Positions 1 through 64,000 of a stretch of DNA of 64,000 nucleotides are shown here, one piece after another. The stretch comes from Planctomycetaceae bacterium. GTDB taxonomy: Bacteria > Planctomycetota > Planctomycetia > Planctomycetales > Planctomycetaceae. The notes beneath the pieces are model-generated. The model had not been told where the DNA came from. It made no database searches and saw only the letters and a list, made by a program, of their open reading frames with translations. Position 1 is the first letter of the stretch; every line of letters begins with the position of its first letter. The position numbers and the translations under genes are program-made. Location of the stretch: NCBI GenBank assembly GCA_024742875.1, contig JANSXP010000042.1, forward strand, positions 1 through 64,000, given 5' to 3'.

Positions 1-990
1 CTGCACAACATGGCCTATCAGGGGCGGTTCTGGCATCTGGATATGCCGCTTACGGGGATGGACTGGAATTATTTCAATCTGACCCAGATGGAGATGTACG
101 GCGATTTGAATCTGCTGAAAACGGGGATCGCCTTTTCCGATCAGGTGACGACCGTCAGCCCCACCTATGCGTCTGAAATCTGCACGCCCGAAGGTGGTGA
201 GGGACTGGATCAGCTGCTTAGTCATCGTCGCGGAGACTTGACGGGCATCCTCAACGGAATTGATGATCAGATCTGGAATCCGACCACGGATCCCCACATT
301 GCCGCCCCTTACTGCGCCGACAGTGTGCAGCCGGGCAAAGGGCACTGCAAAACGCACCTGCAGCAACTGTTCCATCTGCCGCAGCGGGAGGACGTGCCCG
401 TGTTTGGCATGGTGTCGCGTATGTCCGATCAGAAGGGGTTCGATCTGATTGCCGACTGCGCCGACCGGCTGATGTCGCTCGACGCGCAGTTCGTCTTTTT
501 AGGGACCGGCGATCCCCATTTTGAATATGTGATTTCGAATCTCGCCGACCAGCATCCGGATCGTGTGGGTGCACTGATCGGCTTCAATGATGCCATGGCC
601 CATCAGATTGAGGCGGGCGCCGATCTGTTCCTGATGCCCAGCCGCTTTGAGCCGTGTGGTCTGAATCAGATGTACAGTCTGCAGTACGGCACGCTGCCGG
701 TGGTCCGCAAAGTGGGCGGACTGGCGGACTCGGTGGTCGATGTTACGGCTGAGAATCTGCAGGCGGGGACGGCCACCGGATTCGTGTTTGAGCACTACAC
801 CGCGCACGACATGGCGGACACCATTGAACGGGCAATCGGCCTGTTTCATGATCGCAGCGTCTGGGCGAGCGTGCAGAAAACGGGCATGTCATGCGACTGG
901 TCATGGAACACCAGCGCCGCCCACTATCTGAACACCTATCATCGGGCGATGGAACGCAAACATCATCGCTTTGAAGAGGGCCGCGAGTAA
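1..990 (+). CDS. glgA: Glycogen synthase (ADP-glucose type), 3' part
   Basis: The frame is open to the left edge (L-H-N precede the first Met), so this is the C-terminal half of a GT5 glycogen/starch synthase. This enzyme transfers glucose from ADP-glucose to the non-reducing end of alpha-1,4-glucan in the cytoplasm. Family landmarks seen are HNMAYQG at the very start, KTGIAFSDQVTTVSPTY, ILNGID, the nucleotide-sugar site MVSRMSDQKG, and the hallmark PSRFEPCGLNQMYSLQYG followed by VRKVGGLADSV. About 330 residues are present of a usual 470-500; the N-terminal acceptor half lies outside the window. It ends with TAA and is followed by a convergent gene only 34 bp away, with no clear terminator between them. 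Confidence 0.93.
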   Translation: MHNMAYQGRFWHLDMPLTGMDWNYFNLTQMEMYGDLNLLKTGIAFSDQVTTVSPTYASEICTPEGGEGLDQLLSHRRGDLTGILNGIDDQIWNPTTDPHIAAPYCADSVQPGKGHCKTHLQQLFHLPQREDVPVFGMVSRMSDQKGFDLIADCADRLMSLDAQFVFLGTGDPHFEYVISNLADQHPDRVGALIGFNDAMAHQIEAGADLFLMPSRFEPCGLNQMYSLQYGTLPVVRKVGGLADSVVDVTAENLQAGTATGFVFEHYTAHDMADTIERAIGLFHDRSVWASVQKTGMSCDWSWNTSAAHYLNTYHRAMERKHHRFEEGRE

Positions 991-1024
991 CCAGCAGACA
1001 GGGTGAGTTCAGCGGCTGACTGAT

Positions 1025-1918
1025 TTATCGGGCGGCCGCACTTTGCTGCTGTTGCTGCTGCTGCAATTCTGTGTCAACCTGCGCCATCAGTTCTTCCAGT
1101 TTCGTCAGACGCGCCTCTACGTCTGTGGACGGTTCGGCCCTGTGACTTTGTGTCTGCTCGCGTGTCTGCTGAGACTGCGCCAGTCTTTCGACCATCAGGT
1201 CGTCCCGGATCAGCATTCGCTGAAAAAAGAAGGTCAGCGCTGTGCACAGATAACGCCGCCCCATTTCCCTCAGACGCAGGTTGGAGGCGCCCCATGTGCG
1301 TCCGTACCATCGAATGGGGATCTGGCAGATATTGTAGTCTCGGATCAGAGCGCTGAGGGACAGCTCCAGTGTGACGTTGAAGTGACTTGATCGAAACGGG
1401 CCGCATTCCTGCAGGACGGTTGTGCGGTAGGCTTTGAAGGCGTTGCTCAGGTCATTGAACTTTGTGCCAAACAGCAGGCGGATTCCCGTATTGACAATCC
1501 GGTTGACAACGAGTTTGAGACGCGGGTAATTCTCAACACGGCTGCCTTTGATAAACCGCGAGCCAAACACGCAGTCGTAGCCTTCACAGATTTTTCGGTA
1601 GTAGGCCACGACATCCTGCGGATCATCGGACAGATCGGCCATGCAGATGACCACAACGTCACCACAGACGGCGTCCAGTCCGGAGCGAATCGCCCGACCA
1701 AAGCCTCCTGGCCCGCGACGATCCACGAGGCGGACTTCCGGATACTCGCCCTGCTTCGCCAGGATGACATCGCGAGTGCTGTCCCGGCTGTTGTCGTTGA
1801 CGACGATCACTTCATGGGCAATGCCGTGCTCGTCTTTCACCACGCGACGCAACTCGTCCAGCGTGGGGCCCACGTTCTGCTCTTCGTTGTAGGCGGGAAT
1901 GACGATCGATAGTTTCAT
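1025..1918 (-). CDS. GT2 family glycosyltransferase (dolichol-phosphate-mannose synthase-like)
   Basis: A 297-residue GT-A glycosyltransferase. The N-terminus MKLSIVIPAYNEEQNVGPTL and the acidic motif VVVICMADLSDDPQDV are typical of polyprenyl-phosphate glycosyltransferases of the DPM1 group, which charge a lipid carrier with a sugar at the inner face of the membrane. KGSRVENYPRLKLVVNRI and NDLSNAFKAYR fit the same group. No membrane anchor is visible. The last about 50 residues are a charged coiled coil ending in a seven-glutamine run coded by CTG/TTG repeats on the plus strand, so this tail is probably not catalytic. It reads in the same direction as the GT-C enzyme and methyltransferase upstream, after a 139 bp gap, which suggests one surface-glycan or glycolipid locus. 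The donor sugar cannot be told from the sequence. Confidence 0.88.
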   Translation of the reverse strand: MKLSIVIPAYNEEQNVGPTLDELRRVVKDEHGIAHEVIVVNDNSRDSTRDVILAKQGEYPEVRLVDRRGPGGFGRAIRSGLDAVCGDVVVICMADLSDDPQDVVAYYRKICEGYDCVFGSRFIKGSRVENYPRLKLVVNRIVNTGIRLLFGTKFNDLSNAFKAYRTTVLQECGPFRSSHFNVTLELSLSALIRDYNICQIPIRWYGRTWGASNLRLREMGRRYLCTALTFFFQRMLIRDDLMVERLAQSQQTREQTQSHRAEPSTDVEARLTKLEELMAQVDTELQQQQQQQSAAAR

Positions 1919-2057
1919 GGGGACGCAGCAGCGTGGAGAATGGCAGAATGGCAGCGTGCACGGGTGGCAGTGACGCCTTCTGTAAAGATAGGCCCCACCG
2001 GGGAATGTGCTCGGGCAATTTTGACCAGGCGAATGCTGCCCCCTGGTTTACCGCCGC

Positions 2058-3572
2058 CTATTCGGAAAAATCGCTGTCATGAGCAGAGATTCGCACGCCG
2101 TGATCCCGCTGCAGCAGCGCCACAGGAAATGGGCCGCCGGGATGCTGCAGGCTGATCAGCCGCCAGCCCTGTGGTGGGTGTTGCCGCAGCCACGCCTGTT
2201 TGAACAGATGGGAATAGACCCAGACGCGATCAACGGAGGCGTCGACGCAGGTGAGGTTCAGTCCGTCCTGAATCAACCGCGTGCGGGATCGATGCAGACC
2301 GCTGACCACCGGCAGACTGCCATCCGTATAACGCTCGTACCACAGCCGATCGAAATGGTTGTCGCCCTGCCACAGGTCCATGGACTGCGCGAGGAACGCG
2401 TCCTGCGGCTGCTGCTGCTGCTGGATGTAGCTGACGACTGCGTCGTAATCGCTGGATTCTTCTGTGCTGCCCAGGCAGGCGATCGCGAAGCCAGCCGCGA
2501 CTGTGGAAAATGCCACGGCCGTGCGTTGCCACTTCAGGCCGATCAGCAGCAGGCTGATGACTGGCAGATGCAGCCACGATCCGCCCAGCATGTAGCGAGG
2601 CCACATGGCCGTTTGTGACAGCAAAGCGTGCAGTTGAGCGGCCGTAAATCCGGCTGCCAGAAAAGCGAACACGATCGTGTGCTCGCATCGTCTCAGGGTG
2701 TCTGTTGTCTGGTCGCCATAGTGAGTCCGCCCCAGATGCGCGGCAATCCCCGCATAAACCAGGACAAACAGCGGCGCGAACGACTCCACACCGCTGAAGG
2801 TGACCCGCGTGAAACAATAAGCCGAACCCGGCACAAAGTAGGCCGCGAAGTCGTCCAGGATCATCAGGGGATAGGGCCGGTCGTGCACAATGTAGAACAT
2901 CGCCAGGGGCACCACGGGAATCGTCAGGATCACCAGTGCCAGGTTGATATAGACGAACGTTCGCAGCGAGGTTTGCTGCTGCCACAGCAGGTAAACCCAG
3001 ATCAACTGTGTGGCCAGCAGTACGTTGATGCCGAAAAAGTGAGTCCACGGCAGGACACAGCCGGTCAGCACCAGTGTTGTCTGCCGCCAGCGGTCCTGTG
3101 GCTGTGCGACAAACCGCATCCATGCCAGACAGTGCAGGCTGGCAAAGAACACCAGGGGGGGGTAAGGCAGGCACTGAAAGGCCTGGGTCAGCCAGAATTC
3201 GTTGAGTGAAATCGCCAGCAGCAGGCTGCCGCGAACCACGGGCGAATCAAACAGTCGCTGCAGAATAAGGAACCAAACCGGAACGCAGGCGATGGCGAAC
3301 AGCACACTGGGAAGTCGCAGCAGCCAGTCGGCCGACCGAGGATCGGCCAGCAGGCTCACAAGCCAGCGCAGCAGCGGAGGGTGGGACGAGCCGGCGGCCA
3401 TCAGGCTGTCGGGAAATCCCAGGCTGATGGCATGCACAAACAGCAGTTCATCGCCCAGCAGTCCGTGATAAATGGCGCGACGCAGCAGCACAAACAGCAC
3501 AACAAGTGCGGTGAATACGGCCGCCGCGCGTTCGACGAGGACGGCCGGCGACGATGAGGACGGCGTTCGCAT
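2058..3572 (-). CDS. GT-C (PMT/ArnT-like) integral membrane glycosyltransferase
   Basis: 504 residues with about ten hydrophobic segments. The first periplasmic loop has the acidic pair in YHGLLGDELLFVH followed by SSHPPLLRWLVSLL, the pattern of GT39/GT83-like enzymes that use polyprenyl-phosphate sugars. The C-terminal third is a soluble, presumably periplasmic domain (QSMDLWQGDNHFDRLWYERY). Such enzymes move a sugar from the lipid carrier to a protein or lipid outside the membrane. The GT2 downstream could make that carrier-linked sugar. Only 3 bp separate this start from the stop of the methyltransferase gene before it, so the two are almost surely co-transcribed. The acceptor is unknown. 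Confidence 0.8.
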   Translation of the reverse strand: MRTPSSSSPAVLVERAAAVFTALVVLFVLLRRAIYHGLLGDELLFVHAISLGFPDSLMAAGSSHPPLLRWLVSLLADPRSADWLLRLPSVLFAIACVPVWFLILQRLFDSPVVRGSLLLAISLNEFWLTQAFQCLPYPPLVFFASLHCLAWMRFVAQPQDRWRQTTLVLTGCVLPWTHFFGINVLLATQLIWVYLLWQQQTSLRTFVYINLALVILTIPVVPLAMFYIVHDRPYPLMILDDFAAYFVPGSAYCFTRVTFSGVESFAPLFVLVYAGIAAHLGRTHYGDQTTDTLRRCEHTIVFAFLAAGFTAAQLHALLSQTAMWPRYMLGGSWLHLPVISLLLIGLKWQRTAVAFSTVAAGFAIACLGSTEESSDYDAVVSYIQQQQQPQDAFLAQSMDLWQGDNHFDRLWYERYTDGSLPVVSGLHRSRTRLIQDGLNLTCVDASVDRVWVYSHLFKQAWLRQHPPQGWRLISLQHPGGPFPVALLQRDHGVRISAHDSDFSE

Positions 3573-3575
3573 GAG

Positions 3576-4367
3576 CTAGGCTCGCTCCGACGAATGCTGG
3601 GGGCGGCTGGCCGCTGTGATCACGAATGTCCCCAGCCAGCGTCCCAGCCCGCAGGCCTCCCACAGACGGTCGGCAAAGTTGTAAAGCGACAGCGCGGAAT
3701 TAATTAACCGCGGAGCGACATGGCGATAGGGGATGCTGGACTGGGCCCGCTGGCGAATGTCCTCCAGGCCGGCGGCCTGAAATCTGTCATACAGATCGCG
3801 TGGGAGCAGCGGCCGTTCGTTGGGACTGACGCCGGCGGACAGATAAAAGGGGCTTTCCGGTTTTCGGAACAGGGCCATGGCCGGATGAAGCACGTTGGGG
3901 TCAAAGGCAAACACGCGGCCGCCTGGCGTGAGCACACGTCGCGCTTCTTCGAGTGCCGGAAGGTAGTCGTCGATGTGGTGCAGAACGCTGCTGAAGGCCA
4001 CCACATCAAAGCTGCCGTCCGCAAACGGCAGTTCACAGGCGTTGGCCGTCTGCCAGTTGGAATTTGGAAATCGCTGCCGGGCAAATTCGATGGACGCGGC
4101 CGACAGATCGATGCCCGTGTAAGTGTCCACATGATCAATATACAGTTTGCGCGACTCGCCCGTCCCGCAGCCGATATCCAGCAGCCGATCGCCCGACTGT
4201 GGGGCAATGAATTCGACAAACCGACGCTCGATGGTCTGCCAGCCGGCATCGCTAAAAGGGTTGAAGGAACCCTGATCACGTACCAGAGAATCGAAGAATT
4301 CCTGTTCAGAAGTCGCGAGGAATTCGTCAATGACAGACGACTCTGGCTTGGTCGTGGTAACACTCAT
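3576..4367 (-). CDS. Class I SAM-dependent methyltransferase
   Basis: 263 residues with a Rossmann-type methyltransferase core. Motif I is DRLLDIGCGTGESR, motif II includes YTGIDLSAASIEFARQRF, and FDVVAFSSVLHHIDDY is motif IV, as in the Methyltransf_11/UbiE-like group. Downstream helices and the basic FRKPESPFYLSAGVSPNE stretch resemble methyltransferases found in polysaccharide loci. It is the first gene of a leftward group with the GT-C and GT2 enzymes. Modification of a glycan or lipid is an inference from these neighbours; the substrate itself is not visible. The start ATG at 4367 faces a divergent aminotransferase about 310 bp away. Confidence 0.85.
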   Translation of the reverse strand: MSVTTTKPESSVIDEFLATSEQEFFDSLVRDQGSFNPFSDAGWQTIERRFVEFIAPQSGDRLLDIGCGTGESRKLYIDHVDTYTGIDLSAASIEFARQRFPNSNWQTANACELPFADGSFDVVAFSSVLHHIDDYLPALEEARRVLTPGGRVFAFDPNVLHPAMALFRKPESPFYLSAGVSPNERPLLPRDLYDRFQAAGLEDIRQRAQSSIPYRHVAPRLINSALSLYNFADRLWEACGLGRWLGTFVITAASRPQHSSERA

Positions 4368-4678
4368 GGCTGGGTTTCTGCGAGAAGGACACGGGGGCGA
4401 TCGTCCGCAGAAACTTTACGACACCCTGGTTTTGCGGCGGTCGGCAGGTCGGGGGACTGCTCACTCGACCGGCAATGCCGTAACGATTGAGCGGGTTGTG
4501 GGGATTACGTGCTGTTGGGGTGATTCGGAAACACGTCGCCGAGCATTCGCAGGCGGCGAACGACGGCTGCACTGGCTGTGTTGGCGTTTTGACGGTCACG
4601 TTCTCTATCATGCGAACCACTGGCGTGCGTTTTGCCGCCAGGTCGGAATCCAGAACCTCCCAGTGGTCGCTGCTGTCT
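4368..4678. other. Divergent intergenic region, no gene seen
   Basis: 311 bp between the methyltransferase and aminotransferase starts. A reading frame runs into the aminotransferase from 4487, but its first 64 residues look non-coding (Cys/Trp-rich, unlike any family start). I treat this as the shared promoter region. I see no convincing -10/-35 pair or terminator. Confidence 0.6.
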
Positions 4679-5926
4679 ATGTCTGTCTCCCCTTTCAGTG
4701 AGTTTGCCCAGTCTTTGACCGAAGAATCGGCGTTCACCGTGCTGGCGCTGGCCAGGCAACTGCAGGCCGCCGGTAAGGACATTGTCGAACTGGAGATCGG
4801 CGACAGTCCGTTTGATACGCCGGCCGCCGCCAAAGCGGCCGGACTGCAGGCGATCGCAGACAACGTGTCGCATTACTGTCCGTCGCTCGGGCTGCCCGAG
4901 TTTCGTGCCGCTGCAGCCGCGATGGTGAGGGATGAATTTCAGATACCGGCCACCGCCGAGAACATCGCCACGGGGCCGGGCGCAAAAGTGTTCGAGCAGT
5001 TCTTCTGTGAAACCTTTTTGAATCCCGGCGACGGCGTGCTGGTGTTCAGTCCGCACTTCCCCACTTATCCCCCCAACATTGAGCGACGCGGGGCGAGGAT
5101 GGTCGTCCGACCGCTGTCGCAGGAACACGCCTTTCGGCCGCAGCTGCGCGATATCGAAGACTTCCTGCAGCACGATCCGTCTCCTCGCGCCATCTTCCTG
5201 AATTCTCCCCACAATCCCACGGGGGGCGTGACGACGGAAGCAGACTGCCGGGCGATTCGTGACTTAATCATCGATACGGATGTGATGGTGTTTAGCGATG
5301 AGCCCTACTGCCACATGGCCTGGCAGTCGCCCCATTTTTCCATCGCTTCGCTGCCCGGCATGCTGGATCGGTGTGTGGCCGCCTACACGTTCAGCAAGTC
5401 TTACAGCATGAGTGGCTGGCGACTGGGCTTTGGAGTGTCGTCTCCGCAAATCGTGCGGATGATGGGGTTGATGCTCAATTCGTCTGTGTCCTGTACGCCA
5501 CCGATGGTGCAGCTGGCCGGGACCGCCGCCCTGCAGCATGACAGCGGCGAACGCGATGAGGCGATGTCGAAGTTCCGTCGGAAAGTCGATTTGCTGACCG
5601 AGCGGCTGAATGCGATTGAGGGAGTGCGGGCGCTGGAACCGGCAGGCACGTTTTACGTCTTTCCCGACGTCTCACAACTGTGCACCCGGCTGAACATCAC
5701 CAGTCATGGCCTGGCGCTGTATCTGCTGCAGGCGGCCGATGACCACTTTGGCGTTGCCTGCCTGGGGGGCGAGTGTTTTGGTGAGGCTGGACAGGGGCAC
5801 ATTCGCTTCAGCTGTGCTGAGCCCGACGAGCGACTGGAGCAGGCGATGGCGTTTTTCGCCACGGCCATCACCCGCACGGATCGACTCAGCGCTTTCCTGA
5901 GCGACTTTCCGCAGTACCGGCAGTAA
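4679..5926 (+). CDS. Class I/II PLP-dependent aminotransferase
   Basis: 415 residues from ATG 4679. This start is chosen because it gives a normal family N-terminus (MSVSPFSEFAQSL...) and trims a non-homologous 64-residue extension. Family motifs are SHYCPSLGLPEFRAA, the NSPHNPTGG loop, VFSDEPY and the PLP lysine K240 in FSKSYSMSGWRLGF, followed by the substrate Arg near the C-terminus (GHIRFSCAEP). The product is an aspartate/aromatic-type aminotransferase of fold type I, cytoplasmic; the exact substrate is not decidable. It stands alone as a transcription unit, divergent from the glycan genes. Confidence 0.88.
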   Translation: MSVSPFSEFAQSLTEESAFTVLALARQLQAAGKDIVELEIGDSPFDTPAAAKAAGLQAIADNVSHYCPSLGLPEFRAAAAAMVRDEFQIPATAENIATGPGAKVFEQFFCETFLNPGDGVLVFSPHFPTYPPNIERRGARMVVRPLSQEHAFRPQLRDIEDFLQHDPSPRAIFLNSPHNPTGGVTTEADCRAIRDLIIDTDVMVFSDEPYCHMAWQSPHFSIASLPGMLDRCVAAYTFSKSYSMSGWRLGFGVSSPQIVRMMGLMLNSSVSCTPPMVQLAGTAALQHDSGERDEAMSKFRRKVDLLTERLNAIEGVRALEPAGTFYVFPDVSQLCTRLNITSHGLALYLLQAADDHFGVACLGGECFGEAGQGHIRFSCAEPDERLEQAMAFFATAITRTDRLSAFLSDFPQYRQ

Positions 5927-6165
5927 GCCTCTGATCACGATCGGCAGCACCCGCAGAGCCGGCAGAATTGGCGCTGGCGAATTCCTGAGAAACGTCACAG
6001 CACACCGGGATTGGGAATCGCCTGCTGATCGCCACAGGTCGTGCTGCATGCCGTGATGCAGACGGAGTCGATAAACGCAGTACCGCGGTGCGAATGAGCG
6101 CCGCTGTGTTGCACGTCTGATTTGCTCAATCGATTCCGCTCAACGGATTCTGCAAAGGTCTGCTG

Positions 6166-6243
6166 ATGAAATCTGTCATTCGACTGACGGCCATCGTCAC
6201 TTTGGTTTCACTGGCCACACTGATCGCCAAAGCCAATTACTAA
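6166..6243 (+). CDS. 25-residue hydrophobic microprotein
   Basis: A short frame too small for most gene callers: MKSVIRLTAIVTLVSLATLIA plus KANY, then TAA. It has the layout of a signal peptide or a single membrane helix: two basic residues, about 16 hydrophobic residues, then A-K-A. An AAGG-type ribosome binding site (gcaaaggtctgctg) sits 8 bases before the ATG, and a strong stem-loop follows 35 bp after the stop. These flanking signals make it more likely to be a real gene than chance. No function can be given. Confidence 0.5.
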   Translation: MKSVIRLTAIVTLVSLATLIAKANY

Positions 6244-6278
6244 AGCGGCTCAGTTCCCCTGAGCGCCACCAAATGCGA

Positions 6279-6313
6279 ACGGGAGACGAGCCACACGTTG
6301 GTTCGTCTCCCGT
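6279..6313. terminator. Perfect 11-bp stem-loop between convergent genes
   Basis: acgggagacga (6279-6289) pairs perfectly with tcgtctcccgt (6303-6313) over a 13-base loop. It lies between the microprotein (plus) and the small DMT-like gene (minus), so it could serve both. The T-run on either side is weak, so the terminator role is inferred. Confidence 0.6.
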
Positions 6314-6352
6314 ACCTGTTTGTCGTTCTGCTGGCCGCTGAACGGCTGCGGC

Positions 6353-6892
6353 TCAGGCGTCAGCGGGAGCTTCGGGCGTGGCCGCATTCGCTGACTCGGC
6401 TGATTCGGCGGCTGGCTTTTTCGGCGCATGTCCGTGTGGAGTGTTGCGGGCCACGACGATCACGCCGACCACCACCAGCGCAATGCCCACATAAAGCATC
6501 GGGCTGATGTCGTGATCTTTGAGTTTCCAGACAGAGAACAGGGCGGTTACCGATACCGCTCCGCCGAAAACGATCGGCATCACCAGCAGGGCATTGCCTT
6601 TACTGGTCATCATCGCCGATGTCAGAAACAGGGCTCCCAGCGCGCCCAGCAGTCCGGCCAGAAAGCCCCATTTGGCAGGCGTGAAGCCTTCGCCCGAGTA
6701 GCTGAACGAGTCGCCTTTGAGTGCCATGCCGCCCAGGCCGCCGGCGATCGCCAGAACCAGATAGGCGACACCAATGAACACGTAAGGTTTGAACGGTGAC
6801 CAGGCTTTGGACTGGGCATTCCCGATGGTGGGACCGTACATGCCCCAGCAAAGAGCGGTGCACAGGGCAAAAATGACGGGCAGGAACTTCAT
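6353..6892 (-). CDS. Small DMT/EamA-like membrane protein
   Basis: 179 residues with five predicted membrane helices (about 3-20, 38-58, 76-95, 101-121, 132-150) and a soluble, Ala/Glu/Pro-rich tail. Motifs such as FALCTALCWGMYGPTIG and TSKGNALLVMPIVFGGAVSVTALFS resemble one half of a drug/metabolite transporter of the EamA/RhaT type. At half the usual 10-helix size it would have to work as a dimer. Substrate unknown. It is a single gene, convergent with the microprotein across a stem-loop. Confidence 0.7.
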   Translation of the reverse strand: MKFLPVIFALCTALCWGMYGPTIGNAQSKAWSPFKPYVFIGVAYLVLAIAGGLGGMALKGDSFSYSGEGFTPAKWGFLAGLLGALGALFLTSAMMTSKGNALLVMPIVFGGAVSVTALFSVWKLKDHDISPMLYVGIALVVVGVIVVARNTPHGHAPKKPAAESAESANAATPEAPADA

Positions 6893-7379
6893 GTCGACTC
6901 CGGTAGAGCGCTAAAGAGTGAGGCAGGCAGAGGAAAACGCGGGATTCGGGCAGCCACAGCCCCTGTCCCCTCGTCGTCTGCCGGCATTCTAGCGTCCTGC
7001 TCCCGTTTTTGTATTTACGACCGCGGATGACAGCTCGGACACCGTGGATTGCACAGATCGCCCGTGATTCGCCCCGATTGTCGGTCGGCCCCGATCGTCT
7101 GCGGTCGGCCCCGATCAGCGGCGTGGTGTCAATTCTAAGTGGGGGGCACCCTCGGCGGCCGGGGGCCGATGAGCTGCAAACCAGCGAATTCGGTCATCCG
7201 AGCTCACGGGCGGATTCTCCACCGTCATTTGGTGGCAGAAATGGCCGATTCGCGAACATCGCCGGGGGTGCTGGCAAATTGGTCTGTAGCGAGCCGCACG
7301 ATGATGACGATTAACCGAGGGCACCTCGTGCACGATGCGCGCATCTTGCGCCACGAGGTCAGTCGGACTTTAGACAGGG
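6893..7379. other. Divergent intergenic region with direct repeats
   Basis: 487 bp between the DMT-like gene (leftward) and the MMPL exporter (rightward). No credible gene is seen. It contains the repeated block listed separately (7082-7116). Low-complexity CGATGATGACGATT sequence occurs near 7298-7315. Confidence 0.6.
7082..7116. repeat. Two 15-bp direct repeats, possible operator
   Basis: cggtcggccccgatc occurs at 7082-7096 and again at 7102-7116, start to start 20 bp, about two helical turns. A degenerate third copy (attcgccccgatt) lies at 7067-7079. The position about 270 bp before the MMPL gene and the helical phasing fit a protein binding site, but that is inference. Confidence 0.5.
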
Positions 7380-10300
7380 ATGTCGGGAACCGTGGCTGAC
7401 GGTGGAAGCACAACAGGATTTTTCGCACGCCTGCTCGGCAATATTGTGGGCATTGGCGCGACAAAACCACGTCTGGTGCTGTGGTTGATGGTGCTGCTCG
7501 GCTGCGCGGGCGTGGGCGTGACGGTGTCCGACCTGAAGCTGAAGACCAGTCGGTCCGATCTGCTGGCGCCCAGCAAAGAATGGTCGGATTACAAACAGAC
7601 ATTTGGCGGTGACAGCGACCTGGTGGTTGTGGTCAGGACGCAGCATGCCAACACGCCCCTGATTCAGTCGGTGCTGGATGATCTGGGTGACCGACTGGAA
7701 CGTGAACCGGAATACTTTTCGAGTGTTCTGTTCAAAATTGATCAGACCAGTATTCGTCGCAAGGCGCTGCAGTACCTGTCGGAGGGCGAGCTGAAGTCCG
7801 CCATTCGTCGTGTGAATACGTTTTCCCCCGTGCTGCAGCGGCAGCAGTGGGATCTTCTGAAGGTCGAGGCACTGGCCGGTCAGCTCAATCGCCAGGTCAG
7901 TCGCGCCACGGCCACGCAGACCAGCAGTGATGTCGCGTCATCGTATGCCATTCGTCTGGCCGAGAGTCTGGATGGCTTTCTGGAAGTCGACGGGGAAGAT
8001 CTGCGTTTGAATCGCCACAGTTTCGAATCACCATGGCCGGACATCGTTTCCACAGAGGTGGAGCATTCCGCGGAAGACCGTGACCTTGCCTACCTGATGA
8101 ACGACAACCGCAGCGTCGGCATGCTGCATGTGAAGCCCGTCATTGATGAATCGGGCCTTGATCAGCACTCCCGCTCGGTCACCCGACTGCGCGAACATCT
8201 GCAGCAGGTGGAAACAGACTACAAAACCGTCGCCCCCGATCTGACGCTGGCGCTGACCGGTATTCCCGTGCTGGAACACGACGAACTGCGACGATCGGGC
8301 AAAGACACCATCAATGCGGCGCTGATCGCTTTTCTGGGTGTGGGGCTGTTGCTGTCACTGGGCCTGCGGGGCATGCGACATCCCATGCTGGTGATGGTCA
8401 TGCTGGTCAATGCGCTGGCCATCACGTTTGGCATCGCGACGCTGGCGGTCGGACACTTGAGCGTACTGAGCATTTGCTTTGCCGCCATTATGATTGGCCT
8501 CGGGGTGGATTTTGGTATCCACTTTGTCTCCCGCTATCTGCATCTGCGACAGGAATTGTACGAGCTGCCTGAGGCTCTGGTGCTGGTGGGAGAATCCGCT
8601 GGCCCCGGTATCTTCACTTCCGCACTAACGACCGCACTGGCCTTCGGCAGCGCCGCACTGACTGGCTATCCGGGCCTGGCAGAACTGGGACTGATCTCCG
8701 CGGTGGGCATTCTGGTGTGTGCCTTCCAGGCGTTCACTTTTCTGCCCGCGCTGATCGCTGTCTCTGATGAGCACGTTGATGTCGTGGAGCTGCCTGTTCC
8801 GTATTCGATTGGTTTGTGGCGCAAGCTCATCGGCGGCTTTCCCACCATTGCCATCATTGTGTCGCTGACTGGCATTGTGGCGGTGGCCTACAATGCCGTC
8901 ACGTATGACGACGGCCGGATTACGGCCAATGTTCGTTATGACGGCAACCTGCTGAAGATGCAGGACGAGACGCTGGCATCGGTTCAGGCGGAAAAGGTGC
9001 TGGCCGGCAGTGACGTGTCGCTGCTGTACGCTGTGGCCCTGGCGGGATCGCGAGACGAGACGGACCAGCTGCGACAGAAGCTGTCCGCTCTGCCCACTGT
9101 GGCCCGCGTCAATGAACTTTCCAGTCAGGTTCCCGAAGCTCCCAATTCTGCGCAGAAGCAGCTGATTACCGATCTGCGTAATCGACTGGATCAGTTGCCC
9201 GCCAGCGTGCCGACGTTTGAGGCGTCCAACCCTCAGGTGGTTGGTGTCGCGCTGGAACGGCTGTACAAAAGTCTGAAAGCCTCCCCCAATCTGAAAGCCC
9301 ACACAGCCGCCACGATACTGGATGGCTTCCTGAATAACCTTGCTTCGCTGCCCACCCGTCAACAGGCCGACGTGATGGACGCGTATCAGAATCTGATGGT
9401 CAGCTCGCTGCTGCGAGAATTCGGCGAAGTGCAGCAGGCCACATCGCTGTCGCCCGTGTCGATTCAGGACCTTCCTGCGTCCTGGCGGGAACGCTACCTG
9501 CGAACGGAAGACGACCGTCAGGTGTGGCTGTTGAAGATTTACCCGAAAGAAAACATCTGGGATCAGCAGAACCTGTCAGAATTTGTGCAGGAGCTGAGGA
9601 CCGTCGCACCGGGCGTCACCGGTGTGCCCGTGCAGCAGTACGAAGCGTCCGCTCGCACCGAAGAGTGCTATTCCATCATCGCTTTGTATTCGCTGGCGGC
9701 CATCGCCATGTTCCTGCTGTTTGATTTTCTGCGTCCCGGGCAGAAGCTCATGACCATCGTGCCCCCTCTTCTGGTGGTCGGTTTTGTGGGCTACACGTCC
9801 ATTCAGCGCAGTGGCAGTTTTGATCCGCATATGCTGGTGGGCATCTATTTATCCATGGTGGCCTTCATCGCCATGGTGTTTGATTTCCGCAATCTGCGGG
9901 ACACACTGCTGGCGCTTGTGCCGCCGTTTGGCGGAGGACTGATGCTGCTGGGCCTGATGGCCGTTCTGCAGATCGATTTTAATCCGGTGAACATCATTGT
10001 GGTGCCCCTGGTTCTGGGGATTGGCGTGGATGACGGCATTCATATGGTGCACGACTATCGCCGGCAGCTGATGGCGGGCAGTCAGGAATACACGCCTTCC
10101 GCAGATACGGTCAACGGTGTGCTGTTCACATCGCTCACATCCATCGTGGGCTTTGGCAGTCTGATGATTTCGGCTCATCAGGGGCTCCAGAGCGTTGGCA
10201 TCGTGGTGGCTCTGGGAATTGCCTGCTGCCTGGCCGTGTCTTTGCTGCTGGTCCCCGCTCTGCTGGTGCTGGTGGCCAAATACCAGCCGGCTTCGCTGGA

Positions 10301-10457
10301 ACCCGTGGTGCTGATCAAACGACGGCCCAAAAAGCCGAAAGCTGACAAGAGCGACAAAGCGGAGCAGTCAGGCTCAGACACCTCCGAAGGTGGTGATGGT
10401 CAGCCATCAGAAAAGCGGCTGTCCCGCAAAGAGCGGCGTCGTCCGGCGGCCGCCTGA
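7380..10457 (+). CDS. MMPL/RND-family exporter (HpnN-like), two MMPL domains
   Basis: 1025 residues with the RND layout: one N-terminal helix, a large periplasmic loop, an MMPL bundle around residues 300-470 with GLGVDFGIHFVSRYLH, a second periplasmic loop, and a second MMPL bundle around 760-965 with GIGVDDGIHMVHDYRR. The acidic residues in these two GxGVD(D/F)GIH helices are the likely proton path. The opening stretch DLKLKTSRSDLLAPSKEW resembles hopanoid-associated HpnN transporters, which move lipids to the outer membrane. That is the best-known relative, but no other hopanoid gene is present here. The C-terminus is a charged Lys/Glu/Ser tail. It stands alone after a long leader region with direct repeats. 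Confidence 0.85.
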   Translation: MSGTVADGGSTTGFFARLLGNIVGIGATKPRLVLWLMVLLGCAGVGVTVSDLKLKTSRSDLLAPSKEWSDYKQTFGGDSDLVVVVRTQHANTPLIQSVLDDLGDRLEREPEYFSSVLFKIDQTSIRRKALQYLSEGELKSAIRRVNTFSPVLQRQQWDLLKVEALAGQLNRQVSRATATQTSSDVASSYAIRLAESLDGFLEVDGEDLRLNRHSFESPWPDIVSTEVEHSAEDRDLAYLMNDNRSVGMLHVKPVIDESGLDQHSRSVTRLREHLQQVETDYKTVAPDLTLALTGIPVLEHDELRRSGKDTINAALIAFLGVGLLLSLGLRGMRHPMLVMVMLVNALAITFGIATLAVGHLSVLSICFAAIMIGLGVDFGIHFVSRYLHLRQELYELPEALVLVGESAGPGIFTSALTTALAFGSAALTGYPGLAELGLISAVGILVCAFQAFTFLPALIAVSDEHVDVVELPVPYSIGLWRKLIGGFPTIAIIVSLTGIVAVAYNAVTYDDGRITANVRYDGNLLKMQDETLASVQAEKVLAGSDVSLLYAVALAGSRDETDQLRQKLSALPTVARVNELSSQVPEAPNSAQKQLITDLRNRLDQLPASVPTFEASNPQVVGVALERLYKSLKASPNLKAHTAATILDGFLNNLASLPTRQQADVMDAYQNLMVSSLLREFGEVQQATSLSPVSIQDLPASWRERYLRTEDDRQVWLLKIYPKENIWDQQNLSEFVQELRTVAPGVTGVPVQQYEASARTEECYSIIALYSLAAIAMFLLFDFLRPGQKLMTIVPPLLVVGFVGYTSIQRSGSFDPHMLVGIYLSMVAFIAMVFDFRNLRDTLLALVPPFGGGLMLLGLMAVLQIDFNPVNIIVVPLVLGIGVDDGIHMVHDYRRQLMAGSQEYTPSADTVNGVLFTSLTSIVGFGSLMISAHQGLQSVGIVVALGIACCLAVSLLLVPALLVLVAKYQPASLEPVVLIKRRPKKPKADKSDKAEQSGSDTSEGGDGQPSEKRLSRKERRRPAAA

Positions 10458-10503
10458 CCGTGGATCACGGCGTGAGGCCACTTTCTGTCAGTCCAGGGCG
10501 CCC

Positions 10504-12615
10504 CTAGAACAGCTGCCACTCCCGGTCGGCCAGCTCTTCCAGTTCCTCGCGTGCGGCAGGAGCCGAGAAGTAAAAGCCCTGCACGTAACGGCAGCCGAGG
10601 CTTTCCAGGTGCTTGAGCTGCTCGATGTTTTCCACGCCTTCGGCCACCACGTCCAGCCGCAGGCTTTCGGCAAGTTTCATGATGGTCTCAATGATGGCCT
10701 TGTTCTCGCGGCTTAAGAACATGTCACGCACAAAAGAGCGGTCAATCTTGAGTACGTTCAGCGGCAGACGGTGCAGACAGGCCAGTGACGAATACCCCGT
10801 GCCGAAGTCGTCCAGTCCAATGGCCACACCGGTATCCTGCAGCGCTTTGAGCAGTTCCACGGCGGTTTCCGGATCCTGCATCACGGTGGTTTCCGTGACT
10901 TCCAGTTTGAGGCAGGAAGGCGGCAGCTGCCGCTGCTCAATGCAGTCTTTGACGGTGGAAATGAACTCCGGAGAAATGATCTGACGCGTAGAGATGTTGA
11001 CACTCATGGCCAGCGGCTGCCGACGGTCGGTGTTCAGCGCCGCAATCGTCTCGCAGGCAGTGTCAATCACGTGGCGGCCGATTTCAATAATCTGACCATT
11101 GCCTTCGGCCAGTGGAATAAACTCGACCGGCGAGACGGCTCCAAACCGCGGACTGGTCCAGCGGCACAGCGCCTCAAAGCCGGCCGTTGTGCCCGTGCAG
11201 ATGTCGACGATGGGCTGGTAGCAGACAGACATCTCACCGTCGGTAACCGCCTTTCTCAGGGCGTTGCTCATCTCCATTCGCACGGTGGTGGCTTCGATCA
11301 TCTCCCGTTCGAACATCTTGTAAGTCAGGTGCACGTGCGCTTTGGCAAAGTACATGGCCACGTCGGCCTCACGAATCAACTGCTCGGCCGATTCGCATTC
11401 CGGCGTGTTGACGGAGATGCCGATGCTGGCCCGTGAGAACAGTTCCCGCTCGGCCACCTGAAACGGGGCGGACATCGAGTCAATGATTCTCTGAGCCACA
11501 CGGACCGCGTCTTCTTCGGTCGTCAGATTTTCAACCAGCACGGCAAATTCATCGCCACCCAGTCTGGCCACCACGGAATCGCAGTTGCGAACGGCGGTTT
11601 CCAGACGCTTGGCCATTTCAATCAGAAATTCATCGCCGGCCGTGTGTCCGTAGGTGTCGTTGATCAGCTTGAAGCCGTCCACGTCCATGTAAAGGATGGC
11701 AAATTTCAGATCGCCGTTACGCTGTGCCTGGTCGATACAGCGCTGCACGCGATCAACGAACAGCAGGCGGTTGGGCAGCGAGGTGAGTGCGTCTGCGACT
11801 TTGCCTTCTGTGATATCCGTCAGTGAGCCGGCAATGCGAACCGCTTTTCCTTTTTCGTCTCGCACAGCCAGTCCGCGACACAGCATCCAGCGGTAGCCAT
11901 TGGTCTGATGGGCCATCCGCAGTTCCGTCTCAAAATGCTGCGACTCCCCTCGCAGGTGACACGTGAGATCTTTCTGCACACGCACCTGATCTTCCGGATG
12001 AATCAGAGTGAACCAGTCGGACACGGTGTCGATGGCATGGGCTTCGTTCAGTCCCAGCATGCATTTCCAGCGGCTGGAGAAGAACACGGTTCCCAGATAG
12101 ATATTCCAGTCCCACAGACCGTCGTTGGAGCCCTGAGCGGCGAGGGCGTAGCGTTCTTCACTTTCCCTCAGATCGTCCTGCGCTTTTTTCAGCCGCAGCT
12201 GTGACCGAATCCGGGCGATCACCACATCCGGATCCACGGGTTTGGTGATGTAGTCGTTGGCACCGTTGCGGAAGGCGTCCAGCAGCTGCTGACGATCGTC
12301 ACTGGAGGTGACGATAATGATGGGCAGCTCCATCTGCGTGTGCGCCTGACGCAGCAAACGGGAAATCTGAATGCCGTTCAGTCCCGGCATGGACAGGTCC
12401 ATCAGCACCAGATCAAACGGCTCACTGAGCAGCATCTGCAGTGCGGCCTGGCCATTCTCTGCCTCAAAGACTTCAAAGCCCCGCTGAGTCAGCATCTGGC
12501 CGAGCACCATGCGATTGATGATCTCATCATCCACCACCAAAATCCGCGCGGCGCGGTCACTTTCGTGCGGCGTGGCCGGCAGCGAAGCACTGGATGTGGG
12601 GGTCTGGCTGATCAT
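10504..12615 (-). CDS. Response regulator with PAS, GGDEF and EAL domains
   Basis: 703 residues: REC (about 22-140, phospho-acceptor D73 in VLMDLSMPG), PAS/PAC (about 150-270), GGDEF (about 275-430, intact RLGGDEF at 351-357) and EAL (about 440-700). All main EAL metal and catalytic positions are present: E481 of EAL, N540, E575, the DDFGTGYSS pair D602/D603, K623 and E659. It therefore has the parts to make and to break cyclic di-GMP in the cytoplasm under phosphorylation control. An RxxD (343-346) lies one residue further from GGDEF than the usual product-inhibition site, so feedback is uncertain. It lies 70 bp downstream of, and in the same direction as, the ammonium-transporter histidine kinase, a likely phosphodonor. 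Confidence 0.92.
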   Translation of the reverse strand: MISQTPTSSASLPATPHESDRAARILVVDDEIINRMVLGQMLTQRGFEVFEAENGQAALQMLLSEPFDLVLMDLSMPGLNGIQISRLLRQAHTQMELPIIIVTSSDDRQQLLDAFRNGANDYITKPVDPDVVIARIRSQLRLKKAQDDLRESEERYALAAQGSNDGLWDWNIYLGTVFFSSRWKCMLGLNEAHAIDTVSDWFTLIHPEDQVRVQKDLTCHLRGESQHFETELRMAHQTNGYRWMLCRGLAVRDEKGKAVRIAGSLTDITEGKVADALTSLPNRLLFVDRVQRCIDQAQRNGDLKFAILYMDVDGFKLINDTYGHTAGDEFLIEMAKRLETAVRNCDSVVARLGGDEFAVLVENLTTEEDAVRVAQRIIDSMSAPFQVAERELFSRASIGISVNTPECESAEQLIREADVAMYFAKAHVHLTYKMFEREMIEATTVRMEMSNALRKAVTDGEMSVCYQPIVDICTGTTAGFEALCRWTSPRFGAVSPVEFIPLAEGNGQIIEIGRHVIDTACETIAALNTDRRQPLAMSVNISTRQIISPEFISTVKDCIEQRQLPPSCLKLEVTETTVMQDPETAVELLKALQDTGVAIGLDDFGTGYSSLACLHRLPLNVLKIDRSFVRDMFLSRENKAIIETIMKLAESLRLDVVAEGVENIEQLKHLESLGCRYVQGFYFSAPAAREELEELADREWQLF

Positions 12616-12685
12616 AGTGGGCGAGGTGGCTGCAGTCTCGAAAGGTCAGGTCGGTTCGTGATTGGTCGTCGTTATTCGTTACTGG

Positions 12686-15600
12686 TTATTCGCAGAGCAG
12701 TTCGTTGAGCAGATCGAGCGTCTCGTCGACGCGAACCCGAAGCGTCTCGTAGCCGTCCTGAATGTCGGTCGCTCGGGATTCCCGCACGGCAGATTCCAGG
12801 GCGCCGGCCGCCGTGGCCACCGCCAGCAGGGCGCAGTCTCCCGCGGCTCCTTTCAGTCGATGCGTGACGCCGCGGAGGGTTTCCAGATCACCGTTTTGAT
12901 GAGCCGTCCTGATCTGCGCCACGGTGTCTGACATCGTGCCGCGCATCAGCGTCAGCACCTGTTTCTGGAATGCCCGATCGGAGCCGCACCGCAGGGCGAA
13001 TCCGGTCTCGTCAAACAGTTCCGTCTGCAGAGCGGCAACAGGTTTCGGGACCGCCGCGGTCGTGCCTGCTGCGCTGTTGGAAGTGTGTGAAGCGTCTGCC
13101 GCTTCCGCCTCTGCAGCGGTGAATGTCTCTTCGGGAGTTTCGAGGGCTGGTTCCGTGGTCTGCTCCATGAGGGGCGAACTGGCGGACGGCACGAGGCTTT
13201 GTTCCGGCTGAGCAAACGCGAGTTCCCGGACGTCGCCGGCCGTGTGAACCGGGATGTCGGTCGACGGCTCTGCTGCGAAAGCCGTGGTGGCCGCCGGTGT
13301 CGTTGTCGCCGCCACGGAGGCGGTCATTGCGGGTGTTGGGTCAGCCAGAACATTGGGCATGGCGGCTGGAATGTGTTCGGAGTCGAGCATGTGTTCCAGG
13401 GCTTCCTTCAGCCGCGACAATGTGACCGGTTTGGTCAGAAAACAGTCCACACCGGCTGCGAGAAAGTCGTCTCTGGAAGTGGAGTTGGCATTGGCCGTCA
13501 GGGCGACGATGGGCACATTGCTGTTTTGTGACAGTCGATTCTCCGATTGCATACGACGAATGGTGGACGTGGCCTTCAGCCCGTCGAGCACGGGCATGTG
13601 TCCGTCCATGAAGACGATGCGATACGCCGCCTTCTGCAGCTTGTCGATTGCTTCCTGACCGTTCTCCGCCACATGAGACGTGTGTCCCAGCGACGACAGC
13701 ATCTGCCGGACGACCACCTGGTTGACCTGATTGTCCTCAACAACGAGCACATCGGCGCTGCTGTTGTCGCTGCCCTGCGGCGCGGCCAGCTTTGTGACGG
13801 CGGGAGCCGGGGCGGGCGGCGGCGATTGCCGGGTTGTGGCCGGCGTCCTGGTGGCCGTTGCCTCGGGCTGGCCGGCGGCAACCTGCTCGTCGAAGTCCGG
13901 GACGATCGGTGTGGAGAAATCCGAATGCGGGGTCACCGGCGCGATGCCGGCCGTTTGTTCGGCCATACGAGTTTCACGCTGTTCCCGCGTTTCCATGCGT
14001 TTTTCAATGGTTGTGATGATCGAATCAAACAGCCGGCTTTGTCGCACGGGCTTGGTCATCGCAATGTCGATGCCGCACGCGATGCGGTCGTCCGTGCTGA
14101 GAATTTCGTGGTTGCTGGACAGCAGAATGATGGGCAGATCGCTGAACAGACCCGAACTGCGGACCAGTCGCGCCACATCTTTGCCGTCCATCACCGGCAT
14201 GCACATGTCCAGCAGCATCAAATCGAACGGCTTGCCGTTGCGATTGGCCAGCATCAGACGATCGGCCGCCATTTCTGAACATTGACAGGTTTCGGCCGTG
14301 AAGCCCCACAGTGCCAGCTGGTTGCGGAGGATTTCGCAGTTGGTTTCGTTGTCGTCAACCACGAGCACGCGGGTGTCGGGCAGTCGTGCCAGCAGTTCCT
14401 GCATGCGTTCATTGGACATGCGGGCATTGGCGACCACTGGCATCGGCAGGTCGAAAAAGAAGGTGGAACCCTGCCCGGCTGTACTGGTGACATCCAGCTG
14501 GCCGCCCATTAACTGCACCAGTTGATAACTGATCGACAGTCCCAGGCCCGTGCCGCCGAATTCCCGGGTCGTGGAGGCGTCGGCCTGTGTGAAAGCCTCA
14601 AAGATGCTGGCACACTGCTCCTCCGACATCCCGATGCCTGTGTCCTCCACAGCAAAGCGAATTCGTTCGGTGTCTGTGGTGACGCGCAGGTTGATTTCTC
14701 CCTTGCGGGTGAATTTGATGGCGTTGCCCATCAGGTTGGTGAGCACCTGCCGCAGTCGTTCCGGGTCGCCGATCACCCCTGATGGCACGTCAGATGACAT
14801 CGCGCAGTTCAGTTCGAGTCCCTCCAGGTGAGCGCGAACAGCAAACTGCTCCGACGTGGATTCCACCAGGTCCCGCAGGTCGAACTGCACTTCCTCCAGG
14901 TCCATGCGTCCGGCTTCAATCTTGGAGAAGTCCAGAATATCGTTGATGACGCTCAGCAGACTGTCGGCGCTGCTGCGGGCGATGTTCACATAGTGTGTGT
15001 CCTGTTCGGACATGTCCGAACCGTTCAGCAAATCCAGCATGCCGATCACGCCGTTCAGCGGTGTGCGAATTTCGTGGCTCATGTTGGCCAGAAACTCTCC
15101 CTTGGCCTGGCTGCGAGCTTCAGCAATTTCCACCTCGGCAATCATCTGCTGCCGTCGCGTGGTGATGTCGTGCACCGTCCCCAGCCAGCTGATCAGCTGA
15201 CCGTCGTCGTTGTGAATGGGCACCAGACTTTCCAGCAGCCAGACTTCGCTGCCGTCGCGGCGCTCAAAGCAGGTCTCCAGATCTTTGACGGACACGGCCG
15301 CCTGAATGCTGTCGCGATAAACGGATTCGTTATCAGATCCCACCAGCCATGGGGCCACTTCCACGGGCTTGCCGTCGATCAGTTCGGCGGCAGACTTATA
15401 GCCCAGCGTATCCAGCAGCGTGTGGTTGACGGACGTAAAAGCTCCCGCGCTGTCCAGCTGGTAGATGCCCACGCCGGCGTGTTCGAGTACCGACTGCAGT
15501 CGCAGGCGCTCAGACTTCAGCCAGTCATTGGATTTCTCCCGCTCGGACATTTCCTCCTGCACTTTGGCGATCACGCGGTTGTACTGCGCGGCAATCTGGC

Positions 15601-16891
15601 CCGCCTCAGTATGTGGCTCGACCCTTACAGGTTTTGAGAAGTTGGCTTCGTGCTGATGTGTGGACATCTCTGTCACCAGGTCCAGCACTTCGTTGGTCGC
15701 TCCGTGCTCCACCATATTCAGGCCGCGGATTTCTTCTTCTTCTGTGACACGCAGCGCGGTAATCCGCTTCAGCAGCGACAGGCCGGCATACATGGACGCA
15801 AAGGTGACGGCAGCAACGACCGTCGTGCCGAGCGCCTGAATGCCCACACCCGTCAATCGTTCACCCATGGAAATACTGTCGATCGGCATCAGCAGAAAAG
15901 TGGCAATGGTGCCCCAGAAGCCCGCCACACCGTGCACGGGAAAGGCGGACACCACATCGTCGATTTGTTTTTTCCGCAGCCACGCATCCGACCACAGGGC
16001 CAGCGCTGAGCCAATCGCGCCTGCCAGAGCGGAGCCGAAGGGTGTGAGCTGATCACAGCCAGCCGTTACGGATACCAGTCCCGCAAGGACGCCGGAAATC
16101 AACGGGATCACTTCGACTCGCCGTCGCAGACCAATGCAGATCATGGCGGCCGTCAGTCCACCGGCGGCCGCACCGGCCTGCGTATTGAGCAGGACCATGG
16201 GCAGGTTTTCTGTCAGCGACAGACAACTGCCGCCATTGAATCCCCACCAGCCGAACCACAGCAAAAAGCAGCCCAGCACGGCCAGTGTGAGACTGTGTCC
16301 GCCCGTGGTCTGCTGCGACGGAATCTGCCGCCGCGGACCAATCACCATGGCAGCCGCCAAAGCGCAGAATCCACCCACGACGTGCACGGCCGTTGAGCCG
16401 GCGAAATCCAGAAAGCCAATTCGAGCCAGCCAGCCCTGTCCGGAGCCCGGCAGGATGCCGCCCCAGATCCAGTGACCAACCACAGGATAAACCAGTCCGC
16501 TCAGCAGCAGGACGATAAACAGAAATGTGGTCAGTCGGGTCCGCTCTGCAATAGCGCCGCTGACAATCGTGGTGGCCGTGCTGCAGAACACCACCTGAAA
16601 CAGAAAGAAGGTGATCAGTCGCCCGTCGGACACCATATCCAGTGAGCCGGGAGAGCCGACCAGGCCCATCACGTCGGCACCAAACATCAGGGGAAAGCCG
16701 ATCGCTGCGTACACCAGCATGGAGGTGAAGCAGTCCATCAGATTTTTGACCGCCACGTTGATGCTGTTTTTGGTCCGCACCAGACCGCTTTCCAGTAGGC
16801 AGAATCCCGCCTGCATCAGGAAGACAAGGGTGGTGGCAAACAGAACCCAGATGGGATCGAGATTGGTCGGTGCGGTGATGGGGGTATCCAC
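12686..16891 (-). CDS. Ammonium transporter fused to hybrid histidine kinase phosphorelay (Amt-PAS-HK-REC-REC-HPt)
   Basis: 1401 residues. 1-400 is a complete Amt/Rh channel: F..QVVF near 98-102, AERTRL, HWIWGG, D162 and H170 in [14 protein letters not shown], and H320 in [11 protein letters not shown], equivalent to AmtB D160 and the twin histidines. About 460-580 is PAS/PAC. HisKA has H606 in [13 protein letters not shown]. HATPase has N723, the DTGIGM G-box and GGTGLGLSI. Receiver 1 is about 840-965 (D846/D847, phospho-D895), receiver 2 about 1047-1170 (E1052/D1053, phospho-D1096). Pro/Thr/Ala linkers follow, then an HPt domain with H1344 in THRLKGAAG. Inference: external ammonium gates or is sensed through the channel and drives a four-step phosphorelay. 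The output is probably the GGDEF/EAL response regulator directly downstream. Confidence 0.95.
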
Positions 16892-17290
16892 GTACGCCTC
16901 TCCAGCAGGTGATAAAAGTCAACGTGGAGTATGTGTCGTGGCTTGGGTGGCTGCGGATCAGCTACCCAGTTTTATGAACTCAACTCGTCAGTTCATTCGT
17001 TGCCGCCTGGCTATGTGCGCGGATCCGCACAACGTGGCTTTTGAGATTCTCGCGCTGATTATCCCAGGCCGATCGACGCCGGAAAAATTGCCCGAAATCA
17101 CGAAGCGGTGGCAGATTCGTGAGCAAGTCATGCCGCGACAGATCGGCCACGCACGATCTGCATCAGGTGAACGTCCGATCGTTCCAGCGATAAAGAGCAC
17201 GCACTTTCCCGCCGTGATGGACGTGATATCCCCATCCTGCCACTGCCGGCAACGGGTCCGACAGACGGGGGCCGTTTGGTCGACGCAGTG
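16892..17290. other. Intergenic region upstream of the Amt-kinase gene, with a dyad
   Basis: 399 bp between the BCS1-like gene end and the Amt-kinase start (both leftward). No gene is seen. A perfect 7-8-7 inverted repeat, cagatcg (17139-17145) and cgatctg (17154-17160), could be an operator. I looked for a sigma-54 TGGC-TTGC element, as expected for a nitrogen-regulated promoter, and did not find one. Confidence 0.55.
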
Positions 17291-18730
17291 TCACACAGAC
17301 ATGTCAGACTGCACGCGCTCACGTCCGCCCGGGCTGCGCGGCGGATCAGCCGTGGCAGGGGGCGTTGGGGGGGCTTTTGCCTCCGCCGCTTCATTCCAGA
17401 GATGCTCCAGGGCGATGCGGGAACACCGCTCCTGAAACTGCGCCGCTGTATCCCCGGCACCGTCGGTCACGACCTGCCGCTGCGCCGCTTCGTGCCCCAC
17501 CAGAATGCGGCTGGCGATCGTCTGTCGGGCGGCTTCGTCCAGCGGCCCCAGATACAACGTGCGGTCGATACGACCTGGGCGCGAACTGTTGCCCTGCTCG
17601 TCCGGAACGCCGAGCGCCGGATCAATGTGCTCCAGTTTGTTGGTGGTAATCACAACAAACAGCCCGTCACAGCGTTCGATGCCATCCAGACAGTTCAGCA
17701 GACAATCGAAGGTCAGATGCTGCTCTCGCCCCGTCACGTTTTCGCGGCCGTGAAAGACGGCGTCGATGTCTTCAATGACGGCCAGACACGGCACTTGCGA
17801 GAGCATGTGAGACCAGGCCTGCTGCAGTTCTTCGTTCTTTAAGCTGGCCAGGTCATACACGTACACGGGCAGATCCAGATCTTCAGAAATCGCACGGATG
17901 AGGGCCGTCTTGCCAGTTCCCGGTGGTCCGTGCAGCAGCCAGCCGCGTCGCCAGGGAATTGTGCGTTCTCTGTACCACTGTTCGTTGGCTTGCCAGAAAT
18001 GGGCCTCCCGGACCAGTGCCCGGGACGCATCGGTCAGCGCCAGTCGGTCAATGGCGCGTTTGGCCCCCAGATCCGGGTGTCCCAGCTGGTTCAGATTCCA
18101 GCCAATCGGCCGATGCTGCAGACAGGCACGCGTGTCGTAGGCCGACGCCGGACCAGAGTGACGCTGCCTGCCACTGGCACCATACTTGCCATCGCCGGCC
18201 GTCCCGTAAATGTGTCGCACGTAATGACGCCGCTGGCCCGGCACATCGCTGTCATTGAACGAGGCGATACGAAAGTTGAAATGTTCAGCCGCTTCGTGAA
18301 TCAGCTCATCGGCTGAGAATGTGCCTCTCACATAAAGAAGTTTCAGACCGTTGCTTTTCCAGTCGCGGGCGGTGACGCCTTCTTCCACTTCCGTTGAGCC
18401 GCCATCAGACCGGACCACCCAGATCGCCTTCATGCCCCGCCAGTAAAAGCGCCCCGCAGAGCCAATGGTCTCCATGGCGATCAGCTGTGTGCGGCACCGC
18501 TTGCGGACATGCAGCAGCCAGCCCACATACTCCCGCGGGCCCATGCGGGACGGTGTGAATTTTTCGCGCAGCAGCAGCTGAATGGCCTCTGCCTGATAGC
18601 CGGACACGGTGACTGACACGATCAGCCGGCTGGCCACCTGCGCCCACGCGCTTTTCAGGTGTCCCCAGCAGGAGGCAATCAGCGTGAGAGCGGCGGCACC
18701 GCCCGCGTAAGCCCATGGAAATTCCGTCAT
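17291..18730 (-). CDS. BCS1-like AAA ATPase
   Basis: 479 residues from ATG 18730, chosen because a GGAG ribosome site lies 7 bases upstream and a membrane helix (about 8-25) then opens the protein; a longer frame from 18823 has no such support. The middle region (about 40-200) resembles the BCS1 N-terminal domain. The AAA module has Walker A GPPGTGKT (268-275), Walker B AVIEDID (317-323), sensor ITTNK and the BCS1-typical SRPGRIDR (383-390). Mitochondrial BCS1 moves the folded Rieske protein across a membrane; bacterial relatives have no settled role. Neighbours are an SPFH protein (divergent) and the Amt kinase (downstream). Confidence 0.87.
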   Translation of the reverse strand: MTEFPWAYAGGAAALTLIASCWGHLKSAWAQVASRLIVSVTVSGYQAEAIQLLLREKFTPSRMGPREYVGWLLHVRKRCRTQLIAMETIGSAGRFYWRGMKAIWVVRSDGGSTEVEEGVTARDWKSNGLKLLYVRGTFSADELIHEAAEHFNFRIASFNDSDVPGQRRHYVRHIYGTAGDGKYGASGRQRHSGPASAYDTRACLQHRPIGWNLNQLGHPDLGAKRAIDRLALTDASRALVREAHFWQANEQWYRERTIPWRRGWLLHGPPGTGKTALIRAISEDLDLPVYVYDLASLKNEELQQAWSHMLSQVPCLAVIEDIDAVFHGRENVTGREQHLTFDCLLNCLDGIERCDGLFVVITTNKLEHIDPALGVPDEQGNSSRPGRIDRTLYLGPLDEAARQTIASRILVGHEAAQRQVVTDGAGDTAAQFQERCSRIALEHLWNEAAEAKAPPTPPATADPPRSPGGRERVQSDMSV

Positions 18731-19255
18731 GTATTTCTCCGAATCTGTGATCCGAACTGTGGCGCGATCCGTTGTATTGAGTATGAGCCAAACGACACGG
18801 CACTTCCCCAGTGAAGGACCCATCTGCAGTCGATTGTCACTCCCGGGATGCCATCTCGGGACTGCACTCGCAACGCGATCTCGTTCTTCATGGAGGTGCC
18901 GTTGTCACCGGCCATCGTTCTGACTGACACGCCCGCTCGCTTCAGAACGGTTTGCAGGAGCAGGAAACCGGTCGCTGACCCCCTGGCAGCCGACCGTTGC
19001 ACGACTGTCGAACGACTGTCGCGGTGATGTCCCGGCAGTGCCGTGGACGCCGCTGATTCCGTACGGCACCTCCGCTTTATGAAGGCACTTCAATGATTGC
19101 GTAGTCATCTCTGTGGACAACCTGTTTTCTGCGAAGCGAAGCTTTTCGCTGCCGCTGCATGACACCTGAAGGCCACGACAGGTTCATGATTTTGTGTCGG
19201 ATGTGGCAGACTGCCGTGACGATTGGCGGTCGACTTTGTCTGGAAAGGCAAAACA
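18731..19255. other. Divergent intergenic region, BCS1-like / SPFH
   Basis: 525 bp without a credible gene, holding the promoters of two divergent genes. A tandem pair acgactgtcg occurs at 19001-19010 and 19012-19021. An inverted pair gtgccgt (19038-19044) / acggcac (19063-19069) follows. Either may be regulatory; nothing more can be said. Confidence 0.5.
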
Positions 19256-20068
19256 ATGAACACCAGCAAAAACAACATTCACACCAACGAACTGCGACAA
19301 AACCAGGGACTGCTGGAGTCCGTCCTCGTGATTCTGGTTTCGGTTTTGTTTCCCCCCATCCTTCTGGCCGGCTTCTTTATCGTGAATCCGCGTGAAGAAG
19401 TGGTGGTGCTCCGATTCGGTAAGTTTGTGACCACTTTGAAGCGGCAGGGCATCTGCTGGATTCATCCTGTGGGACGCACACTGCATCGAATCCCCACAAA
19501 GGACATGACGCTCGATATTCACCCCACAACAGTTCTGGAAAAGAACGGTAACCCGATCAACATCAGCGCTGTGGTCGTCTATCGCGTGGAAGAGTCCTAC
19601 AAGGCGGCTCTGGAAGTCGAAAGCTATCGCAAGTTCATCGAAGATCAGGCCGGTGCCGTGGTCAAACGCTGCAGCTCACAGTTCCCCTATGAGTCTGCCG
19701 ATCACAGCGAGCCGTGTCTGAAAGTCGAAAGTGATGAAGTGACAGAGTCCTTCATTGCCGAACTTCAGGAAGCCGTGGAAGCGGCCGGCATTCGAGTTTT
19801 GAGTGTCCGCCTGAATGACCTGACTTACGCACCGGAAATCGCCCAGGCGATGCTGATGCGACAGCAGGCTCTGGCACTGATCGATGCTCGCAAGACCATC
19901 GTGGATGGTGCTGTGGAAATTGTTCGTGATGCTGTCGACAAACTGGCAGCCAACGAACTGCAGATCAGCGACACAGAACGGGAAACTCTGATTTCCAATC
20001 TGCTGGTCGTCATCTGCAGCGGTGAACGGACGCAGCCTGTGATGCAGATTCAGTCGAATCGCTCTTAG
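19256..20068 (+). CDS. SPFH/band 7 (prohibitin/stomatin-like) membrane protein
   Basis: 270 residues from ATG 19256 with GGAAAGG just upstream; an upstream TTG at 19223 was rejected. One membrane helix (about 20-42, SVLVILVSVLFPPILLAGFF) is followed by the SPFH core: NPREEVVVLRFGKFVTTLK, GICWIHPVGRTLHRIPTKDM, NPINISAVVVYRVEESYKA and the helical LTYAPEIAQAMLMRQQALAL, close to eukaryotic-type band 7 proteins. These oligomerise into rings or microdomains in the inner membrane and often protect or regulate proteases. A strong terminator follows. The divergent neighbour is a BCS1-like ATPase; both families have mitochondrial inner-membrane relatives. Confidence 0.9.
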   Translation: MNTSKNNIHTNELRQNQGLLESVLVILVSVLFPPILLAGFFIVNPREEVVVLRFGKFVTTLKRQGICWIHPVGRTLHRIPTKDMTLDIHPTTVLEKNGNPINISAVVVYRVEESYKAALEVESYRKFIEDQAGAVVKRCSSQFPYESADHSEPCLKVESDEVTESFIAELQEAVEAAGIRVLSVRLNDLTYAPEIAQAMLMRQQALALIDARKTIVDGAVEIVRDAVDKLAANELQISDTERETLISNLLVVICSGERTQPVMQIQSNRS

Positions 20069-20090
20069 GTGTCCGTACACGGTCAAGACT

Positions 20091-20151
20091 GAGGCCGACG
20101 AGATGTCGTGACGATGAGAATCGTGCCGACGAGTATCGTCGGCCTCTTTTT
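20091..20151 (+). terminator. Intrinsic terminator of the SPFH gene
   Basis: gaggccgacga (20091-20101) pairs perfectly with tcgtcggcctc (20136-20146), then TTTTT at 20147-20151. The loop is long (34 bases) but can fold on itself. Confidence 0.8.
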
Positions 20152-20194
20152 GTGCGCCGCAAAGCCTCTGACGGCGGCGTCGGGAGCATCGCGC

Positions 20195-20238
20195 AAAAAA
20201 AAGCTGCCCCCGTTGCCGGAAGCAGCCTTCGTTTTTTT
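20195..20238. terminator. Bidirectional intrinsic terminator, tsf side
   Basis: Stem 20203-20212 with 20217-20226 (gctgcccccg / cggaagcagc, two G-U pairs) closes on a four-base loop. It is flanked by eight A at 20195-20202 and seven T at 20232-20238. On the minus strand it ends tsf; on the plus strand it is a second stop after the SPFH gene. Confidence 0.88.
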
Positions 20239-20259
20239 CTGCTTGTGCGGTGGTACGAA

Positions 20260-21099
20260 CTAGCCGTCCATGCCCACCTGCCAGCGAGTGAAGCCAACCG
20301 CCTCATAACCGGCTTCCGAGAGAGCCTTTTCGACGCTCTTGGAATCGTCTTTGGCGAATGCCTGACACTGCAGTACGCCCTTTTCCACATAGAAGTTGTT
20401 CATGCGGCCATCGACAATCTTGTCGATGATGTTGTCGGGCTTGCCAGTGGCACGCGCTTCTTCGGTCAGACGATCACGCTCGGCCTGAACGTCAGCGGCT
20501 TCCAGGTCAGACACCAGGCAGCACGCTGGCTTCAGAGCGGCAATGTGCATCGCCACGTCACGCAGGATGCTGGCGTCTTTGCCTTCTCCTTTGGCCTGGA
20601 ACACAACGCCCGTTTTGTAGTCGTGGTGAATGTAGCCACCAGCGGGACCGGCAATGCGGGCCACGCGTGTGACAACAGTCTTCTCACGAATCTTGTTGAC
20701 GAAGTCTTCGTACATGCCCTGGAAGGTCTGTGATCCGCCTTCCGGAGTCTGGCTCATCAGTTCTTCCACAGAGGCCGCTCCGGGGCCGTTCAGCAGCGTG
20801 TCGGCCATGGGCTGTCCCAGAGCTTCCAGCGCTTCACCGGTGGCAACCGGGGCAGACTCCACCTGAATTTCCACCAGCGCCGCTTCGGACTGATCGTCTT
20901 TGATGGCGATGAAGATGCGGCCTTCTTCTGTCGCGTTGTCGGCACGCTTGTCCTGAATCTTCTTGAACTGTTCTTTCAGGATTTCGATCGCCTTGTCGGC
21001 GTCGCCTTCAGCTGCAACCAGAGCGCGTTTGCACTCCATCATGGGAAGGTCGGTCCGATCGCGCAGAGCCTTAACGGCGGCAGCAGTTACGTCAGCCAT
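20260..21099 (-). CDS. tsf: Translation elongation factor Ts
   Basis: 279 residues from ATG 21099, which has AGGAG nine bases upstream; the frame extends to 21258 but that part is leader. EF-Ts catalyses GDP-GTP exchange on EF-Tu in the cytoplasm. The N-terminal UBA-like domain reads VKALRDRTDLPMMECKRALV, the core has GRIFIAIKDDQSEAALVEIQ, and MHIAALKP and NFYVEKGVLQCQAF match family positions. The order rpsB then tsf is the usual bacterial one. A stem-loop lies between them (21299-21330), and tsf has its own leader of about 240 bp. Confidence 0.97.
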   Translation of the reverse strand: MADVTAAAVKALRDRTDLPMMECKRALVAAEGDADKAIEILKEQFKKIQDKRADNATEEGRIFIAIKDDQSEAALVEIQVESAPVATGEALEALGQPMADTLLNGPGAASVEELMSQTPEGGSQTFQGMYEDFVNKIREKTVVTRVARIAGPAGGYIHHDYKTGVVFQAKGEGKDASILRDVAMHIAALKPACCLVSDLEAADVQAERDRLTEEARATGKPDNIIDKIVDGRMNNFYVEKGVLQCQAFAKDDSKSVEKALSEAGYEAVGFTRWQVGMDG

Positions 21100-21298
21100 T
21101 GTAGGATTCTCCTGTGGTTGGTGGCTTCTGAAGCCAGCAAGTGAGCCCCCAACGGGCTCGGGGCAGAGTGTTCGAAGTACGGTTATCGCGGTACGACGCG
21201 GCACAGCGCGGCCGTGCGCAGAGCTGCGAAGCCCGAAGAACGTGAAATGAATAGACACCGACTGTGACAGGAAGTTCCCGGTCGGTGCACGAAGAGAG

Positions 21299-21330
21299 AA
21301 AACTGAGAACCCGTTTCCGCGGGCTCTCAG
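21299..21330 (-). terminator. Stem-loop between rpsB and tsf (terminator or attenuator)
   Basis: ctgagaacccg (21303-21313) pairs with cgggctctcag (21320-21330). On the minus strand the hairpin is followed by TTTTCTCTC. It stands 15 bases after the rpsB stop and could reduce read-through into tsf. Confidence 0.65.
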
Positions 21331-21344
21331 CCGTTCAGATCTGC

Positions 21345-22097
21345 CTAGCCGATGGATGGAACGGCTTTGGGCTCTTCGCCGCTCATGTCCGTTTTCTTGG
21401 CTGGCTCGTTGGGTCGCAGAGCTTTGCCCTGCTTGATGGCGTCGACCAGGTGCTGCGTCACCAGGCGGATTGATCGCAGGCTGTCGTCGTTGCCGGGAAT
21501 CGGCAGGTCGACCATGTCCGGATCGGAGTCGGTGTCGATCAGCGCGACCACTTTGATACCCAGCAGGTGAGCTTCGTGAACGGCGTTGCGTTCTTTGCTG
21601 GGGTCAATCACAACCAGACATTCCGGCAGGCGGTTCATGTCCCGGATACCGTTCAGGTTGCGGTAGATCTTGCGGTACTCACGCATCAGCGTGGACTGCA
21701 TCTTCTTGCTGTATGTGGCCAGCTCACCAGATTCCTGCATGGCTTCCAGTTCTTCCAGTCGCTTCAGACGACTGCGAACCGTGCGGAAGTTAGTCAGCGT
21801 GCCACCCAGCCAGCGCTCAGAGCAGAACGGCATGCCGCATTCGGACGCCAGTTCTTCCAGAGAAGCGGCCGCCTGTCGCTTGGTACCGACAAACAGGATC
21901 AGGCTGCCATGGGCCGCCACACGCATCAGGTATTTCTTGGCACGGATCAGACCACGAATCGTCTCTTTGATATCGATGATGTGGATCTGATTCTTACGAC
22001 CGTAAATGTACGGACGCATTTTGGGATTCCAGCGACTGGAACGGTGACCGTAATGGACACCAGCGTCCAGAATCTCTTTCACGACAATCTCAGCCAT
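21345..22097 (-). CDS. rpsB: 30S ribosomal protein S2
   Basis: 250 residues from ATG 22097, which has AGGAG upstream; a further upstream Met was rejected. S2 joins the small subunit late and binds near S1. Signatures are [31 protein letters not shown]-type [48 protein letters not shown] and [16 protein letters not shown]. It is the first gene of the rpsB-tsf unit. An inverted pair caacc/ggttg (22122-22138) lies 25 bases before the start and could be part of a leader control element; that is inference. Confidence 0.98.
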
Positions 22098-22687
22098 GGG
22101 CCGATCTCCTGTCTTGTTGAACAACCCTGATCAGGTTGCCTTCCGTCCGCGGCACGCTGTTTGGCAACGCACATCGGCAGAAGCAGAACAATTGTGTGAG
22201 TGTTGAAGGGGGGAAAATTCTCCAACAATCGCACTCCGCCAGTTCATCAGGGCGCGGATAAAACCCTCGCATCCTCCACAGGATGCTGTCAATTGAGCGG
22301 GGCAGGGTAGCGTTGGCAGAGGGGGGCGTCAAACCGCGTTTCACGTTATCTGAGAAGGATTTGCGTGAAATCTGCCCCACCTGCCCGCGGCTGCCGCAGC
22401 GTCTGACCCACATCGGAATTCTGTGATCACAAATTGACGCCAATCGCCGGCTGCCGGGCGTAATTCCCGGGAATCGTGCGGAAATCCGCCGGGGGCCGCC
22501 AAATGAACGATCTGTCTGGACGTGGAGCCCCTTTTTCACTCAGATCCGGCAAATCGTGCAAAACGTCCGCTTCCGCTGTAAGAACGATGGCCAGATGATC
22601 GTCGGGCGGGTGCAGGAACGGAATCCGGAGGCCTGAGTTGGCCTCCGACTTCACCACCACGGACGATCCTCTCGCCAGTTGCCGGCC
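22098..22687. other. Long divergent leader region, rpsB / NrtS-like
   Basis: 590 bp with no credible gene. It must hold the rpsB promoter and leader (minus) and the promoter of the NrtS-like gene (plus). A TTGACA at 22292-22287 (minus) lacks a matching -10 at 16-19 bp. A six-base hairpin (gcatcc/ggatgc, about 22268-22286) overlaps it. Confidence 0.5.
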
Positions 22688-22975
22688 ATGACCGACGTCA
22701 ATTCTCCGACTACAGAACCCTGCCGGAACGATGGCTCCGGTGTGCCCGGCGTGCTGCAAACCGCGTTTTCGGGCCCTGTGGTCCGACGCGCCCTGATGTT
22801 CGGTGTGGTGGTGGGATCGGTTCTGGTGTCGATCAACCATTGTGGCTGCTGCCTCAACGGACATGTTCGTTCTCGCTGTATCGTGCAGGTGGTCCTGACG
22901 ATGTGTGTGCCGTACACTGTGTCCACGTTTTCCAGTGTGCTGGCGATTCGCGATCAGGCCCGCCAGCGGCTGTAG
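22688..22975 (+). CDS. nrtS: NrtS-like small nitrate/nitrite transporter protein
   Basis: 95 residues from ATG 22688. Two hydrophobic segments, RRALMFGVVVGSVLVSINH and IVQVVLTMCVPYTVSTFSSV, match the NrtS family: RRA..., a helix ending in a short IN motif, then L.Y/MCVPY.VSTY/F..V. The usual IN-Q-G-D is I-N-H-C-G here, so activity may differ. NrtS has been described as a small nitrate or nitrite membrane transporter in cyanobacteria and marine bacteria. The N-terminal about 30 residues are polar and not conserved. It is a single gene about 160 bp before the BshC-like gene. Confidence 0.7.
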   Translation: MTDVNSPTTEPCRNDGSGVPGVLQTAFSGPVVRRALMFGVVVGSVLVSINHCGCCLNGHVRSRCIVQVVLTMCVPYTVSTFSSVLAIRDQARQRL

Positions 22976-23136
22976 CCGGCAGGCCGGGTTTGCCGAACCG
23001 CCCTGCCGATGTCGCACCCCGCTCATGCAGGCGCTCGGGCACAGGGAATCCGCAGGGATGACCGAACCGACACATTCCTGAACGATCCCCCAAAACGCTG
23101 GAAATATTCCGCGGACGGCCTTAACTCCGTACCCCA

Positions 23137-24834
23137 ATGTCACCATCATCGCTGCAGGGAATCGCCGATTTGGGGACCATCACCGGCGGTTTCGCTCTCT
23201 GTTCAGCCTCTGTTGGGGTGTCCAGTGTGACACCAGAGTTCATGACTGCAGTGACCGCGGACTACACAGACATCAAAACGCAGCCGGAACTCGACCAGTG
23301 GTCGACGTTTCTGCGTGTGTGTTCGCTGGAAAATTCGAGGCTGAGTGAGATTCGCCGCAATGCTCGGCGTCGTTTGGTGCAGGCGGCGGAGCAGTACGTG
23401 CTGCGACTGCAGGGAATCGCGGAAGAAGCCGACCTGCCGCCGCTCAGGACTCCCGTGTTCACCGGCACCCCGGAGGATACGCCCATTGTGATGACCGGAC
23501 ATCAGCCGGTCGTGTTTCATTCAGGGTTAACGTTTAAGTACGAAACCACGCAGCGTTTTGTTGCCGACAGCGAGGCCCTGGGGCTCGCCGTGATCATTGA
23601 TACCGATCAGGGGGACGCCGGGCAGTTCAGTTTTCCGCACCAGCAGTCTGTCCCCGACGCTGGCCCTGCGGACGGCCCAACAGATGCTCAAACCGTCGGT
23701 CGACCGGAACTGGCGATCGAAACACTTGCCGAACCGCATCGCCTGTATGGTCACGCGCGAATGAAATCGCCCGCTGAGCTGAAAGCAGTCGGTCGCAGCA
23801 TCAGTGAAGAGCTGACGCGGTCCGGGCAGACGTCAGCCGCCGAACGCACGCAGCAGACGCTGACGCAGTTTGCTCAGCTGTCGGCCGCCAAAGCCACCAT
23901 GACGCAGGCCAATACCATTATGCGACGACAGCATGGGATTGGTGATCAGCTGCTGGAACTGCCGCTGTCGGCCATCGCCGCGTTCCCCGAATGTCTCATG
24001 CTGACCGCCGACATTCTCAAGCAGCCGCTGCGATTTGCTTCCGGCTACAATGCGGCCCTGCAGGCGTTTCGGGATGAATACAACATCCGAAACATCGCCA
24101 ATCCGTTCCCGGATTTGAAGGTGGAGGAGCACAGCTGCGAACTGCCCTTCTGGATTGTCGACCACGATCGCGGCAAGCGCTACGTGCTGGAAGTGCAGCT
24201 TGACGGCAACATGACAAAGCTGATGGCCAGCGGCAAAACGGTGGACAGCTTTGCCGGTAATATCACGTCAGAAACGCTGGAACCCATGCTGCTGCAGAAC
24301 CTGCAGATCATTCCCCGCGGTGCACTCATTACCGCCTTTCTGCGGCTGCTGTTCAGCGACCTGTTTGTCCATGGCACCGGTGGCGCCCGGTATGATCGCT
24401 TCACCGACGAGTTGATGCGTTCCTGGTGGAACGCTGAGCCGCCTCCGTTCACCGTGGCGACCGCTTCCCGCCATCTGTTTTCTGCACAGCGAACGGAGAT
24501 CGATCGCCTGCAGCAGGTGAAGACCGATCTGAGGGAACTGCAGTACAATCCGCAGCGGTACTTCGGTCAGGCCGTCTTCAGTTCGGAACTGGAGACGCAG
24601 CTGGTGGCACTGATGAAAGAAAAGCAGGCGGCGGTGGACGCCATGAAGTCGTTTCACGCCGATGGGCAGTCGGCCAAGGAGGCGGGCAGCGCCATCCAGC
24701 ATCTGACCAACGCCATCAAACAGGCCGTCGTGGCCGAATTTGAGCCACAACTGCAGGACCTGCACAGCATCACAGGGGAACAGATGGATGCGATCAACTG
24801 TCGCACCTACCCCTGGTTTTTCTTTTCGCGATAA
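23137..24834 (+). CDS. Conserved protein, possible distant BshC relative
   Basis: 565 residues from ATG 23137. An alternative ATG at 23242 may be the true start, since the first 35 residues look poorly conserved and neither has a strong ribosome site. Two blocks recall BshC, the putative cysteine-adding enzyme of bacillithiol synthesis: VMTGHQPVVFHSGLTFKY with IDTDQGDAGQF after it (BshC has VVTGQQ...G...K then a GEDHD motif), and IPRGALITAFLRLLFSDLF followed by HGTGGARYDRFTDEL (BshC has PR...GG.GE..Y). The middle part, SCELPFWIVDHDRGKRYVLEV, has no match I know. No bshA/bshB is in view, so the function is tentative. The stop is 3 bp before the ClpP-like gene, so they are probably one operon. 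Confidence 0.6.
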   Translation: MSPSSLQGIADLGTITGGFALCSASVGVSSVTPEFMTAVTADYTDIKTQPELDQWSTFLRVCSLENSRLSEIRRNARRRLVQAAEQYVLRLQGIAEEADLPPLRTPVFTGTPEDTPIVMTGHQPVVFHSGLTFKYETTQRFVADSEALGLAVIIDTDQGDAGQFSFPHQQSVPDAGPADGPTDAQTVGRPELAIETLAEPHRLYGHARMKSPAELKAVGRSISEELTRSGQTSAAERTQQTLTQFAQLSAAKATMTQANTIMRRQHGIGDQLLELPLSAIAAFPECLMLTADILKQPLRFASGYNAALQAFRDEYNIRNIANPFPDLKVEEHSCELPFWIVDHDRGKRYVLEVQLDGNMTKLMASGKTVDSFAGNITSETLEPMLLQNLQIIPRGALITAFLRLLFSDLFVHGTGGARYDRFTDELMRSWWNAEPPPFTVATASRHLFSAQRTEIDRLQQVKTDLRELQYNPQRYFGQAVFSSELETQLVALMKEKQAAVDAMKSFHADGQSAKEAGSAIQHLTNAIKQAVVAEFEPQLQDLHSITGEQMDAINCRTYPWFFFSR

Positions 24835-24837
24835 TCG

Positions 24838-25452
24838 ATGAACGCCAAATCGAAGCCCTCGTCAAAAATCGGCCCGTATCCGCCCGTGCCGCACGGCAGT
24901 CTGCCCGAGCCTCCTCGCGGTCCCTGGGAAATCTGCATCACGGGTGATCTGTCGGAACGCCAGTCCGATCTGATTGGTCGTCTGACCGAAGTGCCGGTCC
25001 GCAGTCGGGGGCTGATCTATTTTGACTCCTGCGGCGGCAGCGTGTACGCCGGCCTGGCACTGGCGACCCTCATTCGCACCCGCGAGCTGAAAGCCACAGC
25101 CGTGGTGCTGAGCGAATGTTCGTCAGCCGCCCTGATGCCCTTTGCCGCCTGCCCGCAGCGACTGGTGACGCCACTGAGCACGCTGCTGTTTCACCCCATG
25201 CGATGGCAGTCTGAAGAAGACGTGCGTCTGGAAGAGGCCACCGAATGGGCGCGGCACTTTCGTCAGCTGGAGACCGACCTGGATGATCTGCTGGTGCGGC
25301 TGTTCCCGGTCGACGCCGACCAATTGGCGAAGTGGACACGGCCCGGCCGATTTCTCAGCGGCACAGAGCTGGTCGAAGCCGGACTGGCAAAGATGTACGA
25401 CCCGTTTTCCGGCGATGACCCCTGGAAAACGCTGCAGCAGCTGCAGGCCTAG
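24838..25452 (+). CDS. ClpP-like serine protease homologue (crotonase fold)
   Basis: 204 residues. The core follows Clp[17 protein letters not shown] at 65-80 (Clp[15 protein letters not shown]), a nucleophile position S96 in [13 protein letters not shown], and H119 in LLFHPM (ClpP MIHQP). The third member of the triad is doubtful: where ClpP has Y-G-L-V-D, this protein has A-G-L-A-K (K186). It may therefore be weakly active or use another acid. There is no signal peptide; the N-terminus is Pro-rich. It starts 3 bp after the BshC-like gene, implying coupled expression. SppA-like or ClpP-like roles are both possible. Confidence 0.75.
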
Positions 25453-25687
25453 CCATTCGATATCCGACGATGGTTTGGCTGGTCATGATCACGCTCGCCA
25501 GGCCGTCACGATGCGGTCCGCCTGCTCGTTCCCACGATTATCCTGCCCAGTCTTCCCGGCCGCGAAAATCGGTCGCCCGGCAGAACCAAATGTCCGGGAA
25601 ACGTGTCTGGTGCCGCAACGCGCCTCTCGCCGCCGTCGTGCCGGACTGCTACCATTGCACGCTTCTGCCGCTAACCGGAGTCTTCTT

Positions 25688-26896
25688 ATGAGCACTGCAT
25701 CTGCCCTGGACAGCCAATCCACCATTGGCCTTTTTGATGAGTACGTGATCCCCAACTACACGCGGTATCCCGTTTCTCTGGTCCGCGGCGAAGGCTCACG
25801 TGTCTGGGACGCAGAAGGCAACACCTACCTGGACCTGTTTCCGGGCTGGGGCTGCAACATCCTGGGCTACTCGGCGCCCGCCGTTGTCCAGGCCATTCAG
25901 GAGCAGGCGTCTCGCTTAATCCACGTGCCCAACACCTGGTACATCGAGCAACAGGGACGATTCGCGGAGTTTCTGTGCAGCCGCAGTTTCGGCAAGGCGT
26001 TCTTCTGTAACAGCGGCGCCGAAGCCAACGAGGCGGCCATCAAACTGGCCCGGCTGCACGGCTCCGCGGCGGGCCGTTTTCGCACCATCACCTTTGAGAA
26101 AGGGTTTCACGGTCGCACGTTTGGTGCTTTGACAGCCACCGCACAGCCCAAATACCACGAGGGCCTGGGGCCTCTGATGGCCGGTTTCCGATATGCCGCC
26201 ATGAATGACCTGGAAGGTGTCGAAAAACTGATCGACAACGAAACCTGCGCCATCATGATTGAGCCCATTCAGGGCGAAGGCGGCGTTCGCATTCCGGAAC
26301 CAGGCTTTCTGGAAGGGCTGCGAAAACTGTGTGATGACAACGACCTGCTGCTGATTTTCGATGAAGTGCAAACCGGCATGGCCCGCACGGGAGAATGGTT
26401 CGCCTATCAGCACACCGAAGTGATTCCCGACGTGATCACCATGGCCAAAGGGCTGGCCGGCGGCGTGGCGTGTGGCGCAATGATCACGCAGGACGAATTT
26501 GCCGGTGACCTGCGTCCCGGAATGCATGCCAGCACCTTTGGTGGCAATTCGCTGGCGATGGCCGCCGGCATCGCCACGGGCGAAACCATCGAACGCGAAA
26601 ACCTGCTGCAGAACGTCAGCGACAACGCGGCTTACGCTTTCGAACGCCTCGATCAGCTGCGTGCCGAACTGCCCATCATTAATGAGCTGCGCATCTGTGG
26701 CATGATGATTGGCATCGATCTGACGATCCCCAGCGGCCCGGCGGTCGGCAAAGCCATGAATCGCGGCCTGCTGCTGAACTCCACGCAGGACACGGTTGTG
26801 CGCCTCCTGCCCGCGCTCAACATCACCCGCGGCGAGCTCGAAGAAGGGCTGGATATCGTCACCGCCATCCTCGAAGAAATGGCCAGCGAAGCCTAA
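25688..26896 (+). CDS. argD: Acetylornithine aminotransferase
   Basis: 402 residues from ATG 25688; the open frame runs further upstream, but the start [20 protein letters not shown] gives a normal family N-terminus. A class III PLP aminotransferase that converts N-acetylglutamate semialdehyde to N-acetylornithine in arginine synthesis. Signs are [92 protein letters not shown] and the PLP lysine in [14 protein letters not shown]. The C-terminal [20 protein letters not shown] matches ArgD. It is a single unit, convergent with the DUF1592 gene 111 bp on. Confidence 0.92.
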
Positions 26897-26926
26897 AGCC
26901 GCGAGGTTTCCGGCGAAGCATGGTCT

Positions 26927-26959
26927 GTGCCGCGCTGCCGCAAGTGCCGCGCTGCCGCA
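26927..26959. repeat. 16-bp tandem direct repeat
   Basis: gtgccgcgctgccgca occurs at 26927-26942 and 26944-26959, period 17 bp, in the gap between argD and the convergent DUF1592 gene. It could be a local slippage product; no role is seen. Confidence 0.6.
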
Positions 26960-27007
26960 TGTGTCCGCTCCAGCGTTGAGGCCGGCCCAACTTACGGATG
27001 GTGTCGG

Positions 27008-29512
27008 CTATCTGCCTGCGCCTGGTCGAAACAACCCGCTCAACGCGATCTGTCGGATCATCGAACGCAGGCGGAAGTTGTCACCGCGGAGCTGTTCCAC
27101 GATGGCGTCCACGTCATCGCCGTCGGAAAATTCGATCGTGCGTCCCAGGGCATAACACAGCAGCGACTCGACCATTTCGTGCGCCAGTGCCTCCTTTTCG
27201 GCCAGCAGCACGCGTTTGAGTTCGGCTGCGGTGGCAAACGAAGCGCCGGACGGCAGCGTGCCGGCTGGATCGATGGGAACGTCTTTTCGCCCCACTTTTT
27301 CGGTGTCCCGCCAGCGGCCAATGGTGTCAAAGTTTTCCAGCCCAAAGCCAATGACATCCATCCTGCGATGGCACGAGGCGCAAACTGCGCGCCGCTGATG
27401 CAACTGCACCATCTCGCGATTGGTCTTTGGTTCTGTCGTTGCCGCGCTGAGTTCCGGCACGTTGGGCGGCGGTGGTGCAGGCGCGTCGTGGAGCAATTTC
27501 TCCATGACCAGAGCGCCGCGGATAACGGGTGAGGAGCGTTCGCCGTTGGAGCCCATGGTGAGGAAGGCGGCCTGCGTCATCAGCCCTCCGCGGGCAGAAT
27601 CTTCCGGCAGTGCGACCTGCTGAAAGTCGTTGGTTTTGTTGTTGGGCAGTTCGATGCCATAGTGCACAGCCAGTGCTGAGTTGATGACCAGAAAATCGGA
27701 GTCGATCAGGTTTTCGATGGGCAGGTTCTCGCGGATGAGCGTGGAGAAAAACTGAGTCACTTCCCGTTTGGCGTCCTGCTGCACGCCTTCGTTGAAGTAG
27801 TAGTGCTCGCGGTTGTCGACCGTGATGGCATCGTAGCGATCAAACTCGGCCCACTGGCTGGCAAAGCCTTCTGCGAGCCTGGCGGCTTTGGGATCGGCCA
27901 GCAGGCGATCCACCTGTGCTGCATAGACGGCATCGTCAGACAGATCAGCGGCGTACAACTCGGCGTCGGGCGGTCCACTCCACAAGAAGTACGACAGGCG
28001 GGTGGCCAGTTCCCGATTGCTCAGCGGCTTGTGGCGATCAGTGACGGCCGCTTCGTGATGAAACAGAAATCCGGGTGACGACAGCACGATGGCCATCACT
28101 TCAATCATCGCATCACGGCCGTTCATCCCGTCGGCAAGGTTCTGTTTGTAGATCGCATCCAGCGCGTCCAGGTACTGCGGTTCCGGCTGGCGATGACGAA
28201 ATGCCTCAAAGGCAAACTTCTCGAACAGTTCGCGGCTTTTGGCGGGATCCCAAAGATACGGACTGGCACTGCCGCTGGGGCCGTCGGGAAACAGGATGTC
28301 TTCCCAGGCCGGGCGCTGATCCGGGTAGTACGGACCTTCCAGCTCAATCCAGTCGATGTAGACGACTCCCCGAGGAGCCACCATTTCTCGTGTGCCGTTG
28401 AGTTTGTTGATGTAGCCTCGCATCGTGTTCTGCGTGTTGAGCGGGGCGTTCTCGCGGATATTGACGGACAGATGGCTGCGGCCCATTGGCTCGCGGGTCC
28501 GCATTTCCAGAGTTTGCGGAGCCTCGGGTGTGCCCGCCATTTCCATGGTGCCGCGGATGGCGTCGCGTCCCCACAGTCGGACAATGCGTCGCAGCGGGTG
28601 CGGATCACCTTTGATGCCGCCGTGCACACGGATGACGTACTCGCCTCGCAGATCAATGTGCATCGCGGCAGACGCCCATTTGACGGCGTCGGAAATGTAG
28701 ACGCCCGAATCGACGAGTGGGTACTGCAGATACTGCCGGGGCATTTCCGCGCGGCTGTCCCACTGACGAAAGATGATTTCCATTTCTCCTTCGTCTTTGA
28801 ATCCCATCTCCTGCCAGCTGGCGCCCGCCTGTTTGAGTGCCATTTTGCGATCAAGGTCGGCCAGTTTTTCACGCAGTTTGCGAGTGTGTCGCTGTTCGGG
28901 TTCCGTGCGTTCCGTTTTGACTTTGCGACGCGGACCCAGGTTAAAGCGAAACGACTCAAGCGCCACTTTGCGGCCCAGTTCCATATAGCGATCGAAATGG
29001 GAGGACGAGAAGAACTGCTCAGAGCCCACGGTGTCGAAGGTGGCAATTTCGCCGTCGTCCGGAATGTCGACCTCTGCCACGCCAAAGCCAAACAGATGCT
29101 CGATGGTGTTGGAATACTCGCGTCTGTTCAGCCGACGCAGCGTGATCTCACCGCCATGATCTGTCAGGCGACGGCGAGCTTCCAGGACGGCCGCCGTCAG
29201 GCCGTCGAGTGCGGTGGCCAGTTCTTCACTGGTGGGCTGATCGGCTTCCGGTGGTGGCATATCGCCACTGTTGAGCTGATCAAGCACGTCCTGCCAGCGC
29301 TGAGCCGTGTCATTGCCGGTGATCTTCCAGGAGACGTTGTCAAAACGCACCTGCCCGTTTTGTTCATCGGCGCCGTGACACGCCACGCAGTATGTGGTGA
29401 GGAACGGTTCCAGTTGTTCGCGGACCTGAGGCAGCGAACGGTCGGCCGCTCGACCTGCGGCAGGCACCATCAGACACAGACCGACGGCCAAATGCAGTGC
29501 GACAATTCGCAT
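27008..29512 (-). CDS. Secreted DUF1587/DUF1592/DUF1588/DUF1585 cytochrome protein
   Basis: 834 residues with an N-terminal signal peptide (to about residue 22). A c-type heme motif CVACH (42-46) opens a planctomycete-type cytochrome domain (GDMPPPEADQPTSEE). Then come DUF1587 (RRLNRREYSNTIEHLFG), a long beta-rich middle, DUF1592 (LSNRELATRLSYFLWSGPPD and FASQWAEFD), DUF1588 (GSNGERSSPVIRGALVMEKL with CASCHRRMD) and DUF1585 (LLCYALGRTIEF). It is therefore periplasmic or in the paryphoplasm, and probably redox-active. Biochemistry is unknown for the whole family. The gene follows its DUF1552 partner by 26 bp, the usual planctomycete pair. Confidence 0.9.
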   Translation of the reverse strand: MRIVALHLAVGLCLMVPAAGRAADRSLPQVREQLEPFLTTYCVACHGADEQNGQVRFDNVSWKITGNDTAQRWQDVLDQLNSGDMPPPEADQPTSEELATALDGLTAAVLEARRRLTDHGGEITLRRLNRREYSNTIEHLFGFGVAEVDIPDDGEIATFDTVGSEQFFSSSHFDRYMELGRKVALESFRFNLGPRRKVKTERTEPEQRHTRKLREKLADLDRKMALKQAGASWQEMGFKDEGEMEIIFRQWDSRAEMPRQYLQYPLVDSGVYISDAVKWASAAMHIDLRGEYVIRVHGGIKGDPHPLRRIVRLWGRDAIRGTMEMAGTPEAPQTLEMRTREPMGRSHLSVNIRENAPLNTQNTMRGYINKLNGTREMVAPRGVVYIDWIELEGPYYPDQRPAWEDILFPDGPSGSASPYLWDPAKSRELFEKFAFEAFRHRQPEPQYLDALDAIYKQNLADGMNGRDAMIEVMAIVLSSPGFLFHHEAAVTDRHKPLSNRELATRLSYFLWSGPPDAELYAADLSDDAVYAAQVDRLLADPKAARLAEGFASQWAEFDRYDAITVDNREHYYFNEGVQQDAKREVTQFFSTLIRENLPIENLIDSDFLVINSALAVHYGIELPNNKTNDFQQVALPEDSARGGLMTQAAFLTMGSNGERSSPVIRGALVMEKLLHDAPAPPPPNVPELSAATTEPKTNREMVQLHQRRAVCASCHRRMDVIGFGLENFDTIGRWRDTEKVGRKDVPIDPAGTLPSGASFATAAELKRVLLAEKEALAHEMVESLLCYALGRTIEFSDGDDVDAIVEQLRGDNFRLRSMIRQIALSGLFRPGAGR

Positions 29513-29538
29513 GGGCGATCTCCGGGACGAAGCGACGT

Positions 29539-30843
29539 TTATGCGAGCAGTTCCGGGACGATGCCCGTGCTGTGGCTGAACTGTTCCAGCGGCAGACCAG
29601 CCTGCTGCATCAGCGTGAGCCAGTAGTTGGCCAGCGGCGTATCCTGATCGGGCAGCTTGATGTGACGCCCATGGCTGATGCCCGCGGCGCCGCCACCGGA
29701 AAGCAGGGCCGGTACGTTCCGCAGTTCGTGTCCGGATCGCAGATTGGTGCCGTAGCTGATAATGCAGTTGTCAAACAGACGACTGCCATCGCTGTCGCGG
29801 GCGTCTTTCAGGCGGTCCAGAAAATGGGCAAACAGCGAGAGGCACTTTTTGTCGCGCTGCTGTGAGGCTTCAATGCGCGGCTGAGAAAAACCGTAGTGGC
29901 TCAGCGAGTGGGCCTTCAGCGCAATGCCCATGCCCGACAGCAAAGAACACACGGGCTGCCGATAGGTGACCACGCGGGTGGAGTCGGTCTGCAGCGCGAT
30001 GATGATCATGTCGTACATCAGTTTGATGGCGTCTTCGCCCGTGATGCCTTCATCCGGCGCATCGATGGTCGCTTTAGGTTTGGGGGTGTCGGCCCACTGC
30101 GCCTGCCGCTGCAGTCCCCGCTCAATCTGTCGCAGCCCGGTGAAGTATTCATCCAGCTTGTCACGATCGTGTCGACTCAGCGACTGTTGCATCGCGCTGC
30201 CATTCAAACGCACGACATCCAGAATGCTCTGCTTCTTCTGCAGCCTGGCATCCAGCGCCGCACGAGAGTCATTTGGGTTGGCAAAAATGGTGTAAAACAA
30301 ATCCAGTGGTCGCGTGATGCCGGGGACCGGATTGCCAGACGGATCCCAGGACAGGGACAGTCCCGGACCGTGACCCGAATTCTGTCCGCCATCCGGTTCT
30401 TTGGCCGACAGCGTCAGCGTGGGAAATCGCGTGTTGCCACCAATGTGCTTCGCAATGACCTGATCGCAGGAGATGGAATTGTGAAAACGCTTGCCTGGAG
30501 TGCCCGCCACATTGGCCCCGGTCAGATAGGACACGCTGCCGCCATGCGGATCGGTGGCCCCCAGATTTGTCAGGTGCGAAACCATGGTGACGTCGTTCTG
30601 GTGCCGCTGCAGTGGCGTCAGTCCTTCGGTCAGGCCAATGTCGGCAAACCGTCCTGCCTTTGTCGGATAGAACGAGTCTTTGGTAAATCCAAACCCGCCA
30701 CCCAGAAAGACCACGCGGGTGGGCGGTGGCGTGTTCGCCTGCTGCGCGGAGGCCATGGTTTCCAGAAAGGGAACGGCAATCAGGCTGCTGCCGACACGCA
30801 GAAAGGAGCGTCGCAGCTGTGGGTTGTGGAAAAAAGCAGTCAC
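29539..30843 (-). CDS. Secreted DUF1552 protein
   Basis: 434 residues from a GTG at 30843 that gives a twin-arginine leader (RRSFLRVGSSLIAVPFLETMA). An ATG-led frame runs further to 31008, but that part has no family look. DUF1552 features are RVVFLGGGFGFTKDSFYPT, LVSHLTNLGATDPHGGSVSYL, SCDQVIAKHIG, GEDAIKLMYDMIIIALQTDSTR and YGTNLRSGHELRNVPALLSGG. The family is related to the alkaline phosphatase/sulfatase fold and is always found with cytochrome-type partners in Planctomycetota; the substrate is unknown. It is first in a leftward two-gene unit with the DUF1592 protein. Confidence 0.87.
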   Translation of the reverse strand: MTAFFHNPQLRRSFLRVGSSLIAVPFLETMASAQQANTPPPTRVVFLGGGFGFTKDSFYPTKAGRFADIGLTEGLTPLQRHQNDVTMVSHLTNLGATDPHGGSVSYLTGANVAGTPGKRFHNSISCDQVIAKHIGGNTRFPTLTLSAKEPDGGQNSGHGPGLSLSWDPSGNPVPGITRPLDLFYTIFANPNDSRAALDARLQKKQSILDVVRLNGSAMQQSLSRHDRDKLDEYFTGLRQIERGLQRQAQWADTPKPKATIDAPDEGITGEDAIKLMYDMIIIALQTDSTRVVTYRQPVCSLLSGMGIALKAHSLSHYGFSQPRIEASQQRDKKCLSLFAHFLDRLKDARDSDGSRLFDNCIISYGTNLRSGHELRNVPALLSGGGAAGISHGRHIKLPDQDTPLANYWLTLMQQAGLPLEQFSHSTGIVPELLA

Positions 30844-31145
30844 GCGGTGGGCTCTGTTTTTTGAGGTGGGAAGACTTCGACCGGATCGGATGTTAACGCA
30901 GCCGATGATGAGCGACACGTGCAGAATAGCTTTGGTACCGGAATGACGTGGTGGCACCGGCGATGTGAGGGCATCATACAACTGCCGCGTCTTCCGCGTT
31001 TCTCTCACGAAATCCGGCAGCAGGGCTCAGATTCGTGAATGTGGTCCGCGCCAGCGCGTTGGACGTCACAGCAGTCCGCCTCGGGGCGGGGAAAACGTCC
31101 GTTTCCCTTTGAACGCGGCGGCCGTTGTGGGCGCACGTCGATCGT
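30844..31145. other. Intergenic region, no gene seen
   Basis: 302 bp between the PEP-CTERM gene end and the DUF1552 start (both leftward). A short GC stem (ccgcc/ggcgg, about 31078-31091) could end the PEP-CTERM transcript. Nothing else was recognised. Confidence 0.5.
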
Positions 31146-31991
31146 TCAGCTGGCGGCTGCCGTCCGGGATTTGCGACGGCGATACAGGAGTCCGCCAATC
31201 ACAATGCCAATCATGGCGAATGTTGACGGCTCTGGAACGGCCGTGATGTTCAGTTCCACGGCTTCTGTCAGATCGTTCCAACGCAGGGCCGCGTTGTGTC
31301 CCGTATTGTTGTTGAGCACATTGAGCGTGGCCGTCTGAAAAATGGCGTCGTTGGTATCACCATTGACCATACCGCTGCGGGACTGGTCGGCGTTGAAATC
31401 CACCAGTGTGATGACGCCCACTCCGCCGATGTAAGCATTCAGGTCCACTGTCCAGGTGCTCAGGGCCACTTTCTGGGCGACAGTCAACGCCGTGTTGTTG
31501 CCGTCTGTGCGGAAGTTATTGGGGTTCAGCGTGGTGAAACCCGTGGCTCCTAAATCAAAGCGGAACGTGTTGGCGCCTTTGATTTCCCAGTCGTTCATGT
31601 TGGCGACCGCACCATCACTGAAGTTCAGCGTGCCGTTTCTGAGGTCCCAGAAATTTCCCGTCAATGACGATCCTGAACTCACGTTGATCGTCGTTCCGCT
31701 CAGGCGAATCGGCTCGGTGGACGTGGTGAGCGTGGAATTGTTGGTCAGGTTGATGACCGCATTGGGCAGACTGCCGTTGGTGTTGCCTTCCAGTCCGGCC
31801 ACCGTGTCGCCGTTGGCGATATTGATGGTGTCGCCCGCGCCGGGTAACTGGTCAGGATTCCAGTTCGCCACTGTGGCCCAGCGGTTGTCGACTCCACCAC
31901 CGTCCCAGGTCAGAACATCCCCCGGGCAACGATTGCCAAGGAACAGACTGATCCCCAACAGTAGTGGTAGTGTGCTTTTGTGCGCTTTCAT
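31146..31991 (-). CDS. PEP-CTERM sorting-domain protein
   Basis: 281 residues. A signal peptide (to about 25) leads into a beta-rich, Asn/Thr/Gly-rich body that starts TWDGGGVDNRWATVANWNP, the autotransporter-adhesin-like opening of many planctomycete PEP-CTERM proteins. The C-terminus is textbook: VPEPSTFAMIGIVIGGLLY followed by a Arg/Lys cluster, the signal cut by exosortase and used for export linked to surface polysaccharide. It is likely displayed or released at the cell surface. No exosortase gene is in this window. It sits alone, with divergent neighbour DUF1588. Confidence 0.92.
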   Translation of the reverse strand: MKAHKSTLPLLLGISLFLGNRCPGDVLTWDGGGVDNRWATVANWNPDQLPGAGDTINIANGDTVAGLEGNTNGSLPNAVINLTNNSTLTTSTEPIRLSGTTINVSSGSSLTGNFWDLRNGTLNFSDGAVANMNDWEIKGANTFRFDLGATGFTTLNPNNFRTDGNNTALTVAQKVALSTWTVDLNAYIGGVGVITLVDFNADQSRSGMVNGDTNDAIFQTATLNVLNNNTGHNAALRWNDLTEAVELNITAVPEPSTFAMIGIVIGGLLYRRRKSRTAAAS

Positions 31992-32337
31992 AGTGGAGTT
32001 ATCCGCAGGAGAAAACCCAGCCCGACCATCCTCAGCGTACCGTTGGCAGGCAATTCTACAAGAGGGGTGTGTGGGTTTGCACTACCTTCTGCGTGCAAAT
32101 TTGGGCTGAATAAACGAAATGCGGTGAGGTTTGCGGTGAGCCATCAGTGATTTTGTGTACTGAAAAATGCACAAGATGTGTTCATTTGTACATTAGCGGC
32201 GACTGCCGGCTCTCCCGGTCGTGATTCAGCACCGCTCCAGCGGCTGATTGCCAATCCGTTGCTGACTGGGAACAATGACAGCCTGATCGACCTTTGCGTA
32301 GAACGCTCCGGAAGCAACGGGGCTGGTGGGCCTGTTT
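31992..32337. other. Divergent intergenic region with short direct repeats
   Basis: 346 bp between the PEP-CTERM gene (leftward) and the DUF1588 cytochrome (rightward). tgcggtgag is repeated at 32120-32128 and 32132-32140, period 12. No gene is seen. Confidence 0.5.
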
Positions 32338-34605
32338 ATGATCCGCTCGATTCTGCAATCCCTCGTGCTGGCTGTGGTCGCGATCAGCCTCTGTGTTTCG
32401 GTGTCACGTCTGGCCGCACAGATCGTCACGCGGCCGGCCGAAGAATCACCGGCTTTGACCACTGACACGGGGACCGCGGATCGCCCGCCGCAGACGGTGG
32501 CCGCGTTTTTGCACGCTCACTGCCGGAAGTGCCATAACGAGACAGAAACCCGTGGTGGGCTGCGTGTGGACGACCTGGCGACGGCCGCCTTTGATCCGGC
32601 CGATCGTCAGCGGTGGCAGAACATCGTAGAGATGGTGGAGTTGGGTGAGATGCCGCCGCCTGACAGCCGGCAACCGGTTGCCGAGCAGAGAACAGCGTTC
32701 ACCACTGCCGTCCATGGCCTGCTGCGGTCGTTTGGTGTCGCACGCAGCGAATGGGAAAAGCAACTGCCCCGCTATGCCAATCGCGTGAATCATGAAGCGC
32801 TCTTTAGCGGCCAGCATCAGGGGCCGGCCTTCACGCCCGCGCGTGTGTGGCGGATCAGCGGGGCTGCCTATCAGCGCCGGATGCAGGATTTTGAACTGGG
32901 CAACGACTTTGTGGTGCCCATGAAAAATAACGACACGGGCTTTGCAGACTACTCCAGTTTGTCCGCCGATGCGTCGACGATCCTGACGATGAAGACCAAC
33001 GCGCGCCGTGTGGCGACGATGCTCGTCAAAGGAAGAGCCAAACTGCCGCCCCGCGGCAACCGAAAGTTTGAGGCCGTCAAGAAGGTGTTCCCGGGGCCGA
33101 AGCACCGACAGATCAAAGAGTTCCTGGCGATCGAAGGCACTCCGACGCGCGATCAGATGACTGACGTGTTTGTGTTTGTCTATGAGTTGATCACGCGGCG
33201 ACAGCCGTCGGCGGACCAGACAGATGACTGGCTGCAGCACGTGCTGATTCCCAATATTCGAACGGCCGGTCTGGAGCAGGGGCTGCACGGCACCATCGTG
33301 TCGATTTTTCTCTCGCCCGATTTTCTGTTTCGCATTGAGCTGGGGCAGGGGCCCGCACTGCCCGATGGTCGACGGATGCTGTCGTCCGATGAACTGGCGT
33401 TCGCCTTGTCCTACACGCTGCACAATCATCCGGTTGATGCGCTGTTGAAGGTGGCCGCATTGGGGCAGCTGGAATCACGCGACGATGTGGAGCGAGAGTT
33501 TCGCCGACTTTACGAGAACCCGAAGCTGCTGCGAGGACGCACGGCGGTTGGCGGCAAGGACAATGTCTGGCAAAAGAACAAGGGTGGCGATCAGGGCTTC
33601 TCGCGTCCGCGGCTGGTGCAGTTTTTTCAGCAGTATTTTGGCTACACCAAAGCGGTCGATGTCTTTAAGGATGACACGCGACATGGCGGCAAACACAATC
33701 CCCGCAGCCTGGTCAAAGACGCCGACTGGACGGTGCTGCACATACTGGCGCACGATCAGAACGTGCTGGAAGAACTGCTCACCACCGAGCAGTTTGCGGT
33801 GCAGCGGGGCCGTCGTTCCAAAAACAAGGGAATGCCTGACGCGCCTGTCACGTATGGTTTTTTCAGCTGGAACATGGCCTACAACCTGGAAGGTCAGTCG
33901 ATTGCCGAGCAGGGAAAAACGAGGACCGCCATGCCGACCGGGCAGCGCGTCGGTCTGCTGACTCATCCCGCGTGGCTGATCGCCCACAGCACCAACTTTC
34001 ACACCGATCCGGTAAGACGCGGCAAGTGGATTCTGGGACATCTGCTCGGCTACAGCGTGCCGGAACTGCCGATCGCCGCACAGGCTCAGCTTCCGGAATG
34101 GCACGACAAAACCATACGACAGCGTTTCTCTGTGGTGGAAGCCGAGGAGTGCTGGCGGTGTCACAAAAAGATGAATCCCCTCGGCAATCCGCTGGAAGCG
34201 TACGACGATTTCGGACGCTTCCGCACGCACCATCTGGTGGATCCGAAAGGAGCCATCGTCGAAGCCGAGTACGAGCAGTTGAATCGATTCAGTCCACAAA
34301 ACGTGCGGGAAGCACAGTTTCAGATTCCCGTCGACACCACGGGCGAACTGTCCGGCACCGGGGATCCTGAGCTCGACGGGCGAGTGACCGGGCCGGCCGA
34401 TCTGATGCACCGACTGGCCCGCAGCGAACGCGTTCGCCAGGTGTTCGTGCGTCATCTGTTTCGCTACTTCATGGGCCGCAATGAAATGCTCAGCGACTCG
34501 CCCACACTGATCGCCATGGACCGCGCCTATGTGACGTCCGGCGGCAGTCTGAAGGAAACTCTGGTGGCACTGGTGACTTCCGATTCGTTTCTGACCCGCC
34601 GGTAA
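32338..34605 (+). CDS. Secreted DUF1592/DUF1588 planctomycete cytochrome protein
   Basis: 755 residues from ATG 32338; a GTG four codons earlier is possible. Signal peptide IRSILQSLVLAVVAISLCVSV, then the heme motif CRKCH (62-66) and WQNIVEMVELGEMPPPD, the planctomycete cytochrome signature. The body carries DUF1592 elements (LSSDELAFALSYTLHNHP, LVQFFQQYFGY) and a DUF1588-type end (RVGLLTHPAWLIAHSTNFHTDPVRRGKWIL with CWRCHKKMNPLGNPLEAYDDFG), and finally RHLFRYFMGRNEM. It is a shortened relative of the 834-residue protein at 27-29.5 kb, lacking a clear DUF1587. It is followed at 29 bp by a DUF1552 gene, so this is a second copy of the same two-component arrangement in reversed gene order. Confidence 0.88.
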   Translation: MIRSILQSLVLAVVAISLCVSVSRLAAQIVTRPAEESPALTTDTGTADRPPQTVAAFLHAHCRKCHNETETRGGLRVDDLATAAFDPADRQRWQNIVEMVELGEMPPPDSRQPVAEQRTAFTTAVHGLLRSFGVARSEWEKQLPRYANRVNHEALFSGQHQGPAFTPARVWRISGAAYQRRMQDFELGNDFVVPMKNNDTGFADYSSLSADASTILTMKTNARRVATMLVKGRAKLPPRGNRKFEAVKKVFPGPKHRQIKEFLAIEGTPTRDQMTDVFVFVYELITRRQPSADQTDDWLQHVLIPNIRTAGLEQGLHGTIVSIFLSPDFLFRIELGQGPALPDGRRMLSSDELAFALSYTLHNHPVDALLKVAALGQLESRDDVEREFRRLYENPKLLRGRTAVGGKDNVWQKNKGGDQGFSRPRLVQFFQQYFGYTKAVDVFKDDTRHGGKHNPRSLVKDADWTVLHILAHDQNVLEELLTTEQFAVQRGRRSKNKGMPDAPVTYGFFSWNMAYNLEGQSIAEQGKTRTAMPTGQRVGLLTHPAWLIAHSTNFHTDPVRRGKWILGHLLGYSVPELPIAAQAQLPEWHDKTIRQRFSVVEAEECWRCHKKMNPLGNPLEAYDDFGRFRTHHLVDPKGAIVEAEYEQLNRFSPQNVREAQFQIPVDTTGELSGTGDPELDGRVTGPADLMHRLARSERVRQVFVRHLFRYFMGRNEMLSDSPTLIAMDRAYVTSGGSLKETLVALVTSDSFLTRR

Positions 34606-34634
34606 CCCACCCTGAAATTTTGACAAAGCGTGCC

Positions 34635-36053
34635 ATGCTGCATCGACGACAGATCCTCAGACAAATCACCCACGGTGCCGCCGCCTGTTCGCTGGCTCCC
34701 TTCTTTCAGCAGCTGCAGGCGGAAGCGGCCGCCGCACGAACGGGCGTTTTTGCGCAGCGCTTTGTGTTTGTGATTCGTTCCAACGGCGTGCTGACCAGTG
34801 AGATTCTGCCGACCGACGTGGAACCGGTGGCCGAACGCCCGCACGCTCAGCAGTTGAAGACACACGTCGATGCACCGCTGGCCCATCGGCAGTTGCCGAC
34901 CGGTATGCGAGCTTTGGAGCCGCACAAAAACGAGTTGACGCTCATTCAGGGGCTCAGTGGCCGCATGATGAGCGGCAATCACGAAGCCGGGTTTGGTGCG
35001 CTGGGCGCGTGCAGTGGCAAAATGGTGCCCCGCAAAGAGACCATCGACTGGGCGCTCGCCCGTCATCTGGGCGGCGTCGTACCACACATCGGCCTGACGA
35101 TGGAGCAGACGGGCAAGTCGGTCACATACCCGCGTCTGTCAGCGGCCGGGCCCAACACAGCGCTGCCCTACTATGCCGACCCTCTGCTCGCCTACACCGA
35201 CCTGTTCGGCACGGTGGCAACCGGCGGGCAGGCCAGGACGTCGCAGGACATGGATCGCAACATGCTCGATTTCATGGTGGGCGACGTGCGGCGATTTCAA
35301 AGCGGACTGTCGGCCGCGGAGAAGGAGAAGATGGATCACTACCTGCACGGGTTCGAAAGCCTCAAAAGCCGTCAGGCCAAACTGCAGAAGATGCAGCGAC
35401 AGCTGACGCAGGCGGCCCCGGAACTGACGGATCGCTTTCAAAGTGACATTGAAATCGAACGCCTCAAAGCCCACTTCGATCTGGCGGCTTCCTCCCTCAT
35501 TGCGGGGCTGACACGGGTGTGCACCATTCGCTGCGAGCATCTGGAAATGCGACTGTCGGGACTGGGCCTGGGTAACCGCACGGTGCATCACATCGGCCAT
35601 ATGATTGAGAATAAGGCGGACGGCAATACGGGCGGTCTGGACTTTGAGGGAGAGGCGGCTGACTGGACGGAATTTCAGGTCCGGGAAGTCGTGATGAATG
35701 CCCATATGGAAATGATCGCCGGACTGTGGGATAAACTCAAAAGCGTGCCGGAAGGTGACGGCACCATGGCCGACAACACGACCATCGTCTACTTCTCTGA
35801 TCACGGCGATCGTCATCACAGTTCGTATTCTCTGTGGCCGATGACGGTGCTGGGCCATGCGGGCGGCGCACTGCAGGCTGGACGTTACCTGCAGTATCCC
35901 GGTCACAAACTGCGGGGCAATCAGACGATGGGCAACTTCTATCTTTCGCTGCTGCAGGCCGCCGGTGATCCGCGGTCGCAGTTTGGTGATCCCGATCTGG
36001 AGTCCCCCTCGTTCATCGACCAGTCCACACCGCTGGCAGAATGGATGGCTTAG
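34635..36053 (+). CDS. Secreted DUF1552 protein (second copy)
   Basis: 472 residues from ATG 34635 with a twin-arginine-like leader [25 protein letters not shown]1552 elements are [94 protein letters not shown] and [18 protein letters not shown]. It is distant in sequence from the copy at 29.5 kb, so the two pairs are not a recent duplication. It is co-transcribed with the DUF1588 cytochrome 29 bp upstream. Its 3' end overlaps the tail of a broken DUF1501 gene on the other strand. Confidence 0.88.
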
Positions 36054-36117
36054 AGCAGAACCATGGCCCCACCGTCCCCCGGGCTGACAGCGGTTGCGCG
36101 GCGGATCGGGCGTGCTG

Positions 36118-36423
36118 GGTCAGAATCTCCTGAACGACGGTGCCCGCCACTTCGGTGAGCCGCATCTCCCGACCGCCATATCGAAACGTCAGTTGCTCGT
36201 GGTCGAAGCCCAGCAGGTGCAGGATGGTGGCGTGCCAGTCTTGGATGTGTGTGCGGCCGGCGACTGCTTCCTAACCGTGTTCATCTGTGGCTCCGTCAGT
36301 GAACCCGCCGTTGACACCACCGCCCGCCATCCACGTGGTGTAGCCTTTATGATTGTGATCACGGCCGCTGCCGGTGGCAGAATACGGTGTGCGGCCAAAT
36401 TCACCGCCCCAGAGAATCAGCGC
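36118..36423 (-). pseudogene. DUF1501 C-terminal remnant, truncated and with an in-frame TAG
   Basis: On the minus strand the translation ALILWGGEFGRTPYS...GRDHNHKGYTTWMAGGGVNGG...TDEHG, stop, [36 protein letters not shown] and [14 protein letters not shown] is plainly the last third of a DUF1501 secreted protein. TAG at 36271-36273 replaces the Tyr usual in this family (E-x-G-Y). The first two thirds of the gene are missing: similarity starts at about 36423, where a fragment of another gene begins on the opposite strand. It is a dead gene left by a deletion or rearrangement. Confidence 0.82.
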
Positions 36424-36429
36424 GTTCAG

Positions 36430-36768
36430 GAAACGGTCGCGGGGTTTGTTGACAATCAAAAGTGTCTGCTGGTGTTTCGCTATTCGGCAGGTGCAGGGGA
36501 CAGTGCGGCCGCGCTGCGAATCTACTCGCCTGAGACGGAAGTTGACCTGGGGGAACCGGAGGCCTGGAGCATTGCCGATGTGGCGGTTGCCACATCGATC
36601 AACGTGCATTCTGTGCGACTGATCACTGGTCCGGATGGTCACTGGCAGTTTGACGAGCTGAAAATTGGCACGTCCTGGGCTGCCGTCCTGCCCTCGACCG
36701 TGTTGCCTGCGATTGGGCCGGCGGACGATGCTCGCATGCAGGCGACTGCTGCAGCGGACCAGCGCTAG
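36430..36768 (+). pseudogene. 3' fragment of a LamG-type secreted protein gene
   Basis: The plus frame to 36768 encodes LLVFRYSAGAGDSAAALRIY, then INVHSVRLITGPDGHWQFDE and LKIGTSWAAVLP. This is the usual C-terminal end of planctomycete FecR/LamG-like proteins (..QFDELRIGT.W..V). No start or N-terminal part exists: upstream of about 36430 the frame runs over the antisense of the DUF1501 remnant. A longer 224-residue frame from 36094 is therefore a chance fusion. It may be untranscribed. Confidence 0.65.
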
Positions 36769-36861
36769 CGACTCCTGCCCCCAAAGGCATGAGGTAAAAA
36801 GTCGGATTTCCGGCCGGAATACATTGCGTTATTTTCGGCGGCGCTCGTACACTCAACAACA

Positions 36862-36875
36862 GGTCGGATTCGGAG
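36862..36875 (+). promoter_or_regulatory. 14-bp element shared with copy B
   Basis: ggtcggattcggag, 14 bases before the start of Cys/His copy A. The identical 14-mer lies 17 bases before copy B. Just upstream are tacact here and tactct at copy B, which could be -10 boxes, placing the element in the 5' leader. Confidence 0.5.
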
Positions 36876-36889
36876 ATTGCGGATCTCTG

Positions 36890-37363
36890 ATGCAAAAGCG
36901 TTTTCACAACTCGATTCGAACGCTCGCGTTCGCCACAGCACTGCTGCAGCTGCTGACGCTGCCGGCAACATGTGTGCTGCACGTCGGTTGTGCGCACGGT
37001 CCAGCCTGTGCCGGGCATTCTGCCCCTCACCCCACGGCTCAGCCCGGCAGCTCTGACACCGCTTTTCAGTGCGATTGCGGCCACCATCATGGACTGTCAC
37101 TGCCCGATGGGGGTGTCGCGGACTCCTCCACGCCAGAAGAGTCAGATCCCGATCGTTCGCACCCCGGCGATCCGCATCGCTCCCACCACCATTCTGATTC
37201 GTGCCGTATCTGCCAGTCTGCTTTCGCACTGGTGACCTCAACGGTGCTGCCGCCGCGACTTGCCGCCGTGGAATGCTTGGCCGTCGTGGAGACTTTGCCA
37301 CCTGTCGCTCCGCAGACGCCCGCAGGCGTTTGCTGGTACGGCCGTGGCCCGCCGCCTGCCTGA
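36890..37363 (+). CDS. Cys/His-rich secreted protein, copy A (C-R-I-C motif)
   Basis: 157 residues from ATG 36890; upstream frame to 36665 is not credible. A signal peptide (TLAFATALLQLLTLPATCV) precedes a Cys/His-rich region: LHVGCAHGPAC, CDCGHHHG, then DRSHPGDPHRSHHHSDSCRICQ (residue clusters) and a tail ending in YGRGPPPA. It shares P-A-T..LHV.C, H-S-x-S-C-R-I-C-x-x-A-F-A-L and RGPP with copy B on the other strand at 42.8-43.3 kb. The layout suggests a periplasmic metal-binding (copper or zinc) protein, loosely like DUF2946 proteins; that is inference. It shares a 14-bp upstream element with copy B. Confidence 0.75.
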   Translation: MQKRFHNSIRTLAFATALLQLLTLPATCVLHVGCAHGPACAGHSAPHPTAQPGSSDTAFQCDCGHHHGLSLPDGGVADSSTPEESDPDRSHPGDPHRSHHHSDSCRICQSAFALVTSTVLPPRLAAVECLAVVETLPPVAPQTPAGVCWYGRGPPPA

Positions 37364-37703
37364 CGAACTCCGCTCCGGCAATGTGGCGGCCCCGTGCGCT
37401 GCTGTTCTGCCCCAGGACGCGTGCTGATGCGCGTATTTCACGGCAGCCCCCAATGTGTGATGCCATTGGGACGACGCTGGTCAGGTCCGTTCACATCCTT
37501 TTTGCTGTTGTGCGCGCAGGCCGGCCGCGTCGGCTGCCGCGAAACTCCCGCATCCTGCGTTCAGGAATCCTCGGTTGTAGTCCGAAGCACTTCGGATCCG
37601 ACCAGTTCTCACGGTGTCAGGGCTGCACCGGGGATTCCGTTTTTCCCGTCATTCACCTTTGGTCGTCGAGGCAGGGCGTTGTGCCCGCTTCACGGATTGC
37701 TGC
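37364..37703. other. Intergenic region, no gene seen
   Basis: 340 bp between Cys/His copy A and the prepilin peptidase-like gene, both rightward. Overlapping short frames here have no family look. The peptidase frame is open from 37614 (GTG), so part of this region may be coding if that start is used. Confidence 0.5.
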
Positions 37704-39140
37704 ATGCAGCCTGGAATTCAGAAACACGACTGGCCGGCAGGAACACTCTCCGGTGAGTATCTGCTGCTGTTCGCTGCCGGGCATGCGTCCATCTGTGGCC
37801 TGATGGCTGTCGTCCAGGGGGGACTGACGCTCACCACGCTGCTGGCGGTGCTCGCGGGACTGTGGATGATCGCCCGCTGGCAGGAGCTGTTTTCCGGTCG
37901 ACTGCTCTCACTGGGGGTGACGTTTGTGCTGGCCGTGCTGTGCGTGAGTGTCTTTATCCTTGCGCCGCCTGCGACCCCAGTTCTGTTTTCACTGCCGGTG
38001 CTGGCCACGCTGTTGTTTTGCAGTTTGCTGCTGGATGCTGATCAGATGGGGCGTCAACTGACCGACGGGCAGTTGCGGTCGGCTCAGTCATGGGCACTGC
38101 GGCATGGGATGACGCTGCTGGTCATCTGCTTTGTGCTGCTGGTTTTTGTTTCTCCACTGGCCATTGCGGGGCTTAAGGAAATTCTGGCTCCGGAAGCACC
38201 ACCGAACGCGCCACAGATGGCGATGGATCGACTGACGTTTTCGCAGGAACTGCTGTTCCGCTTCTGCGAATCGATGACCGCCTTTTTCTTTTTTACGGTT
38301 GGCGCGTGCGTGGGCAGCTTTCTGAATGTCGTGATCTATCGCGTGCCGCTGGGTATCTCCACACTCGTGAAAGCCTCTCACTGTCCGTCCTGCTCTCAGA
38401 AGATCCACAGTAAGGACAATTCGCCACTGATCGGGTGGCTTCGCCTGGGAGGCAAATGTCGCAACTGCGATCTGCCCATTTCAGCCCGTTACCCGGTTGT
38501 TGAGCTGACCATCGGACTGCTGTTCCTGTTGCTTTATTACGTCCAGCTGATCTCTGGTGGCATCAATCTGGCCGGCCGCAATACGCCGGGCTATGCGGGC
38601 GTACTGTGGATCCTGTTTTACACCAAATGGCCGCTGGTCTGGCTGTACGTGTATCACTGCGTGGCGTTCTGCACGATGTTCGCGTGGTCGATGATTCGCT
38701 TTGACGGTCAGAGAGTCCCCCGTTTTTCCGTCGCACTGATGCTGGGGCTGTTGTTTGCCGTGCCCTTTTTGAAGACCAGTGTGCAGCCTTATCCAGTCGG
38801 GATCGATGGCGCCTATTCCTCGGCTCTGGCGTATCCCGGCGTGATTAGTGCCGTCGGTATCGTCGCCGCGCTGGCCGTCAGCGGCCTGCTGTCCCTGTTG
38901 AAGGATCGGATACCACCCACAGACATCGGCGTCTGGCTGCTGTTGGGCACGGCTCTGGGCTGGCAGGCTGTCGTCGGTATGGCGTGTTTGTTGCTGATTG
39001 CCAGTGGCCTTCATCGGCTTATCTGTGGTCCCGGCCTGTTCTCGGGCGATCGTGCTCACTGGGCATGGCTGGTCCTGCCCTGTGCTGCCGTTGTTCATCA
39101 CTGCCTGTGGAAGGCGATCGCCCTGCTGCCAGTCGTTTGA
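37704..39140 (+). CDS. Prepilin peptidase (A24)-like membrane protein with N-terminal extension
   Basis: 478 residues from ATG 37704. About 190 residues with four or five helices precede the normal PilD-type core: [19 protein letters not shown], then the zinc-type cysteines C227/C230 (HCPSC) and C252/C255 (KCRNC), [11 protein letters not shown], then further helices. This core in PilD methylates and cleaves type IV pilins. The aspartic protease site is altered: D334 lies in FDGQRVP (usual D....P), but the usual G-x-G-D-x-K is P-P-T-D-I-G (D407, Lys lost), followed by a family-like [12 protein letters not shown]. Activity is therefore uncertain. A DUF1559 pilin-like gene, a plausible substrate, starts 3 kb away. 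Confidence 0.8.
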
Positions 39141-39207
39141 CAGCAGAGCGATTTCACCTGTGACCTCCGGCAGGCACGTCTGAGTGCGACGTTTTGTGAC
39201 ATCGACG

Positions 39208-39615
39208 TTACGCCGACGGCACGAACGGATCTCCCTGGCCTTCTGACAGGGCAAATTTGCCGCCTTCAAACGCCACACAGACCCACGTTGTGCCGTCTGC
39301 CGACGCGCTGAGCCAGTAGAAGCGGTAGTCCTTTTGGGAAGCAAACAGGATGGGGGGGCCATCCATTTCCGGGCTGCCGGCCAGGTCGGGATGCTTCGCG
39401 AAAAAACGACTGAGGCACTTTGTGGCATCGTCGTCCACCGGCTTCATGACCCAGGTCGCGCTGGCGTGCATGAAACTCTCCGGAGGCTCCGTATTGTCGA
39501 CCAGAGTCTCCGGGCCTGATGCCGCGTCGCAGCCTGCACACAGCAGCGCAGACGCACACAGCAGCGCAGACGCACACAGCAGCGCAGACGCACACAGAAG
39601 GAAACGGCCGATCAT
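39208..39615 (-). CDS. Small lipoprotein with repeat-built signal peptide
   Basis: 135 residues. The leader is MIGRF then LLCASA repeated three times and LLCAGC, where the last Cys is the likely lipidation site (the -3 position is Cys, not the usual Leu). The leader is encoded by an 18-bp tandem repeat. The mature part has no family I know: a WVMKPVDDDATKCLSRFFAK helix and a beta part with KDYRFYWLSASADGTTWVCV. Its ATG overlaps the stop of the PQQ/EF-hand gene as ATGA, so it is translated as the last gene of that unit. Likely anchored in a membrane facing the periplasm. Confidence 0.8.
   Translation of the reverse strand: MIGRFLLCASALLCASALLCASALLCAGCDAASGPETLVDNTEPPESFMHASATWVMKPVDDDATKCLSRFFAKHPDLAGSPEMDGPPILFASQKDYRFYWLSASADGTTWVCVAFEGGKFALSEGQGDPFVPSA
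39537..39597. repeat. 18-bp tandem repeat inside a signal peptide
   Basis: cacacagcagcgcagacg occurs three times without change at 39537-39554, 39555-39572 and 39573-39590, with a 7-base partial fourth copy to 39597. It codes for the LLCASA units of the lipoprotein leader on the minus strand. Confidence 0.95.
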
Positions 39616-41282
39616 TGTTCGCCTCCTGTCGTTTTCTGGTCCGCTGCAGACGCTGTGACGCAGTACAGGCGCGTGCCCGTGCGAATCACGAGAGCACCGG
39701 GAACGGCCGCCACCCCATAGACAATGGGATCGCGTGAAGACGCTCGGGAGTTCTTGCGTCGTTCAGCAAAGCTGTCAGCCATCGCTTTCAGTTCGGCCGC
39801 GTTGAGTGCCCCGTCACCGTTTTTGTCAACACGTTTGAGCATCGGTCGAAAATCGGGTGACATCTCGTCCGCCTGCAGAATTCCGTCTTTGTTGGCATCG
39901 CGGCTCATCATGGCAGCAATCATGCCGGACCCGGGACGCCCACCTGCGGTCGGTTTGCCGGCTTCCGTCTTGCCGCCGGCAGGGGGACCACCGGGGAGCC
40001 CGCCCGCCTGACTGGATGCTTCAGATTTGCCGTGGCCCGGACCACCGGCCGTCGCCGCGGCTCCGTGACCGTGGGACGTACGTTCCGCTTCCCGATAAGA
40101 TTCGGGCTGCGGGGGAGTTTCCAGGCTCCACAACTGATTCGTTTGCAGGACTTTGAATTCCGGCCCGCGAGCAATGACTTTGGTCTGGCCATTGCGTCCG
40201 AAAAAGTAGATGCCGTTGTCCGCGATGACCGGGGTGGCCCAGCATTCGGTGCCCAGTCGCGTGCGAAACAAAGGTGCGCCCGTATCGGCGTCCACACAGC
40301 TGAGAACGCCCACTTTGTTCAGAAAGTACACGCGGTTCTCGTCCACGACCGGACTGGCATAATCGCAGACAGCGCCACGGGAACGCCACAGCACTCGGGC
40401 TTCATCATCCTTTGATTTGGGGATCTCCACACAGATGTTTGAACGTGCCGCTTCGGCCGCGGAGCCGAATTCCGGAATCCGGGCCCCCGTGTAGACGCGT
40501 CCGTCGATCACACAGGGCGATGGAACAGAGTTCCCTTCCAGGCCTTCAACTGCCCACTGACGCTCTCCGTCTGCGAGGGCGTACGCGGCCAGTTCTCCGG
40601 CCGAGCAGACGATGACCGCATCGTCCGTCACAACGGGCGACGTCCAGGAACTGCCCGATGGTCGATCAGCCTGCCAGGCGACGTAGCCGTCGCGTTTGCG
40701 AACGGCAATCAGCTTTGATGGCCCCTTGTGCTCGATGTTCAGCAGCAGAAGGTCGTTCGATTGTGCCAATGAGGCGCCCAGTCCGTGATTGCTTTCGAAT
40801 GGGCCGAACTCCTCGGCGAGGTTTCGTTTCCACAGGCACTCGCCATTTGTACGTACGGCCACCAGATCACCGGCTTCGAAAAAGCCATACACACCGGCTT
40901 CATCGGCGACAGGAGTTGGTGCGCCGCGGGAATACATATAGTTGGAGGGGCCCTGAGTGGAAGAGTCGAAGCGATACTGCCAGAGGCGTTCGCCGGTCGA
41001 CAGTGCATATGCCGAAACCGCCGACTGTTCTTTCTGAGTGCCGAGGACGCTGATCGTGTAGATCGTGTCGTCGGCAATAATGGGAGTGGACTGACCATAT
41101 CCGTCAGTTTCCCGTTCCCAGGCGATTGACGCCGAGGCCGACCAGCTCACCGGCAGGTCCCCTGCGACTCGTGAACTGCCGCCGTTTCGAAATGACGACC
41201 ATGCGGCCGGTCGGTCGGCACACTGAGTGACGGTTGCCGTCAGCACCGCGCACAGGCTCAGTCCAATGACTGTGATTTTCAT
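39612..41282 (-). CDS. Secreted PQQ-type beta-propeller with C-terminal EF-hands
   Basis: 556 residues. Signal peptide (MKITVIGLSLCAVLTATVTQ), then an eight-bladed outer-membrane-BamB/PQQ-like propeller with repeated blades such as STPIIADDTIYTISV, TPVADEAGVYGFFEAGDLVAV, SSWTSPVVTDDAVIVCSAG and WATPVIADNGIYFFG. A Gly/Pro/Lys linker (about 415-460) leads to two EF-hand loops, DANKDGILQADE and DKNGDGALNAAE, each with the D-x-N/D-x-D/N-G pattern for calcium. It probably scaffolds or binds in the periplasm; no PQQ-enzyme catalytic residues were recognised. It lies 95 bp after the DUF1559 gene and overlaps the lipoprotein gene by 4 bp. Confidence 0.85.
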   Translation of the reverse strand: MKITVIGLSLCAVLTATVTQCADRPAAWSSFRNGGSSRVAGDLPVSWSASASIAWERETDGYGQSTPIIADDTIYTISVLGTQKEQSAVSAYALSTGERLWQYRFDSSTQGPSNYMYSRGAPTPVADEAGVYGFFEAGDLVAVRTNGECLWKRNLAEEFGPFESNHGLGASLAQSNDLLLLNIEHKGPSKLIAVRKRDGYVAWQADRPSGSSWTSPVVTDDAVIVCSAGELAAYALADGERQWAVEGLEGNSVPSPCVIDGRVYTGARIPEFGSAAEAARSNICVEIPKSKDDEARVLWRSRGAVCDYASPVVDENRVYFLNKVGVLSCVDADTGAPLFRTRLGTECWATPVIADNGIYFFGRNGQTKVIARGPEFKVLQTNQLWSLETPPQPESYREAERTSHGHGAAATAGGPGHGKSEASSQAGGLPGGPPAGGKTEAGKPTAGGRPGSGMIAAMMSRDANKDGILQADEMSPDFRPMLKRVDKNGDGALNAAELKAMADSFAERRKNSRASSRDPIVYGVAAVPGALVIRTGTRLYCVTASAADQKTTGGEQ

Positions 41283-41377
41283 GGAAACACTTTCCGTGAT
41301 TGAGAGTTAAGAGGCAGACCGCGGCGGCAGCAGGCGACGCGGTCTGCAGGAGTCACACCGAACTGGAGGCAGACCGC

Positions 41378-42373
41378 CTACCACTCACCCAGGACTTCGC
41401 CGTCGTCGCGGGCAAACGTATTGCGAAATGTCTGCAGGTCGATGTTGTCGCTGACAAACCGCACACTACCGTCGCACAAAGCCACCTGAGCACCACCGAT
41501 GTGCAGACTGCGAGGGCCGGAAACCACTTCGCCGTGGTGGGCCATGTCGGGGAACTCCGAGTTGGGTGTGAAGTACGCATGCACCAGCGCGTGATAGCCG
41601 GTGCTCAGAATCCACGCTCCCGCGCGACGACCTTCATACCGTGTGGCTCCCATCGTCAGCATGTCGTCGCCGCTGGGCAGGCAGGGCGGACCACCGGAAA
41701 CGCGTTTCATCTGTCGTCGGGCGTCGACCAGCGTGGCCGTGTCGGCGCCGCGATTGCCGAACAGCGCTTCAGCCATAAACACGGTATTGCTTGTGCCATC
41801 GGTGATGTCACGAAACTTCGTGCGTGAGCCCCGCCAGAACAGCCCGTTGTTTTCGCGGGAGCAGTACTGCACACCATCGCCCGATCCGCCGTTGAGCAGA
41901 TAGTTGCCGCCTGCCCAGGCATCACCGTTGGCATCAATATACATGGGATTGCCAGGTTCGCTGGGACACAGCAGCACATTCAGTCGCTGCGAGGCCACGG
42001 GGGCCAAAGCGGGATTCATTTGTGGCTGCCACGGCAGCCCCACCTGAGCGGGCTGATTGAAGTCAATCAGATTATGGAGATTGGCCTGCTCATGATAGGG
42101 CAGCAGCTGCGCGTGAGCCGAGTAACCGTACAGTGAGTCGGAGGAATTCAAAGGAAAGGAACTGTGTGTGTCATGGTAGTTGTGTGCGGCCAGTGCCAAC
42201 TGTTTCAGGTTGTTCTTGCACTGCGTTCGTCGGGCCGCTTCGCGCGCCTGCTGTACGGCGGGCAGCAGCAGTGAGATCAGGATGGCGATGATCGCGATCA
42301 CGACGAGCAGTTCAATGAGTGTGAAACCGCGCACCCGGCGGACGGGTTGACGCAGGGAAAGTCGAAAATTCAT
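41378..42373 (-). CDS. DUF1559 pilin-like protein (type II/IV prepilin leader)
   Basis: 331 residues. The leader [20 protein letters not shown] is a perfect type IV prepilin site (cut after G, then F-T-L-I-E), followed by [20 protein letters not shown] and [13 protein letters not shown], the DUF1559 (SBP_bac_10) opening. The C-terminal H[15 protein letters not shown] motif, near [19 protein letters not shown], is also typical. DUF1559 proteins are hugely expanded in Planctomycetota and are thought to be surface fibres or pseudopilins; function unproven. First gene of a leftward unit with the propeller protein and lipoprotein. Confidence 0.95.
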
Positions 42374-42580
42374 GTGGAGCTTTCAAAGTCGTCGCCTCTG
42401 AGCGATTCCGCTCGCAGGCAGTTAAGGAAGGATCAGCGCGCAGCGGTCTTGTCCTCATTCCCTGTCGGAAAGAAGTGGTGACCCGTCGCGCAGGATGGTC
42501 GGCAGCAGTTCGGAACTCAGGGCAGCGCTTGAGATCCGTCGATTGCTGAGAGTGATGAGCGGTTCCCGCAGGACACCATC

Positions 42581-42627
42581 GGGCGCATTAGCGGCGCATT
42601 AGCGGGCGCATTAGCGGGCGCATCAGC
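42581..42627. repeat. Four tandem units of about 12 bp
   Basis: gggcgcattagc (42581-42592), ggcgcattagc (42593-42603), gggcgcattagc (42604-42615) and gggcgcatcagc (42616-42627). A local slippage array; no spacers, so not a CRISPR. Confidence 0.85.
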
Positions 42628-42635
42628 AGAAGAAT

Positions 42636-42655
42636 GTCAGGTCAGAAGACCTGAC
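42636..42655 (-). terminator. 8-bp perfect hairpin, possible terminator of Cys/His copy B
   Basis: gtcaggtc (42636-42643) pairs with gacctgac (42648-42655) around agaa. On the minus strand it is followed by ATTCTTCT, only moderately T-rich, and it is 185 bp after the gene, so the role is uncertain. Confidence 0.4.
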
Positions 42656-42840
42656 CGCAGTATCATGGGCCTGCATTTCGTGCTGTAAGTCTCTTCAGTG
42701 AAGAGGTTTACGGATGAGTCAGGTGCTCGGCGGTCAGATGGTCATCGTCAAATGCTGGCAAGTTTCGACAACCATTTGTGCGCCTCACAAGTGCGCCCCG
42801 GGAGGACGCCCAACTGGGAAACACCACGCCGCTCACAGAC

Positions 42841-43287
42841 TTACGCAGGGATGTACTGACTCGCGGATTGGGGCGGTCCACGCACTGACGGGTTGAAAAG
42901 CACCGCCTGCCGGGGCACTTCGGTGTCTCGATCGGACAAAGGTTGTCTGATCTCTGGAGTACACAGTACGGGATTGTGAAACTCTGCCGTTGTCAGCGCG
43001 AATGCCGCTGCACAAATCCGACAGGAGTGCGAATTGTGGGGCCGCTGTTCCACTGGCGCCGGAGCGTTGTCTGGCGTGGGTGGATTCGAGGATTCATCGG
43101 CGTGGCGGGCGTGGCTGTGTTCTGGACAGGAACACAGACCGTGGGAATGGTGGTCGGTGTGCTGATGATGGGTACAGCCGCAATGTACATGCAGCAGGTG
43201 CGTCGCGGGCGTGACTGCCAGCTGTACGACGACGCAAAGGACAACGACGTACGTTTGCCTTTGCATTTGCTGCGGAAAATGAATCAT
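42841..43287 (-). CDS. Cys/His-rich secreted protein, copy B (C-R-I-C motif)
   Basis: 148 residues from ATG 43287, picked by analogy with copy A because both starts follow the same leader (gatc..ctctg-ATG after the 14-bp element); the frame is open to 43326. Signal peptide TYVVVLCVVVQLAVTPATH, then LLHVHCGCTHHQHTDHHSHG, CSCPEH and the HSCRICAAAFAL motif shared with copy A, and RGPP near the end. Cys and His make up an unusual share of the mature protein, which points to metal binding outside the cytoplasm. The copies are diverged, lie 6 kb apart on opposite strands, and neither adjoins a recognisable metal transporter. Confidence 0.75.
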   Translation of the reverse strand: MIHFPQQMQRQTYVVVLCVVVQLAVTPATHLLHVHCGCTHHQHTDHHSHGLCSCPEHSHARHADESSNPPTPDNAPAPVEQRPHNSHSCRICAAAFALTTAEFHNPVLCTPEIRQPLSDRDTEVPRQAVLFNPSVRGPPQSASQYIPA

Positions 43288-43304
43288 CAGAGTGATCTGC
43301 TGCA

Positions 43305-43318
43305 CTCCGAATCCGACC
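43305..43318 (-). promoter_or_regulatory. 14-bp element shared with copy A
   Basis: On the minus strand this reads ggtcggattcggag, identical to 36862-36875. It lies 17 bases before the start of copy B. Flanks are only partly alike, so conservation of the 14-mer may reflect a common control site or remaining duplication homology. Confidence 0.5.
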
Positions 43319-43460
43319 GTTTGCAAGAGTAGCTAAACGTGACGCAGCGGCCAGTCAATTTCTGATCGGATCCTCGAAAATTCTCTAAACCCGGAGACGC
43401 TAGCGGGAGGTGTGTTTTCCAGATGTGCGGAGCAGTTGTTGTTGCCCTTGCCTTGGTCGC

Positions 43461-44114
43461 TCAAAGGACCCACAGCGCAAACGGATAAAACACGGCCAGA
43501 AACACCATGCTCGAAGCAAGCAGCGTCACGACACTGCGAAACAGAACGGACAGGCGATGGCCCTCCATGCAGCGAAGATAGGTGAGCAGAAAGCAAATCA
43601 TGGCGGCCAGTTCCGGGACCCATGCATGCTGCAGTCCGCTGAACGGCAGCAGGACGGCCGTTAGAAAAAACTGGGCGGCCAGAACATACGTGTTAAAAAC
43701 CAGATGCTCGGCGAAGTTCCACTGCTGTTTACGAAACAGCAGATAGCTGATCACGCTGGCTGATGGCACCAGCAGCAGGCGGAACACATCGTCATACTCA
43801 CGCAGTAGTGTCAGCTTCTCGACTTCTTCGGCTGTGGTGGCTGTGATTTTCAGGATCAGATTGGGCGAGTACGTATTTCCTCCGGGCAGAAAATGGCGGC
43901 ACGACAAAACCGCAGCGGCCAGCATCCACATCAGTACCGTCAGCGGTTTGGCGTATGTCTGACGGTCATGAAAGAACCATGTCTGAAACAGCACCCGCGG
44001 ACGCACAAAGAAATCCACCAGTGTTTTTACCAGCCCTCGTTCGAGGCTGATGTTGTCCAGCACGGCCTGAAGAACATCGCGGGTGGTCAGTCGGGGAAGC
44101 GGAGGTTTGTCCAT
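43461..44114 (-). CDS. DUF3667-like membrane protein
   Basis: 217 residues. A soluble start, LTTRDVLQAVLDNISLERGL followed by VKTLVDFFVRPRVLFQTW and YAKPLTVLMWMLA, resembles DUF3667 (L..r.fl....n.drG...T...L..rP......f..g.r..Y..P). Four or five membrane helices follow. No catalytic motif is seen and the family has no known role. It is leftward and isolated, with 460 bp upstream and about 170 bp before copy B. Confidence 0.7.
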   Translation of the reverse strand: MDKPPLPRLTTRDVLQAVLDNISLERGLVKTLVDFFVRPRVLFQTWFFHDRQTYAKPLTVLMWMLAAAVLSCRHFLPGGNTYSPNLILKITATTAEEVEKLTLLREYDDVFRLLLVPSASVISYLLFRKQQWNFAEHLVFNTYVLAAQFFLTAVLLPFSGLQHAWVPELAAMICFLLTYLRCMEGHRLSVLFRSVVTLLASSMVFLAVFYPFALWVL

Positions 44115-44575
44115 GATGCGGCGGGCTGACTGATGCGGACTGGCACACGAAATTGTCAGGTTCTGCGGCTATTGTGCAGATCAGAGAATGCCTGTCGAGC
44201 ACGGTGCGCCAGCGGCTGTACACGACCGGATCAACTCCAGCGAAATCTGCGATCGTACAGATCGCCGCCACGCCGACTCCGCGTCTTCCGTTCCCTTTGC
44301 GTCAGGCATTGACCGCAGTCGGCACACCGCGGCGCGGTCAGGCACATGATCGGTCTGGTCTGGCTCGGATCAGAAGCCTTGAGGTCCGCCACTCTCACAT
44401 TGCAAATGTCTCCATGAGGGTGGTGGTAGTCCACGATAATCGAGATGTGTTCGCAGGGTGTCATGATGGCTGCGCGCGTTGCTGGCCCACGCTGTCCTGA
44501 TTCACCTGAACGAAGAGAATCACAGCGGGACGAGGAGGTCTGGAAAGCATCGAGAACGGAACTCGGCGTTTCCCG
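44115..44575. other. Intergenic region, no gene seen
   Basis: 461 bp between the DUF3667-like start and the end of the WD40 cytochrome gene, both leftward. I found no gene, clear terminator or repeat. Confidence 0.5.
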
Positions 44576-46090
44576 TTATTCGGGGCGCAGTGACTGCTGG
44601 ACAGCACCGGAAGAGATTTCTGTGATCTGCAGACTGCCATCAAGGTAGCCAATGACCACCCAGCTTTCGTCTTCGCCAAACACGACCCGTGTGGGCAGAG
44701 ATGGTAATGGCGACACGGCCCCCTGTTTTGTTCCGTCCGGCTTCCATCGACGCAGCGTGCGGTCACGTCCCACCGTGACAAATCGGCCGTCTCGTGCGAC
44801 TGCCAGATCAACAATTCCGGTTTGTCGCGTGTAACGGACGGGTTCCTGTCGAACCTGATGCGGGCTGGCGGTGCGAACAGGAAAACCATCTTTCATATCC
44901 CACACGACAAACTGGCCGTCGTCTGCAGCGGAGATCAGTAGCTGTCCATCACGGGGCCACGACAGGGCTGTGACTCGTGACTTGTGGGCCCGCAGTGTGT
45001 AGACGATGCCGCCTGTGGCACTCTCCCAGACGTGAATGCCGCCGTTGCGATCCCCGGTGGCCAGGAGACGACCATCCGGGCTGAAGCGCACAGCCGTGAC
45101 CCAGTCTGTGTGTTTGGCGATCTCGTGCTGCAGACTGCCATCGCGGGTGGAAAAAATTCTGACCGCTTTGGTGGGCGTGCCAATGGCCACCTGCTGATGG
45201 TTCGCAGAGATATCGGCAGACAGGACCACATCGTCTTCATCGGCCAGGGTGGCCATTCGTTTGCCGGTTCGCACATCGTAAATCACAGCGTGGCCGGACA
45301 GCGCCCCCTGACCGCCGGCTGCCAGCAGCAGTTCACCGCTGCGGGAGAATTGCAGCACATGCACGTCGCCCTCGGGAAATGGCAGAGTGCCCACGTGAGC
45401 GATGCTCACGCTATTGGGACGCTCGGCCGAGTGGTTTTCTATTGCCTGTTCGGCATACAGCAGGATCTGTTCGTGTCCGCTGGCGGCAAACAGATTGGTC
45501 CATGGGCTGGCAGCCAGCGCGAGAACTGGGGGCGGCACACGTGTGTCGGCCAGGGGGACGGCCGGGAGGTTTCGCGGCAGCGCGGGGTTCTTCGGACGCG
45601 GCACGGCCGTTGCGGAAGGGCCTGTGCGCATCTCACGCAGCAGCGAGGCACCACCAGCAGATTCGACCAGGCCGGCAGTAATCCAACGCTCGATCGTTCG
45701 AATCTGTTTCTCCGCGATGCGGGGCTTGTCTGGTGGCATGGCGGCCGCACCCTCGGCCTGGCTGATGGCTGCCAGCAAACGACTGCCGGCAGCATCACCC
45801 GCTTTCAGCACCTCACCACCGGAACCTCCGGCCAGGGCGCCCCGGTAAGTGGTCAGATCCAGATCGGCACGGCGACGATCGGGGTTGTGACAACCTGTGC
45901 AGTGCTGCTCAAAAATGGGCCGCACGTGTTCTGTAAAACTTCGCGGCGGCAGTCTGGACTCGTCCGAGTGAGCCGCGCCGCCAGCGAACCCGACAGTCAG
46001 TACCAGTGCGAGGATCGCTCGGCCGCCGCGTGCAGGGCAGACCCGCTGAACCTCGGTCCGCGCAGAAATAACGGCGGCATGGGAAGACAT
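44576..46090 (-). CDS. Secreted c-type cytochrome with WD40 propeller
   Basis: 504 residues. Signal peptide ([17 protein letters not shown]), then a planctomycete cytochrome domain (PSCyt1) with CTGCH at 64-68, [14 protein letters not shown] and [21 protein letters not shown]. From about 185 to the end are WD40 blades: [54 protein letters not shown] and [13 protein letters not shown]. Periplasmic heme protein with a protein-binding propeller. Last gene of a four-gene leftward unit; 11 bp separate it from the DUF1549/1553 gene. Confidence 0.9.
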
Positions 46091-46101
46091 AGGCGTTGAC
46101 T

Positions 46102-48363
46102 TTAGTGGTTGAAAAGGAACTCAGACGAATTCAGCAGTCCCCACAGGACGCTGTCGTACAGCGTCTTTTGCGAGCGAGCGTCCGTTTCCGTCAGACCTTC
46201 CTCAATGATCTTCAGCTCGGCGGCGGTGGGGCGGCGCGTCAGCGTACGGATGTAAAGTGCTTCAATGATCGCCTGCGGATCGCCGGGATGCCGCTTCATC
46301 AGATCCTGAACGAGCACGGGGTTGCGGTTGAGGATCCGCTCAATGGTGCGGCCGTTGATCAGGTGCAGCGCCTGCGCCAGCTGAGCGTCATAGCTCGTTT
46401 CGCATGCACACACGCTTTCCCGACTGGACTGTCCGAAGGTGGAAAAAAAGTAGGCGTTGTTGTTGTCCGAAGATCCACCTTCAAACAGGTCGATGGCCCG
46501 CGTTCGGGAAGACCGGCGAATGTTGGGCCTGTTTTTCAGCACCTGGTTGATACAGTCGAACAGCACATCCGCACGCGGGCGTCGCAGGGACGCGTGGGAA
46601 AAGAAGCGCTCATCACGGCGGTTGGAGGCGTTGGTACGGGCCGACAGCTGATAGGTGGTGGAGTTGCAGATTTCCCGCGCCAAATCACGCAGCCGATAGC
46701 CATGGTCTTCGGCAAAGCGGCGCCCCAGTTCTTCCATGAGTGGTTCGTTGCAGGCCGGGTTGCTGATCCGCACATCATCGATGGGATGCACGATTCCGCG
46801 GCCAAAAAAATGTTCCCACACACGATTGGCCATGTGTCGCCGAAACAGCCTGTTGTCTTTTGATGTCAGCCAGGCAGCCATGAGTTGCCGTGGATCTTTG
46901 TCTCTCACATCGGGCGCCGCGCCTCCCAGGAATCGGTGCGGCACCGGACGGCCATCCAGTTTGTGGGCGGCCGGTCCGGCATTCACATTGACGGAGATCA
47001 GCATCTCTCGGGCCTCGCGGCCTCGCTTGCGCTGAATGCCGGTGAAGAACGACGTCCAGCCGTAGTAGTCGTCCATTGTCCAGCGGTCGAACGGATGGTT
47101 GTGACACTCGGCACACTGCGTGCGGATGCCCATGGTCAGCTGGGCGACATCCTGACCCAGCGCTGAGGGGACAATCTGACCATCGGGCACCATCGTGTAA
47201 AAGTTGCTTGGCGGCTGTCGCAGATTGGATCCGGTGCCCGTCAGCATCGCATAAAATATCTCATCCAGCGGGCGATCGACCAGAAACTGATCGAGCAGCC
47301 AGTGGTAGAACGCCCAGGCGGCTTTCATCGATTTGCCACTGCCGACGTTGGTGTCACCATCGATCCGCAGCCATTCGCCCCATCGGGCTGTCCACAGATG
47401 GGCGAAGTCGTCGCGCTGCAGCAGTTCGTCAATCAGCCGGGCGCGTTTGTCGGGCTGCGCAGATGTGACAAACTTCTCGTATTCGGCGGGCGAGGGCAGC
47501 AGACCAGTCAGGTCCAGCGTGACGCGACGTAAGAAGTCCTCGTCGCTGCACAGCGGTGACGGCTGGATGCGCAGCTTCTTCAGCCTGGCATACACCAGTT
47601 CATCAATGACGCTGGCCGCGGGAGGCGGCGTCCACACAAACTCGTCGGTGCCGGGCAGCACAAAGACTTCTGCACCCTGAGTAAAGCGGCTGAATCGGGC
47701 AAACACATGGGCGCCTCCGGCGCGCTGGGCGTGCACCTGCCCCCGTTCATCGATCTCTGCCACGCCTTCGTCGCTCGACAGAAACAGGCACCATGCTGTG
47801 ACGTCACGGTCGGAGCCGTCGGAATAAGTGGCAAGCACCCGCGTGGTCTGCTGCTGCTTTGGCGACGCAAATTCCAGCACGCCAGGTTCCATGCGGATGC
47901 CCGTTACCGTGGCGGTGTCGGCAGGGTCCCGCACAGCGCCCTGATCGATCCACTGAAGGATGATGCGGTACGATTCCGACTCGTCAGTGAACAGCTGGCC
48001 GCCCGTGTGATTCACTTCGCCAATCGCTTTTTGCAGCAGCAGGCTGCGATCCGGTGCCGCCCGATTGATGCGGCGACCCGGGTATTCTTCGAGCAGTCGG
48101 TAGTAATCCCCGTCCGGGTCGTAGCCAAACAGCGACAGCATAAATCCGTCTTTGCCGCGGGCCGCCCCGTGACAGTCGCCGGAATTACAGCCAGCTCGCA
48201 TAAAAACGGGCACCACGTCATTACGAAAGCTGATCCGATCTTCCTCAGCTGCCAGTCGGCAGTCGGCTGTCAGCAGGGCGACGAGGGCCAGCGCAGCGGC
48301 GGCCGCCCGACGCTCGCGGCAGACAAATCGGCTCATCACAGGCTGGTCGTGGTGCACGCTCAT
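46102..48363 (-). CDS. Secreted DUF1549/DUF1553 protein (PSCyt2-PSD1 type)
   Basis: 753 residues. Signal peptide (AAAAALALVALLTADCRLA), then ISFRNDVVPVFMRAGCNSGD with the unusual heme-like C-x4-C-H (C58, C63, H64), as in PSCyt-type proteins. An Ig-like Big_2 region (TTRVLATYSDGSDRDVT) follows, then DUF1549 (RVTLDLTGLLPSPAEYEKF and MLTGTGSN), AQLTMGIRTQCAECHNHPFD with a second CxxCH, and DUF1553 (NRLFRRHMANRVWEHFFGRG, LARPR-type STYQLSART). Its start overlaps the stop of the PPC gene as ATGA. Together with DUF1501 it forms the standard planctomycete secreted module, whose reaction is unknown. Confidence 0.92.
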   Translation of the reverse strand: MSVHHDQPVMSRFVCRERRAAAAALALVALLTADCRLAAEEDRISFRNDVVPVFMRAGCNSGDCHGAARGKDGFMLSLFGYDPDGDYYRLLEEYPGRRINRAAPDRSLLLQKAIGEVNHTGGQLFTDESESYRIILQWIDQGAVRDPADTATVTGIRMEPGVLEFASPKQQQTTRVLATYSDGSDRDVTAWCLFLSSDEGVAEIDERGQVHAQRAGGAHVFARFSRFTQGAEVFVLPGTDEFVWTPPPAASVIDELVYARLKKLRIQPSPLCSDEDFLRRVTLDLTGLLPSPAEYEKFVTSAQPDKRARLIDELLQRDDFAHLWTARWGEWLRIDGDTNVGSGKSMKAAWAFYHWLLDQFLVDRPLDEIFYAMLTGTGSNLRQPPSNFYTMVPDGQIVPSALGQDVAQLTMGIRTQCAECHNHPFDRWTMDDYYGWTSFFTGIQRKRGREAREMLISVNVNAGPAAHKLDGRPVPHRFLGGAAPDVRDKDPRQLMAAWLTSKDNRLFRRHMANRVWEHFFGRGIVHPIDDVRISNPACNEPLMEELGRRFAEDHGYRLRDLAREICNSTTYQLSARTNASNRRDERFFSHASLRRPRADVLFDCINQVLKNRPNIRRSSRTRAIDLFEGGSSDNNNAYFFSTFGQSSRESVCACETSYDAQLAQALHLINGRTIERILNRNPVLVQDLMKRHPGDPQAIIEALYIRTLTRRPTAAELKIIEEGLTETDARSQKTLYDSVLWGLLNSSEFLFNH

Positions 48364-50888
48364 CGGCGGTTTCGTTCCTGGTCAATTCGCAGGATGCCGC
48401 TGCCGGACTCCTGCACAATCTTCTGTCCCTGTGCAGAAATCGTAATCTGACAGCCAATCTGCTGATACTGGCCTGTGAGGGCGTCGCTCGTGGCACGGAT
48501 TTCAAATGTCACCTGATTGTCTCCGGGACGAATGGTGGCCGGACGCACCAGTTCCACGCCCGTGGGCAGTCGCACCAGTGTGGCGGTGGCGTTGCCGGGC
48601 AGTTCCCGAATCACTTTGACAGTGGCCGTGATCTGTCCGGACTGCCGCCGTTCAATCGCCGCGCGATCAAACGCCAGTTCCAGATAGGGGGCGGAGATCT
48701 CCAGAGGAATGGGGGGCGAGGCGACAAAGTGGTAGCCGGTCCCCCAACTGCGGTAGCCGCCACTGTCTTCCTGGGCGGTCAGCGACAGGACGTAACGCCC
48801 CGGTTTCACTCTGCTGTTGGCTTTCAGGCGGAACACGCCCCGGGATTCTCCCGGTGGAATCACGACGGGACCGGGAGTGGCAACGTCCGGCGGTGTCCAG
48901 GCGGCGTACACGCGAATCGCTTTGTCAAAGCCTTCGCGCCGTTTGACAAAGACTTCCAGGTCCAGCAGCGCATTGGCGGCCAGCGGGATACTGGGCGTCT
49001 GCACAGACACCTGAAACGGGGCTTCTTCCACCACCGCCAGCGCGCACCGCCGGGACCGGTTGTAGACAACGTTGTAACCTCCCCGGCGGGTGGTGGACGG
49101 TACGTTGTGGACAAAGCTGCCCGTGAACGACGCGGCGGGATCGGTGGGACGCAGTTTCAATTCCACCAGGCCTGCCCAGGGTTCGGCGTTCGCAGACGCG
49201 GTGAGCGTGGCCTGAGTCAGCGTTTGACCGGGAGCCAGCGGCGGACAGGAAAACGTCACGCCATCAGGCAGTCCGGTGGCATAGATTTCTATTCCGCCGC
49301 GATACCGATTACCAACGCCCGGCAGGATGCCCAGAATGTGCTCGGTGGTGTTGCCGCGATGAATGACCAGCCGATCTCGCTTGTGCGCACTCTCGCGATA
49401 GTCCGTCGGGAAGTACACAAAAGCCTGGTCGGTGTGTGGCTGGATCTCCACCCGATACACAAAGTCGGCTCCAAACAGCCGCTGGGCATCGGCAATTCCA
49501 ATCAGATAGTCGCCGTCTGTGTCCGGTTCAAAGATCGCCACCGGATCCATGCGATCCCTGATGAATCCCACCTTGTCATTGCCGTGCCAGTCGTGATCGA
49601 CCCATCGTGAATCGTCGGCCTCAATCTGAACACGGCTGCTGGTGCCTTCTGCCGGTCGAATCCACAGCCGCGCGTCCAGCGATGAGCCCAGCGTGGCTGC
49701 GTAGGTGCGGACGCGGTAGCGGGTGCCCTGTTTTGCGGAAAAGCGAAACCAGTCCGTTTTGCCCTCATGCTCAATACGACCATTGAAGGCAATCGGCAGT
49801 TCGCCGTCGTACACCTGTGCCTGTTCCGGCTGGAAATGATCGCCACCGTCTTCGAGCACGTTGGCAAAGGAAGCCACCTGGAGCCGGTTGGCGATCACAG
49901 CGCCTGTCGGGCGGTAATCCATCATGGACTGTTCAAACACACCGGGTGTGGCCGGCAGTGGCTGCTGTGCGCTGGTGTGGGTGCCGTCTGCCTCAATCAG
50001 CTGCAAAGGCACCGTCGTGCCTGCCTGTCCTCCCAGCGGATAAGTTATCATCGGGCGACGGGCGGCGCTGAAGTGGGCCGCATAAGGACGCAGTTTCCCT
50101 TCGTAGTCCATGTTCTGATGAATGTTGACATAATATGTGCCCGTGCGGGGGGCCGTCAGACTCACGATCGGATCCATATCCCGCAGCGATGTGTCATCAC
50201 AGTACGCCAGTTTCTTCTGATCGGGGTCATAGACGGTAATCGCACAATCGGTCAGTCCCCCATGAAAATGAAACCCCAGACAGGCCGACCAGACTTCCAC
50301 TGTAAGACGCTCTCCCTGCTGCAGTTCCACGGCGTAGAAATCGTGGTCCATCGTCGCGTAAGCCGGGTGGTAACCGATGACGGTGACATCCCGTTTGACG
50401 GGCTGAGCCAGATCCGGCCTGCCGTTGCCGCCGTTTGCCGTGCGATCGTGGGCCCAGTGATGTTCTTTGATGCAGGGAAACGGTGTCACCCAGAACGACA
50501 GCATTTCCGAAAGCGCCTCGTGGGTCCGCAGGCGGAAAAAGTGCTCGCCCACACGGCAGTCATCGGCGATCTTCAGCGTCAGTTCCACGGCCGTGCCCGC
50601 CGGAGTGGGACGCAGGTCCCCATGGATGTCGTGGGGAATCTGCGCTACGGGACGATGGGCAATCACTTCAATGCCGGCATCGTAAAACAGAAACTCTTCA
50701 ATCTGCTGCAGCCGGGCTCCCAGCAGCAGAGCTTTGTGTGTTGCGCCCCGCTGACCAACGGGCGGATCAATACGGCCGGCGGTGGGGCAGGAATAGGGGA
50801 AAATGCAGAAAGGCGGCTTTTCGTCAGCCACCGCTGAGACGCTGATCAGTGCCGCAAAAAAGACAAGGCACACAGGGCGACCGCTCAT
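48360..50888 (-). CDS. Secreted protein with PPC-type beta-sandwich domains
   Basis: 842 residues. Signal peptide MSGRPVCLVFFAALISVSAVA. The body is beta-rich and includes two blocks like bacterial pre-peptidase C-terminal (PPC) domains: HDFYAVELQQGERLTVEVWS with TGTYYVNIHQNMDYEGKLRP, and KTDWFRFSAKQGTRYRVRTY with TDGDYLIGIADAQRLFG. No protease domain accompanies them. Several Ig-like blocks follow (about 560-830). Such proteins are regular partners of DUF1501 and DUF1549/1553 genes in Planctomycetota. It overlaps both neighbours by 4 bp (ATGA at 50885-50888 and 48360-48363), strong evidence for coupled translation. Confidence 0.85.
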   Translation of the reverse strand: MSGRPVCLVFFAALISVSAVADEKPPFCIFPYSCPTAGRIDPPVGQRGATHKALLLGARLQQIEEFLFYDAGIEVIAHRPVAQIPHDIHGDLRPTPAGTAVELTLKIADDCRVGEHFFRLRTHEALSEMLSFWVTPFPCIKEHHWAHDRTANGGNGRPDLAQPVKRDVTVIGYHPAYATMDHDFYAVELQQGERLTVEVWSACLGFHFHGGLTDCAITVYDPDQKKLAYCDDTSLRDMDPIVSLTAPRTGTYYVNIHQNMDYEGKLRPYAAHFSAARRPMITYPLGGQAGTTVPLQLIEADGTHTSAQQPLPATPGVFEQSMMDYRPTGAVIANRLQVASFANVLEDGGDHFQPEQAQVYDGELPIAFNGRIEHEGKTDWFRFSAKQGTRYRVRTYAATLGSSLDARLWIRPAEGTSSRVQIEADDSRWVDHDWHGNDKVGFIRDRMDPVAIFEPDTDGDYLIGIADAQRLFGADFVYRVEIQPHTDQAFVYFPTDYRESAHKRDRLVIHRGNTTEHILGILPGVGNRYRGGIEIYATGLPDGVTFSCPPLAPGQTLTQATLTASANAEPWAGLVELKLRPTDPAASFTGSFVHNVPSTTRRGGYNVVYNRSRRCALAVVEEAPFQVSVQTPSIPLAANALLDLEVFVKRREGFDKAIRVYAAWTPPDVATPGPVVIPPGESRGVFRLKANSRVKPGRYVLSLTAQEDSGGYRSWGTGYHFVASPPIPLEISAPYLELAFDRAAIERRQSGQITATVKVIRELPGNATATLVRLPTGVELVRPATIRPGDNQVTFEIRATSDALTGQYQQIGCQITISAQGQKIVQESGSGILRIDQERNRR

Positions 50889-52216
50889 GCCAGCAGGCCC
50901 TCCACCACGTTTCCGCCGTCGATAATTTCAATCGGCCGCGCGCCTGCTGCCATCAGTTCCTTGTCGGAATTGATGCCAATCAGTTTGTACAGCGTGGTCT
51001 GCAGGTCGCTCAGCGGAACGGCGTCACGCGCTACATCGGAACTGGTGGCATCGCTGTCGCCGTAGAAGACGCCCGGTTTCAGTCCGCCGCCCGCCATGGC
51101 CAGCGAGAACACGCGCGACCAGTGATCACGACCCGCCACCTTGTTGATTTTGGGCGTGCGCCCCATTTCCGAAACCACCCAGACCAGCGTGTTCTGCAGC
51201 AGGCCACGATCTTCCAGATCGGCAATCAAGGCGGCAAACGCCTGATCGAAAGCCGGCATGTTCAGTTCAAAGTTCTTTTTGATCTCCTGATGGTGGTCCC
51301 ATTCGCCATAGCTGAGCGACACAAAGCGAACGCCGGCCTCCACCAGTCGCCGCGCCAGCAGCATCCGCAGGCCGGCCTGGGAACCGGCCTGCTGAAACTG
51401 ACCGCGGCCATAGGCGGTTTTCGTCTGTTCCGATTCCTGTGACAGATCGAAGGCATCCCGCACCTTTGCGGAACGGATCATGTCGTACGCTTTTTGGTAA
51501 TAGGCATCCATGGTGTCCAGCGGCGCCGCCGCCGTTTCCCGCTGCCGGAATTTGCTGTTGATGGCTTCGCGGATCCGCTGGCGGTGCGCGAATGTCTTCA
51601 GGTCCAGCCCTTCCGGTAGCGTGAGATCACGAATCTGAAACCCGTCCTGTGCCGGATCACCGCCGGTGGTGAACGGGCCGTACTGCGCGCTCAGATAACC
51701 AGTTTCGTCTTTGGCCTGTCCAATGGCGATGTAGCCGGGCAGTGCTGAACGAGGGCCGAACTCATGGTTGACCACCGCTCCCATGGTGGGATGTTTGAGT
51801 GCAGGGGTGACCTGATAGCCCCGCAAAATGTGATAGGTGGCCTGGCCGTGATCGGGCACTTTGCCAATCACTGAACGCACGACCGTCAGGCGATCTGCAA
51901 TCTTTGCTGTTTGCGGCAGCAGTTCCCCCAGCACGACGCCCGGGATCGGGGTCTGGCAGACTCCCAGAGGTCCGCGATATTCCAGCGGAGATTCCGGTTT
52001 CGGGTTCCACGCCTCCTGTGCTGACACCCCTCCGCCGAGGCGAATCTGAATGACGCTCTTCGCGGGACCTTCCACAGAATCGTACCGTTTCTGGTCGGCC
52101 TCCACACGAAGCATTTTTCCCAGCGACAGACCACACGCCAGTGAGCCAATCTGCAGTGCACCGCGACGTGTCAGCCGTTTGGTACGTCGATGATCAGCAC
52201 AGCCGGAAATTCTCAT
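50885..52216 (-). CDS. Secreted DUF1501 protein
   Basis: 443 residues from ATG 52216, with gagggg 7 bases upstream; an open frame to 52366 is discarded because the twin-arginine leader (TRRGALQIGSLACGLSLGKM) then starts the protein properly. DUF1501 signs are VIQIRLGGGVSAQEAWNPKP, VVRSVIGKVPDHGQATYHIL, HPTMGAVVNHEFG, FVSLSYGEWDHHQ and VWVVSEMGRTPKINKVAGRD HWSR. The family has an alkaline-phosphatase-like fold and is Tat-exported. It heads the four-gene unit running to 44576. A broken DUF1501 gene also exists at 36.1-36.4 kb. Confidence 0.92.
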   Translation of the reverse strand: MRISGCADHRRTKRLTRRGALQIGSLACGLSLGKMLRVEADQKRYDSVEGPAKSVIQIRLGGGVSAQEAWNPKPESPLEYRGPLGVCQTPIPGVVLGELLPQTAKIADRLTVVRSVIGKVPDHGQATYHILRGYQVTPALKHPTMGAVVNHEFGPRSALPGYIAIGQAKDETGYLSAQYGPFTTGGDPAQDGFQIRDLTLPEGLDLKTFAHRQRIREAINSKFRQRETAAAPLDTMDAYYQKAYDMIRSAKVRDAFDLSQESEQTKTAYGRGQFQQAGSQAGLRMLLARRLVEAGVRFVSLSYGEWDHHQEIKKNFELNMPAFDQAFAALIADLEDRGLLQNTLVWVVSEMGRTPKINKVAGRDHWSRVFSLAMAGGGLKPGVFYGDSDATSSDVARDAVPLSDLQTTLYKLIGINSDKELMAAGARPIEIIDGGNVVEGLLA

Positions 52217-52614
52217 CAGGCACCCCTCTGTTGTGACTCGCAATTCGCAGATCCCCCAGTCTATCGCAGCCGTTCGCAACAGCCAAATACTCTCGCCCGG
52301 GGGGGCGCTGGCCGTCCGGAATGTCACAAGATGGTTGCCGTGCCATTCGCATTCGACGGCCACCATTCACCGGACTGCGAACGATCCGTTGGACGGTATC
52401 AAAGCGAACGACTTCGATGTGTTCACCGAGTTTGGAGAAAACGAGACAGACCGTGTTACGACGTTCCATCGCAGGCTCCAGGTTTATGGCACGCAACAAG
52501 TTAGGGTCGCGTTGGGTCGAGGTCGCCGCACTGCATGTCGCCGCATGTGGTGGGAATGGTGGCCATATGTACTGTGGAGACATGAAGAAATATGTGTAAG
52601 GCAACACGGATGAG
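52217..52614. other. Intergenic region before the DUF1501 operon
   Basis: 398 bp between the DUF1501 start and the coiled-coil remnant. It should hold the operon promoter (leftward). I see no gene or clear motif. Confidence 0.5.
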
Positions 52615-52908
52615 CTGGAATGAGGCCACTTCAACTTTCAAAGACTCGTTCGCCTGACGCAGTATTTCATTCGCTGACTCCTTTTCCGCCAGGCTCTCAG
52701 CTACACTCCGATTCTCCCGATTCAGCTTATGGATTGTGGCGTTCAGCTGCTTCGTTTCTGTGAGCGAGGCATCAAGCATTCGCTGTGTTTGTCTGGCTGA
52801 CGCTTGAGTTGTTTCCAGCAGTTCATCAACACGGCTGTTTTCCGCACCCTGCTGCTGTATCTGAGTGCCCTGTTCGGCCAACGTTTCGCGTTGATCCTCG
52901 ATAAAGAG
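52615..52908 (-). pseudogene. Coiled-coil gene fragment in inverted orientation
   Basis: The minus frame from about 52908 to 52615 encodes a good coiled coil: FIEDQRETLAEQGTQIQQQG, then RVDELLETTQASARQTQRML and KLNRENRSVAESLAEKESAN, NEILRQANESLKVEVASFQ. After Q at 52615 the sequence turns into non-coiled residues. There is no ATG at its beginning (a TTG at 52881 at best). It abuts, head to head, the plus-strand coiled coil that begins near 52911. This suggests that both pieces come from one gene and that this segment was flipped. Confidence 0.55.
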
Positions 52909-53348
52909 TCTGGCAGGGGCAGTACGAGTCGAGACTGACAGAGTATCGATCTGACGTTAAGGGGGCGGTTGAAAAATCTACCGACGATATTCGAACGGCG
53001 GTAGCCACTGCACAAAGGGCGGTGGACGGCACTGTGAAACGAACAGTGGCAGAGGTTGAATGCCGGATCAATAATAATCTGCAGGATCCTCGAGCATTCA
53101 TCAGCGTTGTGCAGCCCGATCTGCAGGCGCTGAAATCTGCTTTGGCCATACAGAACCAGCAGTGTGATCAGCTCGCACGGGATGCGTCCACACAGCGGCA
53201 GGCCATTATTCGCCAGCTCGATGACTGTGGACGCGAATCCACAAAATCGCATGAGTCCGTAATCCTGCTGGTGAAGGACGGCAACAAGCGGCTGGAAGAC
53301 GCTATTGAGCGGCGACGGCACGAATTTGAACTGTGGAAACTGGTCTAG
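52905..53348 (+). pseudogene. 5' part of coiled-coil gene, ended by an in-frame TAG
   Basis: The plus frame is open from 52905 with coding-like residues QGQYESRLTEYRSDVKGAVE, KSTDDIRTAVATAQRAVDGT and NNLQDPRAFISVVQPDLQAL up to EDAIERRRHEFELWKLV, then TAG at 53346-53348. The same frame goes on without a break in style as ENQNSRLQEEFDRIRQQIRQ into the next gene, so the TAG splits one coiled-coil frame. No ATG or ribosome site is present at the 5' end; the only candidates are GTG codons (53022). Probably the dead front half of the 53445-54920 gene. Confidence 0.6.
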
Positions 53349-53444
53349 GAGAACCAGAACTCTCGGCTTCAGGAAGAGTTCGACCGCATCCGACAGCAGA
53401 TTCGCCAAAGCCGCGATGAGATCGATCAGTTCATCAAAAAGTCA

Positions 53445-54920
53445 ATGGCCGAATGTGGTCTGGCGTGCAAAGAGATTACCCGCAAATTGCAGCCTTTGCA
53501 GGCAGCCATGAACACGATTGATCGACGTCTGAATGACCTGGAAAGTGTGATGTGTGACATCACTGGCAACATTCAGAACGCGGAGGGCGTGAGTGCCAAA
53601 GGCTTCTCCAGTGTGATCCATCAGTTTGAGCGGTTTCAGGATGCTCGTCGCGTCGACACAGAGCGAGCACGCGACGACCTCTCCCAACTGCGCGACCTGA
53701 TCAGCCAGGTGTGTCAAACGCCAGCGGGAGACGAGAGTATTGCCGAGGAGTTACGGTCTCAGCTGCGTGATGCCCAGCGGCTGATGGACAATCTCACGCT
53801 AAGGCTGCATCAGGCCGAAAAAGAGGCCAGCGTGGCCAACGAAAAAGTGGTGGGCGCACTGCGAGAAATGAAGCTGGCCTCCGGCGGCCCGGATACAATC
53901 ATTGGGCCTACGGTGACGCCTACGACCGCGTCGCCGGTTGGTGGAGGGCCGTCTGCCCCTGCTGCTGCGGCCGGGCCTGCTGGCGGAGGCGCTGGTCCTG
54001 GTGGAGCAGCGGCCGGCCCAGGCGGCAGTCCGTCAACGGCAGGCAGTCCAGTCGCTGGGGGCAGTCCGGTGGCCGGCGGTAGCCCCGCCAGCGGCGGAAG
54101 TCCGGCCTCTGGCGGGAGTCCTTCGACGGGGGGCAGTCCGGCAGTTGGAGGCAGTCCCTCGCCCGGTGGCAGTCCATCGACGACCGGCAGTCCGGCAGTT
54201 GGAGGCAGTCCCTCGCCCGGTGGCAGTCCATCGACGACCGGCAGTCCGGCAGTTGGGGGTAGCCCCTCGCCCGGTGGCAGTCCGTCGACGACCGGCAGTC
54301 CGGCAGTTGGCGGCAGTCCTTCGACGGGAGGCAGCCCAGCAGTCGGCGGCAGTGCTGCCGTTGCTGGAAGTTCAGTCGAGGGACGAAGTGCGTTTGCTGG
54401 CATCAATGGAGTCGTCGGACAGACAACTGCTACTGAATCAGACGAGTCAGCAGTTGACGAGTCAGCAGTTGATGAGTCAGAAGTTGATGAGTCAGAAGTT
54501 GATGAGTCAGAAGTTGATGAGTCAGAAGTTGACGAGTCAGAAGTTGACGAGTCAGAAGTTGACGAGTCAGAAGTTGACGAGTCAGCAGTTGATGAGTCAG
54601 AAGTTGATGAGTCAGAAGTTGACGAGTCAGAAGTTGACGAATCGGCCGCTGACCAGACGTCCACGGTTGATAAACTGACCATCATCAAAGGACTGGGCGA
54701 AGCGGCTATGGCGAAGCTCGCAGCCGAGGGCATTTCGACGTTCGCTGAACTGGCCACCGCGCAGTCCGATCGGATCCGCGAGATCGTGGGTAATCGTTTC
54801 CAGTTTGTCGATTCCTGGCCAGATCAGGCGAAATTCGCCTTCGATCAGGAATGGGACAAACTGGAGCAGTTGAAAGAGAGCCTGGAGTCCAGCGCCACTG
54901 ACGAGGACGCCTGGCATTAA
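53445..54920 (+). CDS. Coiled-coil, tandem-repeat, helix-hairpin-helix protein
   Basis: 491 residues from ATG 53445, in frame with the coiled coil before the TAG at 53346. Residues 1-145 are coiled coil (LQPLQAAMNTIDRRLNDLES, then RSQLRDAQRLMDNLTLRLHQ). About 150-310 is low-complexity Gly/Ser/Pro (GGSP units). About 333-402 is 14 repeats of D-E-S-E/A-V, extremely acidic. The last about 75 residues are a helix-hairpin-helix domain of the DUF4332/HHH_5 type (KLTIIKGLGEAAMAKLAAEG, ISTFAELATAQSDRIREIVG) that in relatives binds DNA or protein. There is no signal peptide or membrane helix in the intact part. Whether it is still expressed is uncertain, as no ribosome site precedes this ATG. Confidence 0.65.
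   Translation: MAECGLACKEITRKLQPLQAAMNTIDRRLNDLESVMCDITGNIQNAEGVSAKGFSSVIHQFERFQDARRVDTERARDDLSQLRDLISQVCQTPAGDESIAEELRSQLRDAQRLMDNLTLRLHQAEKEASVANEKVVGALREMKLASGGPDTIIGPTVTPTTASPVGGGPSAPAAAAGPAGGGAGPGGAAAGPGGSPSTAGSPVAGGSPVAGGSPASGGSPASGGSPSTGGSPAVGGSPSPGGSPSTTGSPAVGGSPSPGGSPSTTGSPAVGGSPSPGGSPSTTGSPAVGGSPSTGGSPAVGGSAAVAGSSVEGRSAFAGINGVVGQTTATESDESAVDESAVDESEVDESEVDESEVDESEVDESEVDESEVDESEVDESAVDESEVDESEVDESEVDESAADQTSTVDKLTIIKGLGEAAMAKLAAEGISTFAELATAQSDRIREIVGNRFQFVDSWPDQAKFAFDQEWDKLEQLKESLESSATDEDAWH
54021..54361 (+). repeat. GGSP-coding tandem repeats with a 54-bp higher-order unit
   Basis: Units of 12-18 bp encode G-G-S-P-x-x. Within about 54132-54310 an 18-residue, 54-bp unit (GGSPSPGGSPSTTGSPAV) is present three times almost unchanged, which points to recent unequal exchange. 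Confidence 0.9.
54441..54650 (+). repeat. Fourteen 15-bp tandem repeats coding D-E-S-E/A-V
   Basis: gacgagtcagaagtt-type units run without interruption from 54441 to 54650, exactly 14 x 15 bp. Variants differ at GAC/GAT and GAA/GCA. The array keeps frame, so length changes would not break the protein. Confidence 0.95.
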
Positions 54921-55267
54921 GGTCAGGATACGCGGGTGCTCCTGCTCGTAGCTGCCGCGTCGTAAGTCGCATCTTCAGCGGGGCGGATGAGATGAGCCTT
55001 TTCGTATGCGGTTGAACGCCCCGGATTCCTGTCATGGGAAGCTGGGGGCTTGTCCGCTCACTGTGTATTTGTCTGTGTTGCCGCTGCGTCAGTCGTCTGA
55101 CTGTCGCGGCTTTCCTCACAGAACGGCGTGAATCGCACTGGTTTGCGATTGCGTCAGCGACGTGATCTTGTGCCGTTTCTCCCACTGCGCAACATGGCCA
55201 ACCGATCAACGGACGTTTGATCATCATGCGTCTGATCAGCGGGTGTCTGTGACAGGCAAACAGCTGG
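54921..55267. other. Convergent intergenic region, no gene seen
   Basis: 347 bp between the repeat protein (rightward) and the ThuA-like gene (leftward). No clear terminator, RNA or gene was recognised. Confidence 0.5.
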
Positions 55268-56209
55268 CTACCTGCGACGTTGTTTCTTGTCGTCGAGGTT
55301 GAGGGCAATCTCTTTGTCGTCCACGGGCGGCGAGTTGATCCCTTCGGCGGGAATGTCAACTTTTGCGACCCAGCACAGCGCGTTCAGGATCACTTTGCGA
55401 AATGCGTCGTCCTGCCAGTTGGCGTGGAAGTGCCCGCCAGTAAAGCCGAATCCACGGCCGCCGTCCGGTCGTTCTACGGCCCACATCACGGCTTCTTTGC
55501 GACCTTTTTCCGACTGAATGTGATCGTACGGGCCCCTGGGGTAAACGTAAGGCCCATCACGGGTGTCATCGGTCGGTGTGGCGACGAGGACCGGCGTGAA
55601 TCGCACTCCGTCGACTTCGGCAGGACCGCTGGCATCAAATCCTTCGGTGAATCGCATGTTAAAATACCATTCGTCCGTAATGGAAAACGGCTTGACGCCA
55701 CGCGTGATGGGGTGTTCCGGGAAGTTCTGGAATTCGGCCTCCCAAATGGGATTGCATGACCACTCGTGCTCGTAGCAGCCACCAATCATTTTGCGAAACT
55801 GAGCGCCCGCTTTGTCCTTTGGCACTTCCACGGCGAAGTGCATGCAGCCAAAACCAACGCCTCTGCTGACCAGGCCTTCCATGGTGTCCAGCCGTCCCTG
55901 CCCGGCCAGCACCGGGTGTCGTCCATTGCCATCGGAAAAGCAGACCACAGCATCAGCATCGGCAAAGGTGGCTTCGTCTTTGACCCAGCCCAGTTCGTGC
56001 CGATCCACCTCCAGTCCGGGCACCTGCTGCAGCCGCTGCTCCAGCAGCATGGTTCCCGCACGAAACTCGTGCATCATGGGCGGATGGCTGGGAGGTCCGG
56101 CAATCAGAACCAGTTTGCGAGGGCGATCCGTCTCACTGGCAGACACACGTGCCAGAGAAGGCGCCACACTGGCGGCAAAAGCGAGGCGGAGAAAGTCAGA
56201 ACGCTTCAT
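55268..56209 (-). CDS. Secreted ThuA-like protein
   Basis: 313 residues. Leader MKRSDFLRLAFAASVAPSLA, probably a signal peptide (single Lys-Arg pair, Tat-like). Then a ThuA-like class I glutamine amidotransferase fold: KLVLIAGPPSHPPMMHEFRA, DADAVVCFSDGNGRHPVL, RGVGFGCMHFAVEVPKD, EHPITRGVKPFSITDEWYF, RKEAVMWAVERPDGGRGFGF and TGGHFHANWQDDAFRKVIL. ThuA proteins are linked to trehalose or related sugar use; in Planctomycetota they are very common and often secreted. The C-terminus is a basic D-D-K-K-Q-R-R-R tail. Single gene, 180 bp downstream of the tricorn-like protease. Confidence 0.87.
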   Translation of the reverse strand: MKRSDFLRLAFAASVAPSLARVSASETDRPRKLVLIAGPPSHPPMMHEFRAGTMLLEQRLQQVPGLEVDRHELGWVKDEATFADADAVVCFSDGNGRHPVLAGQGRLDTMEGLVSRGVGFGCMHFAVEVPKDKAGAQFRKMIGGCYEHEWSCNPIWEAEFQNFPEHPITRGVKPFSITDEWYFNMRFTEGFDASGPAEVDGVRFTPVLVATPTDDTRDGPYVYPRGPYDHIQSEKGRKEAVMWAVERPDGGRGFGFTGGHFHANWQDDAFRKVILNALCWVAKVDIPAEGINSPPVDDKEIALNLDDKKQRRR

Positions 56210-56350
56210 GGCGGCTCCCCTGGAAGATCACTGAACAATAGACGTTGAAAGAGCGACATGCTCTGACAGAGCGACACGCCTGGCTTTGCCTGACGCGCAG
56301 CGGAGCAATTCTCCCTGCCCGGGCGGACACCACAAAGTAACAGATGAAAG

Positions 56351-56376
56351 TCCCGACGTCAGGGCTGACGTCGGGA
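56351..56376 (-). terminator. Perfect 11-bp hairpin after the tricorn-like gene
   Basis: tcccgacgtca (56351-56361) pairs with tgacgtcggga (56366-56376) on a four-base loop, 15 bases after the stop of the protease gene. On the minus strand CTTTCATCTGTTACTTT follows, moderately T-rich. Confidence 0.72.
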
Positions 56377-56390
56377 TCCTGCGATGCCAG

Positions 56391-59300
56391 TTACTTGTCT
56401 TTCGGATTTAGCCCAAACTTACTGCGATCCGGGTACGCAGGACGCTGCGGAGCTTTGTAGGCTCCCGTTTCCAGCTCTTTGAGCATCTGCTCAATGGCCA
56501 CATCCAGTTGAGGATCGCCACCGTCCATCATTTTGGCCGGGTCGTCGATGACCTCAATGTCGGGATCCACACCGTGACCTTCAATGCCCCAGGTGCCATC
56601 CGTCTCGTAGTAGGCAAACGACGGTGCCGTCACACTGGCCCCATCCAGCAGGGAGGGACCGCCCGTGATGCCCACCAGTCCGCCCCAGGTCCGCTGGCCA
56701 ATCAGTTTGCCAAGGTTGTTCTGACGAAACAGCGCGGGGAACATATCTCCACCAGATCCGGCCAGGCCATTGATCAGCATGCACTTGGGACCGAAGTGGC
56801 CATCGGGTGGCCATGACCAGTCGCGGCCATCGCGTCGGGCCCAGTAATTCATCACCGGCCGATTGAGCATTTCGATAAACCGCGTGGGAATCTGGCCACC
56901 GCCGTTCCAGCGATCATCGATGATCAGTGCCTGCTTATTTAGCTGGCCGTTGAACTGTCGCACCAAATCGTTCTGACCTGGGATGCCTGTGTTGACCACA
57001 TAGATGTAGCCCACTTTGCCGTCCGTTTTTTCTTCCACGTACTTGCGGCGATCTTCAATCCAGTTCCGAAATCGCAGATTGGAATCGCTGCTGATTGGCT
57101 TGAACAGCACGCGTTTGTCGTCGTCGTCAATGGTGGTGTCGTCGCTGATGGTCAGTTCGACAGTCTGCCCTCGCAGTCCCTCAAACACGGCATACGGATT
57201 CACATCGGAACCGATCTTTGCGCCGTTGACTTCCAGCAGATACTGGCCTTCGCTGACGCCCAGTTTGCCCAGCGGGCTGCGAGCATCCGAGTCCCACGCA
57301 GAACCGCGGTACATGTGGCCGAGTTTGATGAACTCACCATCAGCCAGCAGTGGACAGCCCAGCAGGCCCACGCTGCTGCCCGGGCCGGACGCCACGCCGG
57401 AGCCCTCCCGGTAATAGGCGTGACCCACATTGATTTCGCCAATCATCTCCCGAATCAGAAACGACAGGTCCGAGCGGGAGACGCAGTCATCGAGCATTGC
57501 CGCGTAATGATCACCGACAGCCTGCCAGTCCACGCCGTGCATGGTCGGGTCGTAGAACAGATCACGCTCCAGACGCCAGGCTTCCCAGAACATCTGCCGC
57601 CATTCGTCCCGCGGAGACACATAAATGGTCATGCCCGCGGTGGAAACATTGCCACTGAGACTCTGACCGGGAGCTGCGGCAATCACAGAAATGCGACTGC
57701 CCTGAGAAACCAGCAGTTTGCTCAGATCGGCTGAGTAGCCAAAGCTGCTCGTGCCGGAGGCCACTGTTTTGGCTTCCACTTTGTCGGCTGACAGGTCGAC
57801 CAGTTTGATGGACGATCCTGTGGAGGATCGCATGCCGTAGATCAGCTGGTTCTTATTGTTAACCATCAGCGAACCGAAGCTGCCCTGGCCAACAGGAATC
57901 TGAAACGCTCGCTCTTCAATGCCGTCGAAGTCGATCTTCAACTGGTCGTCGTCTTTGTCCTCAGCCTTCTTATCCTCGGCTGCGTCGTCTTTCGAGTCGT
58001 CGTCATCTTCATCAGCGTCGCCGGACGACGTCCGCGTCCCGCTGAAGGGCACCGACGTGTCTCCCACGGTGGCTGTTCCCGACATGCTCTCGCCGGAAAT
58101 TTTCGCGGTGACGGTTGCCGTTTCACCGGAAGAGGTTTCTGTGGTGAAGCTCAGCTGACCGGTGGCTTTGTCAAAGGTGCCGTTGGTCACTTCCGACGTT
58201 TCTCCCATCACGGTGACAGAACCGATCACGGATCCGTCGTCTGTCAGTTTCAGGTCAAACGTGCCAGAGCGTGCTTCCGCGGGGATCTGATCGAAGTCCA
58301 GAGTGATCGTCCAGCTTCCCGTCAGCGGATCGGCGGCAGCAGCTTTGGCTGTCTCCCCTGCTTCCTGGGCGTCGTCTTCTGCAGGCTCTGTATCCTTTTC
58401 ACTCTTGTCTTTTTTCTCGTCGTCTTTCTCCTCGTCCCATTCCACTTCGTCGCTTTTGGGCTGCATGGGATACTTGACGTCTTTGCGCAGTGGCATGGCC
58501 ATCAGCACGGCCGTGTCGCTGTAAATGAACGACGTGCCGACGTCATCGTATTCGGGACGGTTGAAGGCCCGATTGCTGGTGAAATACAGGTAGTCGCCCT
58601 TCTTGTCGAACACCGGGCTGGTGTCGTTAAAGAAGCCGGACGTCAGCCGCTTTTTGGTGCCATCCACGACGTTGTAAACCCACACACATTCGGTGGGCAC
58701 GCGGGCATCAAGGCCTTTGGAGTAGCACAGCCATTGGGAATCGGCCGACCAGTTGGCACTGATCTGACCGGCAAACGGATGCACGTCAATCTTTGTGGTG
58801 TTCTGGCTCTTGAGCGAGTACAGGTACAGAGCGCCCGTTTTGTCGCTGAATGTCAGGTGCTTCGAGTCGGGCGACCAGCCTCCCGGATAACGGAAGCAGT
58901 CGCCGTCTTTGGTTAGCTGCCGTGTTTCCCCTTTGCCGTCTGACTGCGTCAGGTACAGCTCATATTCACCAGTGGCGTCACTGAAGTAAGCCACCCAGCG
59001 ACCATCGCCGCTCCAGGACGGATAGCGTTCTCTGGCTTGTGGCGTGCGGGTGATGTTGCGGGGAGAGCCGTTCTTCACCGGCAGTGTCCACAGGTCACCG
59101 CGAGCCGCCACGACCACGCGTTTGCCCTTGGGGGAAATATCGGCCGAGTCGATGAATTTGGCCGCATCGATTTTCATGCGTCGCAGCGAGGGACGGTCAC
59201 CGGGAATGGTGACGTCCACGGTCTTCGCTTTGCCGGACTTCAGATTCAAAAGATAGAGCGAAGCGCCGTTGGAAAAGACAATTTCGCCTTCGCCGTCGCT

Positions 59301-60107
59301 GCCAGGACCAATGGATGGCCACTTGCAGTCGTCATCGCGAAATTTGGTAACCTGCTGACGTTCGCCCGATTCTGTGTCGTAGGCCCAGATGTTGAGGCGG
59401 TGTTCTGCGCCGCCATCTGACAGGTAATAGACCGTGCTGCCGTGCCACATGGGCAGTGAGTCTGTGCCTTCAAAGTCCGTGATCTGTTTCGAGGTTTTGT
59501 TTTCCAGATGAAACAGCCAGATGTCGGATGCCATGCCGCCGCGATAGCGTTTCCACGTGCGGGAGTCCCGACTGTACGGCGTGTACGCCAGCCACTTGCC
59601 ATCGGCACTCATCGCGCCGTTGGTGCCGTAGGGAATCGGGAGTGCCTGTGGTACGGGCGTTTTGTCTGGGATCAGGTAAAGCTGTGACTGTCGCCCCAGT
59701 CCAGCAAATCCGTTGGTGGAGTACAGCAGCGAACTGCCGTCCGGGTGCCAGTCACACAATGACTCAGAGGCCGGGTGATATGTCACGCGTTCGGCGGCGC
59801 CGCCTGTAATAGAGATGCGGTACAGATCTGTGCCGCCGTCGTAGTTGCCCACAAAGGCGACATCCTGTCCGTCCGGACTGAATCTGGGAAACCGTTCGCC
59901 ACCGGACGGACTGGCCAGCGGAGACGCGACACCACCGTCTTTGTCCACCACCCACAGATCATCGGCATAGCTGAAGACGATCTTTTCCTGGCTGACATCC
60001 GGATACCGCAGCATGCCGGCGGAAGGTTTCACCTGTGCGGTTGCCTGTCCTCCGGCAGCAAGACACAGGCCTGCTAAGGTCCAGACTGCAGTGCGCAAAG
60101 AAAACAT
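56391..60107 (-). CDS. Tricorn-like S41 protease with acidic/beta insertion
   Basis: 1238 residues with signal peptide (to about 25). Residues 30-510 are WD40-like/TolB-type propeller blades (SYADDLWVVDKDGG, RFPRFSPDGQDVAFVGNYDG, RYPSWSGDGRWVAYFSD). At about 551-723 there is an insertion: an Asp/Glu/Lys-rich run, a compact beta domain (PLTGSWTITLDFDQIPAEAR ... GTATVGDTSVPFSG) and a second acidic run. Then the second propeller part, a tricorn C1 helical region, a PDZ domain (about 910-1000; LGKLGVSEGQYLLEVNG) and the S41 core: H896 in NVGHAYY, S1118 in GLAGSGGDMF, E1176 in WGIEGHGVDPDIEV. It trims peptides, here probably in the periplasm. Single transcription unit ended by a hairpin. Confidence 0.93.
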   Translation of the reverse strand: MFSLRTAVWTLAGLCLAAGGQATAQVKPSAGMLRYPDVSQEKIVFSYADDLWVVDKDGGVASPLASPSGGERFPRFSPDGQDVAFVGNYDGGTDLYRISITGGAAERVTYHPASESLCDWHPDGSSLLYSTNGFAGLGRQSQLYLIPDKTPVPQALPIPYGTNGAMSADGKWLAYTPYSRDSRTWKRYRGGMASDIWLFHLENKTSKQITDFEGTDSLPMWHGSTVYYLSDGGAEHRLNIWAYDTESGERQQVTKFRDDDCKWPSIGPGSDGEGEIVFSNGASLYLLNLKSGKAKTVDVTIPGDRPSLRRMKIDAAKFIDSADISPKGKRVVVAARGDLWTLPVKNGSPRNITRTPQARERYPSWSGDGRWVAYFSDATGEYELYLTQSDGKGETRQLTKDGDCFRYPGGWSPDSKHLTFSDKTGALYLYSLKSQNTTKIDVHPFAGQISANWSADSQWLCYSKGLDARVPTECVWVYNVVDGTKKRLTSGFFNDTSPVFDKKGDYLYFTSNRAFNRPEYDDVGTSFIYSDTAVLMAMPLRKDVKYPMQPKSDEVEWDEEKDDEKKDKSEKDTEPAEDDAQEAGETAKAAAADPLTGSWTITLDFDQIPAEARSGTFDLKLTDDGSVIGSVTVMGETSEVTNGTFDKATGQLSFTTETSSGETATVTAKISGESMSGTATVGDTSVPFSGTRTSSGDADEDDDDSKDDAAEDKKAEDKDDDQLKIDFDGIEERAFQIPVGQGSFGSLMVNNKNQLIYGMRSSTGSSIKLVDLSADKVEAKTVASGTSSFGYSADLSKLLVSQGSRISVIAAAPGQSLSGNVSTAGMTIYVSPRDEWRQMFWEAWRLERDLFYDPTMHGVDWQAVGDHYAAMLDDCVSRSDLSFLIREMIGEINVGHAYYREGSGVASGPGSSVGLLGCPLLADGEFIKLGHMYRGSAWDSDARSPLGKLGVSEGQYLLEVNGAKIGSDVNPYAVFEGLRGQTVELTISDDTTIDDDDKRVLFKPISSDSNLRFRNWIEDRRKYVEEKTDGKVGYIYVVNTGIPGQNDLVRQFNGQLNKQALIIDDRWNGGGQIPTRFIEMLNRPVMNYWARRDGRDWSWPPDGHFGPKCMLINGLAGSGGDMFPALFRQNNLGKLIGQRTWGGLVGITGGPSLLDGASVTAPSFAYYETDGTWGIEGHGVDPDIEVIDDPAKMMDGGDPQLDVAIEQMLKELETGAYKAPQRPAYPDRSKFGLNPKDK

Positions 60108-60444
60108 GAATTGCCCGTTCCATCAAAATCAACGTGGTCGCGGCAGCGTCAACAGAAGACTGTCGCCAGCAAAAAAGTGAGCGGGAGAGCTCGGTGTGCC
60201 GGCATTTTGCCCGGTTGGCGCCGCTTGTGTATGGCCCTCATCATGCCCGGCTTCAATTGCACTTCAAGTGCATTCACGAGTTTTGAAGGGCGAATGGCAC
60301 AGCGACGCCACAACCATCGAGCGGAACCCACACAGTGGAGATCACCTGCGCGCGAAGCCGTCGCTGGCGTCCGCAGCTTCGTGAGCCTGTTCACGAAATG
60401 GTGCTGCCAGCACAGCGCTGCCTGCGGTGCGGTGGCATCGGAGG
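60108..60444. other. Intergenic region, no gene seen
   Basis: 337 bp between the TIM-barrel isomerase end and the tricorn-like start, both leftward. It presumably holds the protease promoter; no motif, hairpin or RNA was recognised. Confidence 0.5.
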
Positions 60445-61383
60445 TCAGGCCATTTCAAAGTTATCCGCGTCCGCATAGGCGTTGATGACAGCCTGTTCGC
60501 CTTCCACACCCTTCTGTGAGTTGCCGTGTTCCATGCCCAGCACGCCGTCGTATTGGCGGGAATGAATGTAACGGAACACATTGCGGTAATTGATTTCGCC
60601 GGTTCCCGGTTCTTTGCGGCCAGGGTTATCGCCGCACTGGAAATAGCCGATTTCGTCCCAGCACTTTTCGATGTTCGGGATCAGATTGCCCTCGGTAATC
60701 TGTTGGTGGTAAATGTCGAACAGAATTTTGCAGGATGGGCTGTCGACCGCTTTGCAAAGAGAATACGCCTGCGGTGAGCCCTGCAGAAATGCGCCGCCGT
60801 GGTTGGCGAACCAGTTCAGGGGTTCCAGCACCATCACCAGATCGTGCGGCTCGAGAATGTCCGCACAGCGTCGCAACAGTTCCACCACGTTGGCTGTTTG
60901 GTACCCCATCGCCAGGCGACCCCGACTGGTCTCATCGAGATTGCCGGGCACAACCGTCATCCACCTGGCGTTGACGCGTTTGGCGACCTCTATGGAATCC
61001 CGGATGTCCTGCAGGACGGCATCCCAGACGGCCTTGTCTTTACGCACAAATGTCAGCTTGCCAATCGATCCGTGGGCGACAAATACGCCCATCCGCATAC
61101 CGAGTTGTTCCATGGTCTTTCCGATTTTCTCCTGCAGCGCCACGTCCTTTTGCTTCATGCGGTTGTCCTCCCAGGCCGTAAAGCCCTGGTCAGCAGCGAA
61201 CTTCAGCTGATCGATGGGGTCATCGCCGGCTGAGTTTTTGAACATGTTGAAATGCGGCGCATACTGGAGTTTGAATTTCTGTGGACCGCTCTGTTCGGAA
61301 ACGTGTCCAGCGAGAGATTGCGCGGCAGCCACGCTGGCTGTGCCTGCCAAAGCCGAGGTGGTCAGAAACTGGCGGCGCTGCAT
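60445..61383 (-). CDS. Tat-exported sugar isomerase/epimerase-like TIM-barrel protein (hydroxypyruvate isomerase type)
   Basis: 312 residues from ATG 61383, with AGGA 8 bases upstream; another ATG three codons earlier and a frame to 61590 were set aside. The leader MQRRQFLTTSALAGTASVAA is a clear twin-arginine signal. The mature part is an AP_endonuc_2/xylose isomerase-like barrel: APHFNMFKNSAGDDPIDQL, GFTAWEDNRMKQKDV, NARWMTVVPGNLDETSRGR, VMVLEPLNWFANHGG (metal Glu), CKILFDIYHQQITEGNL (metal Asp/His) and GVLGMEHGNS (metal Glu). The GDNPGRKEPGTGEINYR segment is like hydroxypyruvate isomerase (Hyi). The substrate outside the cytoplasm is unknown. Confidence 0.88.
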   Translation of the reverse strand: MQRRQFLTTSALAGTASVAAAQSLAGHVSEQSGPQKFKLQYAPHFNMFKNSAGDDPIDQLKFAADQGFTAWEDNRMKQKDVALQEKIGKTMEQLGMRMGVFVAHGSIGKLTFVRKDKAVWDAVLQDIRDSIEVAKRVNARWMTVVPGNLDETSRGRLAMGYQTANVVELLRRCADILEPHDLVMVLEPLNWFANHGGAFLQGSPQAYSLCKAVDSPSCKILFDIYHQQITEGNLIPNIEKCWDEIGYFQCGDNPGRKEPGTGEINYRNVFRYIHSRQYDGVLGMEHGNSQKGVEGEQAVINAYADADNFEMA

Positions 61384-61638
61384 GGTGAGCATCCTGTGCG
61401 GGGGGGGATCAGTTGAGAATTGGAAGTGGCAAAGCATAAGCAGAGACGCATGAACCGGGAAACCAGTTGTCCCGGCTGGAACAACACGGGACGGCGGCAA
61501 TCGCCGTAACTGCAAATCACGGCGGGAATTTTCCTCCCGACCATAAGCCACGCATTTGTTTCGCGATTCGTTAACATCTACGGCCGACACTGCGGGCAGG
61601 ACGAGTCCTGTCCGAAGACCCAGCAGGAAAGAACAATT

Positions 61639-63036
61639 ATGAAATCGCGTCGACAGTTCCTTAGCGAAACATTTTCATCCGTCTCCGGTTTTGCCGTGGC
61701 CTCAGCGTTCTCCGCGTTTGGCGGTCGCATCGCGGCCGGCGAGCTGGCCCGAAGTGCGGTCCGACTCCAGCCTGTGGCCGACGAAACCACGGGGCTGAAG
61801 CTGATTCAGCTGCCCGAGGGCTTTCGTTACATCAGCTTCAGCTGGACCAACGATCCCATGTCGGACGGCAGCAAAACGCCGCCCGTTCACGATGGCATGG
61901 GGGTGGTCAGTGAAACGGACGGCGTGGTCACGCTGGTTCGCAATCACGAGGTCAGTGACGACAAAGGCGCTTTGAAGATTCCGCAGGGCCAGCCGTTTGA
62001 CGCTGTCGCAGGCGGCGGGTGTACCACGCTGAAGTTTGACACGAAGAGTGGTCAGTGGCTGAACAGTCATGTGGCCATCGCAGGCACAAGCCGCAACTGC
62101 GCAGGCGGCGTCACACCGTGGGGGACCTGGCTGACGGCCGAAGAAACGGTCCTGGGCGTCGGCTCCGTCGATCCTTATGCCAACAACACGGTGCGTGCCT
62201 TCAAGCAGGATCACGGCTGGGTGTTTGAAGTGGACCCCGAGGGTGTGAAGGCGCCCATGCCGCTGAGGGATATGGGACGCTTCGTGCATGAAGCGGTCGC
62301 CATCGATCGCAGCACGGGCATTGTCTACGAAACGGAAGATCGCAATACATCCGGCTTCTATCGGTTCCTGCCAAAGACGGCCGGCCAACTGGCGGATGGC
62401 GGACAGCTGCAGATGGCCGAAGTCGTGGGCTTTGATGACCTGCGTGGCCATGTGGAGAACGGCGCCGAGTTCAGCGTTCGCTGGCACACCATCGCAGATC
62501 CTGCGCTGGCCAACACGCCAGGTCTCGACAAGCCCGATCAGCTGGGAGTGTTCACGCAGGGGAAACGGCAGGGCGGCACGACGTTCTCCCGGCTGGAAGG
62601 CTGCTGGAGCGGCGATGGAGTCATCTACTTTGACGCCACCAGTGGCGGCGGTGCCAAAGCGGGGCAGATCTGGCGATACGACCCGGCTGCAGAAAAACTG
62701 ACGATGCTGTTTGAAAGCCCGGGGAAACAAACGCTTAACATGCCGGACAACCTGTGCGTCAATCCTCACGGTGGGCTGGTGATCTGTGAAGATGGAGACT
62801 ACGGCCAGGAAGAATATCCGCAGCGGATGCACGTGCTGTCCGGAGACGGCAAGCTGACTCCGTTCGCTGTCAATGACGTGCAGCTGAACGGCGAGAAAGG
62901 ATTTCAGGGCGACTTCCGTGGTCGCGAATGGACGGGCGCTTCGTTCAGCCCGGACGGTCAGTGGCTGTTTGCCAACATTCAAAAACCCGGCATCACGCTG
63001 GCCATCACGGGGCCGTGGGAAACACTCGCGGGCTGA
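61639..63036 (+). CDS. PhoX-like (DUF839) Tat-exported phosphatase
   Basis: 465 residues. Twin-arginine leader MKSRRQFLSETFSSVSGFAV. The propeller body follows DUF839/PhoX: LPEGFRYISFSWTNDPMSDG, DGVVTLVRNHEV, GGCTTLKFDTKSGQW, GTSRNCAGGVTPWGTWLTAE, KAPMPLRDMGRFVHEAVAID, VYETEDRNTSGFYRFLP, PDNLCVNPHGGLVICEDGD and TGASFSPDGQWLFANIQ. PhoX enzymes are calcium/iron phosphatases releasing phosphate from organic monoesters in the periplasm. The conserved N-C-A-G-G and E-x-x-E/D patterns are present, so it may be active. It is divergent from the isomerase gene (255 bp gap), convergent with the peroxiredoxin gene. Confidence 0.88.
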   Translation: MKSRRQFLSETFSSVSGFAVASAFSAFGGRIAAGELARSAVRLQPVADETTGLKLIQLPEGFRYISFSWTNDPMSDGSKTPPVHDGMGVVSETDGVVTLVRNHEVSDDKGALKIPQGQPFDAVAGGGCTTLKFDTKSGQWLNSHVAIAGTSRNCAGGVTPWGTWLTAEETVLGVGSVDPYANNTVRAFKQDHGWVFEVDPEGVKAPMPLRDMGRFVHEAVAIDRSTGIVYETEDRNTSGFYRFLPKTAGQLADGGQLQMAEVVGFDDLRGHVENGAEFSVRWHTIADPALANTPGLDKPDQLGVFTQGKRQGGTTFSRLEGCWSGDGVIYFDATSGGGAKAGQIWRYDPAAEKLTMLFESPGKQTLNMPDNLCVNPHGGLVICEDGDYGQEEYPQRMHVLSGDGKLTPFAVNDVQLNGEKGFQGDFRGREWTGASFSPDGQWLFANIQKPGITLAITGPWETLAG

Positions 63037-63205
63037 TCTGGCACAACGTACTGACACAACGTGCTGGGGCCACCATCGGCGAATGGTGGCCGCAATCCGT
63101 CCGTTGCCAATCGGCGGCCATTCAGCGTCAGCCATTCATCGTCGGCCGTGAACCGTCATCCGTTGATCAAAGGTCGGCCAATCCTGTTCTGATTCGCGGC
63201 GTCAG

Positions 63206-64000
63206 TCATTCGTCCAGCTGCTTCAGCACACTGATGACTTTGTCCACAGACGGACGGTCGCTAAAAGTCTCAGCCCGCTGGGCGAACTGAATCACGCCCT
63301 GCTTATCAATAATGAAAGTGGCCGGTCGGTTACTCAGTTCGGTGTGCACGCGCATCTGGAATGGCACGCCGTAGGTGGCCGAGACCGTCAGGGACGGATC
63401 CATCAGCACAGGAAAGCTGACATCGTCTGTGGAGGAACCGGATTCTCGCAGCAGTGCTTTGGCCGACCACGCTTCGTGCGGATCAACGGCCAGGATCTGT
63501 GCGGTTGTGTCTTTCATGTTTCTTAATGCGTTACGCAGCTGCCCGAGCTGCATGTGACACACAGGTCAGGTGTCGCCATAAATGAACACCAGCACGACGG
63601 GCTGCTTGCCGCGGTAGTCACTGAGCGAAATCGGCTCACCGTCGATGGTCTTCAACTGAAAATCGGGCGCTGGTGAGCCCACCTTGGCGGAATTGATGGT
63701 CGCCGGATCCCATTGCTTCAGAGCGTCGATGACCTGTTCGCTGATGGCGTTGTCCTCTCGCTGCATCGCGTAGCTGATGTGCTTGCGAACATCGCGGTTG
63801 CGTTCGGTCCCGGCCAGTGCTTTCCAGTCCACGGACGGCGCTTTTCCGGAAGTGCCGATGGCGTCCACGGCATACAAACGCGCGGCCGCCGTTGTGTCGT
63901 TCTTCGCGGTGCTCAGCAGCCGATCGATGCTGGCCTGTGGGCCCAGATAGCTGAGCGCCTGCGCGGCCAGCACGCGTGTGGGAGAATGTGGGCTGTTCAG
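63206..64000 (-). CDS. HEAT-peroxiredoxin fusion, candidate selenoprotein (in-frame UGA), 5' end outside window
   Basis: The minus frame is open from the right edge to a stop at 63206-63208 if the UGA at 63568-63566 is read through: 264 residues visible, position 145 being the UGA. Residues about 1-90 are HEAT-like helices (SPTRVLAAQALSYLGPQASI, ARLYAVDAIGTSG). The rest is an AhpC/TSA thioredoxin-fold domain: VGSPAPDFQLKTIDGEPISL, SDYRGKQPVVLVFIYGDT, UGA, PVCHMQLGQLRNALRN, then VDPHEAW, VSFPVLMDPSLTVSATYGVP and NRPATFIIDKQGVIQFAQRA. The UGA stands exactly at the N-terminal redox position, giving U-P-V-C. A stem-loop of bacterial SECIS geometry follows. Alternatives are a Cys-to-stop mutation or a sequence error. 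Confidence 0.7.
63533..63568 (-). promoter_or_regulatory. Candidate bacterial SECIS element after the UGA
   Basis: On the minus strand, UGA (63568-63566) is followed by 12 bases, then atgcagct (63553-63546), loop cgggc (63545-63541) and agctgcgt (63540-63533). This is an 8-bp stem with one G-U pair. The apical loop begins 20 bases after the UGA and has G in its second position. Both fall inside the known consensus of bacterial SECIS hairpins (loop 16-37 bases from UGA, G among the first two loop bases). Confidence 0.55.

Follow-up and report, generated by a model that had tools for sequence, protein, structure and literature searches.

Two coiled-coil reading frames lie head to head in the window, by which we mean the whole 64,000-nucleotide stretch of DNA analysed (contig C57, one of the 168 in a draft genome of 8.18 Mb). 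They raise the question of whether one gene was broken here by a flipped segment and a stop codon, as the original prediction held, and whether the segment is a switch or the trace of a single event. The neighbouring genes are of planctomycete type, with DUF1549/DUF1553, PPC and DUF1501 genes on the left and a ThuA gene on the right. The DUF1501 protein is encoded at 50888-52366; the genus genomes carry tens of DUF1501 copies each, and the number of matches per genome at E<=1e-3 ranged from 63 to more than 160 across the window genome and the genus genomes.

The leftward half of the locus consists of two parts:
52615-52908, minus strand: S, a coiled-coil piece of 98 codons, presumably flipped; stop-free, coding-like, modelled as one helix, single copy
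52501-52614, minus strand: continuation of the S frame, a hydrophobic tail by Kyte-Doolittle (KD) score that runs to the stop; codon score mostly negative

A 98-codon coiled-coil piece reading leftward from 52908 had been predicted, and we found it to be a stop-free, coding-like, helical frame. From L (52908) to Q (52615) it reads LFIEDQRETLAEQG...NESLKVEVASFQ with no stops. Codon preference was coding-like in this minus frame from about 52911 to 52620, the signal ending near these two positions, and the other frames there all contain stops. AlphaFold2 predicted S alone to form a single continuous helix (pLDDT 90-97). The first in-frame start is TTG 52881, with coil text upstream of it. Past S, the minus frame turns into a non-coil tail, LIRVALHIFLHVS..., which ends at a stop at 52501-52503. 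The mean KD value of this tail over 19 residues was 1.46, and 1.3 was reached by approximately 4% of shuffled stop-free frames. The tail may have arisen by chance in intergenic DNA, or it may belong to a membrane segment that was turned together with S. Because the minus frame just beyond S is hydrophobic, the flipped piece may reach left of 52615; on the other hand, the codon score of the tail speaks against such an extension.

The rightward half is a single long frame, B, interrupted once:
52905-53348, plus strand: B1, the coiled-coil frame up to the TAG, with no start codon ahead of GTG 53022
53346-53348, plus strand: in-frame amber codon TAG, after which the coil resumes directly in the same frame (KLV*ENQNSRLQEEF)
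53349-53879, plus strand: B2, remaining part of the coil; taken together, B1 and B2 align with the second coil of the related proteins from genomes G013 and G073

The plus frame follows an in-frame TAA (52902-52904) and opens with RVWQGQYESRLTEYR... The rightward coiled-coil frame had been placed from about 52911; the frame is there, but position 52911 encodes W, and the coil text begins three codons later, with QYESRL at 52920. The earliest in-frame start is GTG 53022, 34 codons into the coil. Because no start covers either coil, both S and B seem to miss their natural 5' ends. The TAG at 53346 and the continuation beyond it in the same frame are as predicted: the frame remains open until the TAA following 54917, and the 491 codons cited for it are the count from ATG 53445. 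Open frame and coil are present on both sides of the TAG, and AlphaFold2 modelled the plus frame as helical from residue 2 on, including the TAG site, at low confidence.

Downstream of the coil, the frame carries repeat linkers and a terminal domain:
54018-54374, plus strand: 18-nt repeats forming a GGSP-type linker (family D1, by repeat search)
54396-54695, plus strand: 15-nt repeats forming a DESEV-type linker (family D2, by repeat search)
54651-54920, plus strand: C-terminal helix-hairpin-helix (HhH), HHH_5-like (Pfam PF14520, E=1.4e-4, below the curated cut-off)

On the antisense strand, too, the repeat-linker region has an open frame, an ORF of 315 codons at 53810-54757. The genus contains a second HhH family (L088, L089, L090, L091, L094), whose members have a common N-terminus, ELKREWTDKYV...VGQVKTVNMNCRLLIQFDTPADISWYD, and many SPLDQIR-type repeats; its HhH domain is similar to the one in the window gene. 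We considered these HhH matches as informants on S and set them aside as members of another protein family, the one with SPLDQIR repeats.

Could the two halves simply be two divergent genes, a minus-strand protein of 126 aa (TTG 52881 to 52501) and a truncated, nonsense-mutated rightward coil gene? The minus ORF stays open through its hydrophobic tail and could be a tail-anchored coil, and there are 140 bp between the possible starts. Nevertheless, coil text precedes both of these starts, leaving scarcely any DNA between the two coils; the codon score drops in the tail; and the small ORF (coil plus hydrophobic tail) had no homologue in our searches of genomes and GTDB contigs. We regard two genes as quite improbable.

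The reading we favour, as somewhat likelier than the alternatives together, is that a single gene was broken by a one-time inversion and a nonsense mutation and is now probably a pseudogene. The ancestral gene would have encoded a long coiled-coil protein ending in an HhH domain. Within it, some 270-360 bp carrying part of the N-terminal coil would have inverted once, with short or no homology. A nonsense codon would have arisen at 53346, and the remnants would be unable to make the original protein; the most that could still be made is predicted to be the 491-aa C-terminal part that starts at ATG 53445. The window gene has both an interrupted frame and a lost 5' part, as would be expected of a pseudogene. 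By contrast, the plus frame is open for more than 2 kb without a frameshift, which counts against long decay.

We then asked what re-inversion would restore. Near the ends of S, there is a sole 7-bp inverted repeat:
52643-52649, plus strand: GACTCGT, left arm, at chance level
52924-52930, plus strand: ACGAGTC, right arm and exact partner of the left arm

No flanking inverted repeat rose above chance, the longest being 7 bp (162/500 shuffles). Re-flipping 52650-52923, between the two arms, gave an ORF from ATG 52620, MRPLQLSKTRTAPARLFIEDQRE...QANES-RLTEYRSDV..., up to the TAG. Re-flipping 52612-52919, close to the segment originally proposed, gave a continuous S-to-B frame starting at ATG 52545. 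Overall, 28% of breakpoint pairs yielded an ATG-started, stop-free S-to-B frame. We dropped the idea that re-flipping never yields a start, as the breakpoint scan often gave one, and we likewise rejected the 7-bp repeat as a proven breakpoint, as its ATG-started frame is equalled by that share of arbitrary pairs and its join has the worse coil periodicity. At the exact join that had been proposed, VEVASFQ to QYESRL, the periodicity stays reasonable. On the other hand, that exact join is not supported: the related proteins have a hydrophobic segment at this place, and the breakpoints may be others, such as the 7-bp repeat (52643/52924) or a pair whose left end is near 52550. Because many breakpoints give frames, the left end is limited to approximately 52501-52650 and the right end to approximately 52908-52930.

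Invertons are described in one account (PMC11892184) as having inverted repeats of 10-40 nt, and intragenic invertons, cited there from Chanin et al. 2024, are phase-variable inversions. The locus is similar in that turning a segment within the gene would alter the protein. It differs in that flanking repeats of 10-40 nt are absent, there is an extra stop codon, and the one assembly of the species shows a single orientation. Since no flanking inverted repeat exceeds chance, the suggestion that the inversion is perhaps phase-variable found no support. The flip at GACTCGT/ACGAGTC does yield an ATG-started, in-frame S-to-B ORF, as a switch caught by the assembly in its OFF state would. Nevertheless, the TAG would stop the product in either orientation, the repeat falls short of the length stated for invertons, and none of the ten flanking proteins scanned (37.6-63.1 kb) has a recombinase domain. 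A phase-variable intragenic inversion is therefore very unlikely, and an invertible segment that uses only the 7-bp repeat, rewrites the N-terminus and has its amber codon read through is hardly credible.

For evidence on the ancestral order, we turned to homologues. S and B are each single copy in the genome. No orthologue of either was recognisable in 170 family genomes, and none spanning the S/B junction was found in the genus, the family, a 397-genome class sample, GTDB contigs, IMG/VR or plasmids, so the ancestral order is not directly visible. The ThuA and DUF1501 neighbours, used as anchors for synteny, led only to relatives of 50-54%, with no close orthologue for comparison of the gap. 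The locus thus resembles pseudogenes made by a small inversion and a nonsense codon in its opposed gene pieces, in-frame stop and single copy, but differs in that the ancestral order is shown by no intact orthologue.

The only similar proteins were three from the same bacterial family, in genomes G073 (L095:2056-5193, minus strand), G013 (L100:1574-5126) and G103 (L110:1970-4039). The HhH domain led to the 1045-aa G073 protein, from which the other two were found. Their layout is a signal-peptide-like start, a VWA-like domain, a coil, a hydrophobic segment, a second coil and HhH. We read the N-terminal domain as VWA-like from a DATSS motif and the fold pattern; a sequence search of Pfam and PDB gave no VWA match for it. 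The window gene shares the HhH C-terminus, and B resembles the second coil: none of 200 heptad-preserving shuffles matched G013 as well, and 4.5% did so for G073. S matched the first coil weakly (heptad-shuffle p of about 0.03-0.04), and it also had some similarity to the second coil in G013 (score 63, p 0.09). The last 20-30 residues of S (ANEILRQANESLKVEVASFQ) fit the end of the G073 first coil (AQLISNEEKEALKGELQVFQ), a fit equalled by 0.02% of slid windows at a site picked after the fact.

The relatives thus place an S-like coil before B, as a flipped segment predicts, with the qualification that the S match is weak and a hydrophobic segment intervenes. Between their two coils lie approximately 40 residues with a hydrophobic stretch, which a plain S-B join lacks; here, the weakly matching S is followed by its hydrophobic tail on the minus strand. 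A VWA-like N-terminus was found neither in the window nor in the window genome (two-sequence profile, E<=1e-8), and the window gene has no clear membrane segment and carries long repeat linkers. Simply turning the segment back leaves the layout of the relatives incomplete: there is no VWA-like N-terminus, and the hydrophobic segment is either missing here or lies partly within the flipped piece. Either the window gene differs from its relatives, or more than an inversion took place.

A local assembly or sequencing error, with about 300 bp misoriented, a base miscalled at 53346 and the real gene intact, has several points in its favour. The genome is a draft, the frame is otherwise clean across 2 kb, and a hydrophobic segment and 5' part like those of the relatives occur nowhere in the assembly. 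Against this, there are no Ns, no duplicated ends and no long junction repeat to mislead an assembler; two independent defects would be required, and the locus lies mid-contig. We consider such an error unlikely. That one repeat-rich gene underwent an inversion and acquired a nonsense codon, as originally proposed, remains the best reading, given the missing 5' ends, the re-flipped frames and the order in the relatives. Our inference has three parts: S and B once belonged to the same gene, an inversion turned S around, and the gene no longer functions.

Overall, the locus looks like a species-specific gene in decay of the ordinary kind, or else like a slip in the draft assembly; no sign of a working switch was seen. 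It is then one more broken, fast-evolving coiled-coil gene, with some value as a case of a small inversion within a gene peculiar to one species, and it draws attention to a VWA-like/coil/membrane/coil/HhH protein group, so far unnamed, of the same bacterial family.
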